Positions 1-64,000 of a DNA stretch of 64,000 bases are shown piece after piece. This DNA is from an uncultured Rikenellaceae bacterium (GTDB taxonomy: Bacteria; Bacteroidota; Bacteroidia; Bacteroidales; Rikenellaceae), in NCBI GenBank assembly GCA_946486375.1, contig CAMLTW010000007.1:62001-126000 (forward strand), in the 5' to 3' direction. The position numbers and the translations under genes were made by a program. Position 1 is the first letter of the stretch; every line of letters starts with the position of its first letter. A model generated the notes under the pieces. That model searched no databases and was not told the DNA's origin. It saw only the letters and a program-made list of their open reading frames with translations.

Positions 1-776
1 GCCGTCCCGCCTTGCGGCGGCAGTATCTGCACGCCCCGGCCTTCGCGCCCTACGGTGAAAAGTTCCTTGTCCGGATAAAAGGCACGCAATGCCTGTTCCA
101 CTCCCGGCACGTCTCTGTTGCAGATAACCGTGCGACATCCCCGGAAAAGCCCCAGTTTTTCCTGCAGTTTCTCCTCCGTACCCGAAAAGTTCTCCTGATG
201 GGCGGCTCCGATGTTGGTGAAGATGCCGATGTCGGGCCGGATCATTCCTTCCAGCCGTTCCATTTCTCCCGGATGCGAAACGCCCGCTTCGATCACCGCA
301 ATGTCCTCGCCGCCGTCGAGCATCAGCAGGGAAAGCGGCACGCCGAGCTGCGAATTGTAGCTGCGGGGGCTGCGGAACAGGCGGACGTCCGGCGGGCACA
401 ACTGGGCGATCCATTCCTTGGTCACCGTCTTGCCGTTGCTTCCGGTGATTCCCACCACGGTTCCCCGGAAGGCGTCCCGGTGCTTCGCCGCCAGTTGCTG
501 TAAAGCGGATAATGTATTATTTGTTACAACAAAACCGGCGTCCGGGTATTTCCCTTCCCCCGGCAGCCGTTCGACCAGAAAGGCCCGCACGCCGCGCCGG
601 TAAAGTTCGGGAACGAAGGCGTGTCCGTCGTGCCGTTCCCCGACCAGCGCGACGAAAAGGGCGTTGTCGCTTTCCACCACGCTCCGGCTGTCGGTCATCA
701 CGCGATCCGCCGCGAGGTCGGCGCCGACGAGTTCGCCCCCGGTGATGCGGGCGATTTCGGACAGGGTATAGTTCAT
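1..776 (-). CDS. murF: MurF, UDP-MurNAc-tripeptide D-alanyl-D-alanine ligase (N-terminal part)
   Basis: Cytoplasmic ligase that adds D-Ala-D-Ala to UDP-MurNAc-tripeptide in peptidoglycan precursor synthesis. The reverse strand reads from an ATG at 776 without a stop to the window edge (about 258 codons). It begins MNYTLSEIARITGGELVGAD, has the Mur ligase early motif TDSR, the ATP-binding loop GITGSNGKT near residue 112, and the EAGVSHPGEMERL segment typical of MurF. The C-terminal part lies outside the window. In many Bacteroidota MurF is fused to an alanine racemase domain, which cannot be tested here. The start is 5 bases downstream of the tsaD stop on the same strand, so the two genes are probably cotranscribed (tsaD first). 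Confidence 0.93.
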   Translation of the reverse strand, partial: MNYTLSEIARITGGELVGADLAADRVMTDSRSVVESDNALFVALVGERHDGHAFVPELYRRGVRAFLVERLPGEGKYPDAGFVVTNNTLSALQQLAAKHRDAFRGTVVGITGSNGKTVTKEWIAQLCPPDVRLFRSPRSYNSQLGVPLSLLMLDGGEDIAVIEAGVSHPGEMERLEGMIRPDIGIFTNIGAAHQENFSGTEEKLQEKLGLFRGCRTVICNRDVPGVEQALRAFYPDKELFTVGREGRGVQILPPQGGT

Positions 777-781
777 GTTCG

Positions 782-1807
782 TTATTTCAGGTTTTGAAGC
801 CGTGCTTCGGGTGCGGTTTCCATCGTGGCGAAATCGTTGTCGAGGTACTTGTAGTAACCGGCCACGGCGATCATCGCCGCATTATCCGTAGTGAACCGCA
901 GTTCGGGCAGGAATGTGTTCCAACCCCGCTTTTTCCCTTCGCGGACGATGGCGCCGCGGAGTCCCGAATTGGCCGACACCCCGCCAGCCACGGCGATGTC
1001 TTCGATGTCGAGGTTTCTGGCCGCCCGAATCAGCTTGTTCATCAGGATGTCCACCACCGTCGCCTGCAACGAGGCGCAGAGGTCGGCCTTGTTTTCTTCG
1101 ATGAAGTCCGGGTTCTCGGCCATCCGGTCGCGCAGGAAATAGAGGAAGGAGGTTTTCAGACCGCTGAAACTGTAATCGTAGCCGTCCACGGCCGGTTTGG
1201 CGAATTTGAACCGTTTCGGATCGCCCTCCTGCGCCAGCCGGTCGATGACCGGCCCTCCCGGATAGGGGAGTCCCATCACCTTGGCGCATTTGTCGAACGC
1301 CTCTCCCGCTGCGTCGTCGATGGTTTCCCCGATGATTTCCATTTCCTTCGGGCTTTTCACCAGCAGGATCTGGGAATTTCCGCCCGACACCAGCAGGCAG
1401 AGGAAGGGGAACCGGGGATGAGGCAATTTCCGGTCGGGCAGGTCGATGAAGTGGGACAGCACGTGCCCGTATAAATGATTCACCTCCATCATCGGGATGT
1501 CCCGCGCCAGCGCCAGCCCCTTGGCGAACGACACCCCCACGATCAGCGATCCCAGCAGTCCGGGCCCCCGCGTGAAAGCTACGCCGTCGATCTCGTCCAT
1601 CGTCACCCCGGCCTTCTTCAGAGCCACGTCCACCACGGGCACGATGTTCTGCTGGTGGGCGCGGGAAGCCAGTTCGGGAATCACGCCCCCGTAGGTGCGG
1701 TGGATTTCCTGTCCGGCGATAACATTCGACAGCAGAACTCCGTTACGCAGGACGGCGGCCGACGTATCGTCGCACGAGGATTCGATGCCGAGGATCGTAA
1801 TATCCAT
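782..1807 (-). CDS. tsaD: TsaD, tRNA N6-adenosine threonylcarbamoyltransferase
   Basis: Transfers the threonylcarbamoyl group from threonylcarbamoyl-AMP to A37 of ANN-decoding tRNAs (t6A synthesis), normally with TsaB and TsaE. The 341-residue length fits the family. The N terminus carries the ASKHA signature GIESSCDDTSAA. HLYGH near residue 110 supplies the HxxxH metal ligands, and the C-terminal GGVSANSGLR and FTTDNAAMIA blocks are present. The partner enzyme TsaC is encoded at 35171-35782, separately. The gene is divergent from tamB across a 58-bp spacer that holds a -7 box for this gene, and it is followed closely by murF. Confidence 0.97.
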   Translation of the reverse strand: MDITILGIESSCDDTSAAVLRNGVLLSNVIAGQEIHRTYGGVIPELASRAHQQNIVPVVDVALKKAGVTMDEIDGVAFTRGPGLLGSLIVGVSFAKGLALARDIPMMEVNHLYGHVLSHFIDLPDRKLPHPRFPFLCLLVSGGNSQILLVKSPKEMEIIGETIDDAAGEAFDKCAKVMGLPYPGGPVIDRLAQEGDPKRFKFAKPAVDGYDYSFSGLKTSFLYFLRDRMAENPDFIEENKADLCASLQATVVDILMNKLIRAARNLDIEDIAVAGGVSANSGLRGAIVREGKKRGWNTFLPELRFTTDNAAMIAVAGYYKYLDNDFATMETAPEARLQNLK

Positions 1808-1852
1808 CTTATCAGGTCGTTTATTTGGCTATTTTTTCGTAAAATTGTACCG

Positions 1853-1860
1853 CAAATGTA
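1853..1860 (-). promoter_or_regulatory. Bacteroidota -7 element for tsaD
   Basis: The reverse strand reads TACATTTG, an exact fit to the Bacteroidota -7 consensus TAnnTTTG. It lies 45 bases upstream of the tsaD start in the tsaD/tamB divergent spacer. No good -33 TTTG is visible at the usual 19-base spacing, so this rests on the -7 match alone. Confidence 0.45.
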
Positions 1861-1865
1861 GCATA

Positions 1866-4800
1866 ATGCGAAAACTTTTAAAAATAATCGTTTCCCTATT
1901 TTCGGCCCTGATCCTGACTGCCCTCATGGTGCCCGTCCTGCTGTCCATCCTGCTCAGCAGCCACACCGTGCAAAACCGGGTGGCCGACCGGCTGGCCCGG
2001 CTGGCGACCGACCGGCTGGGCACTCCCGTTTCCGTCGACCGGGTGCGGATGCGGCTCTTCAACCGGGCGGTGGTGGAAGGGTTCTATGTGCAGGATTACG
2101 CGGGGGACACCCTGCTTTACGTCCGCAGCCTCGACGCGGGCGTGAAGGGCTACAATCCGCTGACGGGAGTCGTCCGGCTGGGGGACGTCCGGTTGGACGG
2201 GGCGAAGTTCTACCTCTCGCAGGACAGTACGGGAACGATGAACCTGAAATACGTCACCGAAAAACTCAAAAGCGACAAGCCGAAGCGGAACCGGAAACCG
2301 CTCCGCCTGCGGGCCGGTTCCCTCCGGGTCACCGACACGCGGTTCAAACTGCGCAAATACGTCGTTCCCGACAAGCCTTACGGCGTGAATTTCGCCGATC
2401 TGGACGTGCGCGGCATCGACATGGACGTACAGGCCGTCCGGATGCACGGAGACAGCATCGGCGCTTCTCTGCAAAGCCTGGCTTTCGCCGAGAAGAGCGG
2501 TTTCGTTTGCCGGCGTCTTTCCGCATCGCGCGTCACGGTCGCGGGTTCGGGCATGACGCTCGACGACCTGACCGTCGTCGATCCCTATTCGGACATCCGA
2601 ATGGAACGCCTGCGCTTCGACTACCCTGCGTGGAAGGCCTACAAGGATTTCGTCCGGCAGGTGGAGATGCATGCGACGCTGAAGCCGAGCCTGGTCAGCT
2701 TCCGCACGATCGCCTGTTTCGCGCCCTCGCTGCGGGAATGGAAAAGCGTGCTCGACGTGAAGGGAACGGTGGACGGCACGGTAAGCGACCTGGCGGGCGA
2801 CCTGACCCGCGTCGCCACGCGCGACACGGAACTGGCGTTGAAATTCCGCATCGACGGACTGCCCGACATCCGGGAGACGGTCTTCACGTTCGACATCCCG
2901 GAACTTCAAACGACCGCTCCCGACATCGACTACCTTTACGGCGACATCACTGGCAAAAGCCTCGGCAAAACGGCGGCGACCCTCGAAAGGATGGGGCGCA
3001 TCCGGCTGGAAGGGCGTTTTCACGGCCTGTTGAGCAACTTCACGGCGGACGGTTCCCTGTCCGGGGAACCGGGCGGAAGCCGGTTCGACGTGCGGCTGCA
3101 ACCCGATACGATGGGGCTCACCCGCATGAACGGACGGGTGTGGTTCGACCGGTTCGGACTGGGGGAACTGCTCGGCAGCCCGAAGCTGGGGGAAGTGACG
3201 GTGACCGCCGCCGTGGACGGCTTCCTGAACCGCGACTCGCTCGCCCTGAACACGCAGGCGACCGTCGCCCAGCTCCGGTACAACGGTTACGACTACCGGG
3301 ACATCGACCTCGACGGAGAAGTCCGCAACCGCTATTTCCGCGGCTTCGTGGGCTCCGACGACCCCAACATCCGCTTCCGGATGAACGGCACCTTCGACTT
3401 CAACGGTTCCGTACCGAGGTACGACTTCGACCTCGACCTGCACCGGGCCGATCTGCGCCGGCTCCGGCTGAACCTGCGGGATTCGGTGTCGGTGCTGAGC
3501 GGGCGGATCATGGCCAACGCGGTGGGGTCGAACCTGAACGACATCAACGGTTCGGGAAGCATCCGCAACCTGTTCTACCGGTTCAACGCCGACACGGTGC
3601 AGACCGCCGAAATCCGCTTTCTGGGGAACAACAACGGGAACGTCAAGCAACTTTCCGTCCGATCCGACCTGCTGGACGCCGAGCTGCGCAGCCGGCTCAG
3701 CATCTACGACCTGATCCCCTACTTCCGACAGACGATCCGCAACTACCTCCCTTCGCTTCCCGCTCCGGACACTTCCCGCAACCGGGAGCTGGAAGCGGCG
3801 CTCGACCGGGCGCAGGACAACAGCGCGGACAACTACTACATCGTCAAAGCCACGGTGAAAAAGGGAGGGAGCTTTCCGGCGGCCTTCCTGCCGGCACTTT
3901 CGATCGCCGACGGCACGACGCTTTCCTTTCTTTTCAACCCCGCCACGGACAATTTTTCGCTGACGCTCGATTCCGAACTGATCGAATACAAAAACATGTA
4001 CGTCGCCGGTCTGTCGCTTACCAACCGGAACCAGTCGGATTCCGTCGCCGTCTACCTTCGGACAGAGGAGGCGGGGGTGGGAAACTTCTACATGCCGGAA
4101 CTGGCGGTGATCGGAGGCGCCCGCAGCAACGTCGTGAACCTCGGCGCGGGATTCTCCAACCGGGAAAACGGCACCTCGGCCCTGCTCAACACCACTTCCC
4201 GGCTGACGCTCGATCCGGAAACGGGGTCTTCGGCCCTCGATATCCGGTTCAACACCTCCCAGATTTCGGTGGGCGACCGGATGTGGCGCGTCGTCTCCCC
4301 CCGGATCACGGTAGGCGGGGGAACGGTGGACATCGAACGGTTCCGGCTGCTGAGCCAGGGGCAGGAACTGGCCGTGAGCGGCCGGCTGTCCAAAACCGAA
4401 AGCGACACCCTGCACCTGGCGATGAAGGAATTCGACCTGTCGCCCCTGTCGGGCCTGATCGACCGCTACGGCTACCGCGTGGAAGGCCGCACCAACGGCA
4501 GCGCGGAGATCGTCGGCCCGGCGGGAGAACGGCTGTTTTATTCCCAGCTCGGTTTCCGGGACATCCGGGTCAACGACAAGCCCCTGCCCAACAGTACGTT
4601 CAGCAGCCGCTGGGATCCGGAAACCCGCCGCATCCGGCTTTCGCTGGCCACGGCGGACGAAACGCTGGTGACGGGCGGATACCGCCCTTCGGACAAACGC
4701 TATTTCGTGAACATCGACTTTCCTCGTCTCGACCTCTCTTTCCTGCAACCCGTGCTGGGGACGGTGCTGACCGGCATCGAAGGGGAAGGAAACGCCCGGC

Positions 4801-6422
4801 TGGTGCTGACGGGGACGGGCGCGCGGCCCCTGCTGAACGGCACGATCGCCGTTCCCCGTTTCGCCGGGACGGTGGACTTCACCAAGGTACGCTATCGCAT
4901 CGACGACGCCGTGATCGACGTGCAGAACAACGATCTGGTGATGCGGAAAACCAAAGTGCGCGACGAGCGGAACGGAGAGGGGGATTTCGAAATGGCGCTC
5001 CGGACGACCTGGCTGTCCGACCTGCGCTACGACATCCGGCTGACCCCCGACCGGCTGCTGGCGCTTAACACGACCGAGAAGGACAACGACCTGTTTTACG
5101 GGACGGCCTACGCTTCGGGGACGGTGGGCATCCGCGGAGACAAACGCAGCGTGACGATGGACATCGCCGCCACGACGGAAAACAATTCGGCCTTTTACAT
5201 GCCGCTGAACGACAAGGCTTCCATCGCGGAAGCCGACTTCATCGTCTTCGAAGACCCGAACCGGAAGCGGGACACCGTACCCGGCGTGCGGGAACGCCTC
5301 ATACAGCGGCTCCGCAAGCGGCGCGAGCGCACCGACCGCAAGAGCGACCTGGATATCAACATGCTTCTGAACGTCCGGCCCAACACCGAAATCCAGCTGG
5401 TCATCGACCCGAAGATCGGAGACGTCATCAAAGCCAACGGAACGGGTTCGCTGAACCTGCACGTCCGACCGGCCGAAGAACTTTTCACCATGTACGGGGA
5501 CTACGAAATCAACGAAGGGAGCTACCTGTTCACCCTGATGAACGTGCTGAACAAGCGGTTCACCATCGAACGGGGAAGCACGATCCAGTGGACGGGCGAC
5601 CCGGTGGATGCGCTGCTGAACATCACGGCCACCTACCGGGTGCGAGCTTCGCTGGCCCCGCTGATGAACGACGAAAAAGGGTATCGTCAGAACGTGCCGG
5701 TGGACTGCAACCTGATCCTGACCGACCGGCTGACGCAGCCCACGATCAGTTTCGACGTGAAAGTGCCCACGGCGGACGCCGAAATCCGGAGCATCGTCCA
5801 GAGCGCCCTGAACACGCAGGAACTGAAATCGACCCAGTTCATGTGGCTGCTGGCGACCAACAGCTTCTACAACGACAACAGCACGACCAGCAGTTCCTTC
5901 AACATCGGCACCACGACCACGGCGGTAACGGGTATCGAATTCCTGTCCAACCAGCTCAGCAACTGGATCTCCTCCGACCGGTTCAGCTTCAATTTCGGTT
6001 ACCGGCCCAAAAGCGAGGTTTCGTCGGACGAGTACGATTTTTCGATGGCCTACGAGGTGATTCCGAACAAGCTCATCGTGGAAGGGGAAGGAAACTACAA
6101 CACGGGGAACAACGGGGCCATGACCGAGCGGGGGAACAACGCTCTGACGGGCGACTTCGCCGTGACCTATATCTTCGACCGGCTGGGGAACCTGCGGGCC
6201 AAGGGTTTTACGCGCACCATCGACCGCTTCGACGAAAACCAGGGGCTGCAGGAAAGCGGACTGGGGCTGTACTACAAACGGGATTTCGACACGTTCCGGG
6301 ACTTGTTCCGGCGCCGGAAGCGGCGTGCGGTTCCGCTGCTCCCGGCCCTGCCTGCGGATTCGGTGCAACGAGCCCTTCCGACCGAACCGGTAAAAACGCC
6401 GGTCGTTTCAGCGAAGCCGTAA
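1866..6422 (+). CDS. tamB: TamB-like translocation/assembly module protein
   Basis: Very large envelope protein (1518 residues from this start), predicted to be anchored in the inner membrane and to span the periplasm as a beta-taco/beta-groove. TamB-type proteins take part in lipid transport to, or protein assembly in, the outer membrane. An N-terminal membrane segment (about residues 5-30) precedes long AsmA/TamB-like repeats. The last third matches the TamB (DUF490) domain, with tracts such as YEINEGSYLFTLMNVLNK and a C-terminal beta-rich end. The reading frame is open further upstream, but ATG 1866 is preferred because the membrane segment follows it directly and the earlier frame runs back into tsaD. 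No Omp85 partner gene is adjacent. Confidence 0.88.
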   Translation: MRKLLKIIVSLFSALILTALMVPVLLSILLSSHTVQNRVADRLARLATDRLGTPVSVDRVRMRLFNRAVVEGFYVQDYAGDTLLYVRSLDAGVKGYNPLTGVVRLGDVRLDGAKFYLSQDSTGTMNLKYVTEKLKSDKPKRNRKPLRLRAGSLRVTDTRFKLRKYVVPDKPYGVNFADLDVRGIDMDVQAVRMHGDSIGASLQSLAFAEKSGFVCRRLSASRVTVAGSGMTLDDLTVVDPYSDIRMERLRFDYPAWKAYKDFVRQVEMHATLKPSLVSFRTIACFAPSLREWKSVLDVKGTVDGTVSDLAGDLTRVATRDTELALKFRIDGLPDIRETVFTFDIPELQTTAPDIDYLYGDITGKSLGKTAATLERMGRIRLEGRFHGLLSNFTADGSLSGEPGGSRFDVRLQPDTMGLTRMNGRVWFDRFGLGELLGSPKLGEVTVTAAVDGFLNRDSLALNTQATVAQLRYNGYDYRDIDLDGEVRNRYFRGFVGSDDPNIRFRMNGTFDFNGSVPRYDFDLDLHRADLRRLRLNLRDSVSVLSGRIMANAVGSNLNDINGSGSIRNLFYRFNADTVQTAEIRFLGNNNGNVKQLSVRSDLLDAELRSRLSIYDLIPYFRQTIRNYLPSLPAPDTSRNRELEAALDRAQDNSADNYYIVKATVKKGGSFPAAFLPALSIADGTTLSFLFNPATDNFSLTLDSELIEYKNMYVAGLSLTNRNQSDSVAVYLRTEEAGVGNFYMPELAVIGGARSNVVNLGAGFSNRENGTSALLNTTSRLTLDPETGSSALDIRFNTSQISVGDRMWRVVSPRITVGGGTVDIERFRLLSQGQELAVSGRLSKTESDTLHLAMKEFDLSPLSGLIDRYGYRVEGRTNGSAEIVGPAGERLFYSQLGFRDIRVNDKPLPNSTFSSRWDPETRRIRLSLATADETLVTGGYRPSDKRYFVNIDFPRLDLSFLQPVLGTVLTGIEGEGNARLVLTGTGARPLLNGTIAVPRFAGTVDFTKVRYRIDDAVIDVQNNDLVMRKTKVRDERNGEGDFEMALRTTWLSDLRYDIRLTPDRLLALNTTEKDNDLFYGTAYASGTVGIRGDKRSVTMDIAATTENNSAFYMPLNDKASIAEADFIVFEDPNRKRDTVPGVRERLIQRLRKRRERTDRKSDLDINMLLNVRPNTEIQLVIDPKIGDVIKANGTGSLNLHVRPAEELFTMYGDYEINEGSYLFTLMNVLNKRFTIERGSTIQWTGDPVDALLNITATYRVRASLAPLMNDEKGYRQNVPVDCNLILTDRLTQPTISFDVKVPTADAEIRSIVQSALNTQELKSTQFMWLLATNSFYNDNSTTSSSFNIGTTTTAVTGIEFLSNQLSNWISSDRFSFNFGYRPKSEVSSDEYDFSMAYEVIPNKLIVEGEGNYNTGNNGAMTERGNNALTGDFAVTYIFDRLGNLRAKGFTRTIDRFDENQGLQESGLGLYYKRDFDTFRDLFRRRKRRAVPLLPALPADSVQRALPTEPVKTPVVSAKP

Positions 6423-6596
6423 AGGGGCGTTTCGGGCCGGTGACGGGAGAATCCGATTCGATGGCGTCATTCCGGAAACAACCACGACTGTACGCGTTCC
6501 CGCCATTCCGAACCGAGCAGGGCCGAAGGCCCTGCGAGCTCACCGACCGCAGCCCGTGGTCGTCCCGTCAGGGACGGCACGGATAAAGCGCAGGTC

Positions 6597-6681
6597 GGTA
6601 ACAACAGCTAAAGATGATACGCTAACGTTCATTTCCTGCCGAGCGGGAGCAACGAAAAACCGCCGCAAGGCGGGTTAATCT
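6597..6681 (+). repeat. Left arm of ~85-bp inverted repeat
   Basis: Reverse complement of 9445-9528 with about four mismatches and one single-base indel. It starts with GGTAACAACAGCT and includes the perfect hairpin CCGCCGCAAGGCGG. The two arms point inward and enclose the peptidase gene. No open reading frame runs through the arm. Confidence 0.85.
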
Positions 6682-6704
6682 CTTTTCTTTTTGTATGCCG
6701 GACA

Positions 6705-6802
6705 GAGATGCTCACGCTTTGCCTGCGGCTGTGAATGCTACCTCCCGGCGCCTTTTCCGCACCAGCCTCACGGCTGACTGCGGGCTCCGGTCAGTGAGGC
6801 TC
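6705..6802 (+). repeat. Direct repeat segments shared with 9538-9742
   Basis: Several short blocks recur in the same order and orientation near the right arm: AGAGATNCTCACG, AATGCTACCTCCC (6734-6746 and 9567-9579), and a 27-base block at 6776-6802 versus 9716-9742 with two mismatches. The sequence between blocks differs in length. The right copy has extra hairpins. Confidence 0.7.
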
Positions 6803-7103
6803 GGAATACCTTCGGTCTTCCTCGGTTCAGGATGACGCAAGGTTGTGGTTCCTCAACAGCAAGAAGTTCCCCGTTACAAGGCGTCATTCCCGGGAGCGGG
6901 GCGATGCGGGAGTATATCCCTCCGCCCCCTTTCCGGGTATTCTCCGGAAGGAAATGCCCGCCGAAGAAACGGCACAAGAAATGCGCTGTCCTGTGCGTTA
7001 CAGGAAGGAGCGGGATGAAAGAGACCGGGTGCGCCCGACAGCGGGGAAACGGAAAAATTCCCTTTTTTCCGGCCGGAAAGACGGAAGATGCGCCCCGGAC
7101 GAT

Positions 7104-7111
7104 TATCTTTG
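7104..7111 (+). promoter_or_regulatory. -7 element for the peptidase gene
   Basis: TATCTTTG matches TAnnTTTG exactly and lies 20 bases before the ATG at 7132. It supports 7132 as the start and argues against the longer in-frame extension to 6832. No clear -33 box was found. Confidence 0.55.
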
Positions 7112-7131
7112 TCTCACTAATTCCTCCGTGT

Positions 7132-9174
7132 ATGAAAAAATTTGCAATGCTATTGACGATGACGGGATTTCTGGCGGGTCTGGCGGCCTGCGGCGATACG
7201 AAGAAAAAGGAACGGGCGGAAGATTTCGTCTGGCAGGCGGATCGTTTCGACGACATCAAGGTGCTGAGGTACCAGGTGCCCGATTTCGATTCCCTGAGCC
7301 TGAATCAGAAACTGCTGGTTTATTACCTGGGGCAGGCGGCGCTTTGCGGGCGCGACATTCTGTTCGACCAGAATTTCAAGTACAACCTGCCGATCCGCCG
7401 GACGCTGGAAGCGATTTACGAAGGCTATGACGGCGACCGGAACGATCCCCGGTTCGCCGAATTCGAAAAATACCTGAAGAAGGTGTGGTTCGCCAACGGC
7501 ATCCACCACCACTATTCGATGGACAAATTCACGCCCGGTTTCGACGAAGCCTATTTCGACGTGCTGGTTGCGGGGACGCCCGCCGACCTGTTCCCGGCGG
7601 ATTTCGGGACACAGGAGGAACTGATGGCGATCATCAAACCGGCGATGTTCGATCCGGCGCTTTACGCCAAACGGGTGAACCTCGAAGCGGGAGCCGACCT
7701 GCTCGAAACGTCCGCCAACAACTATTACGACGGGGTGACGCAACGGGAAGCCGAGGAATTTTACGCGGCGATGGCCGACCCGAACGATCCTCAGCCGGTT
7801 TCCTACGGGCTGAACAGTCAGCTGGTCAAGGAAAACGGCCGGTTGAAGGAGCGGGTCTGGAAGCTCGGCGGCATGTATTCCCCGGCGATCGAAAAGATCG
7901 TGTACTGGCTGGAACAGGCGGCTGCGGTGGCTGAAAATCCGTTGCAGAAACAGACGATCGACGCCCTGATCGCGTATTACAAAAGCGGAGACTTGAAGGA
8001 TTTCGACAAATATAATGTATTGTGGGTGGAAGACGTGGATTCGCAGGTCGATTTCGTGAACGGCTTCATCGAAACCTACGGCGACCCGCTGGGCTACAAG
8101 GCTTCATGGGAAGCGATCGCCAACTTCAAGAACATAGCCGCCACCAAGCGGACGGCCACCATCAGCGGCAACGCCCAATGGTTCGAGGATCACTCGCCCA
8201 TCGACCCGAAGTACCGCAAGCCCCACGTGAAAGGGGTGTCGGCGAAGGTCATCACCGTGGCGATGCTGGGAGGCGACTGCTTTCCGGCGACTCCGATCGG
8301 GATCAACCTGCCGAACGCCGACTGGATCCGCCGCGACCACGGTTCCAAATCGGTGACCATCGAGAACATCACCTACGCTTACGATCAGGCGGCCAAAGGA
8401 GACGGCTTCAAGGAAGAGTTCGTGCTGCGGCCCGAAGACCGGGAGAACATGGAAAAATACGGTTCGCTTTCCGACGACCTGCACACCGACCTGCACGAGT
8501 GTCTGGGCCATGCTTCGGGGCAGCTGGCGCCGGGCATCAAGGGCGACGAGCTGAAAAACTACGGTTCCACGCTGGAAGAGGCGCGGGCGGATCTGTTCGC
8601 CTTGTACTATCTGGGCGATCCGAAAATGCTCGAACTGGGACTGCTGCCTACGCTGGATGCGGCTTGGGCCGAGTATGCGAAGTACATGATGAACGGGATG
8701 ATGACCCAACTCACGCGGATTCAGCCGGGCAAGAACATCGAGGAAGCCCACATGCGCAACCGGGCGCTCATCGCCAACTGGTGCTACGAAAAAGGGCTGC
8801 CCGAAAACGTGGTCGAGAAGGTGACGCAGAACGGAAAAACCTATATCGTGGTGAACGATTTCGAGAAGCTCCGCGGACTGTTCGGCGACCTGCTGAAGGA
8901 AATTCAGCGGATCAAGTCGGAAGGGGATTTCCAGGCGGGACAGGCGCTCGTGGAAAACTACGGGGTGAAGGTCGATCCGGGGCTCCATGCGGAAGTGCTG
9001 GAACGATATGCGGCGCTCGATCTGGCTCCCTATGCGGGTTTCGTGAATCCGGAATACACGCTGGTGAAGGACGGGGATCGGGTGGTGGACGTGCGGATTT
9101 CCTACCCGGACGACTATGCGGCGCAGATGATGAAGTATTCCAAGCATTACTCTTATCTTCCGAGCGTGAATTAG
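7132..9174 (+). CDS. Dipeptidyl peptidase III-like M49 zinc peptidase lipoprotein
   Basis: Predicted lipoprotein exopeptidase of family M49, removing dipeptides from peptide N termini; probably periplasmic. The 680-residue protein starts with a lipoprotein signal ending LAAC at residue 20. It carries the M49 zinc motif HECLGH at residues 455-460. A downstream EEARAD (E482/E483) supplies the third zinc ligand. Length agrees with bacterial DPP III. ATG 7132 was chosen because it gives a proper signal peptide and sits just after a -7 box. It stands alone between repeat-rich intergenic regions, with no peptide transporter or partner next to it. Confidence 0.93.
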   Translation: MKKFAMLLTMTGFLAGLAACGDTKKKERAEDFVWQADRFDDIKVLRYQVPDFDSLSLNQKLLVYYLGQAALCGRDILFDQNFKYNLPIRRTLEAIYEGYDGDRNDPRFAEFEKYLKKVWFANGIHHHYSMDKFTPGFDEAYFDVLVAGTPADLFPADFGTQEELMAIIKPAMFDPALYAKRVNLEAGADLLETSANNYYDGVTQREAEEFYAAMADPNDPQPVSYGLNSQLVKENGRLKERVWKLGGMYSPAIEKIVYWLEQAAAVAENPLQKQTIDALIAYYKSGDLKDFDKYNVLWVEDVDSQVDFVNGFIETYGDPLGYKASWEAIANFKNIAATKRTATISGNAQWFEDHSPIDPKYRKPHVKGVSAKVITVAMLGGDCFPATPIGINLPNADWIRRDHGSKSVTIENITYAYDQAAKGDGFKEEFVLRPEDRENMEKYGSLSDDLHTDLHECLGHASGQLAPGIKGDELKNYGSTLEEARADLFALYYLGDPKMLELGLLPTLDAAWAEYAKYMMNGMMTQLTRIQPGKNIEEAHMRNRALIANWCYEKGLPENVVEKVTQNGKTYIVVNDFEKLRGLFGDLLKEIQRIKSEGDFQAGQALVENYGVKVDPGLHAEVLERYAALDLAPYAGFVNPEYTLVKDGDRVVDVRISYPDDYAAQMMKYSKHYSYLPSVN

Positions 9175-9224
9175 CTTCGGGCTTGATCGGGGAACCCTGG
9201 TTTCCCGTATCCTATTCAACGGCG

Positions 9225-9256
9225 ACGGCAGCATTCGATACGGGTGCTGCCGTTTG
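9225..9256 (+). terminator. Probable terminator of the peptidase gene
   Basis: Nine-base stem ACGGCAGCA/TGCTGCCGT with an 11-base loop, followed by only TTG. It lies 50 bases after the stop. The short T-tract makes it a weak call. Confidence 0.4.
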
Positions 9257-9444
9257 TCCGTCAACTATTCTTCGCAAGGGGCATCGTGTCGGAAAACCGG
9301 ACGGGCTTTTGCTTCGTCGCTTTTTTCCGAATGGAAAGACACCGTTTCCCAAACCACAGGAAGAACCCCCGTAAACATTGCATCATTCCGAGGAAAACCC
9401 GTTCCGGTTTGACGTGGGAATCTTTCATTTTTCCAGATAAACAC

Positions 9445-9528
9445 AGATTAACCCGCCTTGCGGCGGTTTTCGTTGCTTCCGCTCGTTAGGAAATGAACGT
9501 TAGCGCATCATCTTTAGCTGTTGTTACC
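9445..9528 (-). repeat. Right arm of ~85-bp inverted repeat
   Basis: Reverse complement of 6597-6681, about 94% identical by eye. It lies 270 bases past the peptidase stop. The direct-orientation blocks lie outside this arm but inside the left arm, so the whole is not a simple symmetrical element. Confidence 0.85.
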
Positions 9529-9537
9529 TCCCTGCAA

Positions 9538-9742
9538 AGAGATCCTCACGTCGCGGCGTTGCCGCTAATGCTACCTCCCTCCGCTGTATTCGCACCGGCC
9601 TTACAGGCCGACAACGGACAATGTTACTTCCCAAAGTTACCTCCTTGCAGTCGGTTAGCTCGTCCAGCCTTACGGCTGACCTCGGTTCGCTGTATCCGCA
9701 CCATTCCTGCGGAATGACTGCGGGCTACGATCAGTGAGGCTC
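9538..9742 (+). repeat. Direct repeat segments and micro-hairpin array
   Basis: Counterpart of 6705-6802 with insertions. It holds at least four perfect small stem-loops with 3-4 base loops in about 200 bases, each with a different stem sequence. Confidence 0.7.
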
Positions 9743-9841
9743 AGACCGCAAAGCGGTCTTCGGTTCGGTCGGACGCAACGGGCGGCCTTCGGCCTTTCGG
9801 AATTCCCCGTGACGATCGTCCTTTCATTGATCCGCGTTCAG

Positions 9842-9877
9842 CAAAAAAACAAAGCCGCGGGTAAAATTCCCGCGGCT
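9842..9877 (-). terminator. Rho-independent terminator of the SusC/SusD operon
   Basis: Perfect nine-base stem AGCCGCGGG/CCCGCGGCT with a seven-base loop. On the reverse strand it is followed by TTGTTTTTTT. It lies about 100 bases past the susD stop. Confidence 0.8.
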
Positions 9878-9979
9878 CTGCTTTGATCAGGACCGATGGT
9901 GGGGATCAGTCCTGCCTGATACGGCCGACAAAATTCAATCCCTTATCGGGGGATGGTGCGAAGCCCATCGCTGCATGAT

Positions 9980-12166
9980 TTATTCGGCCAGCGGGTCGAA
10001 AGTCCCGCTTGCGTTGTTTCGCATGTAGTCTTTCCAACCGACGGTTTGCAACAGGGTCTGGTTGGCATCCTGTGCTCCGTTCGTCAAGCCTATGATGTAG
10101 TTTTTCGGCGGGAAGTAGACCGTTTTGTTTATTTCATCCCCTCTCAACGTCTTGCGCACGAGCTTATCCTTATAGAATTTTGCCAGATCGTCGATCACCT
10201 GCGTTTGCTGAGCGAAGGATTTTTTCAGATCCAGAGCGGCAGCGGGACGGTCGGCTTTGACCGGGTCGTTGGCATGCGCTTCCGGAGCTGCGGCTATCGT
10301 ACGCAGTACCAGATGGTCGCGCCGCTTGCCGTTAAAAGGCTCCACACCCAGGAACGTACAGGTGTTGCCGCCGAAACCGGTCAGCGTCCACGAACTCGGG
10401 GCGCCCTCTACCTGATTGAAGTTCGCGCCTCCGTCCCAAAGCAGCCAGCGCCGCATGTCGTCGAAACGCTTTCCTTCGTATGCCAGTTCGATCTGACGCT
10501 CGTACAGAATGGCGGCGAACATTTCGGCACGGCTTGCGTTGGGATTCAAGCCCAGATCCGGGCCTGCGATGGTCGCATCGTAACCGGCGCGCGTCCGAAT
10601 CCGTTTCAGGGCATCGAAGGCTTCGGTCAGATTGCCGATACCGCACGCTGCTTCGGCGAAGTTGAGCAGCACTTCGGCATAACGTATTTCCATGTGCGGG
10701 AAAGCCCCTTCCCCGAAGGCGCCCTGACGGTTTTCGGAGCTGGATGAGGGCCAGCGGTACAAAGCGGTGGAGGCAAGGCCGTCGGACAAGTCGAAGTCGT
10801 TGGAACGCTTGCGGACATAAACCCCCCGGACGTAGCTTCCCAACATATCCGCGCCGTAGCCGATGAATTCATCGTTGTTCTGCCGCTCGGCGTTTTCGTT
10901 CCAGGTGTAGTTCCACAGTACATAGTCGGCGCCGTCGTAAAGTACCGGTTTGGTGCCCGATCCCCAGTCCCAGGCCAGCGGATTGCCTTCGAAACGCCAG
11001 TATACGCCGGGGAATGCGAAGGTACGGTAGAACCGCGGATCCCTGTCCTTGAAAAACGTCAGTGCATCGTACTGATAGTTTTCCGACTGTCCGGGCTTTT
11101 TACCGTCGGCCATGGGGAAGAGGTCCACCATCATGGCGGTAGCGGCCATGCCCGAAGTCGAGGTTTTCCCGGAGGCATTGGAGGGACGCAAAGACTCTTC
11201 CCGACGGTTGTTGCGGTAGACTTCGTGCGCCGCGTTGTCGTCGTGCACCCGGTTGTAGAGCGTTGCGAAGATCCCTTCCTTGCTGTTGTAGTTGGAGAAT
11301 ATCTGGGCGAAACCCGAACCGTTCAGTCCCGGTTTGTCTTCGTTCTCCAGGGTGAAATAGCCTGAAAGGGCATCGAGCGCCGCTTTGTTGGCATCGTAGG
11401 CCGCCTGCCAACGCTCGCGGTCGTCGGTTCGGTTGAACAGCGGGCTGGCATAGAGCAGGCGTGCACGTCCGGCAACGGCCAGGGCCGCCCCCTGGGTAAC
11501 GCGCCCCCAGTTGTCGCCTCCCCAGACCGGCGGCAACATTCCGGCGGCCTTTTTCATTTCCTCGCAGATGAAATCGATGCATTGCTTCGTCGTGGAACGG
11601 GGAATGGCCAGATTGCTGGCTTCGCCGATATCCGTGATCTGCACTTTATCCACGATGGGAACGCCGCCGTAGGTTTTTACCAACAGGTAATACTGCCAGG
11701 CCCGGAGAAAGTAAGCCTGTCCCAGCAGTTCCCTCTTTTCGGATTCGGTCAACGTGCTGCCGGTCACCCCTTCGATAAAGTCGTTGCAGTTGCGTATGTT
11801 GCCCCAGGGGCCGCCCGATGTCGCTTTCTTGACATGGAACCAGTCGTTGCCGGGGTCTTCGGTATCGGGTCTGTCGGGGTCGACATACCAGGAAAGACCG
11901 GAAAATTCTTCGGTTGCCTGTCCCTGCACGTCGCCCTTGCCGGCGCTCGGGCTGCTATATGTCAGTCCGTTGTTCGCGTTGGGCAACAGGCGCAGGTAGA
12001 GATTCTGCAGCCGCATGTTGGCTCCCGTATAGTCGTTGTAGATATCGGGAGACAGGTGACTGTAGTCCTTTTTTTCTTTCAGAAAATCATCGCTGCATCC
12101 GGTTCCCCAGCAAGCGACCGCCAGCAAAACGACGCTCAGAACTATTCTGTTTATTTTTTTAGCCAT
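9980..12166 (-). CDS. SusD/RagB-type outer-membrane glycan-binding lipoprotein
   Basis: Surface lipoprotein that caps the SusC channel and captures oligosaccharide for import; here probably pectic fragments, judging by the neighbours. The 728-residue protein has a lipoprotein signal with CWGTGCSDD. It shows SusD helical repeat features such as the LRAWQYYLLVKTYGGVP segment and the C-terminal ERQIELAYEGKRFDDMRRW block that marks the family. It is longer than the usual 500-600 residues. It starts 12 bases after the SusC stop and is the last gene of the operon, followed by a strong terminator. Confidence 0.95.
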   Translation of the reverse strand: MAKKINRIVLSVVLLAVACWGTGCSDDFLKEKKDYSHLSPDIYNDYTGANMRLQNLYLRLLPNANNGLTYSSPSAGKGDVQGQATEEFSGLSWYVDPDRPDTEDPGNDWFHVKKATSGGPWGNIRNCNDFIEGVTGSTLTESEKRELLGQAYFLRAWQYYLLVKTYGGVPIVDKVQITDIGEASNLAIPRSTTKQCIDFICEEMKKAAGMLPPVWGGDNWGRVTQGAALAVAGRARLLYASPLFNRTDDRERWQAAYDANKAALDALSGYFTLENEDKPGLNGSGFAQIFSNYNSKEGIFATLYNRVHDDNAAHEVYRNNRREESLRPSNASGKTSTSGMAATAMMVDLFPMADGKKPGQSENYQYDALTFFKDRDPRFYRTFAFPGVYWRFEGNPLAWDWGSGTKPVLYDGADYVLWNYTWNENAERQNNDEFIGYGADMLGSYVRGVYVRKRSNDFDLSDGLASTALYRWPSSSSENRQGAFGEGAFPHMEIRYAEVLLNFAEAACGIGNLTEAFDALKRIRTRAGYDATIAGPDLGLNPNASRAEMFAAILYERQIELAYEGKRFDDMRRWLLWDGGANFNQVEGAPSSWTLTGFGGNTCTFLGVEPFNGKRRDHLVLRTIAAAPEAHANDPVKADRPAAALDLKKSFAQQTQVIDDLAKFYKDKLVRKTLRGDEINKTVYFPPKNYIIGLTNGAQDANQTLLQTVGWKDYMRNNASGTFDPLAE

Positions 12167-12178
12167 TGTAGCACGTTT

Positions 12179-15100
12179 TTAAAAAGTGATGTTTAACCCC
12201 ACAGTGAATCTCCGTAAAAGAGGGTACGTATTGTAAGACGAGTTGGGACTCATGAATTTGTCCGGATAGGGGTTGTAGAGCTCCAGCAGGTTCTGACCGG
12301 TAAAGTTGATCCGGCAACTTTCGATTCCCAGTTTGTTCACCCATGCTTTCGGCAGCGTGTAAGCGATCGTCAGGTTGCGCAGGAAAACATTGGCATTGTT
12401 TACTTTCCAGAAAGTGGACTGGACGAAATTTTCGCTGAAACGCATGTTGGGATATTTGGCGTTCCGGTTTTGGGGGGCGACCACCCTGCCGCTCGCATCC
12501 AGCACGTCTTCGTAAACGAACATGTTGCCCGCCCAGAAGGACGGCATGTTGATGTATTCCATCACTTCCCAGCCGGAACGCCCGCTGATATCCCTCGGAG
12601 CGAGGGCCGCGCTCGGCATGAAAGTGTAACTGCCCCAGCTGGCCCCGAGTTGTGCGCTCAGGGTCAACGATTTCCACTGGCCGCCGAAATTCAGCGTAAA
12701 ACCGTACCTGTTACTGCTGCGGTCCGAGATCCTTATCCGGTCGTTGTCGTCGATGACGTTGCCTTTGGGATCGTTCGGGTCGTTCACGCCGTAATAGGTG
12801 CCGTCGTCCTTTTGCGATCCGCGTATGTTTTTATAGATCAGCATACCGGGATGGATATCCTGCTGTGTTTTCCCCATGTAGGTATCCAGGTTGTTTTCGG
12901 CGAAGAATTCCCCGATTTCCTGATAGTTTTGGAACATGCCGATGCATTCGTAGCCCCATCTTCCGCGGTCGGAACGTTCGTTCTGCATTTGGGCGTCCAG
13001 AGCGCGCTTTTTATCCTCCATTCCCGGGAATTTGATCAGTTTGTCGTCGCTCCAGCCGAAATTGAGTTTTAACCAGTAGCTGGCGTCCTTGCCGATCTTG
13101 TCTCTCCAACCCAGAGAAAATTCCATCCCCCAGTTGGCGTTTTCGCCGTAGTTGCTGGCCGACGCATTTGCGCCTACGGTGGTCGGGAAGCCGGCGCTGT
13201 TGCTGATCTGCATGAATACCTCCTTGTTGTGCCGGTAATACCCGTCGATGTTGGCCGACAGACGGTTTTGCAGGAAGTTCATGTCCAGGCCGGCGTTGTA
13301 CTGATAACTCTTGTCCCAGTGCGAATTCCGGTTGGGAACATTGTCGGGTATCTGAAAGTGAGGCCCGGAATTCTGGTCGGGGTTGCTGCCGAAGATCGGC
13401 CCCTTGACGGCTTCCTGGCCGTAGTATTGCTGCCAGGCCCAGGCGCTGATGTTATCGCGTCCCAGCAGACCGAACGATCCGCGGATTTTCAGGAAATCCA
13501 CGAAGCGGACATTCCGCTTGAACCAGGATTCCTGGGAAATGATCCAGCCCAGCGACAGCGACGGGAAAGTGCCCCAGTAATTTTCGGGCGCGAACTTGGT
13601 GCTGGCGTCCGTGCGGATCATCAGTTCCGCCAGGTATTTTCCGTCATAAACGTAATTCAAGCGGCCCACATAGGACAAACTGGCTGCTTCGGAGCGGCCG
13701 AAACCCGTTTCCGACTGACCTTCCGCACCGCTGTACTGATAGTTGGTGAACGAGAAAGGCTCGCCGCGCCGGCCGAACAAATCCTCGCTTTCGCTCTCCG
13801 ATCTTTCGATCGTAAACAGCGCGCTGATGTCATGCAAACCGAACGTACGGGCATAGGTGGCGTAAAAGTTCAGCTGATAACTGTCGCTGCGACTCGTACT
13901 GCGGCGCAGATAGTCGCCGTTGTTGGCATCCACGACTCTCAGGGATGAGAAATCGAGCTGCTGATCCGACGTATTCATGTACAGGTGGTTGCCGCTTCCG
14001 CCGCGACCGTGCAATTCGTCTCCGAAGGCGTAGAGCCGGTAGGTGGTACCGTACTCGTTGGTTTTCGTCGTACTGATGCTTTTGGAGTAGGTAGCCCTCA
14101 CCTTCAACCCTTTCAGAATCTTGCTCCATCCGAAATCGTACTCCAGCGAACCGTTGATGGTGATGTTCGAAGGCTTGTTCTTGATAAAGTCTCCGCTGTT
14201 TTCGATCATATCGAAATGATACAGCTGCGTCAGGTTGTCCGTGCTGCCGGCGACCGAACTGTTGCTGATGCCGAAGGCGGCCACGGGATAGGTTTCTCCG
14301 GTGGCGGGGTCGGTAATGTATTCGGGGATGTAGGTCGGGTGGGTCTGCAGCATGCTGTAGTCTTTTTCGCCGCTCGATCCGCCGATCCGGTTGTTGGCTT
14401 TCTGACTGGAGCCGTAGTCGCCCGATACGGTAAGCGAGGCTTTCAGCCACCGATTGATTTTCGTATCCATTCCCGCGCGGAAATTCCAGCGTTCATATTC
14501 CAACCGACCCATGTTTCCGTCCTGCGTCTGATAGGAGATGGCTCCGAAAGCGGTCAGGTTTTCGCTGCCGCCGCTGAGGGTGATCCCGTGTTTTTGGGTC
14601 AGGGCCGAACTCCAGTACTTGTCCAGCAAATCGTAGTTGATGTTTTTCATCGCTTCCAGCTCGTCCGCCTGGAACAGGTGTCTCCGGTTGTCGAAGCCGG
14701 TCTGAGTGGGGTCGGCCGCTCTGACCCCGTTCCACAAAAGGCCGTAGTTGTAGGAATCCAGCATTTTGGAGCGGTAGAATTCGTCTGCGAAACCCAATTG
14801 CCCGTTGTAGGAAATTTTAGGTTTCCCCACGTGTCCGCGCTTGGTTCTGACGAGCACGGCTCCGCTTGCGGACCGCGAGCCGTAAACGGCGGCGGCGGCG
14901 TCCTTCAAAACGGAGATCTGTTCGATTTCGTTGGGATCCAGATTGTTGAATGCGGTTTGATTGGAGATCACGTCATCGATGATGTACAATATGTCGCTTT
15001 CCCCGCGAATGCTGATTCGCGCTGCGTCCCCCGGACGGTTGCTGGACTGGCTGACGGATACGCCCGGCATCATCCCTTCCAGCGTCGCCGACAGACTGGT

Positions 15101-15514
15101 GGCCGAGAGGTCGGCGATTTCGGCAGGCGTTACCGTAGCGACCGCCCCGGTCAGGTGCGCTCTTTTCTGCGTTCCGTAACCGATCACCACCACTTCCTCC
15201 ATTTCCAGATTCGAAGGAGTCAGGGTGACGGTAATTTCGTTCGGGCCGGTAATCTTTACCGTTTGCGTTTCGTAACCCAGATAGTTGACCTGAAACGTGG
15301 TTTGGTCGGCCGGAACATTTCTCAGGATGAATTTACCGTCCCGATCCGTGGTCGTACCGACGGTCGTTCCCGGAATGTGAACGCTTGCGCCGATCACCGC
15401 CGAGGCGTTTTCATCCAACACGACACCCCTTACCGTCTGCGCTTGCTGAGCCATGGCGGATAAGGTCAGGCAGGCAAGAAGCAGGAAACATCCTATTATT
15501 CTAATTTGTCTCAT
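12179..15514 (-). CDS. SusC/RagA-type TonB-dependent outer-membrane transporter
   Basis: TonB-dependent importer for glycan oligosaccharides, 1111 residues. After a signal peptide ending at AMAQQ comes a carboxypeptidase-like regulatory domain (about residues 28-105). Next is the TonB-box region and signature MEEVVVIGYGTQKRAHLTGA, a plug domain containing RGESDILYIIDDV and LKDAAAAVYGSR, and a long beta-barrel ending in aromatic ITF. It lies between a surface lipoprotein gene (21 bases upstream) and susD (12 bases downstream), so the three form one operon. Confidence 0.96.
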   Translation of the reverse strand: MRQIRIIGCFLLLACLTLSAMAQQAQTVRGVVLDENASAVIGASVHIPGTTVGTTTDRDGKFILRNVPADQTTFQVNYLGYETQTVKITGPNEITVTLTPSNLEMEEVVVIGYGTQKRAHLTGAVATVTPAEIADLSATSLSATLEGMMPGVSVSQSSNRPGDAARISIRGESDILYIIDDVISNQTAFNNLDPNEIEQISVLKDAAAAVYGSRSASGAVLVRTKRGHVGKPKISYNGQLGFADEFYRSKMLDSYNYGLLWNGVRAADPTQTGFDNRRHLFQADELEAMKNINYDLLDKYWSSALTQKHGITLSGGSENLTAFGAISYQTQDGNMGRLEYERWNFRAGMDTKINRWLKASLTVSGDYGSSQKANNRIGGSSGEKDYSMLQTHPTYIPEYITDPATGETYPVAAFGISNSSVAGSTDNLTQLYHFDMIENSGDFIKNKPSNITINGSLEYDFGWSKILKGLKVRATYSKSISTTKTNEYGTTYRLYAFGDELHGRGGSGNHLYMNTSDQQLDFSSLRVVDANNGDYLRRSTSRSDSYQLNFYATYARTFGLHDISALFTIERSESESEDLFGRRGEPFSFTNYQYSGAEGQSETGFGRSEAASLSYVGRLNYVYDGKYLAELMIRTDASTKFAPENYWGTFPSLSLGWIISQESWFKRNVRFVDFLKIRGSFGLLGRDNISAWAWQQYYGQEAVKGPIFGSNPDQNSGPHFQIPDNVPNRNSHWDKSYQYNAGLDMNFLQNRLSANIDGYYRHNKEVFMQISNSAGFPTTVGANASASNYGENANWGMEFSLGWRDKIGKDASYWLKLNFGWSDDKLIKFPGMEDKKRALDAQMQNERSDRGRWGYECIGMFQNYQEIGEFFAENNLDTYMGKTQQDIHPGMLIYKNIRGSQKDDGTYYGVNDPNDPKGNVIDDNDRIRISDRSSNRYGFTLNFGGQWKSLTLSAQLGASWGSYTFMPSAALAPRDISGRSGWEVMEYINMPSFWAGNMFVYEDVLDASGRVVAPQNRNAKYPNMRFSENFVQSTFWKVNNANVFLRNLTIAYTLPKAWVNKLGIESCRINFTGQNLLELYNPYPDKFMSPNSSYNTYPLLRRFTVGLNITF

Positions 15515-15535
15515 GGTGTTCTTTTATTAGTGTTT

Positions 15536-16990
15536 TTACTGTTCGTTCAGCCAACGCGGGTCGCCGATGCCGGCTGCCTGGTGAGCGGCACCGGTCATTT
15601 GGAACTGTCCGTTGCCCAAATAGCTGAATCCGGGATCTCCGTTCACGGGATTGACATCGTTGGACGATTCGTTGCTGCCGGCTCTGGTGTACAGGTCCTC
15701 GCCGTTCCACCATTGCGAATTCTGTCCTCCGGTGAAGTTGCCGCCGTTTCTGAATTTCAGTTCCCGCATATTGTTGGAATTGCCTCCGCTGTCGACAAAG
15801 ACGTTTCTCTGGATGATGACCTTGTCCGTGCCGGTTCTGAACGCACCGTTGGAGTTCCCCAGTTTATTGTTTTTCGACACCTGCCAGAACGTGCAGTTGG
15901 TCACGGTAAAGACGCCGCTTCCTTTCAGCCAGCCTCCGCCTACGTTGCCGGTATTTCCCGACGATATCTGTATAAAACGTTGGCTGTTATCGTCTGCCGG
16001 GGGATTTTCGTTGTAGAAGGTCGTGTTGGTGAAGGTCATGTTCTGAACCATCCCTCTCTGATATCGGATCAATGCCGCATTATGGGTGGACGTGTTGTGT
16101 CCCACGATGCAGTCTTTGATCATGAAATTGGCGATAGCGTATTTTTGCCCGCTGTCCCAAAAGAGATAACCGGGCAAACCGCTGACTTTGCACGATTGCA
16201 GGATGAGGCTGGGAACGATCTTATAGTCGTTTTCCGTCAAACCCTCAGTCGGGAAGGTTTTGCTCATCAGAAACAGCGCATTTCCGGAGGAGCCTGTAGT
16301 CCCTGTAAAGTTGTTCGCGTCGATATCGAGAAACTGGAGTTTCAGTTTCGCTCCTTCGCTGACGAACGAACCGTCCGTCAATTCGATCTTGGCATGTTCG
16401 AGCTTATCGCCGCGGATCGTTACGTCGGTCTGACCGAAAGAGATGCTTCCGTTCATGGTGTAGCTGCCGCCGGCTTCCAGTTGGTAGCACAATTCCTCGT
16501 CCCTCGAAGGAGCGGGATTGGCTGCAAAGTAGTCCGTAAGATTCGTTCCGGCGGGAATGGTCTGGTAAACCTCCAGCAGATTGTCATAGGCTTTCGTCAC
16601 CGGAGCGGTAGCACCCGTGTTGTTCATCTTCTTGTTATCCAGGGTCCGGACTTCAACCAGGAATTTGGTGTCTTCCGTAGCCGGGCGCCTTACCTCGAAT
16701 CCGTCGACGAACTGTTTTTCTTCCCCGATGGGGACCGGATTCTCGGGATCGTCCACATTGTAGACCGTAACTTCGTACCCTCCGGCTCCCGGAACTACGG
16801 ACCAGCCGATTATCAGTTCCGTTCCGTCTGCACTCGAAGTGACGGTCACTTCCGGATTTTCCAGTTGGGCATTCATTACTTTGGAAGCCCAGGTAACTTC
16901 GTCTTTGAATCCGTCGACACAAGACGACATGAGAAACAATAACGCCACTGCCGGCCCTATATTCCCCATCCCACGTAAAAGTGTTTTCAT
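15536..16990 (-). CDS. Surface lipoprotein with FnIII-like and beta-helix (DUF4957/DUF5123-like) domains
   Basis: Predicted outer-membrane lipoprotein (484 residues), probably a surface glycan-binding protein or inactive lyase-like fold of the pectin locus. The signal ends in FLMSSC. Residues about 30-125 look like a fibronectin-III-type beta-sandwich. The rest is Asn- and Gly-rich with spaced turns typical of a right-handed beta-helix, resembling the DUF4957/DUF5123 lipoproteins of pectin loci; the family label is from memory. It is transcribed before SusC, not after SusD as usual. A 607-bp non-coding stretch precedes it, so an operon promoter should lie there. Confidence 0.75.
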   Translation of the reverse strand: MKTLLRGMGNIGPAVALLFLMSSCVDGFKDEVTWASKVMNAQLENPEVTVTSSADGTELIIGWSVVPGAGGYEVTVYNVDDPENPVPIGEEKQFVDGFEVRRPATEDTKFLVEVRTLDNKKMNNTGATAPVTKAYDNLLEVYQTIPAGTNLTDYFAANPAPSRDEELCYQLEAGGSYTMNGSISFGQTDVTIRGDKLEHAKIELTDGSFVSEGAKLKLQFLDIDANNFTGTTGSSGNALFLMSKTFPTEGLTENDYKIVPSLILQSCKVSGLPGYLFWDSGQKYAIANFMIKDCIVGHNTSTHNAALIRYQRGMVQNMTFTNTTFYNENPPADDNSQRFIQISSGNTGNVGGGWLKGSGVFTVTNCTFWQVSKNNKLGNSNGAFRTGTDKVIIQRNVFVDSGGNSNNMRELKFRNGGNFTGGQNSQWWNGEDLYTRAGSNESSNDVNPVNGDPGFSYLGNGQFQMTGAAHQAAGIGDPRWLNEQ

Positions 16991-17597
16991 AAGCTTAGTT
17001 GGTTAAAGTAAGGTTGTTAGATCGAAGGTCGGCGCAGGAACCTGGTCCCGGGCCGGATGGGATTTCATAAACAACGGTTTTTCTTTTCGGGTTTTTAGTT
17101 TTTGTTAGGTTATACATCAGTGGGGTATTTCTTTTTTCGACCGTCCCTGCCCCGGTCGCCGGTGTGGTTCCCGCTTCAAGCCGGGGCTTTTCGGGTCGGG
17201 CCATGATCGCTGCTTGCCGGAAAGGCACCGGGATTCGTTCGACGAACCGGCATGAACCGTCCGCACCTGCATTTACCGAAATCGGGTGTATCCGGCACAG
17301 CGACGAAGCCGCTGTCCGGTACACCCGATGCAGGTACAAAAACAGATAATATGAAGCTATCGGAGAATGAGGGCGAAGTCCGCCGTTTTTCTGTCTGAGA
17401 ATTTCCCGTCAAGGTCTTCATGCGTCTGTCGAATCGTTGGTTTAGGAAGAAAAAACGATCGTTTAAATACACTCTCTCCAAAGCAATCGCTTTTCTCATG
17501 TAATTTGCTTGTAATCAGGAATCCCTCCTGATTTTTTTTGTTTTTCCCCCTTTCCGGCGCTCTGTCAAGAAAAGGAATCGTTTATTCGGTTAGCCGG
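16991..17597 (-). other. 607-bp intergenic region inside the pectin locus
   Basis: No gene supported; the short frames here lack family features. It separates the enzyme genes (upstream) from the lipoprotein-SusC-SusD operon. It carries a long imperfect hairpin at 17281-17329. No exact TAnnTTTG box was found near 16990, so the promoter position is unresolved. Confidence 0.6.
17281..17329. other. Long imperfect hairpin
   Basis: ATCGGGTGTA...CACAGCG pairs with CGCTGTCC...ACACCCGAT, giving a stem of about 20 pairs with two single-base bulges and a seven-base loop. Neither strand has a long T-tract after it, so it is a poor terminator. It may be a leader or processing structure between the two halves of the locus. 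Confidence 0.6.
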
Positions 17598-18215
17598 TCA
17601 CTGTCGGGCTTTCCGCTGTTTGATCCGCTCGTTCCAGGCTTCCCGCTCACGGGTCAGGTTATATCCCTCTTTGGAAAGGTAGTTGTTGATTTTGCCCTTG
17701 TACTTCCCGAAAATGCCGTGTTTGGCTTTCGAGGAACCGGCATCCATCGCCAGTTCGCGGGCCTCCGCCAGCCAGGCATAAATCCGCTTTTTCTGCGCTT
17801 CGGTCAGCGTCGGGATCATGTCCAGCTGGGCCTGGTACGTGACATTCAGGACATTATAGGTCAAGGCATTCTTCACTTCCTCGATCTGCTCGTCGTTCAG
17901 GTCGAGCATCAGTTCGGACAGGAAGGCGAAGTGGTGGCGGTACAGTTCGGCATCGACATAAGCCGCGATGAACCGGGCATCGGCCCCGGCTTTCCGCAGG
18001 CTGTCCCGCCGGCCGTCCAGGTCGTTGATGGTGAAATAATGGTTCATGATCGCCTCCTTCACCCGGGCCGCAGCCTGGGGATCCGTAATGCCCAGCCCGG
18101 ACATGTTCTTGTCCGTCCGTTGGGAAATCGTCCGTACATAGGCCGGATCGCGCTCCTGCGCCCGCATTCCCGTGAGCGACAGGGTCGCCAGCAGTATAAA
18201 TACCAGTTTCTTCAT
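17598..18215 (-). CDS. DUF3826-family secreted protein
   Basis: Exported protein of unknown function, 205 residues, commonly found in pectin utilization loci of Bacteroidota. A signal peptide (MKKLVFILLATLSLTGMRAQ) is followed by an all-helical, charged domain with the block LNDEQIEEVKNALTYNVL. The start at 18215 is supported by the signal peptide and by GGAGGAG four bases upstream, a Shine-Dalgarno-like sequence that is uncommon in this phylum. It begins 8 bases after the pectate lyase stop. Its biochemical role is not known to me. Confidence 0.8.
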   Translation of the reverse strand: MKKLVFILLATLSLTGMRAQERDPAYVRTISQRTDKNMSGLGITDPQAAARVKEAIMNHYFTINDLDGRRDSLRKAGADARFIAAYVDAELYRHHFAFLSELMLDLNDEQIEEVKNALTYNVLNVTYQAQLDMIPTLTEAQKKRIYAWLAEARELAMDAGSSKAKHGIFGKYKGKINNYLSKEGYNLTREREAWNERIKQRKARQ

Positions 18216-18223
18216 TTCTCCTC

Positions 18224-19894
18224 CTATATCAGCCTGCCTTTTTCGGCCAGCGTATCCTTGTTGTTCTTCAGGTCTTTCCAGTCTACCTTTTTGGTGGGAT
18301 CGATGCCGTTGATGTACTTTTCGATGTTGGTATAACCATCGCCGTTCACATCGCCGTTGGCATCCGACGGGTCGTTCGGGTTCAGTCCGTACTTCCGTTC
18401 CCACTTGTCCGGCATACCGTCGCCGTCGCTGTCCTTGTAGGGAGTTCCCTTGTATTCGGGATATCCGCCCACCTGCTTCGGGTCGATCGGAATGCCGTAT
18501 TTGTAGGAGTCTTCTCCCAGGCGGCGATGCTGCGGCACCACGTCCGTCACATAGTCGGGGTCGTAGTAGACTTCTCCGGTCCGGATCTGGCGGATCGTCC
18601 GTTCATCGACCAGGTCGCGTTTGGGGATATTGGCACCGGCATTCTCCAGCACGAATTCGTAGGCTTCCTGCGCCGGCATGATGGTCATATACGGCATCGG
18701 ATGGGGTTTGTCCCATTTCATGTAAGCGGTGTACTCGCCCGCGTTCGGCAGGTCTTGCACCTGAATCCCTCCGTCCCAGTTGTCGCGGGTCACCCGTTCG
18801 TTCCCTTCCACGATATTCCCTGCTGCATAGACACGGCCGAATTGCTTGTAAGGCAGCTTACTGCGGCCCGATTCGGGTTTCAGGATGCGGTGTCCGACCG
18901 GACTGTCCTTCGGAGTCAGGGGGCCCGGCTTGTAGTAGTTGTTGATCATGTTATACAACGCGGTGTAGTCCCCGCCATCTACCGAGCGGTGCACCCAGTT
19001 GAAAAGCACGTTGTTCACGAAGTTGAACACGCCGTTCCAGCCGATCGACGGATTCCGTCCGGCATTGTTGGCCCACAGGTTCCGCATGAACGATGCATTC
19101 TCCCCGCCCAACGTACTGCCGAACGCATGGTTGTAGGAATCCAATGCCTGCGATGAAATGGTATTCTGGATCGTCACGTTCACCGCAGGGAGCTTCCGTG
19201 CTTTGCCGCCGTCCTCCGGATCGTACATGTGGCGGTAGAAGGAAATGTTTTCGTCCAGTCCCCAGCTGGTGGAACAATGGTCGATCATGATGTTGCCGAT
19301 GGGATTCCCTCCCATGGCGTCTTCCCGGCGGGCCGGATTGGTTCCCCCGCGGCGGATGCGCAGGTGGCGGACGATCACGTCGTGAGTGCTGATTTCGAAG
19401 CTTTCACCGGCGATGCAAATCCCGTCTCCCGGCGCCGTCTGACCGGCGATCGTGATGTAAGGGGCCAGAATGGTCAGCGGAGATTCGAGGTGAATGATCC
19501 CCGCCACGTTAAAGACTATGATCCGGGCGCCTCCCTGCAGGCACGCCCAGCGTAGCGAACCTTCTCCGCTGTCGTTCAGGTTGGTTACCGTGATCACCCG
19601 GCCGCCGCGGCCGCCGCATGTGTACATGCCTCCCCCTTCGGCTCCGGGAAAAGCAGGGATTTCCGCCTGCGGCAGATCGGACGGACGGGAGGCGAACGGG
19701 ATATACGGACGTCCGTTACGGGCTTCCCGGTCGATGACCGGTTTGGCCTTCTCCCACATCTGCTCCGCGTATTCCTTTCCCCGGCGGATTTGTTCGGCTA
19801 CGGCGTCGCGCATTTCCTGGGTCACCTTCGGGTACTGCGCGGAGGCTGTTCCCAACGCTGCCAAAGCGACAACGGTTGAAACGATTCTTTTCAT
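18224..19894 (-). CDS. Pectate lyase, PL1-type beta-helix, with C-terminal calcium-loop segment
   Basis: Predicted secreted polysaccharide lyase cutting homogalacturonan by beta-elimination, 556 residues. After a signal peptide ending TASAQ, the segment FPGAEGGGMYTCGGRGG and VTNLNDSGEGSLRWA marks the Bacteroidota PL1/pectate-lyase type. The beta-helix follows, with VRHLRIRRGG and MIDHCSTSWGLDENISFY. The last ~90 residues contain DSDGDGMPDKWE and NGDVNGDGYTNIEKY, EF-hand/dockerin-like calcium loops. It is preceded by the TIM-barrel lipoprotein gene (7-base gap) and followed by DUF3826. PL1 subfamily and substrate were not determined. Confidence 0.9.
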   Translation of the reverse strand: MKRIVSTVVALAALGTASAQYPKVTQEMRDAVAEQIRRGKEYAEQMWEKAKPVIDREARNGRPYIPFASRPSDLPQAEIPAFPGAEGGGMYTCGGRGGRVITVTNLNDSGEGSLRWACLQGGARIIVFNVAGIIHLESPLTILAPYITIAGQTAPGDGICIAGESFEISTHDVIVRHLRIRRGGTNPARREDAMGGNPIGNIMIDHCSTSWGLDENISFYRHMYDPEDGGKARKLPAVNVTIQNTISSQALDSYNHAFGSTLGGENASFMRNLWANNAGRNPSIGWNGVFNFVNNVLFNWVHRSVDGGDYTALYNMINNYYKPGPLTPKDSPVGHRILKPESGRSKLPYKQFGRVYAAGNIVEGNERVTRDNWDGGIQVQDLPNAGEYTAYMKWDKPHPMPYMTIMPAQEAYEFVLENAGANIPKRDLVDERTIRQIRTGEVYYDPDYVTDVVPQHRRLGEDSYKYGIPIDPKQVGGYPEYKGTPYKDSDGDGMPDKWERKYGLNPNDPSDANGDVNGDGYTNIEKYINGIDPTKKVDWKDLKNNKDTLAEKGRLI

Positions 19895-19901
19895 GCTGGT
19901 T

Positions 19902-20873
19902 TTATTCTTGGTTTTTAGGTTGAAATATCGATTTTACGTAGGCCGCATTGGCCGAGAAATTGGTTTTGACCTCCCGAACGATCTGCGGGTCGCGCGACCG
20001 CTCGATCAACAGCCAGCCGCTCCACCCCATTTCATCCAATGTTTTTTTGACTGTGGGCAGGTCGATTGCCGGATCGTTTTCGATCCAGAAGCCGTCGGTG
20101 TTGGAACAATGGATCTGGGCGATATTGTCCTTGCCCCAGGTTCGGAGTTCGGAAGAAATATCCAGACCGTTTTCCAGGATGTCGCTGAAATTGACGGAGA
20201 CCTTGACGCCTTTCGAACCGATCTCCCGGAGGAATTCGACATCCTGAGCGGCCGGTAACTTGGAGGCTATCGCAATGACCACGCCTTCGCGGGCGGCCAG
20301 ATCGCCGACGGTTTTCAGCCGCCGGGCGAGCGTGTCGCGCAATTCCGGATGGGCTTTGGGGTTGCAGTGAATGCCGAGCGGTAGAAACACGACATCGGTT
20401 CCCATCGCCTTCGCCGTCAGGATGGCCTGACGGGTCAGCGATTCGAATTCCGGGCGACGTGCAAAATCCTGCCCGTAAAAGCCGGACATGGCGATCGACG
20501 CTATTTCCTGTCCGTATTTCGCAGCCTCTTCGTGAAACCGGCGCTGTCCCAGGGTATCGTCGAGCTTGCTCTCGAACCGCACCCGGTCGCCGAGCGACCC
20601 CATATCCAGCGCGATACCGTCCGCACCGATCTCCGAAGCCAGCCGGAATGCTCCGATTTTCTGTCGTTTAAGGATCATCCAGTCGCAAACTCCCACCTTG
20701 TAGCGGGGGCCGGAAGAGGCAGCGTCGCTTCCTCCGCATCCCGGAAGAAACGGAAGCACCGACAGAGTCAGCAGAGGCAGCAACAGCGCTCTTTTGATCC
20801 GTAATTTGCCTTTGTTCTCAAAAAAGCATTTCATTTTTTTCGATGTCGTCGTATGCATAAATTTATCAAACAT
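19902..20873 (-). CDS. Xylose isomerase-like TIM-barrel lipoprotein
   Basis: Predicted exported protein of the sugar phosphate isomerase/epimerase (AP endonuclease 2-like) fold, 323 residues from this start. A lipoprotein signal ends in LPGC; an alternative start at 20834 leaves a shorter and more normal signal, and the sequence does not decide between them. The barrel includes GADGIALDM, the late histidine in IAQIHCSN and a glutamate in WLLIERSRD. The position that usually holds a metal-binding Glu after strand 5 reads IAIASKL, so the metal site may be altered. It is probably cotranscribed with the lyase. Confidence 0.75.
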   Translation of the reverse strand: MFDKFMHTTTSKKMKCFFENKGKLRIKRALLLPLLTLSVLPFLPGCGGSDAASSGPRYKVGVCDWMILKRQKIGAFRLASEIGADGIALDMGSLGDRVRFESKLDDTLGQRRFHEEAAKYGQEIASIAMSGFYGQDFARRPEFESLTRQAILTAKAMGTDVVFLPLGIHCNPKAHPELRDTLARRLKTVGDLAAREGVVIAIASKLPAAQDVEFLREIGSKGVKVSVNFSDILENGLDISSELRTWGKDNIAQIHCSNTDGFWIENDPAIDLPTVKKTLDEMGWSGWLLIERSRDPQIVREVKTNFSANAAYVKSIFQPKNQE

Positions 20874-21194
20874 GCCGGTTATCGTTTCGGATTCCTTCGC
20901 TTTCCGGGAAATGTTCCCGGAATCGAAACATGCCCTTTCGCCTGCATGTTTTTTCGGCGAAAACGGAAGGGATACCGTTGTGCATGGAGCTTTTATGGTT
21001 TAAACTTTTCCTTTCGAAAACATTGGAAATTAAATGTGCTTAATATCAATGTATTATCTGAGCGAATGGGGTTTCTGCGCTTATCGGTATATGCAATTTT
21101 ATGAAATAAAAGCAAAAAAACAAACCGAAAACAGAAAATAAAACCGTTTTCTTACAATATTCCATCCTTATTTTACGAAACCGGAAGTCTTTCC
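20874..21194 (-). other. 321-bp intergenic region
   Basis: AT-richer than its neighbours and without a supported gene. It follows the stop of the beta-helix/TIM-barrel gene and precedes the TIM-barrel lipoprotein. It could contain a second promoter for the lyase genes, but no exact -7 box is visible. Confidence 0.5.
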
Positions 21195-24100
21195 TCAGCG
21201 GATCCAGAGCACCTCGCCCTGTCCTGCCGAAACCTTCAGTCGACCGTTGGAAGACCGCACCGTCGCGCGGTTCTCCGTCTTTCCGGATCGGGTATCGATA
21301 CGGATCACTTCGTAGCTCCGTTTGGTCGCCGGGAGATTGATTTCCGCCTTTTCCGCATTCGGATAAACGATGTAGGCTTCGCCCGGTTCGGAGAGCAGGT
21401 AATAATCCTCCGAAGCGCCTTCCGGCGACATGGCCGAGGCGGCCTGCGCAAAGCCCGGTTCTTCCACCCGCGGAATCGCCGCCAGCGAGCCTCCCGCCAT
21501 AAACACGGCCCAGCCGTATTGGGGCGCTCCGGTCGAGTTGTAGATCACCGCTTTTCCGGGATTCTCTTCGCGGTAGCGGCGCACGGCCCGGTAAACGGAA
21601 CCCGCCGTTACCCGCCCGCTTTTGCCTCCGCTGCCGATCCGTACGTGCTGACGGGGGGCCAGATGCACCCCGCCCGGAGGCGCATTGAACCCGTTTTCCC
21701 CCTCCGACCAGTAGCGGATGTCGATCACGTCCACCGCCTTTTTTAATTCCGGATCGGCCAGGACGGCATCCTGCACGTCTTTCGTGGCGCTGAGGGCCAC
21801 CAGCGCGTTGTGGCCGTCTTCCGTTTCCCATTCCCGGACGGTTTCGAGCCAGAATTTCACGAAATGGAACGGTCCCGTGTATTCGGCGCTCGTCGAATGA
21901 ATCACGCCGGACCCGATCGGAAAATTATCCAGTTGGTGACGGATATAGCCCTTATGCAGGGCAGCATAGGCCGGATCGCCGATATCGTAGAACTGTTTGT
22001 CGTAGAATATGCGTTTGTCCGCCGCATAGTGAACCGGTTCCACGAAGGGAGTCTTGTTGATGTTGTTGGCCGGGCGCCAGGGGAAGTCGGCGTAATGCGC
22101 CCCCGCTTCGAGGATATTGTGCTGGTGGTAATGCTGGTTGATCAGCACCAGGCCTTTTTCGCTTCCCAAACGGGCGTACTCGGCCAGGCGTTTGAAGTAC
22201 CAGTTGTTGAAGCGGGTCAGGTCGTAGCGGCTCAAGCCGTCCCAGGCACGTTCCTGTCCGCTGCGGGCGAACGGAAGTTCGTAGAGCGGAGTCCAGACCT
22301 CGCCGTCCATCCGGCGGAACCGTTCGTGGTCGTCCCGTCTGCGGTCATACCACAGGGCGTACATGAAATCGGTCACGGCCACGTTCCGTTTTACCATGAG
22401 ATCCGTCATTTCATCCAGATCGTCGGTCAATCCCGGGCCGACACGTCCGGGCACGTAGCGGGTGATGTGGGGAGTCGCCCCCTTCAACCCGACGGGTTTG
22501 TCGCTGCCGCTCCACCAGCGCACCTCCTGCATCCGGCCCGTAATCACGCGATCGTCCTGCACCAGCCAGCCGTTGGTGATGCCGAACGGAACGGGCTGCC
22601 GGGCCGTGACGCTGGATTCCGGAGCTTCGTATACCGGGATAGCGGCCGAATAACGGGCTTCGGCGGGCATTTCCGCTTTTTTGATCCACTCGTAAAGCGT
22701 GGGTACCGGTTCGAGGGCTTCCATCGTTAGTTTACGGGCGAGTTCCATGGAGGGACTGGTCGAACTTTCTCCGGCCAGCGGCATCACGCGGCCCTGGGCG
22801 GAAACGTCCCTGCCCAGGCGTTGGGCCAGCTGGGCATAGAAAAAACTGCGGGGGGAAATATGAGAATTTTCTTCGTGCGTGCGTCCGCCTTTGAATTGGG
22901 CCCAGCAGCCGAATGCCCAGTTGTAGGCCGTCGGCGGCTGGTAATTGAGCAGCACCGAAGCCTGACAATTCCAGAACAGGCCGTTCGCCCCGGTCCATCC
23001 GGCGCGGTTCCCGTCTCCCTCGCGGTTCTGGAACCCCAGTTGATTGCCGTTGATGTACACGATATCGAACAGCGTGCCGGTCGACCAGTTTTCCAACGCT
23101 CCGCTGAACGAGTAGGGCGATTCGGCTTTGCATTGGATAAAGGCGTTCGGCCCGGTCGCCAGGCGTCCGACGATAAAGTCGTGGTACCCGTGTTCCGAGT
23201 GGATCCTCTGGAACAGCGTTTGTTGCCCCAACGTATAGAACGTATACCGGCGGCCGCCGCCGATTTCGGAAACCGGTTCGCGGGAAAGACAGTCCTCCAC
23301 CGTGATTTTGGAGGTACGGTCGCCCAGGATCACTGCCGATCCGGCCAGGTGGTAAAAGCGCATCTGGCGCACCCATCCGTTTTCCACGTCCTGCATGGAA
23401 ACGCCCCACCAGGCATGCTCTTCGTCCTTCGGATTGGATTCGTCATAGCGGGACTTGATGCTCAGAAATTCGACCCCGACCCGACCGATGCGCCCCGGCC
23501 AGGTATAGGGAATCACGGTTCCGCCCCCGTCTTTCCTTGCAATGGAATTGGTCAGGGGGATGTCGATCGTGATCGTATTTCCCCGGACGGCGGTAACGGT
23601 ACGGTCGAAATGTAGGTCCAGGTTGCCGGGCCGTTCGCCTCCGGAGCCGAGTTTGACGATCCACGCCGGCGCACCGATCCGGCGGATCATGATCCGGTCG
23701 CCGGGCTTCAGGCCGGAAGCGTCGTTTACGGTGAGCGTCCGACCGTTCAGGGGAACGTATTCGTCGGTGATGCGAAGGGTGTCCCCCGGTTGCAAATCGT
23801 TTTTTCCCCACACGCTGACCACGGTTTCGCGGGCATTCCCGGTCGCCAGTAGGATCGTACCGTCCGTATCGAAACCGGCTCCCCGGAGGACGACCCCGGA
23901 GGTGCGGATGAAAAGTTCGCCGGCGATTTCATAGGTTCCCTTGTCGAGCAGCACGGCTCCCCGGAAACCGTCGGCATCGGGAGGCATGGCCGATACCCGG
24001 TCGATCGCCCCCTGAATGACCGCCGTGGCATCGCCCTGTTGCAACGGAACGAATATCTTATTGGGAACCGTCGGAATCTCTTTTTCCGAAAGTTCGTAAC

Positions 24101-24251
24101 CGCAATAGGAGTAATCCGGAATGCGGTCGCCGTTTTCGAAAGTCGTATAGGTGAATCCTCCGGCGCTGCGCTGGAGCGGAGCCGGTGCCCTTTGGGCCGA
24201 CAGGAAAGAAGTTCCGCAAAGAAGAAGGGCTAAGACCAGGTGCTTTTTCAT
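21195..24251 (-). CDS. Two-domain secreted protein: N-terminal beta-helix, C-terminal TIM-barrel (DUF6298-like)
   Basis: Predicted secreted carbohydrate-active protein, 1018 residues with signal peptide. Residues about 70-480 form a right-handed parallel beta-helix of pectinase type, containing DKGTYEIAGELFIRTSGVVLRG, a pectate-lyase-3-like start, and VEDCLSREPVSE. Residues about 590-930 look like a glycoside-hydrolase-type TIM barrel (MYALWYDRRRDDHERF, LINQHYHQHNILEAG, IDIRYWSEGEN), followed by a small beta domain at the end. It resembles proteins annotated DUF4955/DUF6298 in pectin loci; the label is from memory. Activity is not established. First gene of the locus in transcription order. 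Confidence 0.7.
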   Translation of the reverse strand: MKKHLVLALLLCGTSFLSAQRAPAPLQRSAGGFTYTTFENGDRIPDYSYCGYELSEKEIPTVPNKIFVPLQQGDATAVIQGAIDRVSAMPPDADGFRGAVLLDKGTYEIAGELFIRTSGVVLRGAGFDTDGTILLATGNARETVVSVWGKNDLQPGDTLRITDEYVPLNGRTLTVNDASGLKPGDRIMIRRIGAPAWIVKLGSGGERPGNLDLHFDRTVTAVRGNTITIDIPLTNSIARKDGGGTVIPYTWPGRIGRVGVEFLSIKSRYDESNPKDEEHAWWGVSMQDVENGWVRQMRFYHLAGSAVILGDRTSKITVEDCLSREPVSEIGGGRRYTFYTLGQQTLFQRIHSEHGYHDFIVGRLATGPNAFIQCKAESPYSFSGALENWSTGTLFDIVYINGNQLGFQNREGDGNRAGWTGANGLFWNCQASVLLNYQPPTAYNWAFGCWAQFKGGRTHEENSHISPRSFFYAQLAQRLGRDVSAQGRVMPLAGESSTSPSMELARKLTMEALEPVPTLYEWIKKAEMPAEARYSAAIPVYEAPESSVTARQPVPFGITNGWLVQDDRVITGRMQEVRWWSGSDKPVGLKGATPHITRYVPGRVGPGLTDDLDEMTDLMVKRNVAVTDFMYALWYDRRRDDHERFRRMDGEVWTPLYELPFARSGQERAWDGLSRYDLTRFNNWYFKRLAEYARLGSEKGLVLINQHYHQHNILEAGAHYADFPWRPANNINKTPFVEPVHYAADKRIFYDKQFYDIGDPAYAALHKGYIRHQLDNFPIGSGVIHSTSAEYTGPFHFVKFWLETVREWETEDGHNALVALSATKDVQDAVLADPELKKAVDVIDIRYWSEGENGFNAPPGGVHLAPRQHVRIGSGGKSGRVTAGSVYRAVRRYREENPGKAVIYNSTGAPQYGWAVFMAGGSLAAIPRVEEPGFAQAASAMSPEGASEDYYLLSEPGEAYIVYPNAEKAEINLPATKRSYEVIRIDTRSGKTENRATVRSSNGRLKVSAGQGEVLWIR

Positions 24252-24911
24252 GTTTTCGTTTTTACCGGTTAACAGTAGCGTTCAAAAAACCGGGTATAAA
24301 GATAAAAACTTTTAATAAAAAATTTTATTTATTTGCTTTTGTATTCGGCTACCGGTTTTTCCTTTTCGAAAATCACCGAAACGGGAACAGTAAAAAAGGA
24401 AAATCGTTTCTTGTTATATTGCAAGCGGTTCTGTGAAATCTTCCGGGTCTTCATCTGTAAATTCCTCTGCCCGAAAGCAGTCGGCGTACGCCCGCAAGCG
24501 AACCCGTTTTATATTTGAAACCCCGGCTCCGCTCAAGGGGAAGGCTCCGTAGGGGCTTCGATACGACCGGTTCAATGAAGTTTTTCGATGTTTGTTTGGA
24601 GACGGAATTTCGGTCGAAGGCCGAATTTTCCGATCCAACCGCCTGTGAAATCGGATTCGGGAAAAAATATAAAGCGGTTCGGAGAGACTGAACTGTTTCG
24701 GCTGCGATTCGTTATTCCGATGTGCCGGCATCCGGGACGATCGCCCGGCAGGCGGTCGGAGCCTATCTCAATCGGTACGGCGGTTAAATGCTGAAGGCGG
24801 ATAAAAGGATCACGGCGAAACAAGGCAGTCCGTTCCCGATATCGTAACCGGGTGCTCGCTCCGTATCCTGCGCGGGCTTGATTCGGATTTCCCACGGCAC
24901 TGCAAACAAAA
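24252..24911 (-). other. Intergenic region upstream of the pectin locus
   Basis: About 660 bases without a supported gene. The reverse strand has a -7-like TATCTTTA about 45 bases upstream of the first locus gene (one mismatch to TAnnTTTG). No sensor or regulator gene lies here. Nothing else recognisable was seen. Confidence 0.5.
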
Positions 24912-24938
24912 AACCCCTGCTGATTTTCAGCAGGGGTT
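24912..24938 (-). terminator. Rho-independent terminator after tRNA-Leu
   Basis: Perfect 12-base stem AACCCCTGCTGA/TCAGCAGGGGTT with a three-base loop. On the reverse strand a T-rich tail follows. It directly abuts the 3' end of the tRNA gene. Confidence 0.9.
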
Positions 24939-24939
24939 G

Positions 24940-25021
24940 TGCCCAGGACAGGAATCGAACCTGCACGCCTTGCGGCACACGCACCTGAAACGTGCGCGTC
25001 TACCTATTCCGCCACCTGGGC
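24940..25021 (-). tRNA. tRNA-Leu, anticodon CAG
   Basis: 82-base tRNA with the long variable arm of a class II tRNA. Acceptor stem GCCCAGG/CCTGGGC, anticodon stem CACGT/GCGTG around the loop TTCAGGT, and T-arm GCAGGTTCGATTCCTGT are all visible on the reverse strand. The discriminator is A; CCA is not encoded. It reads CUG codons and is immediately followed by a terminator. Confidence 0.96.
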
Positions 25022-25111
25022 AAAATTTCCGGTTTCCCGGTTCGGAAATCGACCTCGGATTGAGGGGCGGTCGCCCTCCCCTTTTCTTCCGGCCGTTGTT
25101 CCGAGAGGCGG

Positions 25112-25186
25112 GGTGGAAGATCGGGCTCGAACCGACGACTTTCAGAACCACAATCTGACGCTCTAACCAACTGAGCTACATCCACC
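25112..25186 (-). tRNA. tRNA-His, anticodon GTG
   Basis: 75-base tRNA including the histidine-specific extra G at -1 (25186) facing C73 at 25112. The anticodon loop TTGTGGT lies in stem TCAGA/TCTGA. The T-arm GTCGGTTCGAGCCCGAT is normal. One T-T mismatch is present in the acceptor stem (GTGGATG against CTTCCAC). CCA is not encoded. It lies about 90 bases upstream of tRNA-Leu on the same strand, so the two are probably cotranscribed. Confidence 0.94.
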
Positions 25187-25360
25187 GTACAAAAGAACCT
25201 CCGTTCTTTGCGGGACAAAAGTACAACTTTATTTCATATCTGCAAATAGTTTGCCGTCCTTTTTTGCCTTCCTGCGGGAAATTTCCGCAGAATCCGGACA
25301 AACGGAAGCCTCCTTCCGCGGAAAAAGTTCCCCAATAGGGATGGAAAAACCGGCAGCCGT

Positions 25361-26518
25361 CTATTCCAGCGGCTGGTCTTTGGCGATCACCCGACCTTCC
25401 GGGTCGACGAGCAGGCGGGTGGGGTAATTGGTCAGGTGGTAGAGTTCCGATACCCGGAGTTCATGGTCGAGCAGCTGCACGCCGCGCGGACGGTAACGCC
25501 GGAGCGTTTGCAGCCAGACATCCCGGCTGAGGTCGGTGGAAACGCCCACGATCACCAGTTCCGTATCGTCGTGGACGATCGGAAGGTTTTTCAACCGGGC
25601 GAAATCGTCGAGGTTGACTCCGCTGACCGAAGACCAGAAATCCAGAAGCACGTATTTGCCCCGGAAATCCGAGAGCCGGACGGTGTCGCCCGATGCGTCG
25701 GGAAGGGCGAAATCTGGCGCGGCGTCCCCTTCCTGTATGCCCGGCATCATCAGCAGGACGGTTTCGAGGGCGTGCAAGCCGGGATGACCGGGCAGCTTCC
25801 GGCGCATGAGGGCCAGGTCTTCCCGCAATTCCCGGTAATTGTTCGTGCCGTAATAGCGCTGAATGCCGAGCACGGGGCCGAATTCGGTTTCCCGGTACGT
25901 GCGGTAAAGTTCGGGAAAAAGGTTTTCCTGCCGGTTCATCAGGCTGTCGATGAGCCTCATTCGCTCTTCGTCCGTCCGGGACACGGTGTCCCGCGAAACG
26001 GCGAGCATCCGGTAGGTCAGTTCCCGGTGTTCCCGCGAAGCGGCATACAGGACGTCGTTCCAGCGGGTGCCCCGGACGGCGATGGAAAACATGTCGTCCT
26101 CCGGCAGCGTTTCGCAGCCGATCGTTACCGTTCCCGGTTCCAGAAACAGGGGAATCACGACATCCGTTCCGTTGAAGACCAGATAAACGTCTTTGACGTA
26201 GCCTTCGGGTACGGGCTGGCACAGGGAAAAACCGCCTTCGCCGAAAGGAACCTCCGCCAGACGGTCGTAGTCGTCGTACAGGGAAACGGAGGTAATGCTG
26301 TCGGTCAGGTCGCCCAGGCAATCCAGCTGTCCCCGGACGATGCACAGTCGGTTTTCCGTGCAGGAATCCGCACCCGGTATGGCGGGTACGAAAATAAGGC
26401 GTGAACTGTTGGAAACTTCCGCTATCGGAGTCGGAAAAAATGCGGTTTCCCCTTCCCTTCCGGAGACGCTGCCGAAAAACGCCAGCAGGATCGGCATCAA
26501 AAAAAGTCCGGCTTTCAC
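25361..26518 (-). CDS. Thioredoxin-fold (TlpA-like) protein lacking the CxxC pair
   Basis: Predicted exported protein, 385 residues, with an N-terminal signal, a central beta-rich/helical region of DUF4369 style, and a C-terminal AhpC/TSA-TlpA-like domain (about residues 255-380) containing PDFALPDASGDTVRLSDF and KYVLLDFW. The place where TlpA proteins carry WCxxC reads SSVSGVN, so no redox cysteine pair is present. The start is a GTG at 26518 that overlaps the TGA of the upstream nucleoside phosphorylase gene (GTGA); an ATG at 26497 is the alternative. The upstream open frame is only a shadow of that gene. Function unknown. Confidence 0.75.
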   Translation of the reverse strand: MKAGLFLMPILLAFFGSVSGREGETAFFPTPIAEVSNSSRLIFVPAIPGADSCTENRLCIVRGQLDCLGDLTDSITSVSLYDDYDRLAEVPFGEGGFSLCQPVPEGYVKDVYLVFNGTDVVIPLFLEPGTVTIGCETLPEDDMFSIAVRGTRWNDVLYAASREHRELTYRMLAVSRDTVSRTDEERMRLIDSLMNRQENLFPELYRTYRETEFGPVLGIQRYYGTNNYRELREDLALMRRKLPGHPGLHALETVLLMMPGIQEGDAAPDFALPDASGDTVRLSDFRGKYVLLDFWSSVSGVNLDDFARLKNLPIVHDDTELVIVGVSTDLSRDVWLQTLRRYRPRGVQLLDHELRVSELYHLTNYPTRLLVDPEGRVIAKDQPLE

Positions 26519-27357
26519 GCTTCCTCCCCGCAGGCTTTTCCCGTATGGCCGGGAAGCGCGGCCAGCATCCGGGCGAACAGTTCGGTCATCCGCTTTTCCG
26601 CCTTCGCACCTTCGGTCTGCACCTCCTCGTGCGAAGCCTGCTTTCCTTCGATTCCCAGGTTGGTGATGATGGATACGGCGAAAATCCGCAGCCCGCAGTG
26701 AGCCGCCGCGATCACTTCCGGCGTGGTGGACATGCCCACGGCGTCGCCTCCGATGATGCGGCAGAAACCGTATTCCTTCGGTGTTTCGAAGGACGGCCCC
26801 GTCAGTCCCACATAGCACCCGTGCCGGAGGGAAATTCCCGTTTCCCCGGCGATTCCGTCGGCCAGCGCGATCAATTCCGGATCGTAGGCCCGGCACATGT
26901 CCGGAAAGCGGGGGCCGAAATCGGCCATATTTCTGCCGATCAGCGGATTCGGGATGAAATTGATGTGGTCGGTGATGACCATCAGGTCGCCCGGACGGAA
27001 GCCGGGGTTGACTCCTCCGGCGGCGTTGGAAACGAACAGGTACCGGATGCCGAGCCGGGTGAGCACCCGAACCGGAAACACGATTTCCTGCGGAGTATAG
27101 CCTTCGTAGTAATGGAACCGCCCCTGCATGGCGACCACGCGCCGTCCGCCCAGGAGTCCGAAAATCAGCCGGCCCCGGTGTCCTTCGACCGTCGAAACCG
27201 GAAAGTCCGGTATTTCATGATAGTCCAGCGCATACCGCACGTCGATCTTTTCGACCAACCCGCCGAGGCCCGTGCCGAGGATGATCCCCGCTTCGGGGGC
27301 GAAATCTTCCGTTTTACTCCGGATGAAGGATGCTGTATTTTTGATTCGTTCTGACAT
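26515..27357 (-). CDS. Purine nucleoside phosphorylase (trimeric PNP-I type)
   Basis: Cytoplasmic enzyme splitting purine nucleosides with phosphate to free base and (deoxy)ribose-1-phosphate; salvage pathway. The 280-residue length and the motifs GIILGTGLGGL, VAMQGRFHYYEGYT, VSNAAGGVNP and GLTGPSFETPKE match the low-molecular-mass PNP family. MSTTPEVIAA supplies the late signature. Its start overlaps the end of lpxK by 44 bases and its stop overlaps the GTG of the thioredoxin-fold gene, so the three genes form one transcript starting with lpxK. Confidence 0.95.
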   Translation of the reverse strand: MSERIKNTASFIRSKTEDFAPEAGIILGTGLGGLVEKIDVRYALDYHEIPDFPVSTVEGHRGRLIFGLLGGRRVVAMQGRFHYYEGYTPQEIVFPVRVLTRLGIRYLFVSNAAGGVNPGFRPGDLMVITDHINFIPNPLIGRNMADFGPRFPDMCRAYDPELIALADGIAGETGISLRHGCYVGLTGPSFETPKEYGFCRIIGGDAVGMSTTPEVIAAAHCGLRIFAVSIITNLGIEGKQASHEEVQTEGAKAEKRMTELFARMLAALPGHTGKACGEEA

Positions 27358-28387
27358 ATTGATCGATTTGCCGGTGGAATTCCCCTTCGCTCCCTTCCGC
27401 GAATTCCACTTCCACCGGAATGTAGTAGAGTTTCCGTTGCAGGCTGGGCGGGATTTTCTTCCGGTTGGTGAGTTTTACCGCGTCCTTTTCGGTCATCATC
27501 ACCAGCGTGTTTTTCGGAGACACGGCCAGCGCGCTTTTGAGGCGTTCCAGGTCCCGTACCTTATAGGAATGGTGATCCGGGTAGACCATCGTCTTCACCA
27601 CGTCGAACCGTTCCCCCAGCCCGGCGAAGAAGCTTTTGGGATTGGCGATGCCGGCCAGTCCGATCACGTGCTGCCCCGGAACGGGCTTGCACCGTTCCAT
27701 GTCCGGAAACAGCGGCACGGGTTCCCCCGGCCGGAAATGGGAAAAATAGAGGGACTGGTAAGGATACAGGTGAAGTTCGTTGCTGACGACCCGGTAGTCG
27801 ATGGGCTTGACGCTGTCCGGGCATTTGGTGACCACGACGAACTGGGCCCGGTCCATCTGCTTGACGCTGTCCCGCAACCGTCCCAAAGGGAGAAATTTGT
27901 CCCTGTAAACCGGCTGGTGATAGTCCATCAGCAGGACGTTCACCCACGCTTCGACATGCCGGTGCTGGAAAGCGTCGTCCAGAATCACCAGGTTGATTTC
28001 GGGATGGAGTTTGCGCAGTTTGCGGATTCCCTCGGCCCGTTTTTCGCACACCGCCACCGGAATATGGGGAAATTTGAGCTTGATCTGCTTGGGTTCGTCT
28101 CCGATTTTCAGGTAGGACATGTCGGGCGTGGCCAGGACGAATCCGCGCGTCCGCCGCTTGTAGCCCCTCGAAAGGACGGCCACGTTATATTCCCGGCTGA
28201 AATGCCGCACCAGCATTTCGGTATGCGGGGTTTTCCCGGTTCCTCCGACCGTCAGGTTTCCTACGCACACGATGGGAATGTCGAACTCTTCGCTCCGGTA
28301 GATTCCCCAGTCGAAAAGTTTGTGACGGATGTTGACCGCCAGCCCGTACATCCACGACAACGGCGCCGCAAGAATTCCTTTGAACAT
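27314..28387 (-). CDS. lpxK: LpxK, tetraacyldisaccharide 4'-kinase
   Basis: Inner-membrane-associated kinase that phosphorylates the 4' position of the lipid A disaccharide. The 357-residue protein begins with a hydrophobic segment and has the P-loop VGNLTVGGTGKTPHTEML near residues 41-60. Further LpxK blocks include LSRGYKRRTRGF, ILDDAFQHRHV and LVMMTEKDAVKL. The 44-base overlap with the nucleoside phosphorylase start indicates translational coupling. Confidence 0.96.
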   Translation of the reverse strand: MFKGILAAPLSWMYGLAVNIRHKLFDWGIYRSEEFDIPIVCVGNLTVGGTGKTPHTEMLVRHFSREYNVAVLSRGYKRRTRGFVLATPDMSYLKIGDEPKQIKLKFPHIPVAVCEKRAEGIRKLRKLHPEINLVILDDAFQHRHVEAWVNVLLMDYHQPVYRDKFLPLGRLRDSVKQMDRAQFVVVTKCPDSVKPIDYRVVSNELHLYPYQSLYFSHFRPGEPVPLFPDMERCKPVPGQHVIGLAGIANPKSFFAGLGERFDVVKTMVYPDHHSYKVRDLERLKSALAVSPKNTLVMMTEKDAVKLTNRKKIPPSLQRKLYYIPVEVEFAEGSEGEFHRQIDQYVRTNQKYSILHPE

Positions 28388-28489
28388 TCGTTGATGATTA
28401 CACGATTTTCAAAATTAAGTTTAAAATTTTGAAACTCAAAATATAGGGGCATATTAATTGCCTTCGCTCCGGATATCGGGGAAAATAAG

Positions 28490-28497
28490 TACCTTTG
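28490..28497 (+). promoter_or_regulatory. -7 element for the DUF3467 gene
   Basis: TACCTTTG fits TAnnTTTG exactly, 27 bases before the ATG at 28525. It lies in the spacer divergent from lpxK. No -33 box is obvious. Confidence 0.5.
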
Positions 28498-28524
28498 AAA
28501 CTCATTTCAAAACACCTTGACAAT

Positions 28525-28845
28525 ATGGCTGAAACGAAAGAAAACCGGAACGAAATCGGGATCGAACTGAGCGATGCGGTGGCCGAAGGAATCTATTCCA
28601 ATATGGCCGTCATCTCCCATTCTTCGTCGGAATTCGTGGCGGATTTCATCCGGGTGCTTCCCGGCATCCCCAAAGCGCAGGTGAAGAGCCGGATCATCCT
28701 CACGCCCGAACATGCCAAACGCCTGCTGCTGTCCCTGGAAGACAACATCCGCAAGTACGAATCGGTGTTCGGCGAAATTTCCATTCCCCAGCCTCGCGGG
28801 GAGGCTCCCGATTTCCCGGTGGTCTTCGGCAAGGGGCAGGCCTGA
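28525..28845 (+). CDS. DUF3467-family small protein
   Basis: Cytoplasmic protein of 106 residues, unknown function, conserved in Bacteroidota and some archaea. It shows the family pattern: EIGIELSDAVAEGIYSNMAV early, VADFIRVLPG in the middle, and VKSRIILTPEHAKRLLLSLEDNIRKYE late. ATG 28525 was chosen rather than the upstream TTG because it follows the -7 box at a normal distance and matches the family start. It is a single gene between lpxK and the acylation operon. Confidence 0.85.
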   Translation: MAETKENRNEIGIELSDAVAEGIYSNMAVISHSSSEFVADFIRVLPGIPKAQVKSRIILTPEHAKRLLLSLEDNIRKYESVFGEISIPQPRGEAPDFPVVFGKGQA

Positions 28846-28932
28846 GGCCGGAATGCCGGCCGGAACGGAGAAGCGGCCTTCGATCGGGACGGACGGTTCT
28901 GATTTTGCCGGTATACCGAACTGAAAAATAAC

Positions 28933-28940
28933 TATATTTG
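28933..28940 (+). promoter_or_regulatory. -7 element for the SGNH/MBOAT operon
   Basis: TATATTTG fits TAnnTTTG exactly, 34 bases before the first SGNH gene. A TTTG at 28904-28907 is 25 bases upstream, longer than the usual 19-base spacing. Confidence 0.5.
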
Positions 28941-28974
28941 CACCCGCTTTGTTACAGTCGGATGAGGTTTTCGG

Positions 28975-30378
28975 ATGAAACGCAACGGTAATCGCCTGTG
29001 GGAAATTCCCCTGATGCTGCTGACGGTTCTGGCCGTGCTGGCCGGGCTGTCGCATCTTCCGGAGCCGGGGTTCAAAGACTTCGGGCTCCGGCCGGTGAAC
29101 CTGTTTTCCGACCTGCTCCGGGAACGGGTCACGGAAACGGACGATTTCGGTGCCGAAAACCTGTTGGCGGAATCCCGCGTTCCGGGACAGGTTCCGGTCG
29201 TATCGCGCAAACCGGAAGACACAGTGGGAAAGGGCGGGCGACCCCGTCCGTCCGCCGACCCGAACGTCGTGCCCATTGAGGATTATTCCGGGGAGGCGGA
29301 GTCGATGAAGTATTTCGTGGAGGCGCTCCGGAACATAAAAAAAATGGGGCGGCCCGTGCGGATCGCCTTCGTGGGGGATTCGTTCATCGAAGGGGACATC
29401 CTGACGGGCGACCTGCGGGAGAACCTGCAGGCGGCTTACGGGGGGCGCGGCGTGGGATTCATCCCGCTGGCTCCCCCGGTGACTTACCGCAACACGCTCC
29501 GGCAGCATTTCCGCAACTGGAAAGCGTTCTCGATGGTGAACTACCCCCGCGTGGATCGCAGCAAGCTGATCCTGAGCGGACAGTATTTCGTACCGGAAAA
29601 GGACGCTTCGGTTTCCGTGGAGAGCACTTCGGCGATGGAACACGCCGCCGCCTGCGGAAAGGTTTCCCTCCTCTACTCCAACCGAGGCGAAGCCGTGGCC
29701 AGCTTCCGGATCAACGGAGAGACCCGCCACCGGTTCGACCTGGAACCCCGCGAAGGGCTGCAACTGCTCGATGTCCGGGGGGAGGACATCCGCTCGCTGG
29801 AAATGACGATGGAAAACGCCGACCGGTTCGTCGGGTACGGGCTTTTCCTGCACGATGACGAGGGAATCTATGTGGACAACTTTTCGTTGCGGAGTTCCAC
29901 GGGCCTCACCCTTTCCGTGACCGACCGGGAACGGCTGGAGGAGATGAACGGACTGGTGAAGTTCGATCTGGTGGTGTTGCAGTACGGGCTGAACGTGGCC
30001 GAGCCCGACAAGGTTTCCTACAAAGGGTACAAGGAACAGATGGTGAACGTGGTGAACCACCTGAAGGCATCCATGCCGGAAACCAGTTTCCTGATCTTCG
30101 GCATCGGCGACCGGAATTTCAAGTCCGGGGACGGCCGGATGGTGACCATGCCGGGAATCGTCAGCATGGTGGAAACCCAGCGGGAAATCGCCCGCGAGTC
30201 CGGCGTGGCGTTCTGGGACACCTTCCGGGCCATGGGAGGACGCAACAGCATGGCCCGGTTCGTGCACCATTCTCCGCCGCTGGCCAACAAGGATTACACC
30301 CACATCAATTACGCCGGGGGAAAGAAACTGGCGGATGCGTTCGCCGCTTCCCTCCGGGACGCTTTAAACCGATACTGA
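28975..30378 (+). CDS. SGNH/GDSL-family protein, first of an acylation operon
   Basis: Predicted exported, membrane-anchored SGNH hydrolase-fold protein of 467 residues. An N-terminal membrane segment (about 9-27) is followed by a spacer and then the SGNH domain. Block I is FVGDSFIEGD near residue 131. Block V is YTHINYAGGKK near residue 442. A central insertion of beta type (about 220-300) resembles the carbohydrate-binding part of alginate acetylation proteins. Together with the next SGNH gene and the MBOAT gene it should perform O-acylation of an extracytoplasmic glycan; the glycan is not identified. Confidence 0.85.
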   Translation: MKRNGNRLWEIPLMLLTVLAVLAGLSHLPEPGFKDFGLRPVNLFSDLLRERVTETDDFGAENLLAESRVPGQVPVVSRKPEDTVGKGGRPRPSADPNVVPIEDYSGEAESMKYFVEALRNIKKMGRPVRIAFVGDSFIEGDILTGDLRENLQAAYGGRGVGFIPLAPPVTYRNTLRQHFRNWKAFSMVNYPRVDRSKLILSGQYFVPEKDASVSVESTSAMEHAAACGKVSLLYSNRGEAVASFRINGETRHRFDLEPREGLQLLDVRGEDIRSLEMTMENADRFVGYGLFLHDDEGIYVDNFSLRSSTGLTLSVTDRERLEEMNGLVKFDLVVLQYGLNVAEPDKVSYKGYKEQMVNVVNHLKASMPETSFLIFGIGDRNFKSGDGRMVTMPGIVSMVETQREIARESGVAFWDTFRAMGGRNSMARFVHHSPPLANKDYTHINYAGGKKLADAFAASLRDALNRY

Positions 30379-30382
30379 GACT

Positions 30383-31795
30383 TTGAAATCGACCGTACGA
30401 TACATATTGAGCTGCGCAGCCGCCGGGCTGATCGGATGGAATGCGGCATCCGGGCAGGGAACGCCGGCCCCGCTCGCTTTCGGCGGGATCATCGACCCGC
30501 AGGCCAACGTGATCCGGGACGACAGCGGTTCGCTCGTCCGGTTCTATGAGCGGCTTTTCCGGGTGAAGGAGGCGGGAAGCGACAGCGGCGTGGTGGCTTC
30601 CGTGCTGCACATCGGGGACTCGCACGTGCAGGGGGGATTCCTGACGGGACGGCTGATGAAGCGGTTCCACGGGGATTTCGGCAATGCGGGCCGGGGACTG
30701 ATCGTGCCGCTGCGGATCGCCAAGACCAACGAGCCCTACGATTACGTCATCCGTTCCGCCTCGGCCTGGAACAGCGCCCGCTGCCTTCAGCGCAGCCCCC
30801 GGATTCCGATGGGGCTGGGCGGCATTTCCATCCAGAGCTGCGCTCCGCAGTTTTCGCTGCACGTGGGAGCCAATCCCCGCGACAAGGAACTGTATGCGTT
30901 CAGCCGGGTGCGGGTGCTGCACCATCCGAAGGCGCCCCGGCTGGAGGTCGTTTCCCCGGCGGACACCGGGATGCGGCTCCGTCCGGCTTACGTCGACGGG
31001 AACAATCCGTACGTGACGACCGTCGAGCTGGGCCGGGAAGTGACCGCGGTCGATCTGGAAGGAAGGACGCGGCAGAGCGGGGATTCGGCGGTGTACTACG
31101 GTTTCGTGCTGGAGAACGGGAAAAGCGGCGTGCTGTACCATGCGGTAGGCGTGAACGGGGCCCGGTACGTGCACTGGTCGTGGATAGACGGCATGGGAGC
31201 GCAGGCCGAAGCCCTGGAACCAGACCTGATCGTTTTTCAGCTGGGACTGAACGAGGCTTTCATGGGCGGCTTCAACGAAGCGCGTTTCCTGCAGGGCGTG
31301 GACGACATCGTGCGCCGACTGAAGGAGCGGAATCCGCGGGCGGGCATCCTGCTGACGACCCCGGCGGAATGCTACATGCGGAAAACGGTGAACGGGCAGC
31401 GGACGTTCGTGCCCAACCCTTATATCGGCCCGATCAGCCGGGCGATCGTGAAGTATGCGGCGGAGAACGGTTATGCCTGCTGGGACCTGTACTCCGTTTC
31501 GGGAGGAAAGGGGTCGGGCGCGAAGTGGCTGCAGAAAAAGCTGTTCGCCGCCGATCGGGTGCATTACAATGCGACGGGGTACAACCTGCTGGCCGATGCA
31601 CTCTACGATGCGTTGATGAAGGGTTATCGGCGGTATGCATCCGTCCGTCCCGATTACGCGACGGCGCCGGGCACCACCCTGTACCGCCGGGCCGGGGTGC
31701 TTCCGAGCGGCGGGGTCCGCCTTTCGGTCGACGCGCTTTACGATGCGATGAATAACGGATACGGAATCCATGGGATTGCTTACGGTAACCGATAA
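30383..31795 (+). CDS. SGNH/GDSL-family protein, second of the acylation operon
   Basis: Exported SGNH-fold protein of 470 residues with a signal peptide ending near AASGQG. Block I reads HIGDSHVQGGF, the Asn block reads FQLGLNEAF, and the Ser-His block reads RVHYNATGYN. The start is apparently a TTG at 30383, four bases after the previous stop; no ATG or GTG gives a better signal peptide. It shares the general plan with the upstream gene but is clearly diverged. The 3' end overlaps the MBOAT gene by 26 bases, indicating coupling. Confidence 0.85.
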   Translation: MKSTVRYILSCAAAGLIGWNAASGQGTPAPLAFGGIIDPQANVIRDDSGSLVRFYERLFRVKEAGSDSGVVASVLHIGDSHVQGGFLTGRLMKRFHGDFGNAGRGLIVPLRIAKTNEPYDYVIRSASAWNSARCLQRSPRIPMGLGGISIQSCAPQFSLHVGANPRDKELYAFSRVRVLHHPKAPRLEVVSPADTGMRLRPAYVDGNNPYVTTVELGREVTAVDLEGRTRQSGDSAVYYGFVLENGKSGVLYHAVGVNGARYVHWSWIDGMGAQAEALEPDLIVFQLGLNEAFMGGFNEARFLQGVDDIVRRLKERNPRAGILLTTPAECYMRKTVNGQRTFVPNPYIGPISRAIVKYAAENGYACWDLYSVSGGKGSGAKWLQKKLFAADRVHYNATGYNLLADALYDALMKGYRRYASVRPDYATAPGTTLYRRAGVLPSGGVRLSVDALYDAMNNGYGIHGIAYGNR

Positions 31796-33263
31796 CCTGC
31801 TCGACCTGCTTCGGTACGATCCGCAGGAACCGATGCTGTTCAACAGCGCGCTGTTCCTGTTCCTCTACACGGGGGTGATGGTCGTATACGGCACCCTCCG
31901 GGAGAAGGGGTTCGCCCGGATTCTTTTCCTGACGCTTTTTTCCTATTATTTTTACTACAAGTCCAGCGGATTTTACTTCCTGCTTCTGCTGCTGCTTTCC
32001 GTCTCGGATTTTCTGATCGGACGGCGGATCGCCCGCACGGAGGGAAAAGGGGGGAAACGGGCCTGGCTCATGCTCTCGCTGGCGTTGGATCTGGGGCTGC
32101 TGGTCTATTTCAAGTACACCAATTTCCTGTTCCAGACCTTCGCCGATCTGTTCCGCAAGCCGTTCGATCCCTTCGACATCATCCTGCCCGTAGGGATTTC
32201 GTTCTTTACGTTCCAGTCGATCAGCTACGTCATCGACATTTACCGGGGGAAGATCGAACCCCTCCGCAACTGGTTCGACTACAATTTCTACCTCTCGTTC
32301 TTCCCGCAGCTGGTGGCCGGGCCGATCGTCCGGGCGCGGGACTTCCTGCCCCAAATCCGGCAAAAACCGGTGGTGACGCGGGAAATGTTCGGTCGGGCGG
32401 TCTACCTGATCGCCGCCGGGCTGTTCAAGAAGGCGGTCATTTCGGACTACATCAGCGTCAATTTCGTAGACCGGATTTTCGACAATCCGGGCCTGTATTC
32501 GGGCGTGGAAAACCTGATGGGGGTCTATGGGTACGCCCTGCAGATCTACTGCGATTTTTCGGGGTATTCGGATATGGCCATCGGGATCGCCCTGTTGCTG
32601 GGATTTCATTTCAGCATCAATTTCGATTCTCCCTACAAGTCGGCCACCATCACCGAGTTCTGGCGCCGTTGGCACATTTCCCTGTCGAGCTGGCTGAAAG
32701 ACTACCTGTACATTTCGATGGGCGGGAACCGGAAAGGACGCAAACGCACCTATGCCAACCTCATGGCGACCATGACGCTCGGCGGACTGTGGCACGGGGC
32801 GTCCCTGCGGTTCATCCTCTGGGGCGTCGTCCACGGAGCTTCGCTTGCGGTGCACAAATTTTTTCTGGAACGCTTTCCCCGGCTGACCCGCAAGACGGGA
32901 AGCGAAATGAAACCGTGGCGCCGGGCGCTGGGGGTCTTGCTGACGTTCAACCTCGTGTGCGCCTGCTGGGTCTTTTTCCGGGCCGACGGCATGGACAGGG
33001 CTCTCGAAGTTTTCCGGCGGATCTTCACCGCCTTCCATCCCGAAGTCTTCGGGGAAATGATCGCGGGCTACAAGCCGGTTTTCGCCTTGATCGCGCTCGG
33101 CTATCTGGCGCATTTCCTGCCCGCCCGGTGGGAGGATTACTGGTGCGGGGTGCTGACGCGCACCCATTTCGTGGGAAAGGCGGCCCTGCTCGTCTTCGTG
33201 ATCTGGATCGTCGTGCAGGTCAAGTCGAGCGACATCGTGCCGTTCATCTATTTCCAGTTCTGA
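31770..33263 (+). CDS. MBOAT-family O-acyltransferase (AlgI/DltB-like)
   Basis: Polytopic inner-membrane acyltransferase, 497 residues, that passes an acyl group (often acetyl) across the membrane for glycan O-acylation. It shows the family motifs FFPQLVAGPIVRARDFLP, YCDFSGYSDMAIG, FWRRWHISLSSWLKDYLY and LGGLWHGASLRF; the last contains the catalytic His. About 10-12 membrane segments are visible. With two SGNH partners upstream it forms a compact three-gene operon comparable to AlgI-AlgJ/AlgX. Donor and acceptor are unknown. Confidence 0.93.
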   Translation: MGLLTVTDNLLDLLRYDPQEPMLFNSALFLFLYTGVMVVYGTLREKGFARILFLTLFSYYFYYKSSGFYFLLLLLLSVSDFLIGRRIARTEGKGGKRAWLMLSLALDLGLLVYFKYTNFLFQTFADLFRKPFDPFDIILPVGISFFTFQSISYVIDIYRGKIEPLRNWFDYNFYLSFFPQLVAGPIVRARDFLPQIRQKPVVTREMFGRAVYLIAAGLFKKAVISDYISVNFVDRIFDNPGLYSGVENLMGVYGYALQIYCDFSGYSDMAIGIALLLGFHFSINFDSPYKSATITEFWRRWHISLSSWLKDYLYISMGGNRKGRKRTYANLMATMTLGGLWHGASLRFILWGVVHGASLAVHKFFLERFPRLTRKTGSEMKPWRRALGVLLTFNLVCACWVFFRADGMDRALEVFRRIFTAFHPEVFGEMIAGYKPVFALIALGYLAHFLPARWEDYWCGVLTRTHFVGKAALLVFVIWIVVQVKSSDIVPFIYFQF

Positions 33264-33273
33264 CCGGGCCGGG

Positions 33274-34167
33274 TCAGGAACCCAGGAAAATCAGGTACAT
33301 GCCGATCAGGACGAAGCCCAGCAGCACGGCCTTGACGAGGATATGCCGTTCGTGGAACAGAACCGCTCCGGCGACGAAGGGGACGATCACCCCGCCCTTC
33401 CGGATGGTGGACACCACCGAAATCAGCGAACCGTCCAGACTGAGGGAATAGAAGTAGAGGAAGTCCGAAACGGTCAGGAACAGCGAAATGTACAGGATCG
33501 AATTCCGCCAGCGGAACGGAGTGGAGTGTTTCCGGTGGGGGTACCACAATACCATCAGCACGGGAATCATCAGGAAGGTCTGGTAATAGGCCGTGTAAAC
33601 CTGCACGGCCGCCTTGTCGAAGGTCGTGACCAGGTGCTTGTCCCACAGGCTGCTGAGCGCTCCCAGCAGGGTCGCCAGAAAGATCAGGTAAATCCATTTG
33701 TTCTTTTCGAAGACGATGCCTTCCCGTTTGCCCACGGAGGAAAACAGGATCAGGGCGATCATGGCCAGCAGGGTACCCGCCCACTGGTAGCCGTTCAGCC
33801 GCTCGGAGAACAGCAGGATGGCTCCGATCAGGATGAAGGCGGGCTGGGTGGCCTTGATGGAAGAGGTGATGATGAGCGGCAGGTTCTTGACGGCGAAGTA
33901 GCCGGAAATCCACGAGGAGAGCACGATGACCGCTTTCAGGAAAATGGCGCCGTGGGCCGTGAGGGTGATCGCCGGAACGTGGAACGGGGTGCCGTCCAGC
34001 CAGCCGGTCGCCGCGGAGACGATCGAAAACGGCAGGAAGATCAGGGCGCTGATGATCACGTTCAGGAACAGCACCGGAAGGACGGCGTTGCCGTTGAGGG
34101 CCACCTTTTTGGTGACCTCGTAAAATCCCAGCAACAGGGCCGACAGTACGGCCAGCAATACCCACAT
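33274..34167 (-). CDS. EamA/DMT-family transporter
   Basis: Inner-membrane protein with about ten hydrophobic helices in two EamA halves, 297 residues. The N-terminal half starts MWVLLAVLSALLLGFYEVTKK, and VVSTIRKGGVIVPFVAGAVLF lies near the end. The family moves small metabolites; substrate is unknown. An upstream in-frame ATG at 34215 is rejected because a terminator stem (34201-34225) and a -7 box (34186-34193) lie between it and 34167. It is convergent with the MBOAT gene, with 10 bases between the stops. Confidence 0.85.
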   Translation of the reverse strand: MWVLLAVLSALLLGFYEVTKKVALNGNAVLPVLFLNVIISALIFLPFSIVSAATGWLDGTPFHVPAITLTAHGAIFLKAVIVLSSWISGYFAVKNLPLIITSSIKATQPAFILIGAILLFSERLNGYQWAGTLLAMIALILFSSVGKREGIVFEKNKWIYLIFLATLLGALSSLWDKHLVTTFDKAAVQVYTAYYQTFLMIPVLMVLWYPHRKHSTPFRWRNSILYISLFLTVSDFLYFYSLSLDGSLISVVSTIRKGGVIVPFVAGAVLFHERHILVKAVLLGFVLIGMYLIFLGS

Positions 34168-34185
34168 ACCCGGAAAATTTGGGGA

Positions 34186-34193
34186 CAAAAGTA
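34186..34193 (-). promoter_or_regulatory. -7 element for the EamA transporter gene
   Basis: The reverse strand reads TACTTTTG, an exact TAnnTTTG match, 18 bases upstream of ATG 34167. It sits directly after the terminator of the upstream peptidase gene. Confidence 0.55.
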
Positions 34194-34196
34194 AGC

Positions 34197-34225
34197 AAAA
34201 AATCGCTCCCGGCAAGGGAGCGATT
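34197..34225 (-). terminator. Terminator of the zinc metallopeptidase gene
   Basis: Perfect ten-base stem AATCGCTCCC/GGGAGCGATT with a five-base loop. On the reverse strand the stem ends in a run of six Ts. It lies 26 bases past the peptidase stop and only a few bases before the next promoter. Confidence 0.85.
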
Positions 34226-34250
34226 CCGATGATTCAGAAAGGATTGGAGA

Positions 34251-34937
34251 TCAGTCCCGCCCTCGGGCGAACCCCAGATAGTAGATGATGGTGGCGACGG
34301 CCGAAAGCGCTGCGACCAGGTAGGTGCGGGCCGCCCAGGACAGGGCTTCTTTCGCCTGCCCGTACTGGGCGGAATTGACCATCCCCGAAGACTGGAGCCA
34401 TGCCAGCGCCCGGTGCGAAGCGTTGTATTCCACCGGCAGGGTGATGATGCTGAACAGGGCCGACAGCCCCAGCAGGCCGATGCCTATCCAGAACAATTCC
34501 GGAAAGGTCTTCATCAGCAGGATGCCGGCGATGATGATCCACAGCGACCACGTCGAGGCGAACGAGACCACGGGCACCAGCGCCGAGCGGAGTTTCAACG
34601 GGGCGTAATGGGTGGCATGCTGTACGGCGTGCCCGCATTCGTGAGCCGCCACGGCCGCAGCCGATACGCTGTTGCTGTCGTAGACCGATTCGCTCAGGTT
34701 GACCGTTTTGGTCAACGGGTTGTAATGGTCGGTGAGCTGTCCGCGGGTGGAGACCACCTTCACGTCATTGATTCCATTGTCGTGCAGCATTTTTTCCGCC
34801 ACCTGCCGTCCGGTCAGACCGCCCGGAAAAGGTACCTGCGAGTATTTCTTGAAAACCGATTGCAGGCGGGCCTGCACGATGAAGCCCGCGATGCCGATGA
34901 TGATGACCAGCCAGATTTCAGGACCGAAGTAATACAT
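34251..34937 (-). CDS. Membrane zinc metallopeptidase (YugP/DUF2268-like, HECGH)
   Basis: Integral membrane protein of 228 residues from ATG 34937. A first helix (residues 8-22) leads to a domain with HECGHAVQH at residues 99-107, the zinc-binding HExxH of the YugP-type neutral zinc metallopeptidases. Two hydrophobic segments follow, then EYNASHRALAWL, another family signature, and a last helix. Substrate unknown. The start was chosen at MYYFGPEIW because this is the family N terminus and the longer frame adds a charged tail without homology. Confidence 0.9.
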   Translation of the reverse strand: MYYFGPEIWLVIIIGIAGFIVQARLQSVFKKYSQVPFPGGLTGRQVAEKMLHDNGINDVKVVSTRGQLTDHYNPLTKTVNLSESVYDSNSVSAAAVAAHECGHAVQHATHYAPLKLRSALVPVVSFASTWSLWIIIAGILLMKTFPELFWIGIGLLGLSALFSIITLPVEYNASHRALAWLQSSGMVNSAQYGQAKEALSWAARTYLVAALSAVATIIYYLGFARGRD

Positions 34938-35110
34938 AATTCGACTTTTTAGATGTTGTCTTTCGAAATGTTTCCGGAATTCCGCGCACCGTTTCCGGAG
35001 CCGCCTTCGTTCGTCGTATTTCCAAAACGGTGCCAGATGCCGGTTCGGTATCCGGAAACACAAAAGAAATGAATTTTCGGGAAAGGAAAAAATTATTGAA
35101 AACGAATCTT

Positions 35111-35118
35111 TATTTTTG
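35111..35118 (+). promoter_or_regulatory. -7 element for the tsaC operon
   Basis: TATTTTTG is an exact TAnnTTTG match, 52 bases before ATG 35171 and divergent from the peptidase gene. Confidence 0.5.
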
Positions 35119-35170
35119 CGATCATCCGGACTTCCCGCCGGGGAGAGTTCGGAGGCGAAAAAAACTGGAA

Positions 35171-35782
35171 ATGAAAGAGGAAAGACTGAAAGGGGGGCGG
35201 CCTGCGTCCGATCCCGTGCTCGAAGAACAAGTGTCCGAAGCGCTGGCGGTGTTGAAACGGGGGGGGATCATTCTCTACCCTACCGATACCGTCTGGGGAA
35301 TCGGCTGCGACGCGACCAACCCGGAAGCCGTGGAAAAAATCTACCGGCTGAAACGGCGGGACGACCGGAAAAGCATGCTGGTGCTGCTCGACCGGATGGA
35401 CAACGTGGTGCGGTATGTCCGGCAGGTGCCCGAAGTGGCCTGGCAGCTGTTCGAGGTGGCCGACAAACCCCTCACGCTGGTTCTGCCGGAAGCCTGCGGG
35501 CTGGCTCCCAATCTGGTTCCGCCCGAAAAGACGATCGGCATCCGGATTCCCGACCACGAATTCTGTCGTCGCCTGATCCACCGCCTGAACCGGCCCCTGG
35601 TGTCCACTTCCGCCAACCTTTCGGGGGAAGCCTCCCCGCGGACGTTTTCGGAAATTTCGGCGGAAATCCGCGGCGGCGTGGACTGGACGGCCGATCCGGC
35701 GGTCGAAGGGAAGCCGACCCGGAAGCCGTCGAGCATCATCAAGCTGGGTTCCGGCGGAGAAGTGGAAATCCTCAGACCGTGA
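35171..35782 (+). CDS. TsaC/Sua5-type threonylcarbamoyl-AMP synthase
   Basis: Makes threonylcarbamoyl-AMP from threonine, bicarbonate and ATP, the first step of t6A synthesis; TsaD in this window does the transfer. The 203-residue YrdC-like protein has LKRGGIILYPTDTVWGIGCD, IYRLKRRDDRKSMLVLL (Lys/Arg nucleotide contacts), IGIRIPDHEF and STSANLSGE. It lacks the C-terminal Sua5 domain, so it is the short TsaC form. Start 35171 follows the -7 box and excludes an in-frame upstream extension with no homology. Four bases separate it from the thioesterase gene. Confidence 0.94.
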   Translation: MKEERLKGGRPASDPVLEEQVSEALAVLKRGGIILYPTDTVWGIGCDATNPEAVEKIYRLKRRDDRKSMLVLLDRMDNVVRYVRQVPEVAWQLFEVADKPLTLVLPEACGLAPNLVPPEKTIGIRIPDHEFCRRLIHRLNRPLVSTSANLSGEASPRTFSEISAEIRGGVDWTADPAVEGKPTRKPSSIIKLGSGGEVEILRP

Positions 35783-35786
35783 TGCC

Positions 35787-36209
35787 ATGACCACGGAGAC
35801 GAAGATACAGATGCGCTTTGCGGATACCGACATGCTGGGGCACGTGAACAACGTCAATCTCCAGCACTATTTCGATCTGGGAAAGGGGGATTATTTCGTG
35901 CGGGTGCTGCGCCTTTCCCCGCCGTGGATCACGCAGGGGTGGATCCAGAAGGCCACCAGTACCGTTTACGAAGCGCAAAGCCGCCTTGCGGAGCCCCTGA
36001 CCGTGCGAACGAAGCTGGAGAAAATCGGCACCAAAAGCATCACCCTGTATCAGGAACTCGTCAATCCGGAAACGGGGGAACTCAAGGCGTACAGCACTTC
36101 GGTGCTGGTGGCCTTCGATTTTCAGGCCCAGCGATCCATCCCGCTGCCGGAAGCGTGGCGGGAAGCGCTGACCGGAGGCCCGGAAACGGACGGCCCGCAG
36201 GAAATGTGA
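35787..36209 (+). CDS. Acyl-CoA thioesterase, hotdog fold (4HBT/YbgC-like)
   Basis: Cytoplasmic hotdog-fold thioesterase, 140 residues, expected to hydrolyse acyl-CoA or acyl-ACP. The N-terminal block IQMRFADTDMLGHVNNVNLQHYFD carries the 4HBT signature with the catalytic Asp. It is in an operon with tsaC (four-base gap). The substrate cannot be told from sequence. Confidence 0.88.
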   Translation: MTTETKIQMRFADTDMLGHVNNVNLQHYFDLGKGDYFVRVLRLSPPWITQGWIQKATSTVYEAQSRLAEPLTVRTKLEKIGTKSITLYQELVNPETGELKAYSTSVLVAFDFQAQRSIPLPEAWREALTGGPETDGPQEM

Positions 36210-36277
36210 ATTTCATTTTTCAGAGTGTTTCCCGTTTCTGCCTGAAGGACAAACGACGGAAAAGGTAAATGAATGCG

Positions 36278-36304
36278 AACGGCGTCCCTTTTGGGGCGCC
36301 GTTT
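36278..36304 (+). terminator. Terminator after the thioesterase gene
   Basis: Eleven-pair stem AACGGCGTCCC/GGGGCGCCGTT (one G-T pair) with loop TTTT, about 70 bases past the stop. Only three Ts follow. Confidence 0.55.
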
Positions 36305-36500
36305 CCTGTGCCCGCATCTCGGACGTCGTAGGTTTTCGGTGCGGACGGAAGACTGGCTGCCGGCTCCCGGAAAAGTTCTGGTATAAGTCTTGCAGGGTGT
36401 TTAGAACCGGTTTCGGCATGTTCCGGTCAGGAAAGGCCGGTTGTCCGAAACGCCCGGTGCGCGTAAACACCATTCAATAACCACATAAGATTCAAGTACC

Positions 36501-37016
36501 ATGACAATGAACAGAGAAATGGAAGATTCGAAATTCCGCGAATTCTTCATCGAACAGTTGAAAGACATTTATTGGGCCGAACAGCATTTGGTCAAAGGTC
36601 TGCTGAAGATGGCCAAGGCCGCTACCAGCGAACAGCTGGCCGCAGCTTTTGAAAAACATGCCCGCGAAACCGAAAATCACGTTCGGATCGACGAACAGAT
36701 TTTCGAAGCGCTGGGGGAAGAACCCGACACCAAGAAATGCGAAGCCATGGCCGGGCTGTTGGAAGAAGCCGAAGAGCTGATCGCCGACACGGAGAAGGAA
36801 AGCTATATCCGCGATGCCGGGCTGATTATGGCCGCTCAGAAAGTGGAACACTATGAAATCGCCGCTTACGGAACCATGCGCGTGTTCGCCAGCTACCTGG
36901 GGAACAGGAAGGTGGAAAGCCTGCTGACGCAGATCCTGGAAAACGAAAAGATGACGGACATCACGCTGACGAAGCTGGCCGAAGAAGTCGTCAACGAAAA
37001 GGCGGCGGTCGAATAA
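36501..37016 (+). CDS. YciE/YciF-family ferritin-like protein (DUF892)
   Basis: Small all-helical ferritin-like protein, 171 residues, of the YciE/YciF family linked to stress responses. Helix 1 has IEQLKDIYWAEQHLVKGLLKM; AFEKHARETENHVRIDEQIFE and AQKVEHYEIAAYGTM hold the spaced Glu and His residues that form a di-metal site. The gene stands alone with a terminator upstream and another downstream. Promoter not identified. Confidence 0.9.
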   Translation: MTMNREMEDSKFREFFIEQLKDIYWAEQHLVKGLLKMAKAATSEQLAAAFEKHARETENHVRIDEQIFEALGEEPDTKKCEAMAGLLEEAEELIADTEKESYIRDAGLIMAAQKVEHYEIAAYGTMRVFASYLGNRKVESLLTQILENEKMTDITLTKLAEEVVNEKAAVE

Positions 37017-37035
37017 CAACCTGCCGTTTTCCGCA

Positions 37036-37069
37036 AAAAAACGGGCGACCCGAAGGTTGTCCGTTTTTT
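37036..37069 (+). terminator. Terminator of the YciE/F-like gene
   Basis: Thirteen-pair stem AAAACGGGCGACC/GGTTGTCCGTTTT with two G-T pairs and loop CGAA, followed by TT. It starts 20 bases past the stop and is symmetrical enough to act on both strands. Confidence 0.8.
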
Positions 37070-37230
37070 CGTGCTTTTATGCCGTCCATCCGGAGGTGGA
37101 TTCCGGCTTTGGCCCCGGTTTCCTGATTGTCGGTCGCCGAATGTACCGGTTTTCTTCTCCGCTTTGCGCGGCTTCTCTTATCGGATTTCCCCCTTTCTTG
37201 ATTTCCAGGTAGAAGGGGCGGCGAAGACGC

Positions 37231-38283
37231 TTATTTCAGGTTGAATACCGGCAGCGTATCGGCAAAATAACTGTAGATCATCACCGCTACCGCCAGAACG
37301 GCCACGACGATGGCGATGACCAGAATCACATCCGTTTTCTTCTTCGGTCGGGGTGTGTTCGCAGACTGCCGGGGCGCCGTTCTCCTCGACTCGTTTCTCT
37401 CTGCGGAAACAACGGGTTCCGGTGTCGGTGCGGGACGCACTCCCGGTTGCCGGAAATAGGCCGGGCGTTCTGCCGGTTCCGCCGTTCGGGAAGGCATCGA
37501 AGCCCCTGATCCGGTCGTCTGTGCCGGGCCGCCGACAGCAGAGGGACGACGCGGACCGACCGGTTCGCGGCCGGCGGTTTCGAACGGAATATGCGCGGAT
37601 CTGTTCACCATCGTGCGGCTGCTTCGTCCTTCCGCGGGCCGATCCGATGTTTCGGGCGCGTTGCTGCAGACGTTCGGTTCCGACCGGTCGTCGATCGCAG
37701 GCACCCGGTATGGAGCGGTCGGAGGCGCAGCGTTTTCGGAAACGGGAGTTCGCGCTTCCCGCTGGGCTGTCGGATGGGGTACGGGCCGGGCGAATGTCGG
37801 CGTCGTTCCCGTCACGGGCGTTTCCGGAACAGTTTCCCGCACGGGAGCCGCAGGCGGTACGGGTTCGGGCATGGGCGGGGCCTTTCTTACCTCGGACGGC
37901 GGCGTACAGCCGGGCGTCCCGACCGTTTCCCCGGCTGCCGGAGCCGGTTTTCGGACGGGCGAAAAATCGTCGGAATCGAGGTAAAGGATGCCGTTTCCGT
38001 CCTTTTTCAGCGTTCCCAGCGATTGGATCAGGTAATAGCCGTTTTCGCTCACCGAAGACCGGATCGCCGCCGCGTATTGGGAAATGATGGTGGCCGAGTC
38101 GGCCTGCGAAGTGCCGTAGGACTGTCCGACCAGCGCATTCAGCACGCCGTCGTCCCTGTTGAGGAACGGCACGAAGACGATGCTTCCGTTTTCCTTTTTC
38201 AGAAAGGCTCCCAATTCCGGCAGAATCAGCCGCCGGTTGTTTTTCAGGTATTCCGTGATGATCGTTTCTATCATGGCCCGCAA
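37231..38283 (-). CDS. HU-CCDC81-like protein with Pro-rich linker and C-terminal membrane anchor
   Basis: Predicted membrane-anchored protein of 350 residues (ATG 38283; an ATG three codons later is equally possible). Residues about 4-105 look like the bacterial HU-CCDC81 type HU/IHF fold (IITEYLKNNRRLILPELGAFL, FVPFLNRDDGVLNALVG, YLIQSLGTLKKDGNG). Residues about 110-315 are Pro/Thr/Arg-rich and unstructured. KKKTD precedes a single helix (about 320-338), then a short tail SYFADTLPVFNLK. By the positive-inside rule the HU domain is cytoplasmic. Related proteins usually end in a periplasmic SPOR domain; here it is absent. DNA binding is not proven. Confidence 0.7.
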   Translation of the reverse strand: MRAMIETIITEYLKNNRRLILPELGAFLKKENGSIVFVPFLNRDDGVLNALVGQSYGTSQADSATIISQYAAAIRSSVSENGYYLIQSLGTLKKDGNGILYLDSDDFSPVRKPAPAAGETVGTPGCTPPSEVRKAPPMPEPVPPAAPVRETVPETPVTGTTPTFARPVPHPTAQREARTPVSENAAPPTAPYRVPAIDDRSEPNVCSNAPETSDRPAEGRSSRTMVNRSAHIPFETAGREPVGPRRPSAVGGPAQTTGSGASMPSRTAEPAERPAYFRQPGVRPAPTPEPVVSAERNESRRTAPRQSANTPRPKKKTDVILVIAIVVAVLAVAVMIYSYFADTLPVFNLK

Positions 38284-38336
38284 GGATTGAAGGTGAAAGC
38301 TCCGGAGCGAAGTGTCGGTTCGCTCCGTAACCTGAA

Positions 38337-38344
38337 CAAAAATA
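38337..38344 (-). promoter_or_regulatory. -7 element for the HU-like gene
   Basis: The reverse strand reads TATTTTTG (TAnnTTTG), 53 bases upstream of the start. A TTTG 12 bases further upstream is too close to be a normal -33 box. Confidence 0.45.
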
Positions 38345-38656
38345 AGTGTTTTCCTTCAAAATATCGTTGGAAAATGAAAAATTAAGGAGAATTTGTTATG
38401 CGCCGTCCGGGTTTCCGTTCTGTTCCCTTCGGTTTTTCCGCCGTGCCCTTTCGGTCAGCAGTATCCCGCCTGCCGTTTTCCGGCCTTATCCGTATCCCGG
38501 CTTCGGAATCGGATGCCGGGGGAAGCGGAAGGAAGGCGGGTCGGCTGCGGCTCCCGCCCGGTTTTTCCTTGGGAAAACGAAGGCGTTCTGCTACGATTAA
38601 GAGGGAAGGAGGCATGCTGTTCCGTTGTCGGGAGAAAAGTATTTTCCGGGGGCGGG

Positions 38657-38687
38657 TTGGGGAAGCGTGACAAAAGCGTTATATTTG
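38657..38687 (+). promoter_or_regulatory. Promoter of dprA
   Basis: TTGG at 38657-38660 and TATATTTG at 38680-38687 are separated by about 20 bases, close to the Bacteroidota -33/-7 arrangement. The start codon lies 65 bases downstream. Confidence 0.55.
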
Positions 38688-38751
38688 GGTAACGGCACGG
38701 GCCGGGGAACGCTTTTCTTTCCCTGGGTTCGTGTCGAAACCGACTACTGCC

Positions 38752-39876
38752 ATGCTGATTTACGACATCGCCCTGTCTCTGGTTCCGGGAATCGGAGGCA
38801 TTCGGGCCAAACGCCTGATCGACGCGTTCGGGACGGCGGAGGCCGTGATGAAATCCGATCCGGAAGAGGTGGCCGCCCGGACGGAAATCCCTCCGGAAGC
38901 GGCCCGAAAGATTTTTACCTCCAATGTTTTTCCGGAAGCGGAGAAAGAGGTGCGGTTCGTGGAAAAACACGGGTTCCGTACCCTGGTTTACGGCACGCCG
39001 GAATATCCGCGGCTGTTGGGAGAGTGCGACGATCCGCCGCTCGTGCTGTATGTCCGGGGCGGACTGGATTTCAATGCGGGGAAATGGCTGGCGGTGGTCG
39101 GGACGCGCCGGATGACCGCCTACGGCAGAGAGACGGTTCACCGGCTGATCTGCGGAATCGCTTCCCGGCGGCCCGATACCGTCGTCGTCAGCGGGCTGGC
39201 GTACGGCACCGATGTGGAAGCGCACCGCGGGGCGATGCGGAACGGTTTGAAGACGGTAGCCGTCATGGCCACTCCCCTCTCCCGCATTTATCCGTCGTCG
39301 CACCGGACGGAAGCGGAACGGATCGTGGCGGAAGGGGGCGCTCTGGTGACCGAATTCCGTTCCGATTACGTGACCCGGCCCGACAGTTTCCTGCAGCGGA
39401 ACCGGATCATGGCGGCCCTGAGCGCCGGAACGCTGGTGGTGGAATCGGCCCTGAAAGGCGGTTCGATTTCCACGGCCACCCATGCGGTGCGGTACGGCCG
39501 GGACGTGCTGGCGGTTCCTGGACGGGCCGGAGATGAAATGTCGGAAGGAACCAACCGGCTCATCCACCTGAACAAGGCTGCCCTCGTGACCGACGCCGAT
39601 CAGGCGCTTCAGGCGATGAACTGGGACTACGTGCTGCCGGGGAAAGCGGAGGCTCCCGTTCCGGCCGGGCACCGGATGGAGCTTACTCCGGAGGAGAAAA
39701 AGGTCTTCGAGGCCCTCTCCTATTCCGAAACCCTTTCGCTCGACGAGCTTTCCGCAAAAGCGGGATTGTCCGTACAGCGGGTTTCGACCGCTCTGTTCGT
39801 GCTGGAAATGGAAGGAGCCGTTCGCCGCCGGCCGGGGAACCGGGTGGAGAAGGCGGAAGGAATACTGTCGGAATAA
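38752..39876 (+). CDS. dprA: DprA/Smf, DNA-processing protein
   Basis: Cytoplasmic protein that loads RecA on incoming single-stranded DNA in natural transformation. 374 residues from ATG 38752; a GTG at 38731 would add seven residues without homology. An N-terminal SAM/HhH-like part (SLVPGIGGIRAKRLID) precedes the Rossmann-like core VVGTRRMTAYGRE, VVSGLAYGTDVEAH, QRNRIMAALSAGTLVVES and VPGRAGDEMSEGTNRLI. The C-terminal winged helix (about 315-370) is DML1-like. No other competence gene is in the window. Confidence 0.95.
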   Translation: MLIYDIALSLVPGIGGIRAKRLIDAFGTAEAVMKSDPEEVAARTEIPPEAARKIFTSNVFPEAEKEVRFVEKHGFRTLVYGTPEYPRLLGECDDPPLVLYVRGGLDFNAGKWLAVVGTRRMTAYGRETVHRLICGIASRRPDTVVVSGLAYGTDVEAHRGAMRNGLKTVAVMATPLSRIYPSSHRTEAERIVAEGGALVTEFRSDYVTRPDSFLQRNRIMAALSAGTLVVESALKGGSISTATHAVRYGRDVLAVPGRAGDEMSEGTNRLIHLNKAALVTDADQALQAMNWDYVLPGKAEAPVPAGHRMELTPEEKKVFEALSYSETLSLDELSAKAGLSVQRVSTALFVLEMEGAVRRRPGNRVEKAEGILSE

Positions 39877-39904
39877 AAAAGTAATAAATGATACAAAATT
39901 GAAA

Positions 39905-40705
39905 ATGATTTGGGTGGATACGCATACGCATCCTTACGATGCGCGGTTTGATGAAGACCGGGCGGAGGCTATTCGCCGGGCCGGGGAGAACGGGGTGACC
40001 CGGATGCTGCTGCCGGCCATCGATTCGCAGACGCACGGGGCGATGCTGGCGCTGGCGGAGGCTTTCCCGCAAACCTGCTTCCCGATGATCGGAGTTCATC
40101 CCACGTCGGTCAACGACAATCCCGGTTTCCGTCAGGAGCTGGAAACGGTGGAAAGGTATCTTCGGGATGGGGGCATCCGGTTTTACGGCATCGGGGAAAC
40201 GGGTCTCGATTTGTACTGGAGCCGGGATTTTCTCCGGGAACAGGAGGAGGCGCTGCGGTTCCAGATCGAACTGGCTCTCCGGTACGATCTGCCCGTCGTG
40301 CTGCATACCCGCGAGGCTTTCGACGCAATCATCGGGGTGTTCGAGTCCTATCGGAGCCGGGGCGTGCGCGGCGTGTTCCACAGTTTCTGCGGAACGCCGG
40401 AACATTACCGGAAGATCAAAAAGCTGGGAGACTTCAGATTCGGCATCGGGGGCCCCGTGACGTACAAAAAATCCCGGATGGCGGCCACCGTGTCGGAGAT
40501 GGAATTGTCGGACATCGTGCTCGAAACCGATTCCCCTTACCTGCCTCCCGTTCCTTTCCGGGGGAAGCGGAACCAAAGCGCCTATCTTCCGTACATCGGG
40601 GCCAAAGTCGCCGAACTGCTGCAAATCGATGTCGCCCGGGTGGCGGAAACGACCACCCGGAATGCCGTGGCGCTGTTCGGGCTGCCGGAAGCGAATGATC
40701 TATAA
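39905..40705 (+). CDS. tatD: TatD-family metal-dependent hydrolase
   Basis: TIM-barrel hydrolase of the TatD DNase family, 266 residues. Metal-site motifs are complete: DTHTHP at the N terminus, GIGETGLDLYWSRD, VVLHTREAFDA, GVFHSFCG and LETDSPYLPP. The ATG at 39905 is chosen over a TTG six bases upstream because it puts the HxH motif at the usual distance. It follows dprA after a 28-base gap and may be cotranscribed. A partner in an expected DNA or RNA 3'-end processing role is not known. Confidence 0.95.
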   Translation: MIWVDTHTHPYDARFDEDRAEAIRRAGENGVTRMLLPAIDSQTHGAMLALAEAFPQTCFPMIGVHPTSVNDNPGFRQELETVERYLRDGGIRFYGIGETGLDLYWSRDFLREQEEALRFQIELALRYDLPVVLHTREAFDAIIGVFESYRSRGVRGVFHSFCGTPEHYRKIKKLGDFRFGIGGPVTYKKSRMAATVSEMELSDIVLETDSPYLPPVPFRGKRNQSAYLPYIGAKVAELLQIDVARVAETTTRNAVALFGLPEANDL

Positions 40706-41064
40706 CGATCTTCATGGAAGCGGTTTTCACAAGTGCGTTCCGGAGGCGGAAAATGCGGAGCTGTGTGCTGGAGGGGGCAGCGGACGGAGAAAAGCGATGG
40801 CGGTACCGTTACGATCCGGAAACAGAGAGCCTTTTACCGCCGGTCGAAGCGGTTCCTTCGGAAAGGTAAGTTTTTTACCCCGGATCGCAGGCAGTCGATT
40901 TGTGCCGGCGCTCGATTTTGTACCAAAAGAGGAAGGTAACGTGTTGCAGGACTTCGGAAAAGCATATCGTTTTTCCGAAGCCGGATCGGGCAAATAAATG
41001 TAATATATATTACATGATAATTGCCCGATCCGGATAATCGGAGACGCACGCTGCTGTGCTCGGT
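40706..41064 (+). other. 359-bp intergenic region with nested palindrome
   Basis: No gene supported. It lies between the convergent tatD and the deleted lipoprotein gene and contains the nested palindrome at 40981-41033. Confidence 0.6.
40981..41033. other. Nested palindrome (13-bp outer arms, 18-bp inner palindrome)
   Basis: Outer arms CCGGATCGGGCAA (40981-40993) and TTGCCCGATCCGG (41021-41033) are perfectly complementary. Between them ATGTAATATATATTACAT (40998-41015) is itself a perfect palindrome. The T-tract expected of a terminator is missing. It sits between convergent genes, so it could still end transcripts, or be a protein-binding site or repeat remnant. Confidence 0.85.
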
Positions 41065-41477
41065 TTACGCAGGGAGCAATCCGCTCAGATCGTAACGAAC
41101 CAGCCGGGAATCGTTGTAGGAAAAAGTATAGAGGGTTTTGTTGTCCGGCGTGACAGCGATACGCCCTCCGTTTTTATCCAGCTTCGCATGTGCTACAGGA
41201 CGTCCCTGCCGGTCGAAGACCCGATGTCGGAGGCGTCGCGCGGATCGATCAGCCGGGCTGTGCAGCCGCCGGGCCGGAACAGGAACAGCACGGAGTCGAT
41301 CAGTTCGATCTGGCTCGGGGGATTGATGATGAGTTCGCGGGGATAGACGTAACCCTTCAGGGAAACGGGTTCATCGAACCGGACGAATGGAATTTCTTCG
41401 GTGCGATCGGAAGAACCGGAGCAGCCGTTCAACCCCAGAACGGCGGTCAGACCGAGGAGCGGAAAGAGTTTCTTCAT
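41065..41477 (-). pseudogene. Deleted BF3164-like beta-propeller lipoprotein gene
   Basis: The first frame from ATG 41477 encodes a lipoprotein signal (LGLNGCSGSS) and an N-terminal propeller start (SLKGYVYPRELIINPPSQIE) and stops at 41193 after 94 codons. In another frame just past 41235, VFDRQGRPVAHAKLDKNGG and LYTFSYNDSRLVRYDLSGLL form a typical C terminus ending at TAA 41065-41067. Roughly 200 or more residues of a normal six-bladed BF3164-like lipoprotein are missing between them, and the two parts are out of frame. It lies downstream of the second SusCD pair. Confidence 0.75.
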
Positions 41478-41813
41478 AGCGAGCGGTTTGAAAGGGGGCG
41501 GGGAAATGGCTTTCCCTGCTGCCGAAACATATTTGCTTCCCATAGCGAACCGGGCAGACATTTCCGCACACCCGGCCGGAGTTGTCTGCGATCGCGTCCG
41601 CCGGAAGTTCTTCCTGAAGGAGGATCGGCGTTTGCATCGGCAGCGATCTGTCCGATTCGTTCCGGGGCGGCGTCCTACAAGGTAGATATTTCTTTTTTAT
41701 CGTCCAAAAAATCGCTGCGGCTGCGGCGTAATCCCGAGGCGGAAGATTTTCATTCCGGTTTACCGTTCCGGAACGGCGGTTCGCGTGGCCGCCGATCCGT
41801 CCGGGCGGGATGT
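41478..41813 (-). other. Intergenic region between SusD terminator and the pseudogene
   Basis: About 340 bases with no supported gene, and no exact -7 box ahead of the pseudogene. Nothing else recognised. Confidence 0.5.
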
Positions 41814-41845
41814 AAAAAACTTTGCGGGCCATTCGGCCCGCAAAG
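41814..41845 (-). terminator. Rho-independent terminator of the second SusCD operon
   Basis: Perfect 11-base stem CTTTGCGGGCC/GGCCCGCAAAG with loop GAAT and six Ts on the reverse strand. It begins 65 bases past the susD stop. Confidence 0.92.
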
Positions 41846-41909
41846 CACCACTAACCTTACATAATAACCTAACTACTAATCTTCATTCCCGGCGCGCGGG
41901 AACGAATTG

Positions 41910-43568
41910 TCAATAATGCGGATTCTGCTTGAATTCGTCCTTGTTGGTCACGTCGTCGATCTGCGCCTGCGGAATCGGCCGTACCGTGTGATATTCCTGA
42001 ATGTAATTCTTCGCATCGGGATTGTGAGCCTGCACCCGTTCCACCAGTTTCCCCGTGCGTTTCAGGTCGAGCCACCGGAGCTGTTCCCCGGCGAATTCCC
42101 GCGCCCGTTCGTCCAGGATGAAGTCGATGTCGGGCACGGAGGACACCTCCATCGCATCGGGGTCTCCGCCCGGAGCCACCCGGTGCTTCCGCAGCTCGTT
42201 GAAATAGTACACCGCATCGGTGCCGGTCGGGCCGTTGAGCTGCATGTCGGCTTCCGCGATGATGAGGTACATTTCCGCCAGCCGGATCAGGAAGACGTCC
42301 TTGGCCGTATTGGTTTCGTTGGCGGCCGGAATGGTTTCGTCCATGTGCTTTTTCAGGGAGAAGAAGGCCGTCCGGGATTTGGGTACCTTCGTCACCGGAT
42401 CGTACATGTCGTCCACGTCGTAGACGTTGTAGGGAACCTTCGGAAACTTTTGGTCGGCGGTCAGCCGGTCGAATACCACCTTCAGGGCCAGATCGCCGAT
42501 TTCGAACCGGTTTTCCCCGGCCACGGCGTTTCCGTTGGCCGCCGCGTCTTCCGCCGTCCAGACGGGAGGGGTGTTGTTGCAGTACCACTCGGACTGGAAC
42601 GAGGCGGCGAACCGGGCGTCGTTCTTCTGGTCGAACAGGCTCAGCAGGAAGTGGGTCGGCATGAGGCGGCTCAGGGGATCGCCGTTGGGGATGTCGATCG
42701 TCATTCCTTCGAAGTTCTGGTACTTCATCAGGTAGGTTTTCAGAGCGAACGTTCCTCCGCCGTTCAGTTTCGGCGTGCTGTGCTGCATGATCGCCCAGAC
42801 TACTTCGGAGTTCCGTTCGTTGGCCACGCCCCACAGGTCGGCGTAATTGTCCGCCAGTGCGAATCCGTAGTCCTCGATGACGTTTTTCGCCCGCGCGATG
42901 GCTTCGGCGTATTTGCCGCGCGTCAGGCAGATGCGGGCCATGAAGGCTTCCGCTACCGCCCGGTTCACCCGTCCGTAGTTCGTATTGGTTTCATCCAGGT
43001 TGTCGATGGCGAACTGCACGTCTTTGAAAATCTGTGCATACACCACCTCCGGAGCCGTCTTGTTGGCTACGGTGATCACCCCGCGCGAGGGTTCTTCCGT
43101 GAAATGGATGGCCCCGAAGGATTCGGTCAGCAGCCACCAGTGGAAGGCCCGCAGAAAGCGCACTTCCGCTTCCCGCTGGTTGCGGTAGACCGTCTGTCCC
43201 AATGCTTCGTCGAAGTGTTTCAGCAGCGTGTTGCAAAGGTTGACCGCCTGATAGCTGTTGTCCCAGAGCTTGCTTTCGATGTCGGGGCTGGTGGCCGAGA
43301 GGTTGGAATAATTGGTCAGTTCCGGCTTGTTGTTGTCCTGACCGCCCGTCCAGAGGTCGGTGCCCGCTTCCAGCAGGTAGTGGCCCTCTTCCTTGCCCCA
43401 CAGGGTGCGGGTGTAGGTGTAACAGCCGTTGATGCCGGTTTCGATCCCTTCCGGGGTGGAGTAAACCGCTTCTTCCGTCGAGCCGGCGGGATTGTATTCG
43501 TCGAGGTCGCATCCCGCGAGGCAGGCCGCACCGCAGAGAACGGCCATGTATTTCAGTTGTTTTTTCAT
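41910..43568 (-). CDS. SusD/RagB-type lipoprotein (second pair)
   Basis: Outer-membrane nutrient-binding lipoprotein partner of the preceding SusC, 552 residues. The signal ends in CLAGCDLDEYNP. Family blocks include TPEGIETGINGCYTYTR, EAEVRFLRAFHWWLLTESFG and, near the C terminus, DFILDERAREFAGEQLRWLDLKRTGKL. It starts 19 bases after the SusC stop and is followed by a strong terminator. No carbohydrate enzyme is linked to it, so the ligand is unknown. Confidence 0.95.
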   Translation of the reverse strand: MKKQLKYMAVLCGAACLAGCDLDEYNPAGSTEEAVYSTPEGIETGINGCYTYTRTLWGKEEGHYLLEAGTDLWTGGQDNNKPELTNYSNLSATSPDIESKLWDNSYQAVNLCNTLLKHFDEALGQTVYRNQREAEVRFLRAFHWWLLTESFGAIHFTEEPSRGVITVANKTAPEVVYAQIFKDVQFAIDNLDETNTNYGRVNRAVAEAFMARICLTRGKYAEAIARAKNVIEDYGFALADNYADLWGVANERNSEVVWAIMQHSTPKLNGGGTFALKTYLMKYQNFEGMTIDIPNGDPLSRLMPTHFLLSLFDQKNDARFAASFQSEWYCNNTPPVWTAEDAAANGNAVAGENRFEIGDLALKVVFDRLTADQKFPKVPYNVYDVDDMYDPVTKVPKSRTAFFSLKKHMDETIPAANETNTAKDVFLIRLAEMYLIIAEADMQLNGPTGTDAVYYFNELRKHRVAPGGDPDAMEVSSVPDIDFILDERAREFAGEQLRWLDLKRTGKLVERVQAHNPDAKNYIQEYHTVRPIPQAQIDDVTNKDEFKQNPHY

Positions 43569-43587
43569 GATTCGATCGCTTTTTGGA

Positions 43588-46500
43588 TTAGAAGCCGAAG
43601 CTGATGCCGAACGTATAGAGTTTGTTGAGCGGCTTGTCGATCACCCCTTCGCTTTCCGGGTCGAAGTCGCTCGGTTCCTTCGAGATGATGATCGGATTGC
43701 GGACGGACGCCCAGAACCGCAGCTTGGTCATGTGAATTTTGGATGTGATCCGTTCCGGCAGGGTGTAGCCCAGCGTGATGTTCCGGATTTTGAAATAGGA
43801 GTTGTCTTTCAGCGAGAGCATGCTCAGGTATTCGCCCTTGAGCGACTTGCTGGCGTTCGGACGCGGATAGACGCCCCCCGGATTTTCCGGCGTCCAGTAG
43901 TTCACCATGGCATTGTTGTTTTTGCCGTTGCGGTTGTACTTGGCCCAGTAGTCCGAAGTGATCCACTGCCCCACCCGATAGGTCATGTAGATGTTGATGT
44001 CGAAGTTGTGGAACCGGAAGTCGTTGCTGATCCCCCCGAAGAAGTCGGGCTGGGTGGTGCCGATCACTTTCCGGTCTTTGGCGTCGATCACGCCGTAGGG
44101 TTCCGCGATGTCCCGGATTTTCAGATCGCCCGGTTCGCAGCCCCAGCGGGCGGCTTCGTCCTTTTCGTCCAGCTGCCAGATGCCGTCGTTGACGTAGGAA
44201 TAGAAGACGTTGGACGGGTGGCCGATCAGCTTCGATTTTCGGTAGTCGGCATCCACCATGTCCTGACCGTTGGGCAGGCTCACGATCTTTTCCCGGTTCA
44301 GCGCCCACGTCAGCGTGGTCGTCCAGACGAAGTTCTTCCGGGAGAAATTCCGGGTTTCCAGCGTGATTTCGATCCCCTTGTTCCGGGTCTTGCCGAAGTT
44401 CCGGGAAACGGTGGACAGCCCCGTGGTGGCCGGCAGGTTATAGGAGAAAAGCAGGTTGTCGGTCAGCGAGTTGTAGTAGTCCACCGTCAGGTTGATCCGA
44501 TCCCGGATGAAGCTCATGTCCAGTCCGATGTCCCAGGTCGAAGTGGTTTCCCATTGCAGGTCGGTGTTGCCCATCGTGCTGCCCAGCACGTAGGTCGCCG
44601 CGGCTTCGTTGCCGTCCCACGAGAAATTGTCCAGGCTGGTGAGCTGCATCTGGGTGGCGTAGGGGCTGACGGCGTCGTTCCCGGATTTCCCCCAGCTCAC
44701 CCGCAGTTTCAGGTTGCTGAACGTCTGCTGGTTCTTCATGAAGTTTTCCTCGATGATCCGCCAGCCGACCGCCGCCGAGGGGAAGAACGCCCATTTTCCG
44801 CCCAGTTTGGAGGAACCGTCGCTCCGGCCCGTCAGCGTGACCAGATACCGGTCTTTCAGGGAGTAGTTGATACGGCCCGCGAAGGAGAGCAGGCTGTATT
44901 CGGAATACTTGCTGCCTTTGCTCACGTTGCTGCCGGCTGCGCCCAGGTTGTGCCACAGTTGGGAAGGCAGCAGCAGGTTCCTTCCGCTGGCCGAAAGATT
45001 CTTGGAGATGGATTTGTTGTAGCTGGTGATTCCGGTGATGCCGAACGAATGCACGCCGAGCGTCTTGGCATAGTTGATCGTGTTTTCCCAGCTGTAAAAA
45101 CGGTTGGCGTTGTTCGAGGCCGAAGCCTGGTCGTTCTTGTTCTTGCCGTTGATAGAGGTTTTGCTGTAATAGGTACCCTCTTCGTCGGAATTCAGCGTGG
45201 CGGCGAAGGTCGAACGCATCGTCAGGTCCTTGATCGGGTTGAGTTCGAGGTAGGCGGAAATCGATGTCCGGTTTCCTTCTTTCCGCTGGTTGTAGTTTTT
45301 CAGGTCTTCGTCCAGCAGCGGGTTCATTTCCCCGTTGAACGGCTTGACCAGCAGGTTTCCCTCATCGTCGTAGGCCGGCGTGATCGGATAGATCTTGGAC
45401 GAAACGTTGAACGGGTCGCGCCGCTTCTGGTTGTCGCTGTAAGCCACCTGCGCCTGCATCCCGGCTTTCAGCCACGAATAGATTTTCTGGTCTATCGTGA
45501 GGCGTCCCGCGAACCGTTTGTACCGGTCATTTTTCAGGATACCTTTTTCATCGTAATAGTTGCCGGAGAAATAGACCTGCGTCTTGTCGTTCCCGCCCGA
45601 AACGCTCAGAGAGTGGTTCTGCTGGAATCCCTGGTGGAGCGAAAGCTGCGGCCAGTCGTTGTTCGTTCCCTTCCTCACTTCGGCGTATTCTTCCGCCGTG
45701 AAAACCCCCTGCGAAACGAGACTTTCCTCGCGGCCGTCCCACTGTCCGGAAGCCCGGTACTGTTCCTTCCGGAAGGCGATGTACTGATCGGCGTTCATGA
45801 ACTGGCCGTAACCGGCCACGTTGGAAATTCCGACGTAGGCGTCGTAGTTGATCCGGGCTTTGGAATCCGTTCCCCGGCGGGTGGTGATGAGCACGACCCC
45901 GTTGGCGCCCCTCGACCCGTAGATGGCCGTGGAGGAGGCGTCTTTCAGCACTTCGATCGACACGATGTCGTTGTTGTTGATGTCGTTGACATCCACTCCT
46001 TGTACGCCGTCCACGATGTACAGCGGATTGTTCGAGGAACCGGGGTTGTTGATCGAACGGTTCCCCCGGATGCGGATAGTGACGCCCGCTCCGGCATAAC
46101 CGCTGGATTTGGTGATGTCGGCCCCCGCGATTTTCCCCTGCAGGGCTTCGACCGGGTTGGTGGTCGGGAAGGTCGTCAGCTGGTCGCCCTTGACCGAGGA
46201 GACGGCTCCGGTGAGGTCTCTCTTTTTAACGGTACCGTAACCGATCACCACCACTTCCTCGATGCTCTGCGAATCTTCCGTCAGGGTGATGTCGATCACG
46301 TTTTTGTTTCCTACCGGTACCTGCTGCGCGTTGTAGCCGATGAACGAAAATTCCAGCACGGCGGCCGGTACCGCACGGATGGTGTATTTCCCCTGCGCGT
46401 CGGTCGTCGTGCCGGTGGTACTTCCCTGCACGGTCACGGCTACCCCTGCCACGGGGCCGGCGGCGTCGGTGACCGTACCGGTAATTTCCCTCGGCTGGGC

Positions 46501-46593
46501 CGAAAGGGAGACGATGCCGAGCAGCATGCTCAGCAGCAGAAACGGACGGCGGAACGTCCTTTTCCGTTTTTCGGGTAAAGTGTTTCCCATCAT
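43588..46593 (-). CDS. SusC/RagA-type TonB-dependent transporter (second pair)
   Basis: TonB-dependent outer-membrane importer, 1001 residues from ATG 46593 (an ATG at 46590 is equally good). A basic N terminus and signal ending SLSAQ are followed by a carboxypeptidase-like domain (about 34-105), the signature IEEVVVIGYGTVKKRDLTGA, the plug (RGNRSINNPGSSNNPLYIVDG, LKDASSTAIYGSRGANGV) and a beta-barrel. The upstream in-frame extension is rejected because it is Arg-rich and lies ahead of the signal peptide. No regulator or enzyme is adjacent. Confidence 0.95.
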   Translation of the reverse strand: MMGNTLPEKRKRTFRRPFLLLSMLLGIVSLSAQPREITGTVTDAAGPVAGVAVTVQGSTTGTTTDAQGKYTIRAVPAAVLEFSFIGYNAQQVPVGNKNVIDITLTEDSQSIEEVVVIGYGTVKKRDLTGAVSSVKGDQLTTFPTTNPVEALQGKIAGADITKSSGYAGAGVTIRIRGNRSINNPGSSNNPLYIVDGVQGVDVNDINNNDIVSIEVLKDASSTAIYGSRGANGVVLITTRRGTDSKARINYDAYVGISNVAGYGQFMNADQYIAFRKEQYRASGQWDGREESLVSQGVFTAEEYAEVRKGTNNDWPQLSLHQGFQQNHSLSVSGGNDKTQVYFSGNYYDEKGILKNDRYKRFAGRLTIDQKIYSWLKAGMQAQVAYSDNQKRRDPFNVSSKIYPITPAYDDEGNLLVKPFNGEMNPLLDEDLKNYNQRKEGNRTSISAYLELNPIKDLTMRSTFAATLNSDEEGTYYSKTSINGKNKNDQASASNNANRFYSWENTINYAKTLGVHSFGITGITSYNKSISKNLSASGRNLLLPSQLWHNLGAAGSNVSKGSKYSEYSLLSFAGRINYSLKDRYLVTLTGRSDGSSKLGGKWAFFPSAAVGWRIIEENFMKNQQTFSNLKLRVSWGKSGNDAVSPYATQMQLTSLDNFSWDGNEAAATYVLGSTMGNTDLQWETTSTWDIGLDMSFIRDRINLTVDYYNSLTDNLLFSYNLPATTGLSTVSRNFGKTRNKGIEITLETRNFSRKNFVWTTTLTWALNREKIVSLPNGQDMVDADYRKSKLIGHPSNVFYSYVNDGIWQLDEKDEAARWGCEPGDLKIRDIAEPYGVIDAKDRKVIGTTQPDFFGGISNDFRFHNFDINIYMTYRVGQWITSDYWAKYNRNGKNNNAMVNYWTPENPGGVYPRPNASKSLKGEYLSMLSLKDNSYFKIRNITLGYTLPERITSKIHMTKLRFWASVRNPIIISKEPSDFDPESEGVIDKPLNKLYTFGISFGF

Positions 46594-46633
46594 CTTTATT
46601 GGTTTTAGGTTAGACGTCGGGTTTTTTCGGCGG

Positions 46634-46641
46634 TAAAGGTA
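46634..46641 (-). promoter_or_regulatory. Possible -7 element for the second SusCD operon
   Basis: Reverse strand TACCTTTA has one mismatch to TAnnTTTG, 41 bases upstream of the start. Confidence 0.35.
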
Positions 46642-46833
46642 ACGGGAACGGTTCGCTCCGACCGGGACGGATTCGGAAAAGACCCGGACATTTTCGTACA
46701 AGCGCCTTTTTGTCGTTCCGTATGCGGAAAAAAGGATGGGGTACACCGTTCCCGTTCCCGGACGGGACGGGCGGCGAAGGTCTGTGACGCCCTTTTTCGA
46801 CAAGGCGGAAAGGCGTTCCGGAAACTGCGGGAA

Positions 46834-46861
46834 ACAAAAAACGCTGCCGGAGGGGCAGCGT
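46834..46861 (-). terminator. Terminator of pdxA
   Basis: Eight-base stem ACGCTGCC/GGCAGCGT with a five-base loop, followed by TTTTTGTTT on the reverse strand. It lies 52 bases past the pdxA stop. Confidence 0.85.
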
Positions 46862-46912
46862 CTATATCGGTCGGCGTCGGTCGGAGACCGCGATGGAGAA
46901 ACGGGAAAGCGG

Positions 46913-48010
46913 TCAGTTTTCCGGTTCTTCCGGCAGGTCTTTGACCGATTCGTCCGTTCCCTTGTGGTTGTCGTAATGTTTCAGCGGATTGGCGCTGATT
47001 TCGTCGTAGAATTTCCGGTTCCGGAAAATGTCCGCGGCCAGGTAAAGGGCGGCCCGGAAAGAGGATTCGTCCGCCATGTTCTTTCCGGCGATGTCGTACC
47101 CCACCCCGTGGGCCGGGCTGGTGCGGACGATGGAAAGCCCCGCCGTATAGTTCACCCCCGTTTCTCCGGTGAGCGCCTTGAACGGAGCCAGTCCCTGATC
47201 GTGGTACATGGCCAGCACGGCGTCGTATTTCCGATAGTTGCCCGAACCGAAGAACCCGTCCGCCGCGAAGGGGCCGAACGCCAGAATCCGTTCGTCCGCC
47301 GCCGCGATCACGGCCGGCTTGATGATCGTTTCCTCTTCCGTTCCCAGCAGGCCGCCGTCTCCCGCATGGGGGTTCAGCGCCAGCACCGCGATCCGGGGTT
47401 CCCGGATGCGGAAGTCCCGGACGAGGCTCCGTTTCAGGGCGCGGAGCTTTTTCAGGATCAGTTCCGTAGTGATGGAAGCGGCCACCTCCGCCAGCGGTCG
47501 GTGGATCGTCGCCAGTCCCACCCGCAGGTCGTCTCCCGCCATGATCATCAGCGGTTCTGTCTCGTGGAAATGAGCGTCGAGGTATTCGGTATGCCCGGTG
47601 AAGGCGAATTCTTCTCCGTGGATATTGGCCTTGTTGATGGGAGCCGTCACCAGTGCGTCGATTTCCCCCGCTTTCAGGTCCTTGACGGCGGCGTTTAGCG
47701 CCGCCAGCGCTCCCTGACCGCCGAAAACCGTGGAAGTTCCCAGGTCTACCCGGATGTTGTCGTCCACGCAGGCGATCAGGTTGGCCCTGCGGGGATGGGC
47801 TTCGGACACCGTGCGGATCAGGTTGAAGGAGAGAGCTTCCGCACCGGGGATGTTCTTCTTGTGGAATCCGGCCACTTTGGCCGATCCGTAGACGATGGGG
47901 GTCACCAGTTCCGAAATCCGGGGATCCAGCAGCGTTTTGAGGATGATTTCGTAGCCGATGCCGTTGATGTCGCCCTGGGTGATGCCGATTTTTATTTTGT
48001 TTTCGCTCAT
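46913..48010 (-). CDS. pdxA: PdxA, 4-hydroxythreonine-4-phosphate dehydrogenase
   Basis: NAD-dependent enzyme of pyridoxal phosphate synthesis (DXP-dependent route), cytoplasmic, 365 residues. GITQGDINGIGYEIILK at the N terminus, ALVTAPINKANIHGEEFAFTGHTEYL, ALNPHAGDGGLLG and VLAMYHDQGLAPFKAL are the family blocks. The His residues in GHTE, NPHAG and MYHDQ are the metal ligands. Its reverse-strand -7 box is about 110 bases upstream; a terminator follows. Confidence 0.97.
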   Translation of the reverse strand: MSENKIKIGITQGDINGIGYEIILKTLLDPRISELVTPIVYGSAKVAGFHKKNIPGAEALSFNLIRTVSEAHPRRANLIACVDDNIRVDLGTSTVFGGQGALAALNAAVKDLKAGEIDALVTAPINKANIHGEEFAFTGHTEYLDAHFHETEPLMIMAGDDLRVGLATIHRPLAEVAASITTELILKKLRALKRSLVRDFRIREPRIAVLALNPHAGDGGLLGTEEETIIKPAVIAAADERILAFGPFAADGFFGSGNYRKYDAVLAMYHDQGLAPFKALTGETGVNYTAGLSIVRTSPAHGVGYDIAGKNMADESSFRAALYLAADIFRNRKFYDEISANPLKHYDNHKGTDESVKDLPEEPEN

Positions 48011-48119
48011 GATCGGGTATCTTGTCTGTTCCGCCCGGGGGACCGTGCTGACCGGATGCGGAGAAAGCCGGGTCGCTTTTGCCGGAGCGCAGCCTGTCCG
48101 GGCCGAAGTTCGTTCGGGA

Positions 48120-48127
48120 CAAAGATA
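48120..48127 (-). promoter_or_regulatory. -7 element for pdxA
   Basis: Reverse strand TATCTTTG matches TAnnTTTG exactly, about 110 bases ahead of the start codon. It implies a leader of roughly 100 bases with no recognised riboswitch. Confidence 0.5.
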
Positions 48128-48201
48128 GAAAAAAAACGGAAAGTGTAACTTTTTCCATCCTTGTCCGTCTTACCGTTGAATGCAACCGAAATAAAAGGAT
48201 C

Positions 48202-49041
48202 ATGAGAAAATTTTACGTTTTTTTGCTGGCAGTGGCCGTAAGCGTTCCCGTCCTGTCGTGCGCCCAGACGAAGATGGTGCGCCTGACCCGGTACGAGGGG
48301 AAAAGGATAACGGGAATCTCGGCGGCCGGCGCCTTCGAGGTGGAACTGAACCGGGACGACCGGGGCAAGGCCGTGGTGGAAATCGCTCCCGAATGGGAAG
48401 AGCGGCTCCGGTTCGATCTGACCCCGGAAGGGATCGTGAAGGTGTCCGTCCGGTCTAAGGACGGCAAGTCCTTGAAAGGAAACGAAATGAAGGGGAAAAT
48501 GAAGCTGAAGGTCTGGCTGCCGGAGTTGCAGTCGGTCGAGCTGGCCGGGGTCTGCACGGCGGTGTGCCGGGGCGATTTCAAGGGCGATCGGGTGAAAATC
48601 GACGTGACGGGCGTTTCCCGGCTGTGGGGGCTGAATCTGGAGGCGCAGGAGGCGGAGATCACCTGTTCCGGCGTTTCCAAAGCCGATCTGGCCGTGACCG
48701 CTCCGCAGATCAAGGGAAAGTGCATGGGATGTTCCACGCTGGCCGTTCATGCCGAAGGACGGACGTCCGAGTTTATGGCGGCAGGCACTTCCAAGATTCA
48801 GCTGTCCGGCAGCGCGGAGGAATCGCATCTGGAAGCCGGAGGCGTTTCTTCCGTCACGGCGGAAGATTATAAGGTGGCCCGGCTCCATAATGTCGCTGCC
48901 GGCGTTTCGCACATCACTTCCTGGGCGGTGGATTCGATCGTTTCCAAGGCGGGCGGAACTTCCCGCATCCGGTATCGCGGGACGCCGGGTTTCGTGGACA
49001 ATCGGGCCGGCAAGCCCGCGACCATTCGTAAAATCAAATAA
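48202..49041 (+). CDS. DUF2807-family exported protein (first of a tandem pair)
   Basis: Exported protein of 279 residues with a signal peptide (MRKFYVFLLAVAVSVPVLSCAQ) and two DUF2807-type halves. The short repeating segments (VELAGVCTAVCRGDFKG, VDVTGVSRLWG, ITCSGVSKADLAV) fit a beta-solenoid. The family is called putative autotransporter-adhesin head-like and has no established function. ATG 48202 gives the signal peptide; the earlier in-frame sequence is non-homologous. It begins a two-gene operon with its paralogue after a 12-base gap. Confidence 0.85.
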   Translation: MRKFYVFLLAVAVSVPVLSCAQTKMVRLTRYEGKRITGISAAGAFEVELNRDDRGKAVVEIAPEWEERLRFDLTPEGIVKVSVRSKDGKSLKGNEMKGKMKLKVWLPELQSVELAGVCTAVCRGDFKGDRVKIDVTGVSRLWGLNLEAQEAEITCSGVSKADLAVTAPQIKGKCMGCSTLAVHAEGRTSEFMAAGTSKIQLSGSAEESHLEAGGVSSVTAEDYKVARLHNVAAGVSHITSWAVDSIVSKAGGTSRIRYRGTPGFVDNRAGKPATIRKIK

Positions 49042-49053
49042 ATCGTATAGGCT

Positions 49054-49881
49054 ATGAAAAAAATTATGGCTGTTTTGTTCGCCTGCGCGGTAACGCTTCC
49101 GCTGTTGTCCCAGGGGCAGACCAAAGTGGTGCGTCTGACGCGCTATGCAGGGGAGAAAATTACGGGTGTATCGGCCTCTTCGGCTTTCCGGGTGGAACTC
49201 GTGCGGAGCGACGACACCCGCGCGGTGGTGGAAATCGACGAGCGGCTGGAAGACCGTTTGGCCTTCAGCCTGTCGGGTGGAGTGGTGAAGGTCGGACTGA
49301 CCGGTAGAAGCCGGGAACGGTACCGGAAACCTCCGGTGATGAAGCTGACCGTTTACCTGCCCACCCTGACCCTCCTGAAGGCTTCCGGTGCCACGGACAT
49401 TTACGGGAAAGGGCTGTTTACCGCCGACAACACGGTCGTCACCCTTTCGGGCGCTTCCGATCTGAAGGAACTCGAATTGCATACGGGTACGCTCACCCTC
49501 GGATGCAGCGGGGCTTCGGACGCCGACCTGACCGTGAAAGCCGGAACGATCAAGTGCACCGCATCCGGGGCTTCGGACGTGGATCTGAAAGCGGACGGAG
49601 GATTCGCGGAAATCAATGCCAGCGGAGCTTCCGACACCGATCTGACGGGAACGCTTTCCGAAGCCAAATTCACCGCTTCCGGAGCTTCGGAAATCGATGC
49701 CTACGGTTGCGAAATCAAGAAGGTGACCGCGAATGCTTCGGGGGCTTCGGGGGTGAAATGCTGGGTGACGGAATCCCTCGATGCGACCGCTTCCTCGGCC
49801 TCTTCCGTCAAGTACAGGGGGAATCCTACCGTGTTCAACAAAAAGTCGAGCGGAGGTTCCTCGGTCAAAAAAGCGGACTGA
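49054..49881 (+). CDS. DUF2807-family exported protein (second of a tandem pair)
   Basis: Paralogue of the upstream gene, 275 residues, sharing the start TKVVRLTRYAGEKITGVSA. After the signal peptide it shows repeated SGASD units (SGASDLKE, SGASDADLTV, SGASDVDLKA, SGASDTDLTG, SGASEIDAYG), a regular beta-solenoid face. A basic, Ser/Lys-rich C-terminal tail ends the protein. The gene is followed by a strong terminator. Function unknown; a local duplication is the likely origin. Confidence 0.88.
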   Translation: MKKIMAVLFACAVTLPLLSQGQTKVVRLTRYAGEKITGVSASSAFRVELVRSDDTRAVVEIDERLEDRLAFSLSGGVVKVGLTGRSRERYRKPPVMKLTVYLPTLTLLKASGATDIYGKGLFTADNTVVTLSGASDLKELELHTGTLTLGCSGASDADLTVKAGTIKCTASGASDVDLKADGGFAEINASGASDTDLTGTLSEAKFTASGASEIDAYGCEIKKVTANASGASGVKCWVTESLDATASSASSVKYRGNPTVFNKKSSGGSSVKKAD

Positions 49882-49912
49882 TCTCTTTGCGTTTGTGAAT
49901 CGGTTTCGTGGG

Positions 49913-49939
49913 GCGGCATAGCGATATGCCGCTTTTTTT
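49913..49939 (+). terminator. Terminator of the DUF2807 operon
   Basis: Perfect eight-base stem GCGGCATA/TATGCCGC with loop GCGA, followed by seven Ts. Confidence 0.92.
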
Positions 49940-49963
49940 GCACCGTCTTCCGAAAAATATGCT

Positions 49964-49971
49964 TACCTTTG
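49964..49971 (+). promoter_or_regulatory. -7 element for thrS
   Basis: TACCTTTG (TAnnTTTG) lies 63 bases before ATG 50035; a TTTG at 49937-49940 is a possible -33 box but 23 bases away. Confidence 0.5.
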
Positions 49972-50034
49972 TACATTACGGGAAAATTCCGCGAAGGGGT
50001 TTTCCGACCGGCAAACGGTTATAACACGAGAAAG

Positions 50035-51975
50035 ATGATAAAGATAACTTTTCCTGACGGCGGAGTGCGGGAGTATCCGGAAGGGGTCACTCCCCTGCAG
50101 ATCGCCGAGAGTATCAGTCCGCGGCTGGCGCAGGAAGTGCTGGCGGCGACGGTGAACGGCAAGGTGACCGACCTGAATCTTCCCATCGAAGCGGATGCGG
50201 AGGTACGGCTTCACAAGTGGGAGGACGAAGAGGGGAAGCGGACGTTCTGGCACACTTCCTCCCACCTGCTGGCCGAGGCGCTGGAGGCGCTCTATCCGGG
50301 CATCAAGTTCGGAATCGGGCCGAGCATCGAAAACGGATTTTACTACGACGTGGATTCGCCGGTGCCCATTCAGGAAGCCGACCTGCCGAAAATCGAGGCC
50401 AAAATGACCGAGCTGGCGCGGCAGAAGTCGCCGCTGTGCCGTCGCGAGGTCTCGAAGGCGGAAGCGATGGAAACCTATACGGAAAAGGGAGACCAGTACA
50501 AGGTGGAACTGATCGACGGGCTGGAAGACGGCACGATCACGTTTTACAGCAACGGCAACTTCACCGATCTTTGCCGGGGGCCTCACCTGCCCCATACGGG
50601 CTACATCAAGGCCCTCAAGCTGACCTCCGTGGCCGGGGCCTACTGGCGCGGAAACGAAAAGAACAAGATGCTGACCCGGATTTACGGGATCACTTTCCCG
50701 AAAAAATCCATGCTGGACGAATACCTGGCCGTGCTGGAGGAAGCGAAAAAACGGGATCACCGGAAGCTTGGCAGGGAACTTGAACTGTTCCATTTCTCCC
50801 AGCGGGTCGGACAGGGGCTGCCGCTGTGGCTGCCGAAGGGAACGGCCCTGCGGGAACGGCTCGAAAATTTCCTGCGGAACGTGCAGAAGAAGCACGGCTA
50901 CCTGCAGGTCATCACGCCGCATATCGGAGCGAAGGAATTGTATGTGACTTCGGGCCATTATGCCAAATACGGCAAGGATTCCTTCCAGCCGATCCATACG
51001 CCGGACGAGAGCGAGGAGTTCCTGCTCAAGCCGATGAACTGTCCGCACCACTGCGAGATTTACCGGAGCAAGCCGCGGTCTTACAAAGACCTGCCGCTGC
51101 GTTTCGCCGAATTCGGCACCGTGTACCGGTACGAGCAGAGCGGGGAACTGCACGGCCTGACGCGGGTGCGGGGATTCACGCAGGACGACGCGCACCTGTT
51201 CGTGCGTCCCGATCAGCTGAAGGACGAGTTCATGAAGGTGATCGATATCGTTTTGTATATTTTCAAAACGCTCAGCTTCGATAACTTCACGGCGCAGATT
51301 TCGCTGCGGGATCCGGACAACCGGGAAAAGTACATCGGTACGGACGAAAACTGGGAAAAGGCCGAAAACGCCATCATCGAAGCGGCGCGGGAAAAAGGGC
51401 TGGAAACGGTGGTGGAACTGGGCGAAGCGGCTTTTTACGGGCCGAAGCTCGACTTCATGGTGCGGGACGCCATCGGGCGGAAGTGGCAGCTGGGAACCAT
51501 TCAGGTGGATTATAACCTGCCGGAACGGTTCGACCTGACTTACACGGGAGCGGACGACAAGCCGCACCGCCCCATCATGATCCACCGGGCGCCGTTCGGG
51601 TCGATGGAACGTTTCGTGGCCCTGTTGCTGGAGCATACGGGCGGAAGATTCCCCCTGTGGCTGGCGCCGCAGCAGGCGGTCGTGCTGCCGATCAGCGAAA
51701 AATACAACGATTATGCGGAAAAAGTTTCAGAATTCCTGAATAATTCCGATATTCGCACCGAACTGGACGAGCGTAATGAAAAGATAGGCAGAAAGATACG
51801 GGACAACGAACTGAAGCGTATCCCCTTCCTGCTGATCGTGGGCGAAAAGGAGGAACAGGACGGGAAGGTGGCCGTCCGGGTGCAGGGCGAAGGAGATCAG
51901 GGGACGATGACCCCGGAAGAGTTCGTGAAGTGGGTAGGGGACAAAGTCGCCGCGGAAGTGCAACAGATCAGGTAA
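50035..51975 (+). CDS. thrS: ThrRS, threonyl-tRNA synthetase
   Basis: Class II aminoacyl-tRNA synthetase charging tRNA-Thr, 646 residues. The N-terminal TGS domain (about 1-60) is followed by the editing/second additional domain containing [17 protein letters not shown]. The catalytic domain has [43 protein letters not shown] (motif 2) and [17 protein letters not shown] (motif 3). The C-terminal anticodon-binding domain ends near VQQIR. The start at MIKITFPDG is the family start. It is followed by infC after 32 bases, the usual Bacteroidota pair. Confidence 0.97.
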
Positions 51976-51992
51976 CACATTCATAACCAATC

Positions 51993-52000
51993 GAGGAGGA
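51993..52000 (+). promoter_or_regulatory. Strong Shine-Dalgarno for infC
   Basis: GAGGAGGA seven bases before the presumed AUA start. Genes of this phylum usually lack such a sequence, so this one may be meaningful. Confidence 0.6.
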
Positions 52001-52007
52001 CAAAGCT

Positions 52008-52577
52008 ATAAACACGATTAAACCGAAGCCCAGGGCGCCGTTCCACAGGAGGCTGCCCGAAAAGGAGGCTGCTCACCGCATCAACGAGAAAATTACGGCC
52101 AGACAGGTACGTCTGGTGGGGGAAAACATCGAGGGTTCCGTAGTGGTGCCGACATCCGAGGCATTGCGGATGGCGAAGGATGAGGGACTCGACCTGGTGG
52201 AAATTTCGCCCAAGGCCGATCCGCCGGTCTGCCGCATCGTCGATTACCAGAAGTTTCTGTACCAGCAGAAGAAGAAGGCGAAGGAGATGAAGGCGAAGGC
52301 GGTCAAGATCGTCGTCAAGGAAATCCGGTTCGGCCCCAACACCGACGACCACGACTATAATTTCAAGCTGAAACACGCCGCGAATTTCCTCCAGGAAGGA
52401 GCGAAGGTGAAGGCTTACGTGTTTTTCCGGGGACGGGAAATCGTGTTCAAGGATCAGGGAGAAATCCTGTTGCTGCGTTTCGCCACCGATCTGGAAGAGT
52501 GGGCCAAGGTGGAACAGATGCCGAAGCTCGAGGGGAAACGGATGAACATGATGCTGGCGCCGAAGGCGAAGAAATAG
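52008..52577 (+). CDS. infC: IF-3, translation initiation factor, with apparent non-AUG start
   Basis: Initiation factor that controls start-codon selection and subunit separation, 189 residues if started at ATA 52008. Recognised blocks are [42 protein letters not shown] and [19 protein letters not shown]. No ATG precedes the conserved N terminus. GGAGGA at 51995-52000 is spaced seven bases before ATA 52008; an ATT at 52017 is the alternative and matches E. coli practice. Rare start codons let IF-3 repress its own translation. The GTG at 52116 is inside the conserved domain. Confidence 0.9.
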
Positions 52578-52903
52578 TTTATTTTCGGAGCGAGGCCGGA
52601 GATGCGTGTGCGAACCGTTTCCGGGCCGAACGGAAAGTTCCGTACATTCGGGAGAATGTACGGAACTCGTTTTTTGAAAAAACGCGGGGATGCAGACAGG
52701 ACGTTTTTTCGGAAAATGGATTTTCCGGCTTCGACGATTCCGGCGGAACGTAATATTCGAAAGCGTTCGCTTCCGGGATCGAAAATCCGATCGTCGCAAC
52801 ATGTTTCCGGTAAAAGGGGCTAAGGAAGAGAGTATCGGCCCGAACGAAAAAACGACCGGAAACACCTTGGTTTCCGGCCGTCTGAAAAGCGTGTTTTCTC
52901 CGG
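52578..52903 (+). other. 326-bp region after infC
   Basis: Contains only the infC terminator. No rpmI or rplT reading frame is present; short frames here do not look like L35 or L20. The convergent mrp gene begins its stop at 52904. Confidence 0.7.
52636..52675 (+). terminator. Terminator of the thrS-infC operon
   Basis: Perfect 14-base stem AGTTCCGTACATTC/GAATGTACGGAACT with loop GGGA, then CGTTTTTT. It lies 58 bases after the infC stop, before any rpmI-rplT. Confidence 0.92.
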
Positions 52904-54004
52904 TTATTTCACTTCCACGCGCCGGGTGGCCTCGCGGGTGGCGTTGCGGATTTCGACCTGCCGGACGAATTCTTCCGCCAGTTTGCCGAAAGCCAGCCCC
53001 GTGATCGTGTCGTCCGCAGCCACGGGCCTGCCCGCGTCTCCGCTTTCGCAGACCGACTGCACCAGCGGAATCTGTCCCAACAGCGGCAACTTTTCCTTTT
53101 CGGCCAGCGCTTTCATCCCTTCCTTCCCGAAAATGTAGTATTTGTTCTCCGGCAGTTCCGCAGGGGTGAACCAGGCCATGTTTTCGATCAGGCCCAATAC
53201 CGGAACGGCGATGTTTTCCGCGCGGTACATGCTGATTCCCCGCACCACGTCCGCCAGCGCCACCTGTTGGGGGGTGCTGACGATGACGGCTCCCGTGACG
53301 GCCAGTTCCTGCACGATGGTCAGGTGGATGTCCCCTGTTCCCGGAGGCATGTCGATGAGCAGGAAGTCCAGATCGTCCCATTTGGTTTGGTGGATCAGCT
53401 GCCGCAGAGCGTTGGTGGCCATGGCCCCCCGCCAGATCAGCGCGTCGTCGGGCTTGATGAAAAAGCCGATGGACATGATTTTTATCCCTTCGCTTTCGGG
53501 CGGAACGATCAGTTCGCGCCCGTCGTCCGTGATTTCGACTGTCGGCAGGCTGCCTTCGATTCCGAACATCTTGGGCATCGAGGGGCCGTAGACGTCGGCG
53601 TCGAGAATGCCCACCCGGTATCCCTGCCGGGTCAGGGCCACGGCCAGGTTGGCCGTTACGGTGGATTTGCCCACGCCTCCTTTGGCGGAAGATACCGCGA
53701 TCAGGTTCCGGATGCCTCCGGTCGAGGTTTTCCGTTCCGGTTTTTCCGCCTTTTTCGGAGCCGCTTCCTTGACCAGCACGGCGATGTTGCCCCGGTATTC
53801 CGGGAAGGCTGCGGCGAGGGTTTCTTCGGCCGCTTTTTTGACGGAGCCGGCCAGCGGGTCGCGGGCCTTCGGGAAGTTCAGCGTAAAGCGGATTTTACCG
53901 TCTTCCGCACGCACGTCTTCCACCATTCCCAGTGAAACGATGTCCTTTTTTTCACCGGGGTGAACGACCCCGGCGAGTATGGCGAGTATTTTGTCCTTTT
54001 CCAT
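52904..54004 (-). CDS. Mrp/ApbC-type P-loop iron-sulfur carrier ATPase
   Basis: Cytoplasmic MinD-like ATPase of the Mrp/NBP35 family thought to carry Fe-S clusters, 366 residues. An N-terminal MIP18/DUF59-like domain (about 1-85) is followed by the P-loop AVSSAKGGVGKSTVTANLA near residue 105, DADVYGPSMP and DMPPGTGDIHLT. The C-terminal CPxC seen in many relatives is replaced by AWFTPAELPENKYYIFG, which is usual in this phylum as far as I recall. ATG 54004 is chosen because a perfect promoter lies immediately upstream. Confidence 0.93.
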   Translation of the reverse strand: MEKDKILAILAGVVHPGEKKDIVSLGMVEDVRAEDGKIRFTLNFPKARDPLAGSVKKAAEETLAAAFPEYRGNIAVLVKEAAPKKAEKPERKTSTGGIRNLIAVSSAKGGVGKSTVTANLAVALTRQGYRVGILDADVYGPSMPKMFGIEGSLPTVEITDDGRELIVPPESEGIKIMSIGFFIKPDDALIWRGAMATNALRQLIHQTKWDDLDFLLIDMPPGTGDIHLTIVQELAVTGAVIVSTPQQVALADVVRGISMYRAENIAVPVLGLIENMAWFTPAELPENKYYIFGKEGMKALAEKEKLPLLGQIPLVQSVCESGDAGRPVAADDTITGLAFGKLAEEFVRQVEIRNATREATRRVEVK

Positions 54005-54029
54005 CCGACGACTTTTTAGGTTGAAACTA

Positions 54030-54060
54030 CAAAAATAGCAAACTTTGAACGCGGGGCAAA
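54030..54060 (-). promoter_or_regulatory. Consensus Bacteroidota promoter of mrp
   Basis: On the reverse strand TTTG (54057-54060) is followed after exactly 19 bases by TATTTTTG (54030-54037). This is the canonical -33/-7 arrangement and lies 26 bases ahead of the start codon. Confidence 0.75.
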
Positions 54061-54139
54061 GCCGGTGCCGTTTTTCCCGTGCGGTTTTTTCCCGGAAAAG
54101 CATTATCTTTACGGGACGTTAACGTGTAATCCGAGAATT

Positions 54140-55933
54140 ATGAAAAACTTTTTCACGACATTCTTCGCCTGTCTGGCGGCGATCGTGGCGAGCAGCATCG
54201 TCCTGTCCGTCATTTCATTGCTGATGTTCGCGGGAATGATCGCAGCGCTTTCGGTTTCTCCCGAAACGGCTGTCGTGCAATCCAATACGGTACTCAAGAT
54301 CGACCTGAACGATCCGGTGAGGGACGAGCCGGTTCAGAATCCGCTCAGCGGGTTCAATCCCTATACGATGAAGATGACCACCCATCTGGCCCTGCTCGAC
54401 GTGCTGAACGCCATCGAAGCGGCGGCCGACGACGACCGGATCAAAGGCATCTATCTGAACCTCAACCCGGTGTTGGAAACCGGGATGGCCAACCTGGAAG
54501 AAATCCGGGCGGCGCTGGAAACCTTTAAGGAAAGCGGAAAGTTCGTGGTGAGCTATGCCGATTTCTATACTCAGTCCACCTATTACCTTTCTTCGGTGGC
54601 CGATGAGGTGTATCTGAATCCGGAAGGGGAAATCATGTGGCAGGGGATGTCTTCGCAGATCATGTTCTTCAAGGGAGCGCTGGACAAGCTGGGCGTCGAG
54701 GCCGAAGTGGTGCGTTGCGGGGAATTCAAAAGTGCGGTCGAGCCTTTTATTTCCGACCGGATGAGCCCGGCCAACCGGCATCAGATGGATGTGTTGCTGG
54801 GGACGATCTGGGGGAGCGTCGTGGGGGATATCGCCCGGTCGCGGGAGATCGATTCGGCCCTGCTTCAGCGGTATGCTTCCGATCTGGCGGTGGCGGGCGC
54901 CGAATCCGCGGCGGAATACCGGATGATCGACGGGATCAAGTACGGGGATGAAGTGATGGATCGGCTGGAAGAACTTTCCGGAGAGGACGATCCCGGTTTC
55001 ATCGGACTGGCCGATTATATGGGAGCGGGTTTCGGGCACCAGGGACACGGAAGAAAGAAACTTTCCAAAAACCGGATCGCAGTCGTATATGCCGAAGGAG
55101 ACATCATCGACGGGGAATCGATGCCGGGTTCGATCGGAGGACAGACGCTGGCCGACAAATTAGCGGACGTGCGGGAGGACGACGGCGTCAAGGCGGTCGT
55201 CCTGCGGGTGAACAGCCCCGGCGGCAGCGCGCTGGCGTCGGAGGTGATCTGGCGGGAAATGACGCTGCTGCAACAGGAAAAGCCCGTGGTGGTTTCGATG
55301 GGGAACTATGCGGCTTCGGGGGGATACTATATTTCCTGTCCGGCGGACGTGATTCTGGCCGATCGGACGACTTTGACGGGCTCCATCGGCGTGTTCGGGC
55401 TGATGTTCAATGCCGAAAAGGGGCTGAAGGACAAGCTCGGCATCACGGTGGACGTGGCCAAAACCAATCCTTCCGCCGACATGCTGACCCTGTTCCGGCC
55501 GCAGACGCCGGCCGAAAAGGCTTATTTGCAAAACCGGGTGAACAGCGTTTACTCCACTTTCGTGGGGCATGTGGCCCACGGACGCAACCTGCCGGAAGAA
55601 GAAGTGCTTCGGATCGGCGGCGGACGGGTGTGGTCGGGCATCAGCGCCGACAGCATCGGACTGATCGACGGCTTCGGCGGATTGCGGGAAGCCATTCTGC
55701 TGGCGGCCGACCGGGCCGGAGTGGGAGAGGATTTCCGCGTGGTGGCTCCTTCCGAGGAAACCAATCCGCTGGCGATGTTCCTCAAGGGATTGCTGAGCGG
55801 AGAAATGGAAGGCGTGTCGTCCGGGCTGCCGCAGGAGGCGGCTCATGCGGCAGAAGAATACCGGGAAACGATGAAGGTGCTGAACCGGCAGGGCGTGCAG
55901 GCGCTGATGCCTTATCGGATCCGGATACAATAG
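54140..55933 (+). CDS. sppA: SppA, signal peptide peptidase (67K type)
   Basis: Inner-membrane serine protease that degrades cleaved signal peptides, 597 residues, two SppA domains. An N-terminal membrane segment (residues 10-40) precedes the first domain with the catalytic Lys in VVRCGEFKSAVEPF. The second domain has the catalytic Ser in NYAASGGYYISCPAD and the ADRTTLTGSIGVFG block. ATG 54140 gives the correct N terminus. It is divergent from mrp across a promoter-rich 135-bp spacer, with a TATCTTTA -7-like sequence near 54104. Confidence 0.95.
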   Translation: MKNFFTTFFACLAAIVASSIVLSVISLLMFAGMIAALSVSPETAVVQSNTVLKIDLNDPVRDEPVQNPLSGFNPYTMKMTTHLALLDVLNAIEAAADDDRIKGIYLNLNPVLETGMANLEEIRAALETFKESGKFVVSYADFYTQSTYYLSSVADEVYLNPEGEIMWQGMSSQIMFFKGALDKLGVEAEVVRCGEFKSAVEPFISDRMSPANRHQMDVLLGTIWGSVVGDIARSREIDSALLQRYASDLAVAGAESAAEYRMIDGIKYGDEVMDRLEELSGEDDPGFIGLADYMGAGFGHQGHGRKKLSKNRIAVVYAEGDIIDGESMPGSIGGQTLADKLADVREDDGVKAVVLRVNSPGGSALASEVIWREMTLLQQEKPVVVSMGNYAASGGYYISCPADVILADRTTLTGSIGVFGLMFNAEKGLKDKLGITVDVAKTNPSADMLTLFRPQTPAEKAYLQNRVNSVYSTFVGHVAHGRNLPEEEVLRIGGGRVWSGISADSIGLIDGFGGLREAILLAADRAGVGEDFRVVAPSEETNPLAMFLKGLLSGEMEGVSSGLPQEAAHAAEEYRETMKVLNRQGVQALMPYRIRIQ

Positions 55934-55952
55934 CCGTTTTCGGACGGTGACG

Positions 55953-55988
55953 GCGGGATCTCCGGAAACGGAGGCTCCCGCTTTTTTT
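55953..55988 (+). terminator. Terminator of sppA
   Basis: Stem GCGGGA-CTCCG/CGGAG-TCCCGC with small bulges and loop GAAA, followed by seven Ts. Confidence 0.85.
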
Positions 55989-56017
55989 ATGTCCGGAACC
56001 GGCGGAAACTGCAAAAT

Positions 56018-56056
56018 TGTCACCCTTTCGTGCGCATTTGTCGGAACCGGGTGACA
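56018..56056. promoter_or_regulatory. Inverted repeat upstream of clpB
   Basis: TGTCACCC and GGGTGACA are perfect eight-base arms with a 23-base spacer, about 145 bases ahead of clpB. It may be an operator; it is not the CIRCE element, and no TAnnTTTG box lies next to it. Confidence 0.35.
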
Positions 56057-56201
56057 GGATTGCATTTCCGGGCCGATGGCAGATATTTTGCAGGGTAGGA
56101 AATGCCGGCGCGGAAGAAACCGGAACGGCTGCCGACCCGTCGGAAAAGAAAAGCCGACCGGCGGAAGATCAATGACCCGAAACAATTAAAAATTCGTTTA
56201 T

Positions 56202-58814
56202 ATGAACATCAATGATTTGACCATCAAGGCACAGGAAGTTTTGCAGGATGCTTTTTCGCTGGCGTCCTCGCTGAACCATCAGGCGGTGGAACCGCTGCAC
56301 GTGCTGAGCGTCGTCATCCGGGACGATGACAGCGTCGGAACGTTCCTGCTGGGGAAGATCGGCGCGAACGTCGGCGCCCTGCGAAGCGCCGTGAAAAACG
56401 CTCTCGACCGGTTGCCGCGCGTTCAGGGCGGAGGAGAACAGTATGCTTCCAAAGACCTGACCCGGACGCTGGAAAAAGCGCTCGCTTCGACGACACAGTT
56501 CGGGGACAAGTACGTTTCCGTGGAACACCTGCTGATCGGGATTCAGGAAGCGGGCGGCGAGGCTTCCCGGCTGCTGAAGGACGCCGGGGTGACGGAAAAG
56601 CTGCTGGTGGCGGCCATCAAGGACCTGCGGAAGGGGGCGACCGTGGACAGCCAGACCGCGGAACAGACCTACGATGCGCTGGGGCGCTACGCCATCAACC
56701 TGAACGAAATGGCCCGGAAGGGACGGCTCGACCCCGTGATCGGACGGGACGAAGAAATCCGTCGGGTCTTGCAGATTCTTTCGCGGCGGACGAAGAACAA
56801 TCCGATCCTGGTCGGGGAACCGGGGGTCGGAAAAACGGCGATCGCCGAAGGAATCGCCCGTCGGATCGTGGACGGGGACGTTCCGGAAAACCTGAAATCG
56901 AAGCAGATTTTTTCGCTGGACATGGGAGCCCTCGTAGCCGGAGCCAAATACAAGGGGGAATTCGAGGAACGGTTGAAGGGAGTGGTGAAGGAGGTGATTT
57001 CTTCCGAAGGCCGGATCTTACTCTTTATCGACGAAATTCATACGCTGGTCGGAGCGGGCGGCGGCGAAGGGGCGATGGATGCCGCCAACATCCTGAAACC
57101 GGCGCTGGCGAGGGGCGAGCTACGGGCCATCGGTGCGACCACGCTGGACGAATTCCAGAAGTATTTCGAGAAGGACAAGGCGCTGGAACGGCGGTTCCAG
57201 AAAGTGACCGTGGACGAACCTTCGACGGTCGATTCGATCTCCATTCTGCGGGGGCTGAAGGAACGTTATGAAAACCACCACAAGGTGCGCATCAAGGACG
57301 AAGCGATCATTGCGGCGGTGGAACTGTCGAACCGCTACATCACCTCCCGTTACCTGCCGGACAAGGCTATCGACCTGATCGACGAAGCGGCGGCCCGGCT
57401 GAGGCTGGAAATGAACTCCGTCCCGGAAGAAATCGACGAACTCGACCGGAAGGTGCGGCAGCTGGAAATCGAGCGGGAAGCCCTGCGGCGCGAGAACGAC
57501 AAGCGGCGCGTGGAAGACCTTACGAAGGAAATCGACGAACTCAATACGCAGCGCACCGCCCTCCGCGCCAAATGGAAGGCGGAAAGCGACCTGATCGAAA
57601 AGATTCAGAAGCACAAGCGGGACATCGAAGATTACAAACAGCAGGCGACGGAAGCGGAACGGCAGGGGGATTACGGCCGGGTGGCCGAACTCCGTTACGG
57701 AAAAATCCGGGAAGCGGAGGAACAGATCGACCTGTTGCAGGAAGAGATGCAGCTCAACACGACGAACGGGGCCATGATCAAGGAAGAAGTGGACGGGGAG
57801 GACATCGCCGAAGTAGTGTCCCGGTGGACGGGCATTCCGGTCAACCGGATGCTCCAGAGCGAACGGGAAAAGCTGTTGAAAATGGAGGACGAGCTGCACC
57901 TGCGGGTCGTGGGTCAGGACGAAGCCATCGTGGCGATTTCGGACGCCGTGCGCCGGAGCCGTGCCGGGCTGCAGGACGCCCGGAGGCCCATCGGTTCGTT
58001 TATTTTCCTCGGAACGACCGGGGTGGGGAAGACGGAACTGGCGCGGGCGCTGGCCGAATTTCTGTTCAACGACGACAACATGATGACCCGGATCGACATG
58101 AGCGAATATCAGGAACGGCATTCCGTGTCGCGGCTGATCGGAGCGCCTCCGGGATACGTGGGGTACGACGAAGGGGGACAGCTGACCGAAGCCGTGCGCC
58201 GGAAACCCTATTCGGTGGTGCTGCTGGACGAAATCGAAAAGGCGCATCCGGACGTGTTCAACATCCTGCTGCAGGTGCTCGACGACGGGCGGCTGACCGA
58301 CAACAAGGGCCGGACGGTGGATTTCAAGAACACCATCATCATCATGACCTCCAACATCGGTTCGCACATCATCACGGAAAACTTCGAAAACCTGAACGAT
58401 TACAACCGGACGGAAGTGATCGAAAAGACCAAGAACCAGGTGTTCGACCTGATGAAGCAGACCATCCGGCCCGAATTCCTGAACCGGATCGACGAAATCA
58501 TCATGTTCACTCCGCTGACGCGCGACGACGTGCGGCAAATCGTCCTGCTGCAACTGAACGGCGTGAAGAAAATGCTCGCCCAGAACGGCATCGCGCTGGA
58601 AGCGGACGATTGGGCGGTCGATTTTCTGACTGAAAAGGGATACGATCCCCAGTTCGGGGCGCGGCCCGTCAAACGGACGCTGCAGCGGTACGTCATCAAC
58701 GAACTCTCGAAGGAAATCCTGGCCGGGACGGTGAATCGGGATTCGGCCATCCGCATTTCGGCGGCCGACGGCAAGCTGACCTTTTCCAATTCCGCGGTGA
58801 CGGCCGACGCATAG
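56202..58814 (+). CDS. clpB: ClpB, disaggregase chaperone ATPase
   Basis: Hexameric AAA+ chaperone that extracts proteins from aggregates with DnaK. 870 residues: Clp N domain (1-150), NBD1 with Walker A GEPGVGKT (near 206), a coiled-coil middle domain (about 400-530, [20 protein letters not shown]), and NBD2 with GTTGVGKT (near 606), [22 protein letters not shown] and the D2-small domain to the end. All ClpB parts are complete. Usually heat-inducible; no known heat-shock operator was recognised upstream except the inverted repeat. Confidence 0.98.
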
Positions 58815-58897
58815 CTTCCGGGGAAAAAGAGCCGTTGCGGGAAAAGAGGTTGTCCCGGCCGGATTTCTTTTTCGATGAGGATATGTGGAAACCGGGA

Positions 58898-58934
58898 AAC
58901 GCGTCCGAAGCCTGATATCGGACGCGTTCTCCGT
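58898..58934 (+). terminator. Terminator of clpB
   Basis: Perfect 11-base stem AACGCGTCCGA/TCGGACGCGTT with a nine-base loop, then CTCCGTTTTA. The T-tract is imperfect. Confidence 0.6.
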
Positions 58935-59138
58935 TTTATCGGTCCGTTGGTCGTGGAAGGAAGCCAAAGAGAAAACAAGCCCCTTTCCGGGCGAATGGAA
59001 GGGGATGAGGAAGGAACGAAGACCTGTGCCTTCCGGCAGATTCGGTGCATTCGGGGAAAAGCGGCCGGCGGTCCGGAAACGACCGGCCGTGCAGCCGCCA
59101 TTTTTCAGCCTTCGAAACCGGGTTACCGCAAAAAAAAC

Positions 59139-59146
59139 TATCTTTG
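59139..59146 (+). promoter_or_regulatory. -7 element for glnS
   Basis: TATCTTTG fits TAnnTTTG exactly, 107 bases ahead of ATG 59254. Confidence 0.5.
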
Positions 59147-59253
59147 TCCGGGCCGGGCTTCCGGTTCGGACGGCAGCCGTTCCGGCGGAAAAGTCACCGG
59201 TTCCGCGGCCCGGTTTGCGCCGTCATTTTTTGCGAAATTTAAACGCAGTCATC

Positions 59254-60942
59254 ATGAGCGATTTGCACGAGGAAACGACCGGAGCCGAACGGCGGTCGAA
59301 TTTTCTGGAAGAGATCATCGAAAACAGCATACGGGAAGGGAACGCCCGGATACAGACCCGTTTCCCGCCCGAACCGAACGGCTACCTCCACATCGGGCAC
59401 GCCAAATCCATTTGCCTGAACTTCGGGCTGGCGAAGAAGTACGGCGGGCGCTGCAACCTGCGCTTCGACGATACCAATCCGGTCAAGGAGGACGTGGAAT
59501 ACGTCGATTCCATCAAGGAAGACGTGCGCTGGCTGGGGTTCGACTGGGCAGAGGAACACTATGCATCCGATTATTTCGACCAGCTTTATGCGTGGGCGGA
59601 AGACCTGATCCGGAAAGGGAAAGCCTACGTGGACGACCAGACGCAGGAAGAGATTCGGCTGACCCGCGGCACGGTGACGGTGCCGGGGAAGGAGAGTCCC
59701 TGGCGGAACCGGAGCGCGGAAGAGAACCTCGACCTGTTCCGGCGGATGAAGGCCGGGGAATTCGCCGACGGGGAAAAAGTGCTCCGGGCCAAGATCGACA
59801 TGGGCCATCCCAACATGCTGCTGCGCGACCCGATCATGTACCGGATCATCCACACGGAACACCATCGGACGGGAAACAAATGGAAGATTTATCCGATGTA
59901 CGACTTCGCTCACGGGCAGTCCGATTCCATCGAACGAATCACCCATTCGATCTGTACGCTGGAATTCGACGTGCACCGGCCCCTTTACGACTGGTTCATC
60001 CGTGAACTGGAAATCTATCCGAGCCATCAGTACGAATTCGCCCGGCTGAACCTGACTTATACGATGATGAGCAAGCGTAAATTGTTGCAATTGGTACAAG
60101 AGGGATTGGTTTCCGGCTGGGACGATCCCCGGATGCCGACCGTTTGCGCGCTGCGCAGGAGGGGCTATACGCCCGAATCCGTCCGCGCGTTCGCCGAGCG
60201 GGTAGGGGTGGCCAAACGGGACAACGTGATCGATCTGGGGCTGCTGGAATTCTGTGTCCGGGAAGACCTCAACAAACGCGCGGAACGGCGGATGGCCGTT
60301 CTGAAGCCCCTGAAAGTGGTTATCACCAATTACCCGGAAGGAAAGACCGAATGGACGGAGTGCGTGAACAATCCGGAAGACCCGGCCGCCGGTGCCCGGA
60401 AGGTGCCTTTCTCGCGGGAAATTTACATCGAACGCGACGACTTCATGGAAGAACCGCCCAAGAAATATTACCGGCTTTCCCCCGGAAAAGAAGTGCGGCT
60501 TCGGTATTCCTACATCATTCGTTGCGATAATATAATAAAGGATACAAACGGTGAGGTGATCGAGCTGCATTGCACCTACGACGAAGCGTCGAAAGGAGGC
60601 GGTTCCTCGGACGGCCGGAAGGTGAAGGGAATCATCCACTGGGTTTCGGCTCCGCATGCGGTTCCGGCGGAAATCCGCCTGTTCGACCGGTTGTTCCTGA
60701 AGGAGTCGCCGGACGATGTGGAAGAAGGGAAAACATTCAAGGACTATTTGAACCCGGATTCGCTGGTCACGGTGAACGGATACCTGGAACCGGCTCTTGC
60801 CGATGCCGTGCCGGGAGACCGGTTTCAGTTCGAACGGTTGGGGTATTTCTGCAAGGACAAGGATTCGGCCCCTGAAAAGGCCGTTTTCAACCGCACGGTT
60901 ACGTTGAAAGACACCTGGGCGAAGATTGCTTCCAAGGAATAA
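59254..60942 (+). CDS. glnS: GlnRS, glutaminyl-tRNA synthetase
   Basis: Class I synthetase charging tRNA-Gln, 562 residues from ATG 59254. [20 protein letters not shown] carries the HIGH motif, [16 protein letters not shown] follows, and [10 protein letters not shown] is the KMSKS-equivalent. The C-terminal beta-barrel anticodon domain (about 340-560) ends [14 protein letters not shown]. The in-frame extension from 58885 is rejected because it is low-complexity and lies upstream of the promoter. A terminator follows. Confidence 0.97.
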
Positions 60943-61254
60943 AAAGGCGGGCTGAATCGGGCTGATTTTAAGCCGGAGGACGATAGGATCAGGCGCCTCT
61001 TGCCGGTTATCGGCAGGAGGCGCCTGTTTCGTCCGATGGAAAGAGCCGGACAACGTTCTGCCTGCGATGAACGAAATGAATATGTAAGGCGTTCGTTTCT
61101 GGAATCGGAGTACTTTTCGTCCCTTTTTCGCAAACTTTCGCAACCGGCGTTTTTGGGTGCATTTTGGTGAAATTATTGCATGGTGTACGGGTTTGAAAAA
61201 ACTTTGACCGTTCTGTGAAGGGACGGCAAGAATCAACCGATCATATCCGTAAGC
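60943..61254 (+). other. 312-bp region after glnS
   Basis: Contains the glnS terminator and the leader of the Cys-rich hypothetical gene. No exact -7 box was found ahead of that gene. Confidence 0.5.
60990..61030 (+). terminator. Terminator of glnS
   Basis: Sixteen-pair stem CAGGCGCCTCTTGCCG/CGGCAGGAGGCGCCTG with one G-T pair and loop GTTAT, followed by TTTC. Confidence 0.75.
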
Positions 61255-61704
61255 ATGTCCACCGGAAAAAGTACCGAAACCGTTTCCGTCGCCCTGTGCG
61301 ACCGTTGTCCCGAATCCGCATCCTGCCTGCATTGCCGGGGTGCCGCTTTCAACATTCAACGATTTGTCGAACAGCATCCCTCCGTCACTTCGGATCGGAT
61401 TCCCCGTACCATGTACCGCTATCTGCTGCTTACCGAAAGAACGGATTGGAGTCCCCAGTTGATCCACACGCCTCAATACCGGGTTTTTATCCGGCTGTTT
61501 TTGGCCTACCTGAAACGGAACCATATCGCTCTGAACGGATTCGAAGACCGCTTTCGGGTCAGGGAGGCCTTCTACAAGTTCCAGTACGTCCTGAAACATG
61601 CGTCGCAGGCGGAACCGGAAGGGAGCCGGGAAACCGATCGTTATTCCGTGTTCGATTTCGGGGCGTTGGATAAACATTTCCGCCGGCTCTTTTTGGGCAA
61701 ATGA
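61255..61704 (+). CDS. Hypothetical protein with an N-terminal Cys cluster
   Basis: 149 residues, no signal peptide or membrane segment, not recognised. Residues 15-27 contain four cysteines (CDRCPESASCLHC), possibly a metal site. The rest is basic and aromatic with YRYLLLTERTDWSPQLI and FRVREAFYKFQYVL, likely helical. It lies between glnS and convergent thiC. Codon use resembles neighbours. A bidirectional terminator follows it. Confidence 0.6.
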   Translation: MSTGKSTETVSVALCDRCPESASCLHCRGAAFNIQRFVEQHPSVTSDRIPRTMYRYLLLTERTDWSPQLIHTPQYRVFIRLFLAYLKRNHIALNGFEDRFRVREAFYKFQYVLKHASQAEPEGSRETDRYSVFDFGALDKHFRRLFLGK

Positions 61705-61821
61705 TTTTTGTCGTCCCGGAAGAACCGGTACGGTTTCTTTCCGAATCGTCCGGATGACCCGCCCTTCGGGAATGGAAGGGAAAAATTTCCTTCCGGGCAA
61801 AGAAAACGGCAACCGATCGTG

Positions 61822-61863
61822 AAAAAAACAGGAAACGAGCTGGAAGCCCGTTTCCTGTTTTTC
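61822..61863. terminator. Bidirectional terminator between the Cys-rich gene and thiC
   Basis: Eleven-base perfect stem AACAGGAAACG/CGTTTCCTGTT with an 11-base loop. T-tracts flank it on the forward strand (TTTTTC) and the reverse strand (TTTTTTTC), so it can serve both convergent genes. Confidence 0.8.
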
Positions 61864-61984
61864 GTTCAATGCATAAATTAATATGCAGATAATCAGTTGA
61901 ATACGTGCATTCTAAGGCGCATTTAACCCTCTGAGAATCGCGTATTTTTTTCCTATCCGACTATCAGGCCGGAATAAGGCCGGA

Positions 61985-63535
<1,551 letters not shown>

Positions 63536-63545
63536 TCATTTTAAT

Positions 63546-63561
63546 TGTTCCACGTGGAACA
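63546..63561. promoter_or_regulatory. parS-like site 1
   Basis: TGTTCCACGTGGAACA is a perfect 16-base palindrome identical, as I recall, to Pseudomonas-type parS and one base change per half from the B. subtilis consensus TGTTTCACGTGAAACA. It lies in the mnmG-thiC spacer. Confidence 0.8.
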
Positions 63562-63582
63562 AGTATGTGATTTCAATCGATA

Positions 63583-63598
63583 TGTTTCACGTGGAACA
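63583..63598. promoter_or_regulatory. parS-like site 2
   Basis: TGTTTCACGTGGAACA, a single mismatch from the perfect palindrome and one from the B. subtilis consensus. It starts 21 bases after site 1 and ends four bases before the mnmG stop. Confidence 0.75.
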
Positions 63599-63601
63599 TC
63601 A

Positions 63602-64000
63602 TTATCTTCCAAAATAAACCAACAAAACTTGTATGTCCGCAGGGGATACGCCGGGAATCCGCGAAGCCTGTCCGATGGTAGCCGGTCTAATGCGCGTCAG
63701 TTTCTGGCGGGCTTCGATGGAAAGCGATTTCAGGGAGTGGTAGTCGAAGTCCGGACGAATGCGGATGGCTTCCAGTCGGGCTGATTTTTCTGCCGCCTGC
63801 TGTTCCCGGTCGATGTAACCGCCGTATTTCAACAGAATCTCCGCTCCCTCGATTTCTTCCGGCGTGAAATGCCGGCTTGTCAGAAAAGTCCGAAAGTCCG
63901 GCAAATGTTCCGCCATGCCCTGTATGGATGTATCGTTGCGAAGCAAAAGATCGTGCATTCTCTTTTTTTGCCGGATGGGGGAGGAGCCGACAGCGGTCAA
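63602..64000 (-). CDS. mnmG: MnmG (GidA), C-terminal part
   Basis: tRNA U34 carboxymethylaminomethyl-modifying enzyme; only the last ~132 residues lie in the window, and the start is outside. LLKYGGYIDREQQAAEK, IRPDFDYHSLKSLSIEARQKL and IRPATIGQASRIPGVSPADIQVLLVYF match the MnmG C-terminal domain closely. Upstream of thiC on the same strand. Often found near the chromosome origin in bacteria. Confidence 0.93.
   Translation of the reverse strand: MTAVGSSPIRQKKRMHDLLLRNDTSIQGMAEHLPDFRTFLTSRHFTPEEIEGAEILLKYGGYIDREQQAAEKSARLEAIRIRPDFDYHSLKSLSIEARQKLTRIRPATIGQASRIPGVSPADIQVLLVYFGR

Follow-up and report, generated by a model that had tools for sequence, protein, structure and literature searches.

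What would a bacterial protein do with a histone-like domain that is held at the membrane, and what becomes of it once the SPOR domain of its relatives is gone? The question is raised by a gene in the window, by which we mean the whole analysed stretch of 64,000 nucleotides from an uncultured Rikenellaceae bacterium. The founding paper on HU-CCDC81 proteins, by Burroughs and co-workers in Cell Cycle in 2017, is said to have predicted a role in chromosome partition in Bacteroidetes, and to our knowledge the link of the chromosome or of cytoplasmic cargo to the envelope has been little studied in Bacteroidota. Our literature search returned no title about a bacterial HU-CCDC81 protein among the matches listed. 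An initial annotation had marked an open reading frame on the minus strand at 37231-38283. The frame and its strand are real, but its TTG start at 38283 puts three extra amino acids before the usual Met of the homologues. Since the majority of homologue starts (MIE, MIN, MVE or MVN) are in register with the ATG at 38274, we define the gene as complement(37231..38274), encoding 347 aa, with the following features.

37231..38274, minus strand: whole gene with ATG start, encoding an HU-CCDC81-like, single-pass membrane protein of 347 aa without SPOR; HU profile match in 189/200 Rikenellaceae genomes
37969..38274, minus strand: tandem HU-CCDC81-like domain, residues 1-102 (AlphaFold2 pLDDT 95; PF18175; HU/IHF and 9io5 matched by structure)
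37351..37968, minus strand: disordered Pro-rich linker, residues 103-308 (low pLDDT, Pro 20%, the least conserved segment)
37330..37350, minus strand: juxtamembrane RPKKKTD, residues 309-315, whose final D315 is D in 33/37 proteins and N in 4/37
37255..37329, minus strand: predicted transmembrane helix, residues 316-340, with hydrophobic core 316-334 and a sequence kept across Rikenellaceae
37231..37254, minus strand: short C-terminal tail, 7 aa past the predicted helix plus the stop, occupying the place of the relatives' SPOR
37036..37069, no strand: 15-pair hairpin with A/T flanks, separating the HU-CCDC81-like gene from the DUF892 gene convergent with it; a possible terminator

Window positions 36501-37069 take in the DUF892 (ferritin-like) gene, convergent with the HU-CCDC81-like gene, and the 15-pair hairpin that follows it. 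The hairpin search found three sites against 4.0 expected from shuffles, a count that is not above chance.

Homologues were collected at 64 loci, from which we used 36 complete Rikenellaceae proteins and 20 complete others. The Rikenellaceae set of 37 proteins consists of the window protein and the 36 complete named proteins. Loci cut by contig ends (L053, L057, L066, L067, L074, L098) were dropped, as were L092, an uncut 107-aa ORF in which helix and SPOR were not seen, and L097, which offers only a 39-aa match; L079 starts at a contig edge. We found that the window protein matches PF18175 with an E value of 3.9e-07 and 30.3 bits, under the Pfam gathering cut-off of 35, and PF18174 with 12.5 bits (cut-off 26). 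Because both scores lie under the Pfam cut-offs, we do not count it as a Pfam member; the name HU-CCDC81-like is used here on the strength of the tree and the fold. The PF18175 match recurs at E <= 0.1 in 37/37 proteins of the Rikenellaceae set.

The initial annotation had read the N-terminal part as an HU-CCDC81-like domain and had proposed structure prediction among its checks; the model supports this reading. The AlphaFold2 model of residues 1-105, built from an 18-row alignment, has a mean pLDDT of 95.0 and a predicted tandem HU-type fold, with helices at residues 2-12, 44-53 and 57-78 and strands at 15-18, 22-26, 32-35, 80-83, 87-91 and 97-100; HU and single-chain IHF are matched at Z 5-6. 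Both hairpins that in HU bear the DNA-grasping beta-arm are 5-residue turns in this model. Foldseek gave no match at E <= 0.001, phmmer found no solved homologue by sequence, and a profile search for solved homologues returned weak matches, the best being IHF at E 0.044, among unrelated chains. In the full-length AlphaFold2 model the same HU-like domain is followed by the linker and then by one helix at residues 316-340. Residues 101-315 are without secondary structure, with 10-residue pLDDT means of 38-65 up to residue 310. This agrees with the disordered linker, 20% Pro, and the single C-terminal membrane helix that had been proposed.

The HU side had also been placed in the cytoplasm, and the charge bias around the helix, a sequence-level criterion, points the same way. 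Across the 37 proteins, the 15 residues ahead of the helix contain on average 4.7 K and R, whereas the mean after the helix is 0.6. The positive-inside order is found in 36/37 proteins (the exception is L079), and a second hydrophobic stretch is absent in 36/37. These observations support a single-pass inner-membrane protein with its N-terminus inside.

The explanation first offered for this architecture was a nucleoid-envelope tether, in which the HU body would bind chromosomal DNA and the helix would pin that body to the envelope. The HU/IHF-type fold of the body is consistent with it, and so is the distribution of basic residues. A basic residue stands at each of positions 14, 15, 26, 27, 40 and 72 in 86-100% of the Rikenellaceae set of 37; among 21 relatives, positions 15 and 27 are basic in 81%, but positions 14, 26, 40 and 72 in only 38, 33, 0 and 24%, respectively. 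Position 40 is K or R in 37/37 Rikenellaceae proteins and Y or F in 21/21 relatives. Upon matching of secondary structures, K27 would lie near the arm-base Arg of HU. The conserved basic positions are in favour of a putative nucleic-acid or other acidic ligand. However, canonical HU and IHF have beta-arms and a basic DNA face, whereas here both arms are reduced to turns, and the HU body carries a net charge of −3 in the window protein (residues 1-105), with means of −2.0 in the 37 Rikenellaceae proteins and −1.0 in the 21 relatives, against +8 and +6 in two canonical HU-type proteins that this genome also encodes. Because the arms are missing and the charge is acidic, we regard a nucleoid tether as possible and do not favour it, its chances being nearer to one in four than to even.

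We next consider the relatives. The window protein groups as the Rikenellaceae form of type A, one of two kinds of Bacteroidota HU-CCDC81/membrane helix/SPOR protein that we distinguish in the compared sequences. The other kind, type B, is represented in the same genome by a paralogue of 333 aa (L009:745-1746), in which an HU-CCDC81_bac_1 domain (42.2 bits, cut-off 26) and a membrane helix are combined with a SPOR-like end, scoring 17.5 bits for SPOR, under the cut-off of 21. By eye, this paralogue adjoins lgt-like and tyrS-like genes.

That the window protein lacks SPOR relative to its relatives, as the initial annotation had it, holds for its whole family set: 36 C-termini are short, and neither the Pfam listing nor a SPOR model built here finds the domain. 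Past the helix core, the C-terminus measures 12-45 aa in the 36 complete Rikenellaceae proteins, in contrast to 115-217 aa in the 20 complete others. Pfam SPOR (PF05036) is found in 20/21 of a comparison set made up of these 20 others and the paralogue L009, and is absent among the best 25 of 26 Pfam families for the 37 Rikenellaceae proteins. Against the same 37 proteins our own SPOR model gave a best E of 1.7. Its rows were 21 A3 rows and 23/26 B rows, leaving out L113, L124 and L127, and since it was built from those rows, their matches to it are by construction. A split-off SPOR gene was also considered and rejected, with a search of the window's own genome (E <= 1) returning two matches only, an amidase (by eye) and the type B paralogue.

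We examined the history of these proteins with a tree of 58 HU domains. Type A forms one clade (99/95), Rikenellaceae type A forms one clade inside it (99/94), and Rikenellaceae type B is a separate clade (100/99). SPOR-bearing lineages surround Rikenellaceae type A, with several inner branches not starred. The branch joining Rikenellaceae A to the nearest SPOR-bearing relatives (91/75) is not starred, nor is the one joining Rikenellaceae B to the other B rows. Genome G060 has a SPOR-bearing type A protein and another HU gene, L133, whose end looks SPOR-like by eye; L133 sits next to type A on a very long branch (88/67), an unsure place, and outside the family the tree does not settle type B. 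A single loss of the SPOR domain by type A, in the common ancestor of Rikenellaceae, would be the simplest history.

One contrary record is L080, a SPOR-bearing type A protein in a MAG titled Rikenella microfusus (SulCav). In the HU tree it groups among rows from outside Rikenellaceae, its neighbour genes are common to L078, L081 and L084, and SPOR was not found in the R. microfusus type-strain record L072. Because its tree place and neighbour genes fit other Bacteroidales and the type strain is without SPOR, we take L080 as probably a misnamed MAG and count it as an outsider, the HU-tree ground for this being partly circular. A second record with an unexpected title is L093, from a contig titled Candidatus Kuenenia stuttgartiensis. 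Its 540-aa HU-SPOR protein has membrane and end segments near-identical to those of L091 (539 aa, Chryseobacterium title), and it is probably a contaminant contig.

The membrane helix itself turned out to be conserved. Among the 37 proteins, A321 is kept in 35, A325 in 30, A328 in 27 and Y334 in 30; position 335 is G in 30/37 and S in the window protein, and position 324 is A in 30/37 and V in the window protein. As helices use few letters, we made control comparisons. Of the 17 mapped genomes with both types, G004 was excluded (the start of its B protein was not trimmed), and in the remaining 16 genomes (120 pairs) helix identity was 0.461 for type A versus 0.225 for type B, A exceeding B in 120/120 pairs, over shuffled-helix backgrounds of 0.224 and 0.169, respectively. 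At HU identities of 0.30-0.45, helix identity was 0.366-0.408 in Rikenellaceae type A; for SPOR-bearing type A it was 0.206-0.276, and for type B 0.203-0.218. The contrast between Rikenellaceae and SPOR-bearing type A is weaker outside this range: for HU identities of 0.20-0.30, the value in Rikenellaceae type A (13 pairs) is only about 0.27; for 0.50-0.60, it is 0.489 (38 pairs) versus 0.446 (7 pairs) in SPOR-bearing type A.

A profile of the helix region (37 positions) matched, at E <= 0.001, the HU gene and nothing else in 12/13 Rikenellaceae genomes, the exception being G001, whose HU gene is cut by a contig end. Among 149 genomes sampled from the order, of which the Rikenellaceae share is not stated, the profile gave two matches, both in Rikenellaceae. 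The idea of a helix common to another protein was rejected, with nothing else at E <= 0.001 in the 13 genomes and four weaker matches at E 0.027-0.086. One clean conserved helix face is only marginal, since 4.9% of shuffles reach the observed conservation moment at 95-110 degrees, and an angle of about 75 degrees scores alike. The conservation may reflect needs of insertion or of lipid contact. Nevertheless, because the helix is about as well conserved as the HU domain in the SPOR-less proteins, but not in type B of the same genomes or in moderately diverged SPOR-bearing relatives, it looks like a specific interaction surface and not a passive anchor.

A second explanation is that type A acts in a complex with type B, which would supply SPOR in trans. 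A type B query matched 26/37 Rikenellaceae genomes, including the window's own, 21/26 of these type B proteins match Pfam SPOR at E <= 0.1, and the outgroup G050 has both types (L134 and L135), each SPOR-ended by eye. The helix of type B, however, is not conserved, a poor fit to a conserved contact between A and B helices, and 11/37 genomes gave no B match to what was a single-sequence query. Furthermore, SPOR was not matched in the B-like proteins of G030 (L113) and G011 (L124) or in the short L127, so type B is not SPOR-bearing everywhere. We therefore consider SPOR in trans improbable. In L113 and L124, which belong to one genus-level group (g12), type B ends in a different, helix-like tail.

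Upon examining the gene neighbourhoods, we observe marked changes with clade. The window gene and those of three close relatives adjoin dprA and tatD, in opposite orientation; in many Alistipes-type loci the gene lies upstream of genes assigned by eye, first a sigma-54-type regulator (17 loci), then LptE-like (15 loci) and SecG-like (13 loci) genes. An arginine decarboxylase-like gene, assigned by eye, stands opposite the HU-CCDC81-like gene in 25 loci, and the neighbours outside Rikenellaceae differ again. A constant neighbour was thus rejected as a functional clue, and context points to no functional partner because neighbours change with clade. Orthology by synteny with the SPOR-bearing outgroups was likewise not supported, and we used the HU tree for it instead. 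A defence role was considered and set aside, the window protein having no PADLOC match. It also had no match in NCBIfam, in a search whose third query covered just 137 aa of the L033 protein. These neighbourhoods bear on a third explanation, a membrane-bound regulator in the style of ToxR or CadC, whose HU body would act on a promoter. A cytoplasmic fold of nucleic-acid-binding type, a single helix and a short periplasmic part would suit such a regulator, but the part past the helix core is poorly conserved as well as short in 36/36 complete Rikenellaceae proteins and there is no constant target neighbour, making this reading very improbable.

Next, we investigated how widely the gene is kept. 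An HU profile match at E <= 0.001 is present in 189/200 Rikenellaceae genomes, these 200 being a draw from a larger group, and in 108/109 of those with at least 90% completeness and at most 5% contamination; all but 7 of the 189 genomes have one match. The nearest named relatives of the window protein are in Rikenellaceae, and a single-sequence query matched 35/37 Rikenellaceae genomes and 2/24 other genomes of the order. Over the 37 proteins, the commonest residue of a position makes up a mean fraction of 0.57 both in the HU domain and in the helix, against 0.30 for the linker and 0.36 for the tail, and P19, G22, A23, F24, K27, D42 and G87 are invariant in 37/37. One Rikenellaceae genome (G033) has a 159-aa HU-only form, L144, with no visible membrane helix, either a frameshift or a soluble form. 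A decaying, functionless relic of an HU-SPOR protein would account for the lost SPOR, the Pfam score under its cut-off and the form in G033, but is scarcely credible for a gene so widely retained, with seven invariant HU residues and a conserved helix.

In the explanation we prefer, Rikenellaceae type A, which most simply arose by one ancestral loss of SPOR, acts at the inner membrane as an adaptor or tether that probably oligomerises and has its HU body in the cytoplasm; we give it about an even chance. It draws on what the compared sequences show: the architecture, the family-wide presence, the absence of SPOR in the proteins tested, the SPOR-like-ended paralogue and the conserved helix. The inner membrane would hold the protein, and the long, flexible linker would tether the HU body on the cytoplasmic side. 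The helix would associate with a second membrane helix, in the simplest case another copy of itself by way of the alanines, and this association may replace SPOR in positioning or clustering the protein. The HU body without arms, whose conserved basic positions are lacking in SPOR-bearing relatives, would bind a cytoplasmic ligand, which may be a protein partner or, less likely, DNA.

More tentatively, at somewhat worse than even chances, the change might be described as a swap of targeting module, in which the peptidoglycan-binding SPOR was lost, the helix became the conserved output and the HU body, with a new basic face, would be the cytoplasmic part of an oligomerising receptor or tether beside a SPOR-bearing paralogue. 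HU-CCDC81/SPOR proteins were already known; what is new is the SPOR-less variant across Rikenellaceae with its conserved membrane helix. The gene is near-universal in one family and mostly present in a single copy, its modules lend themselves to testing, and the SPOR-ended paralogue is a natural control in the same cell.

Finally, we compared the protein with known systems. Residues 40-102 superpose on HU (4p3v) with Z 6.1, rmsd 2.3 and 63 aligned residues, a likeness of body fold, and residues 1-104 align with single-chain IHF (2iie) at Z 5.2, rmsd 2.7 and 79 aligned. The window protein differs from HU and IHF in being a single-chain tandem with both arms cut to turns, net acidic and membrane-anchored. 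The best match over the whole domain (1-104) is to residues 156-263 of chain T in the Mycoplasma mobile G1-ATPase dimer (9io5), at Z 7.7, rmsd 3.1 and 96 aligned, with 12% identity; chain T belongs to a protein complex. Since all Z values are below 8, these matches show arrangement and not function. The terms 'HU protein', 'DNA-binding' and 'histone-like' are absent from the main text of the G1-ATPase dimer paper (PMC11864180). The domain of chain T, in this gliding-motor complex, could be a case of the HU-type fold serving in protein contacts. The window protein and its type B paralogue have in common an HU-CCDC81-type domain and a membrane helix, whereas the paralogue belongs to a separate HU clade, its helix is not conserved and its SPOR-like end is kept. 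The closest system is that of the Bacteroidota HU-CCDC81/SPOR proteins (PF18174, PF18175, PF05036), which have the same tandem domain, linker, one membrane helix and HU clade (type A). From these, the Rikenellaceae form differs in having no detected SPOR and a conserved membrane helix, and in the change of position 40 from Y/F to K/R and of position 41 from mostly N to mostly D.
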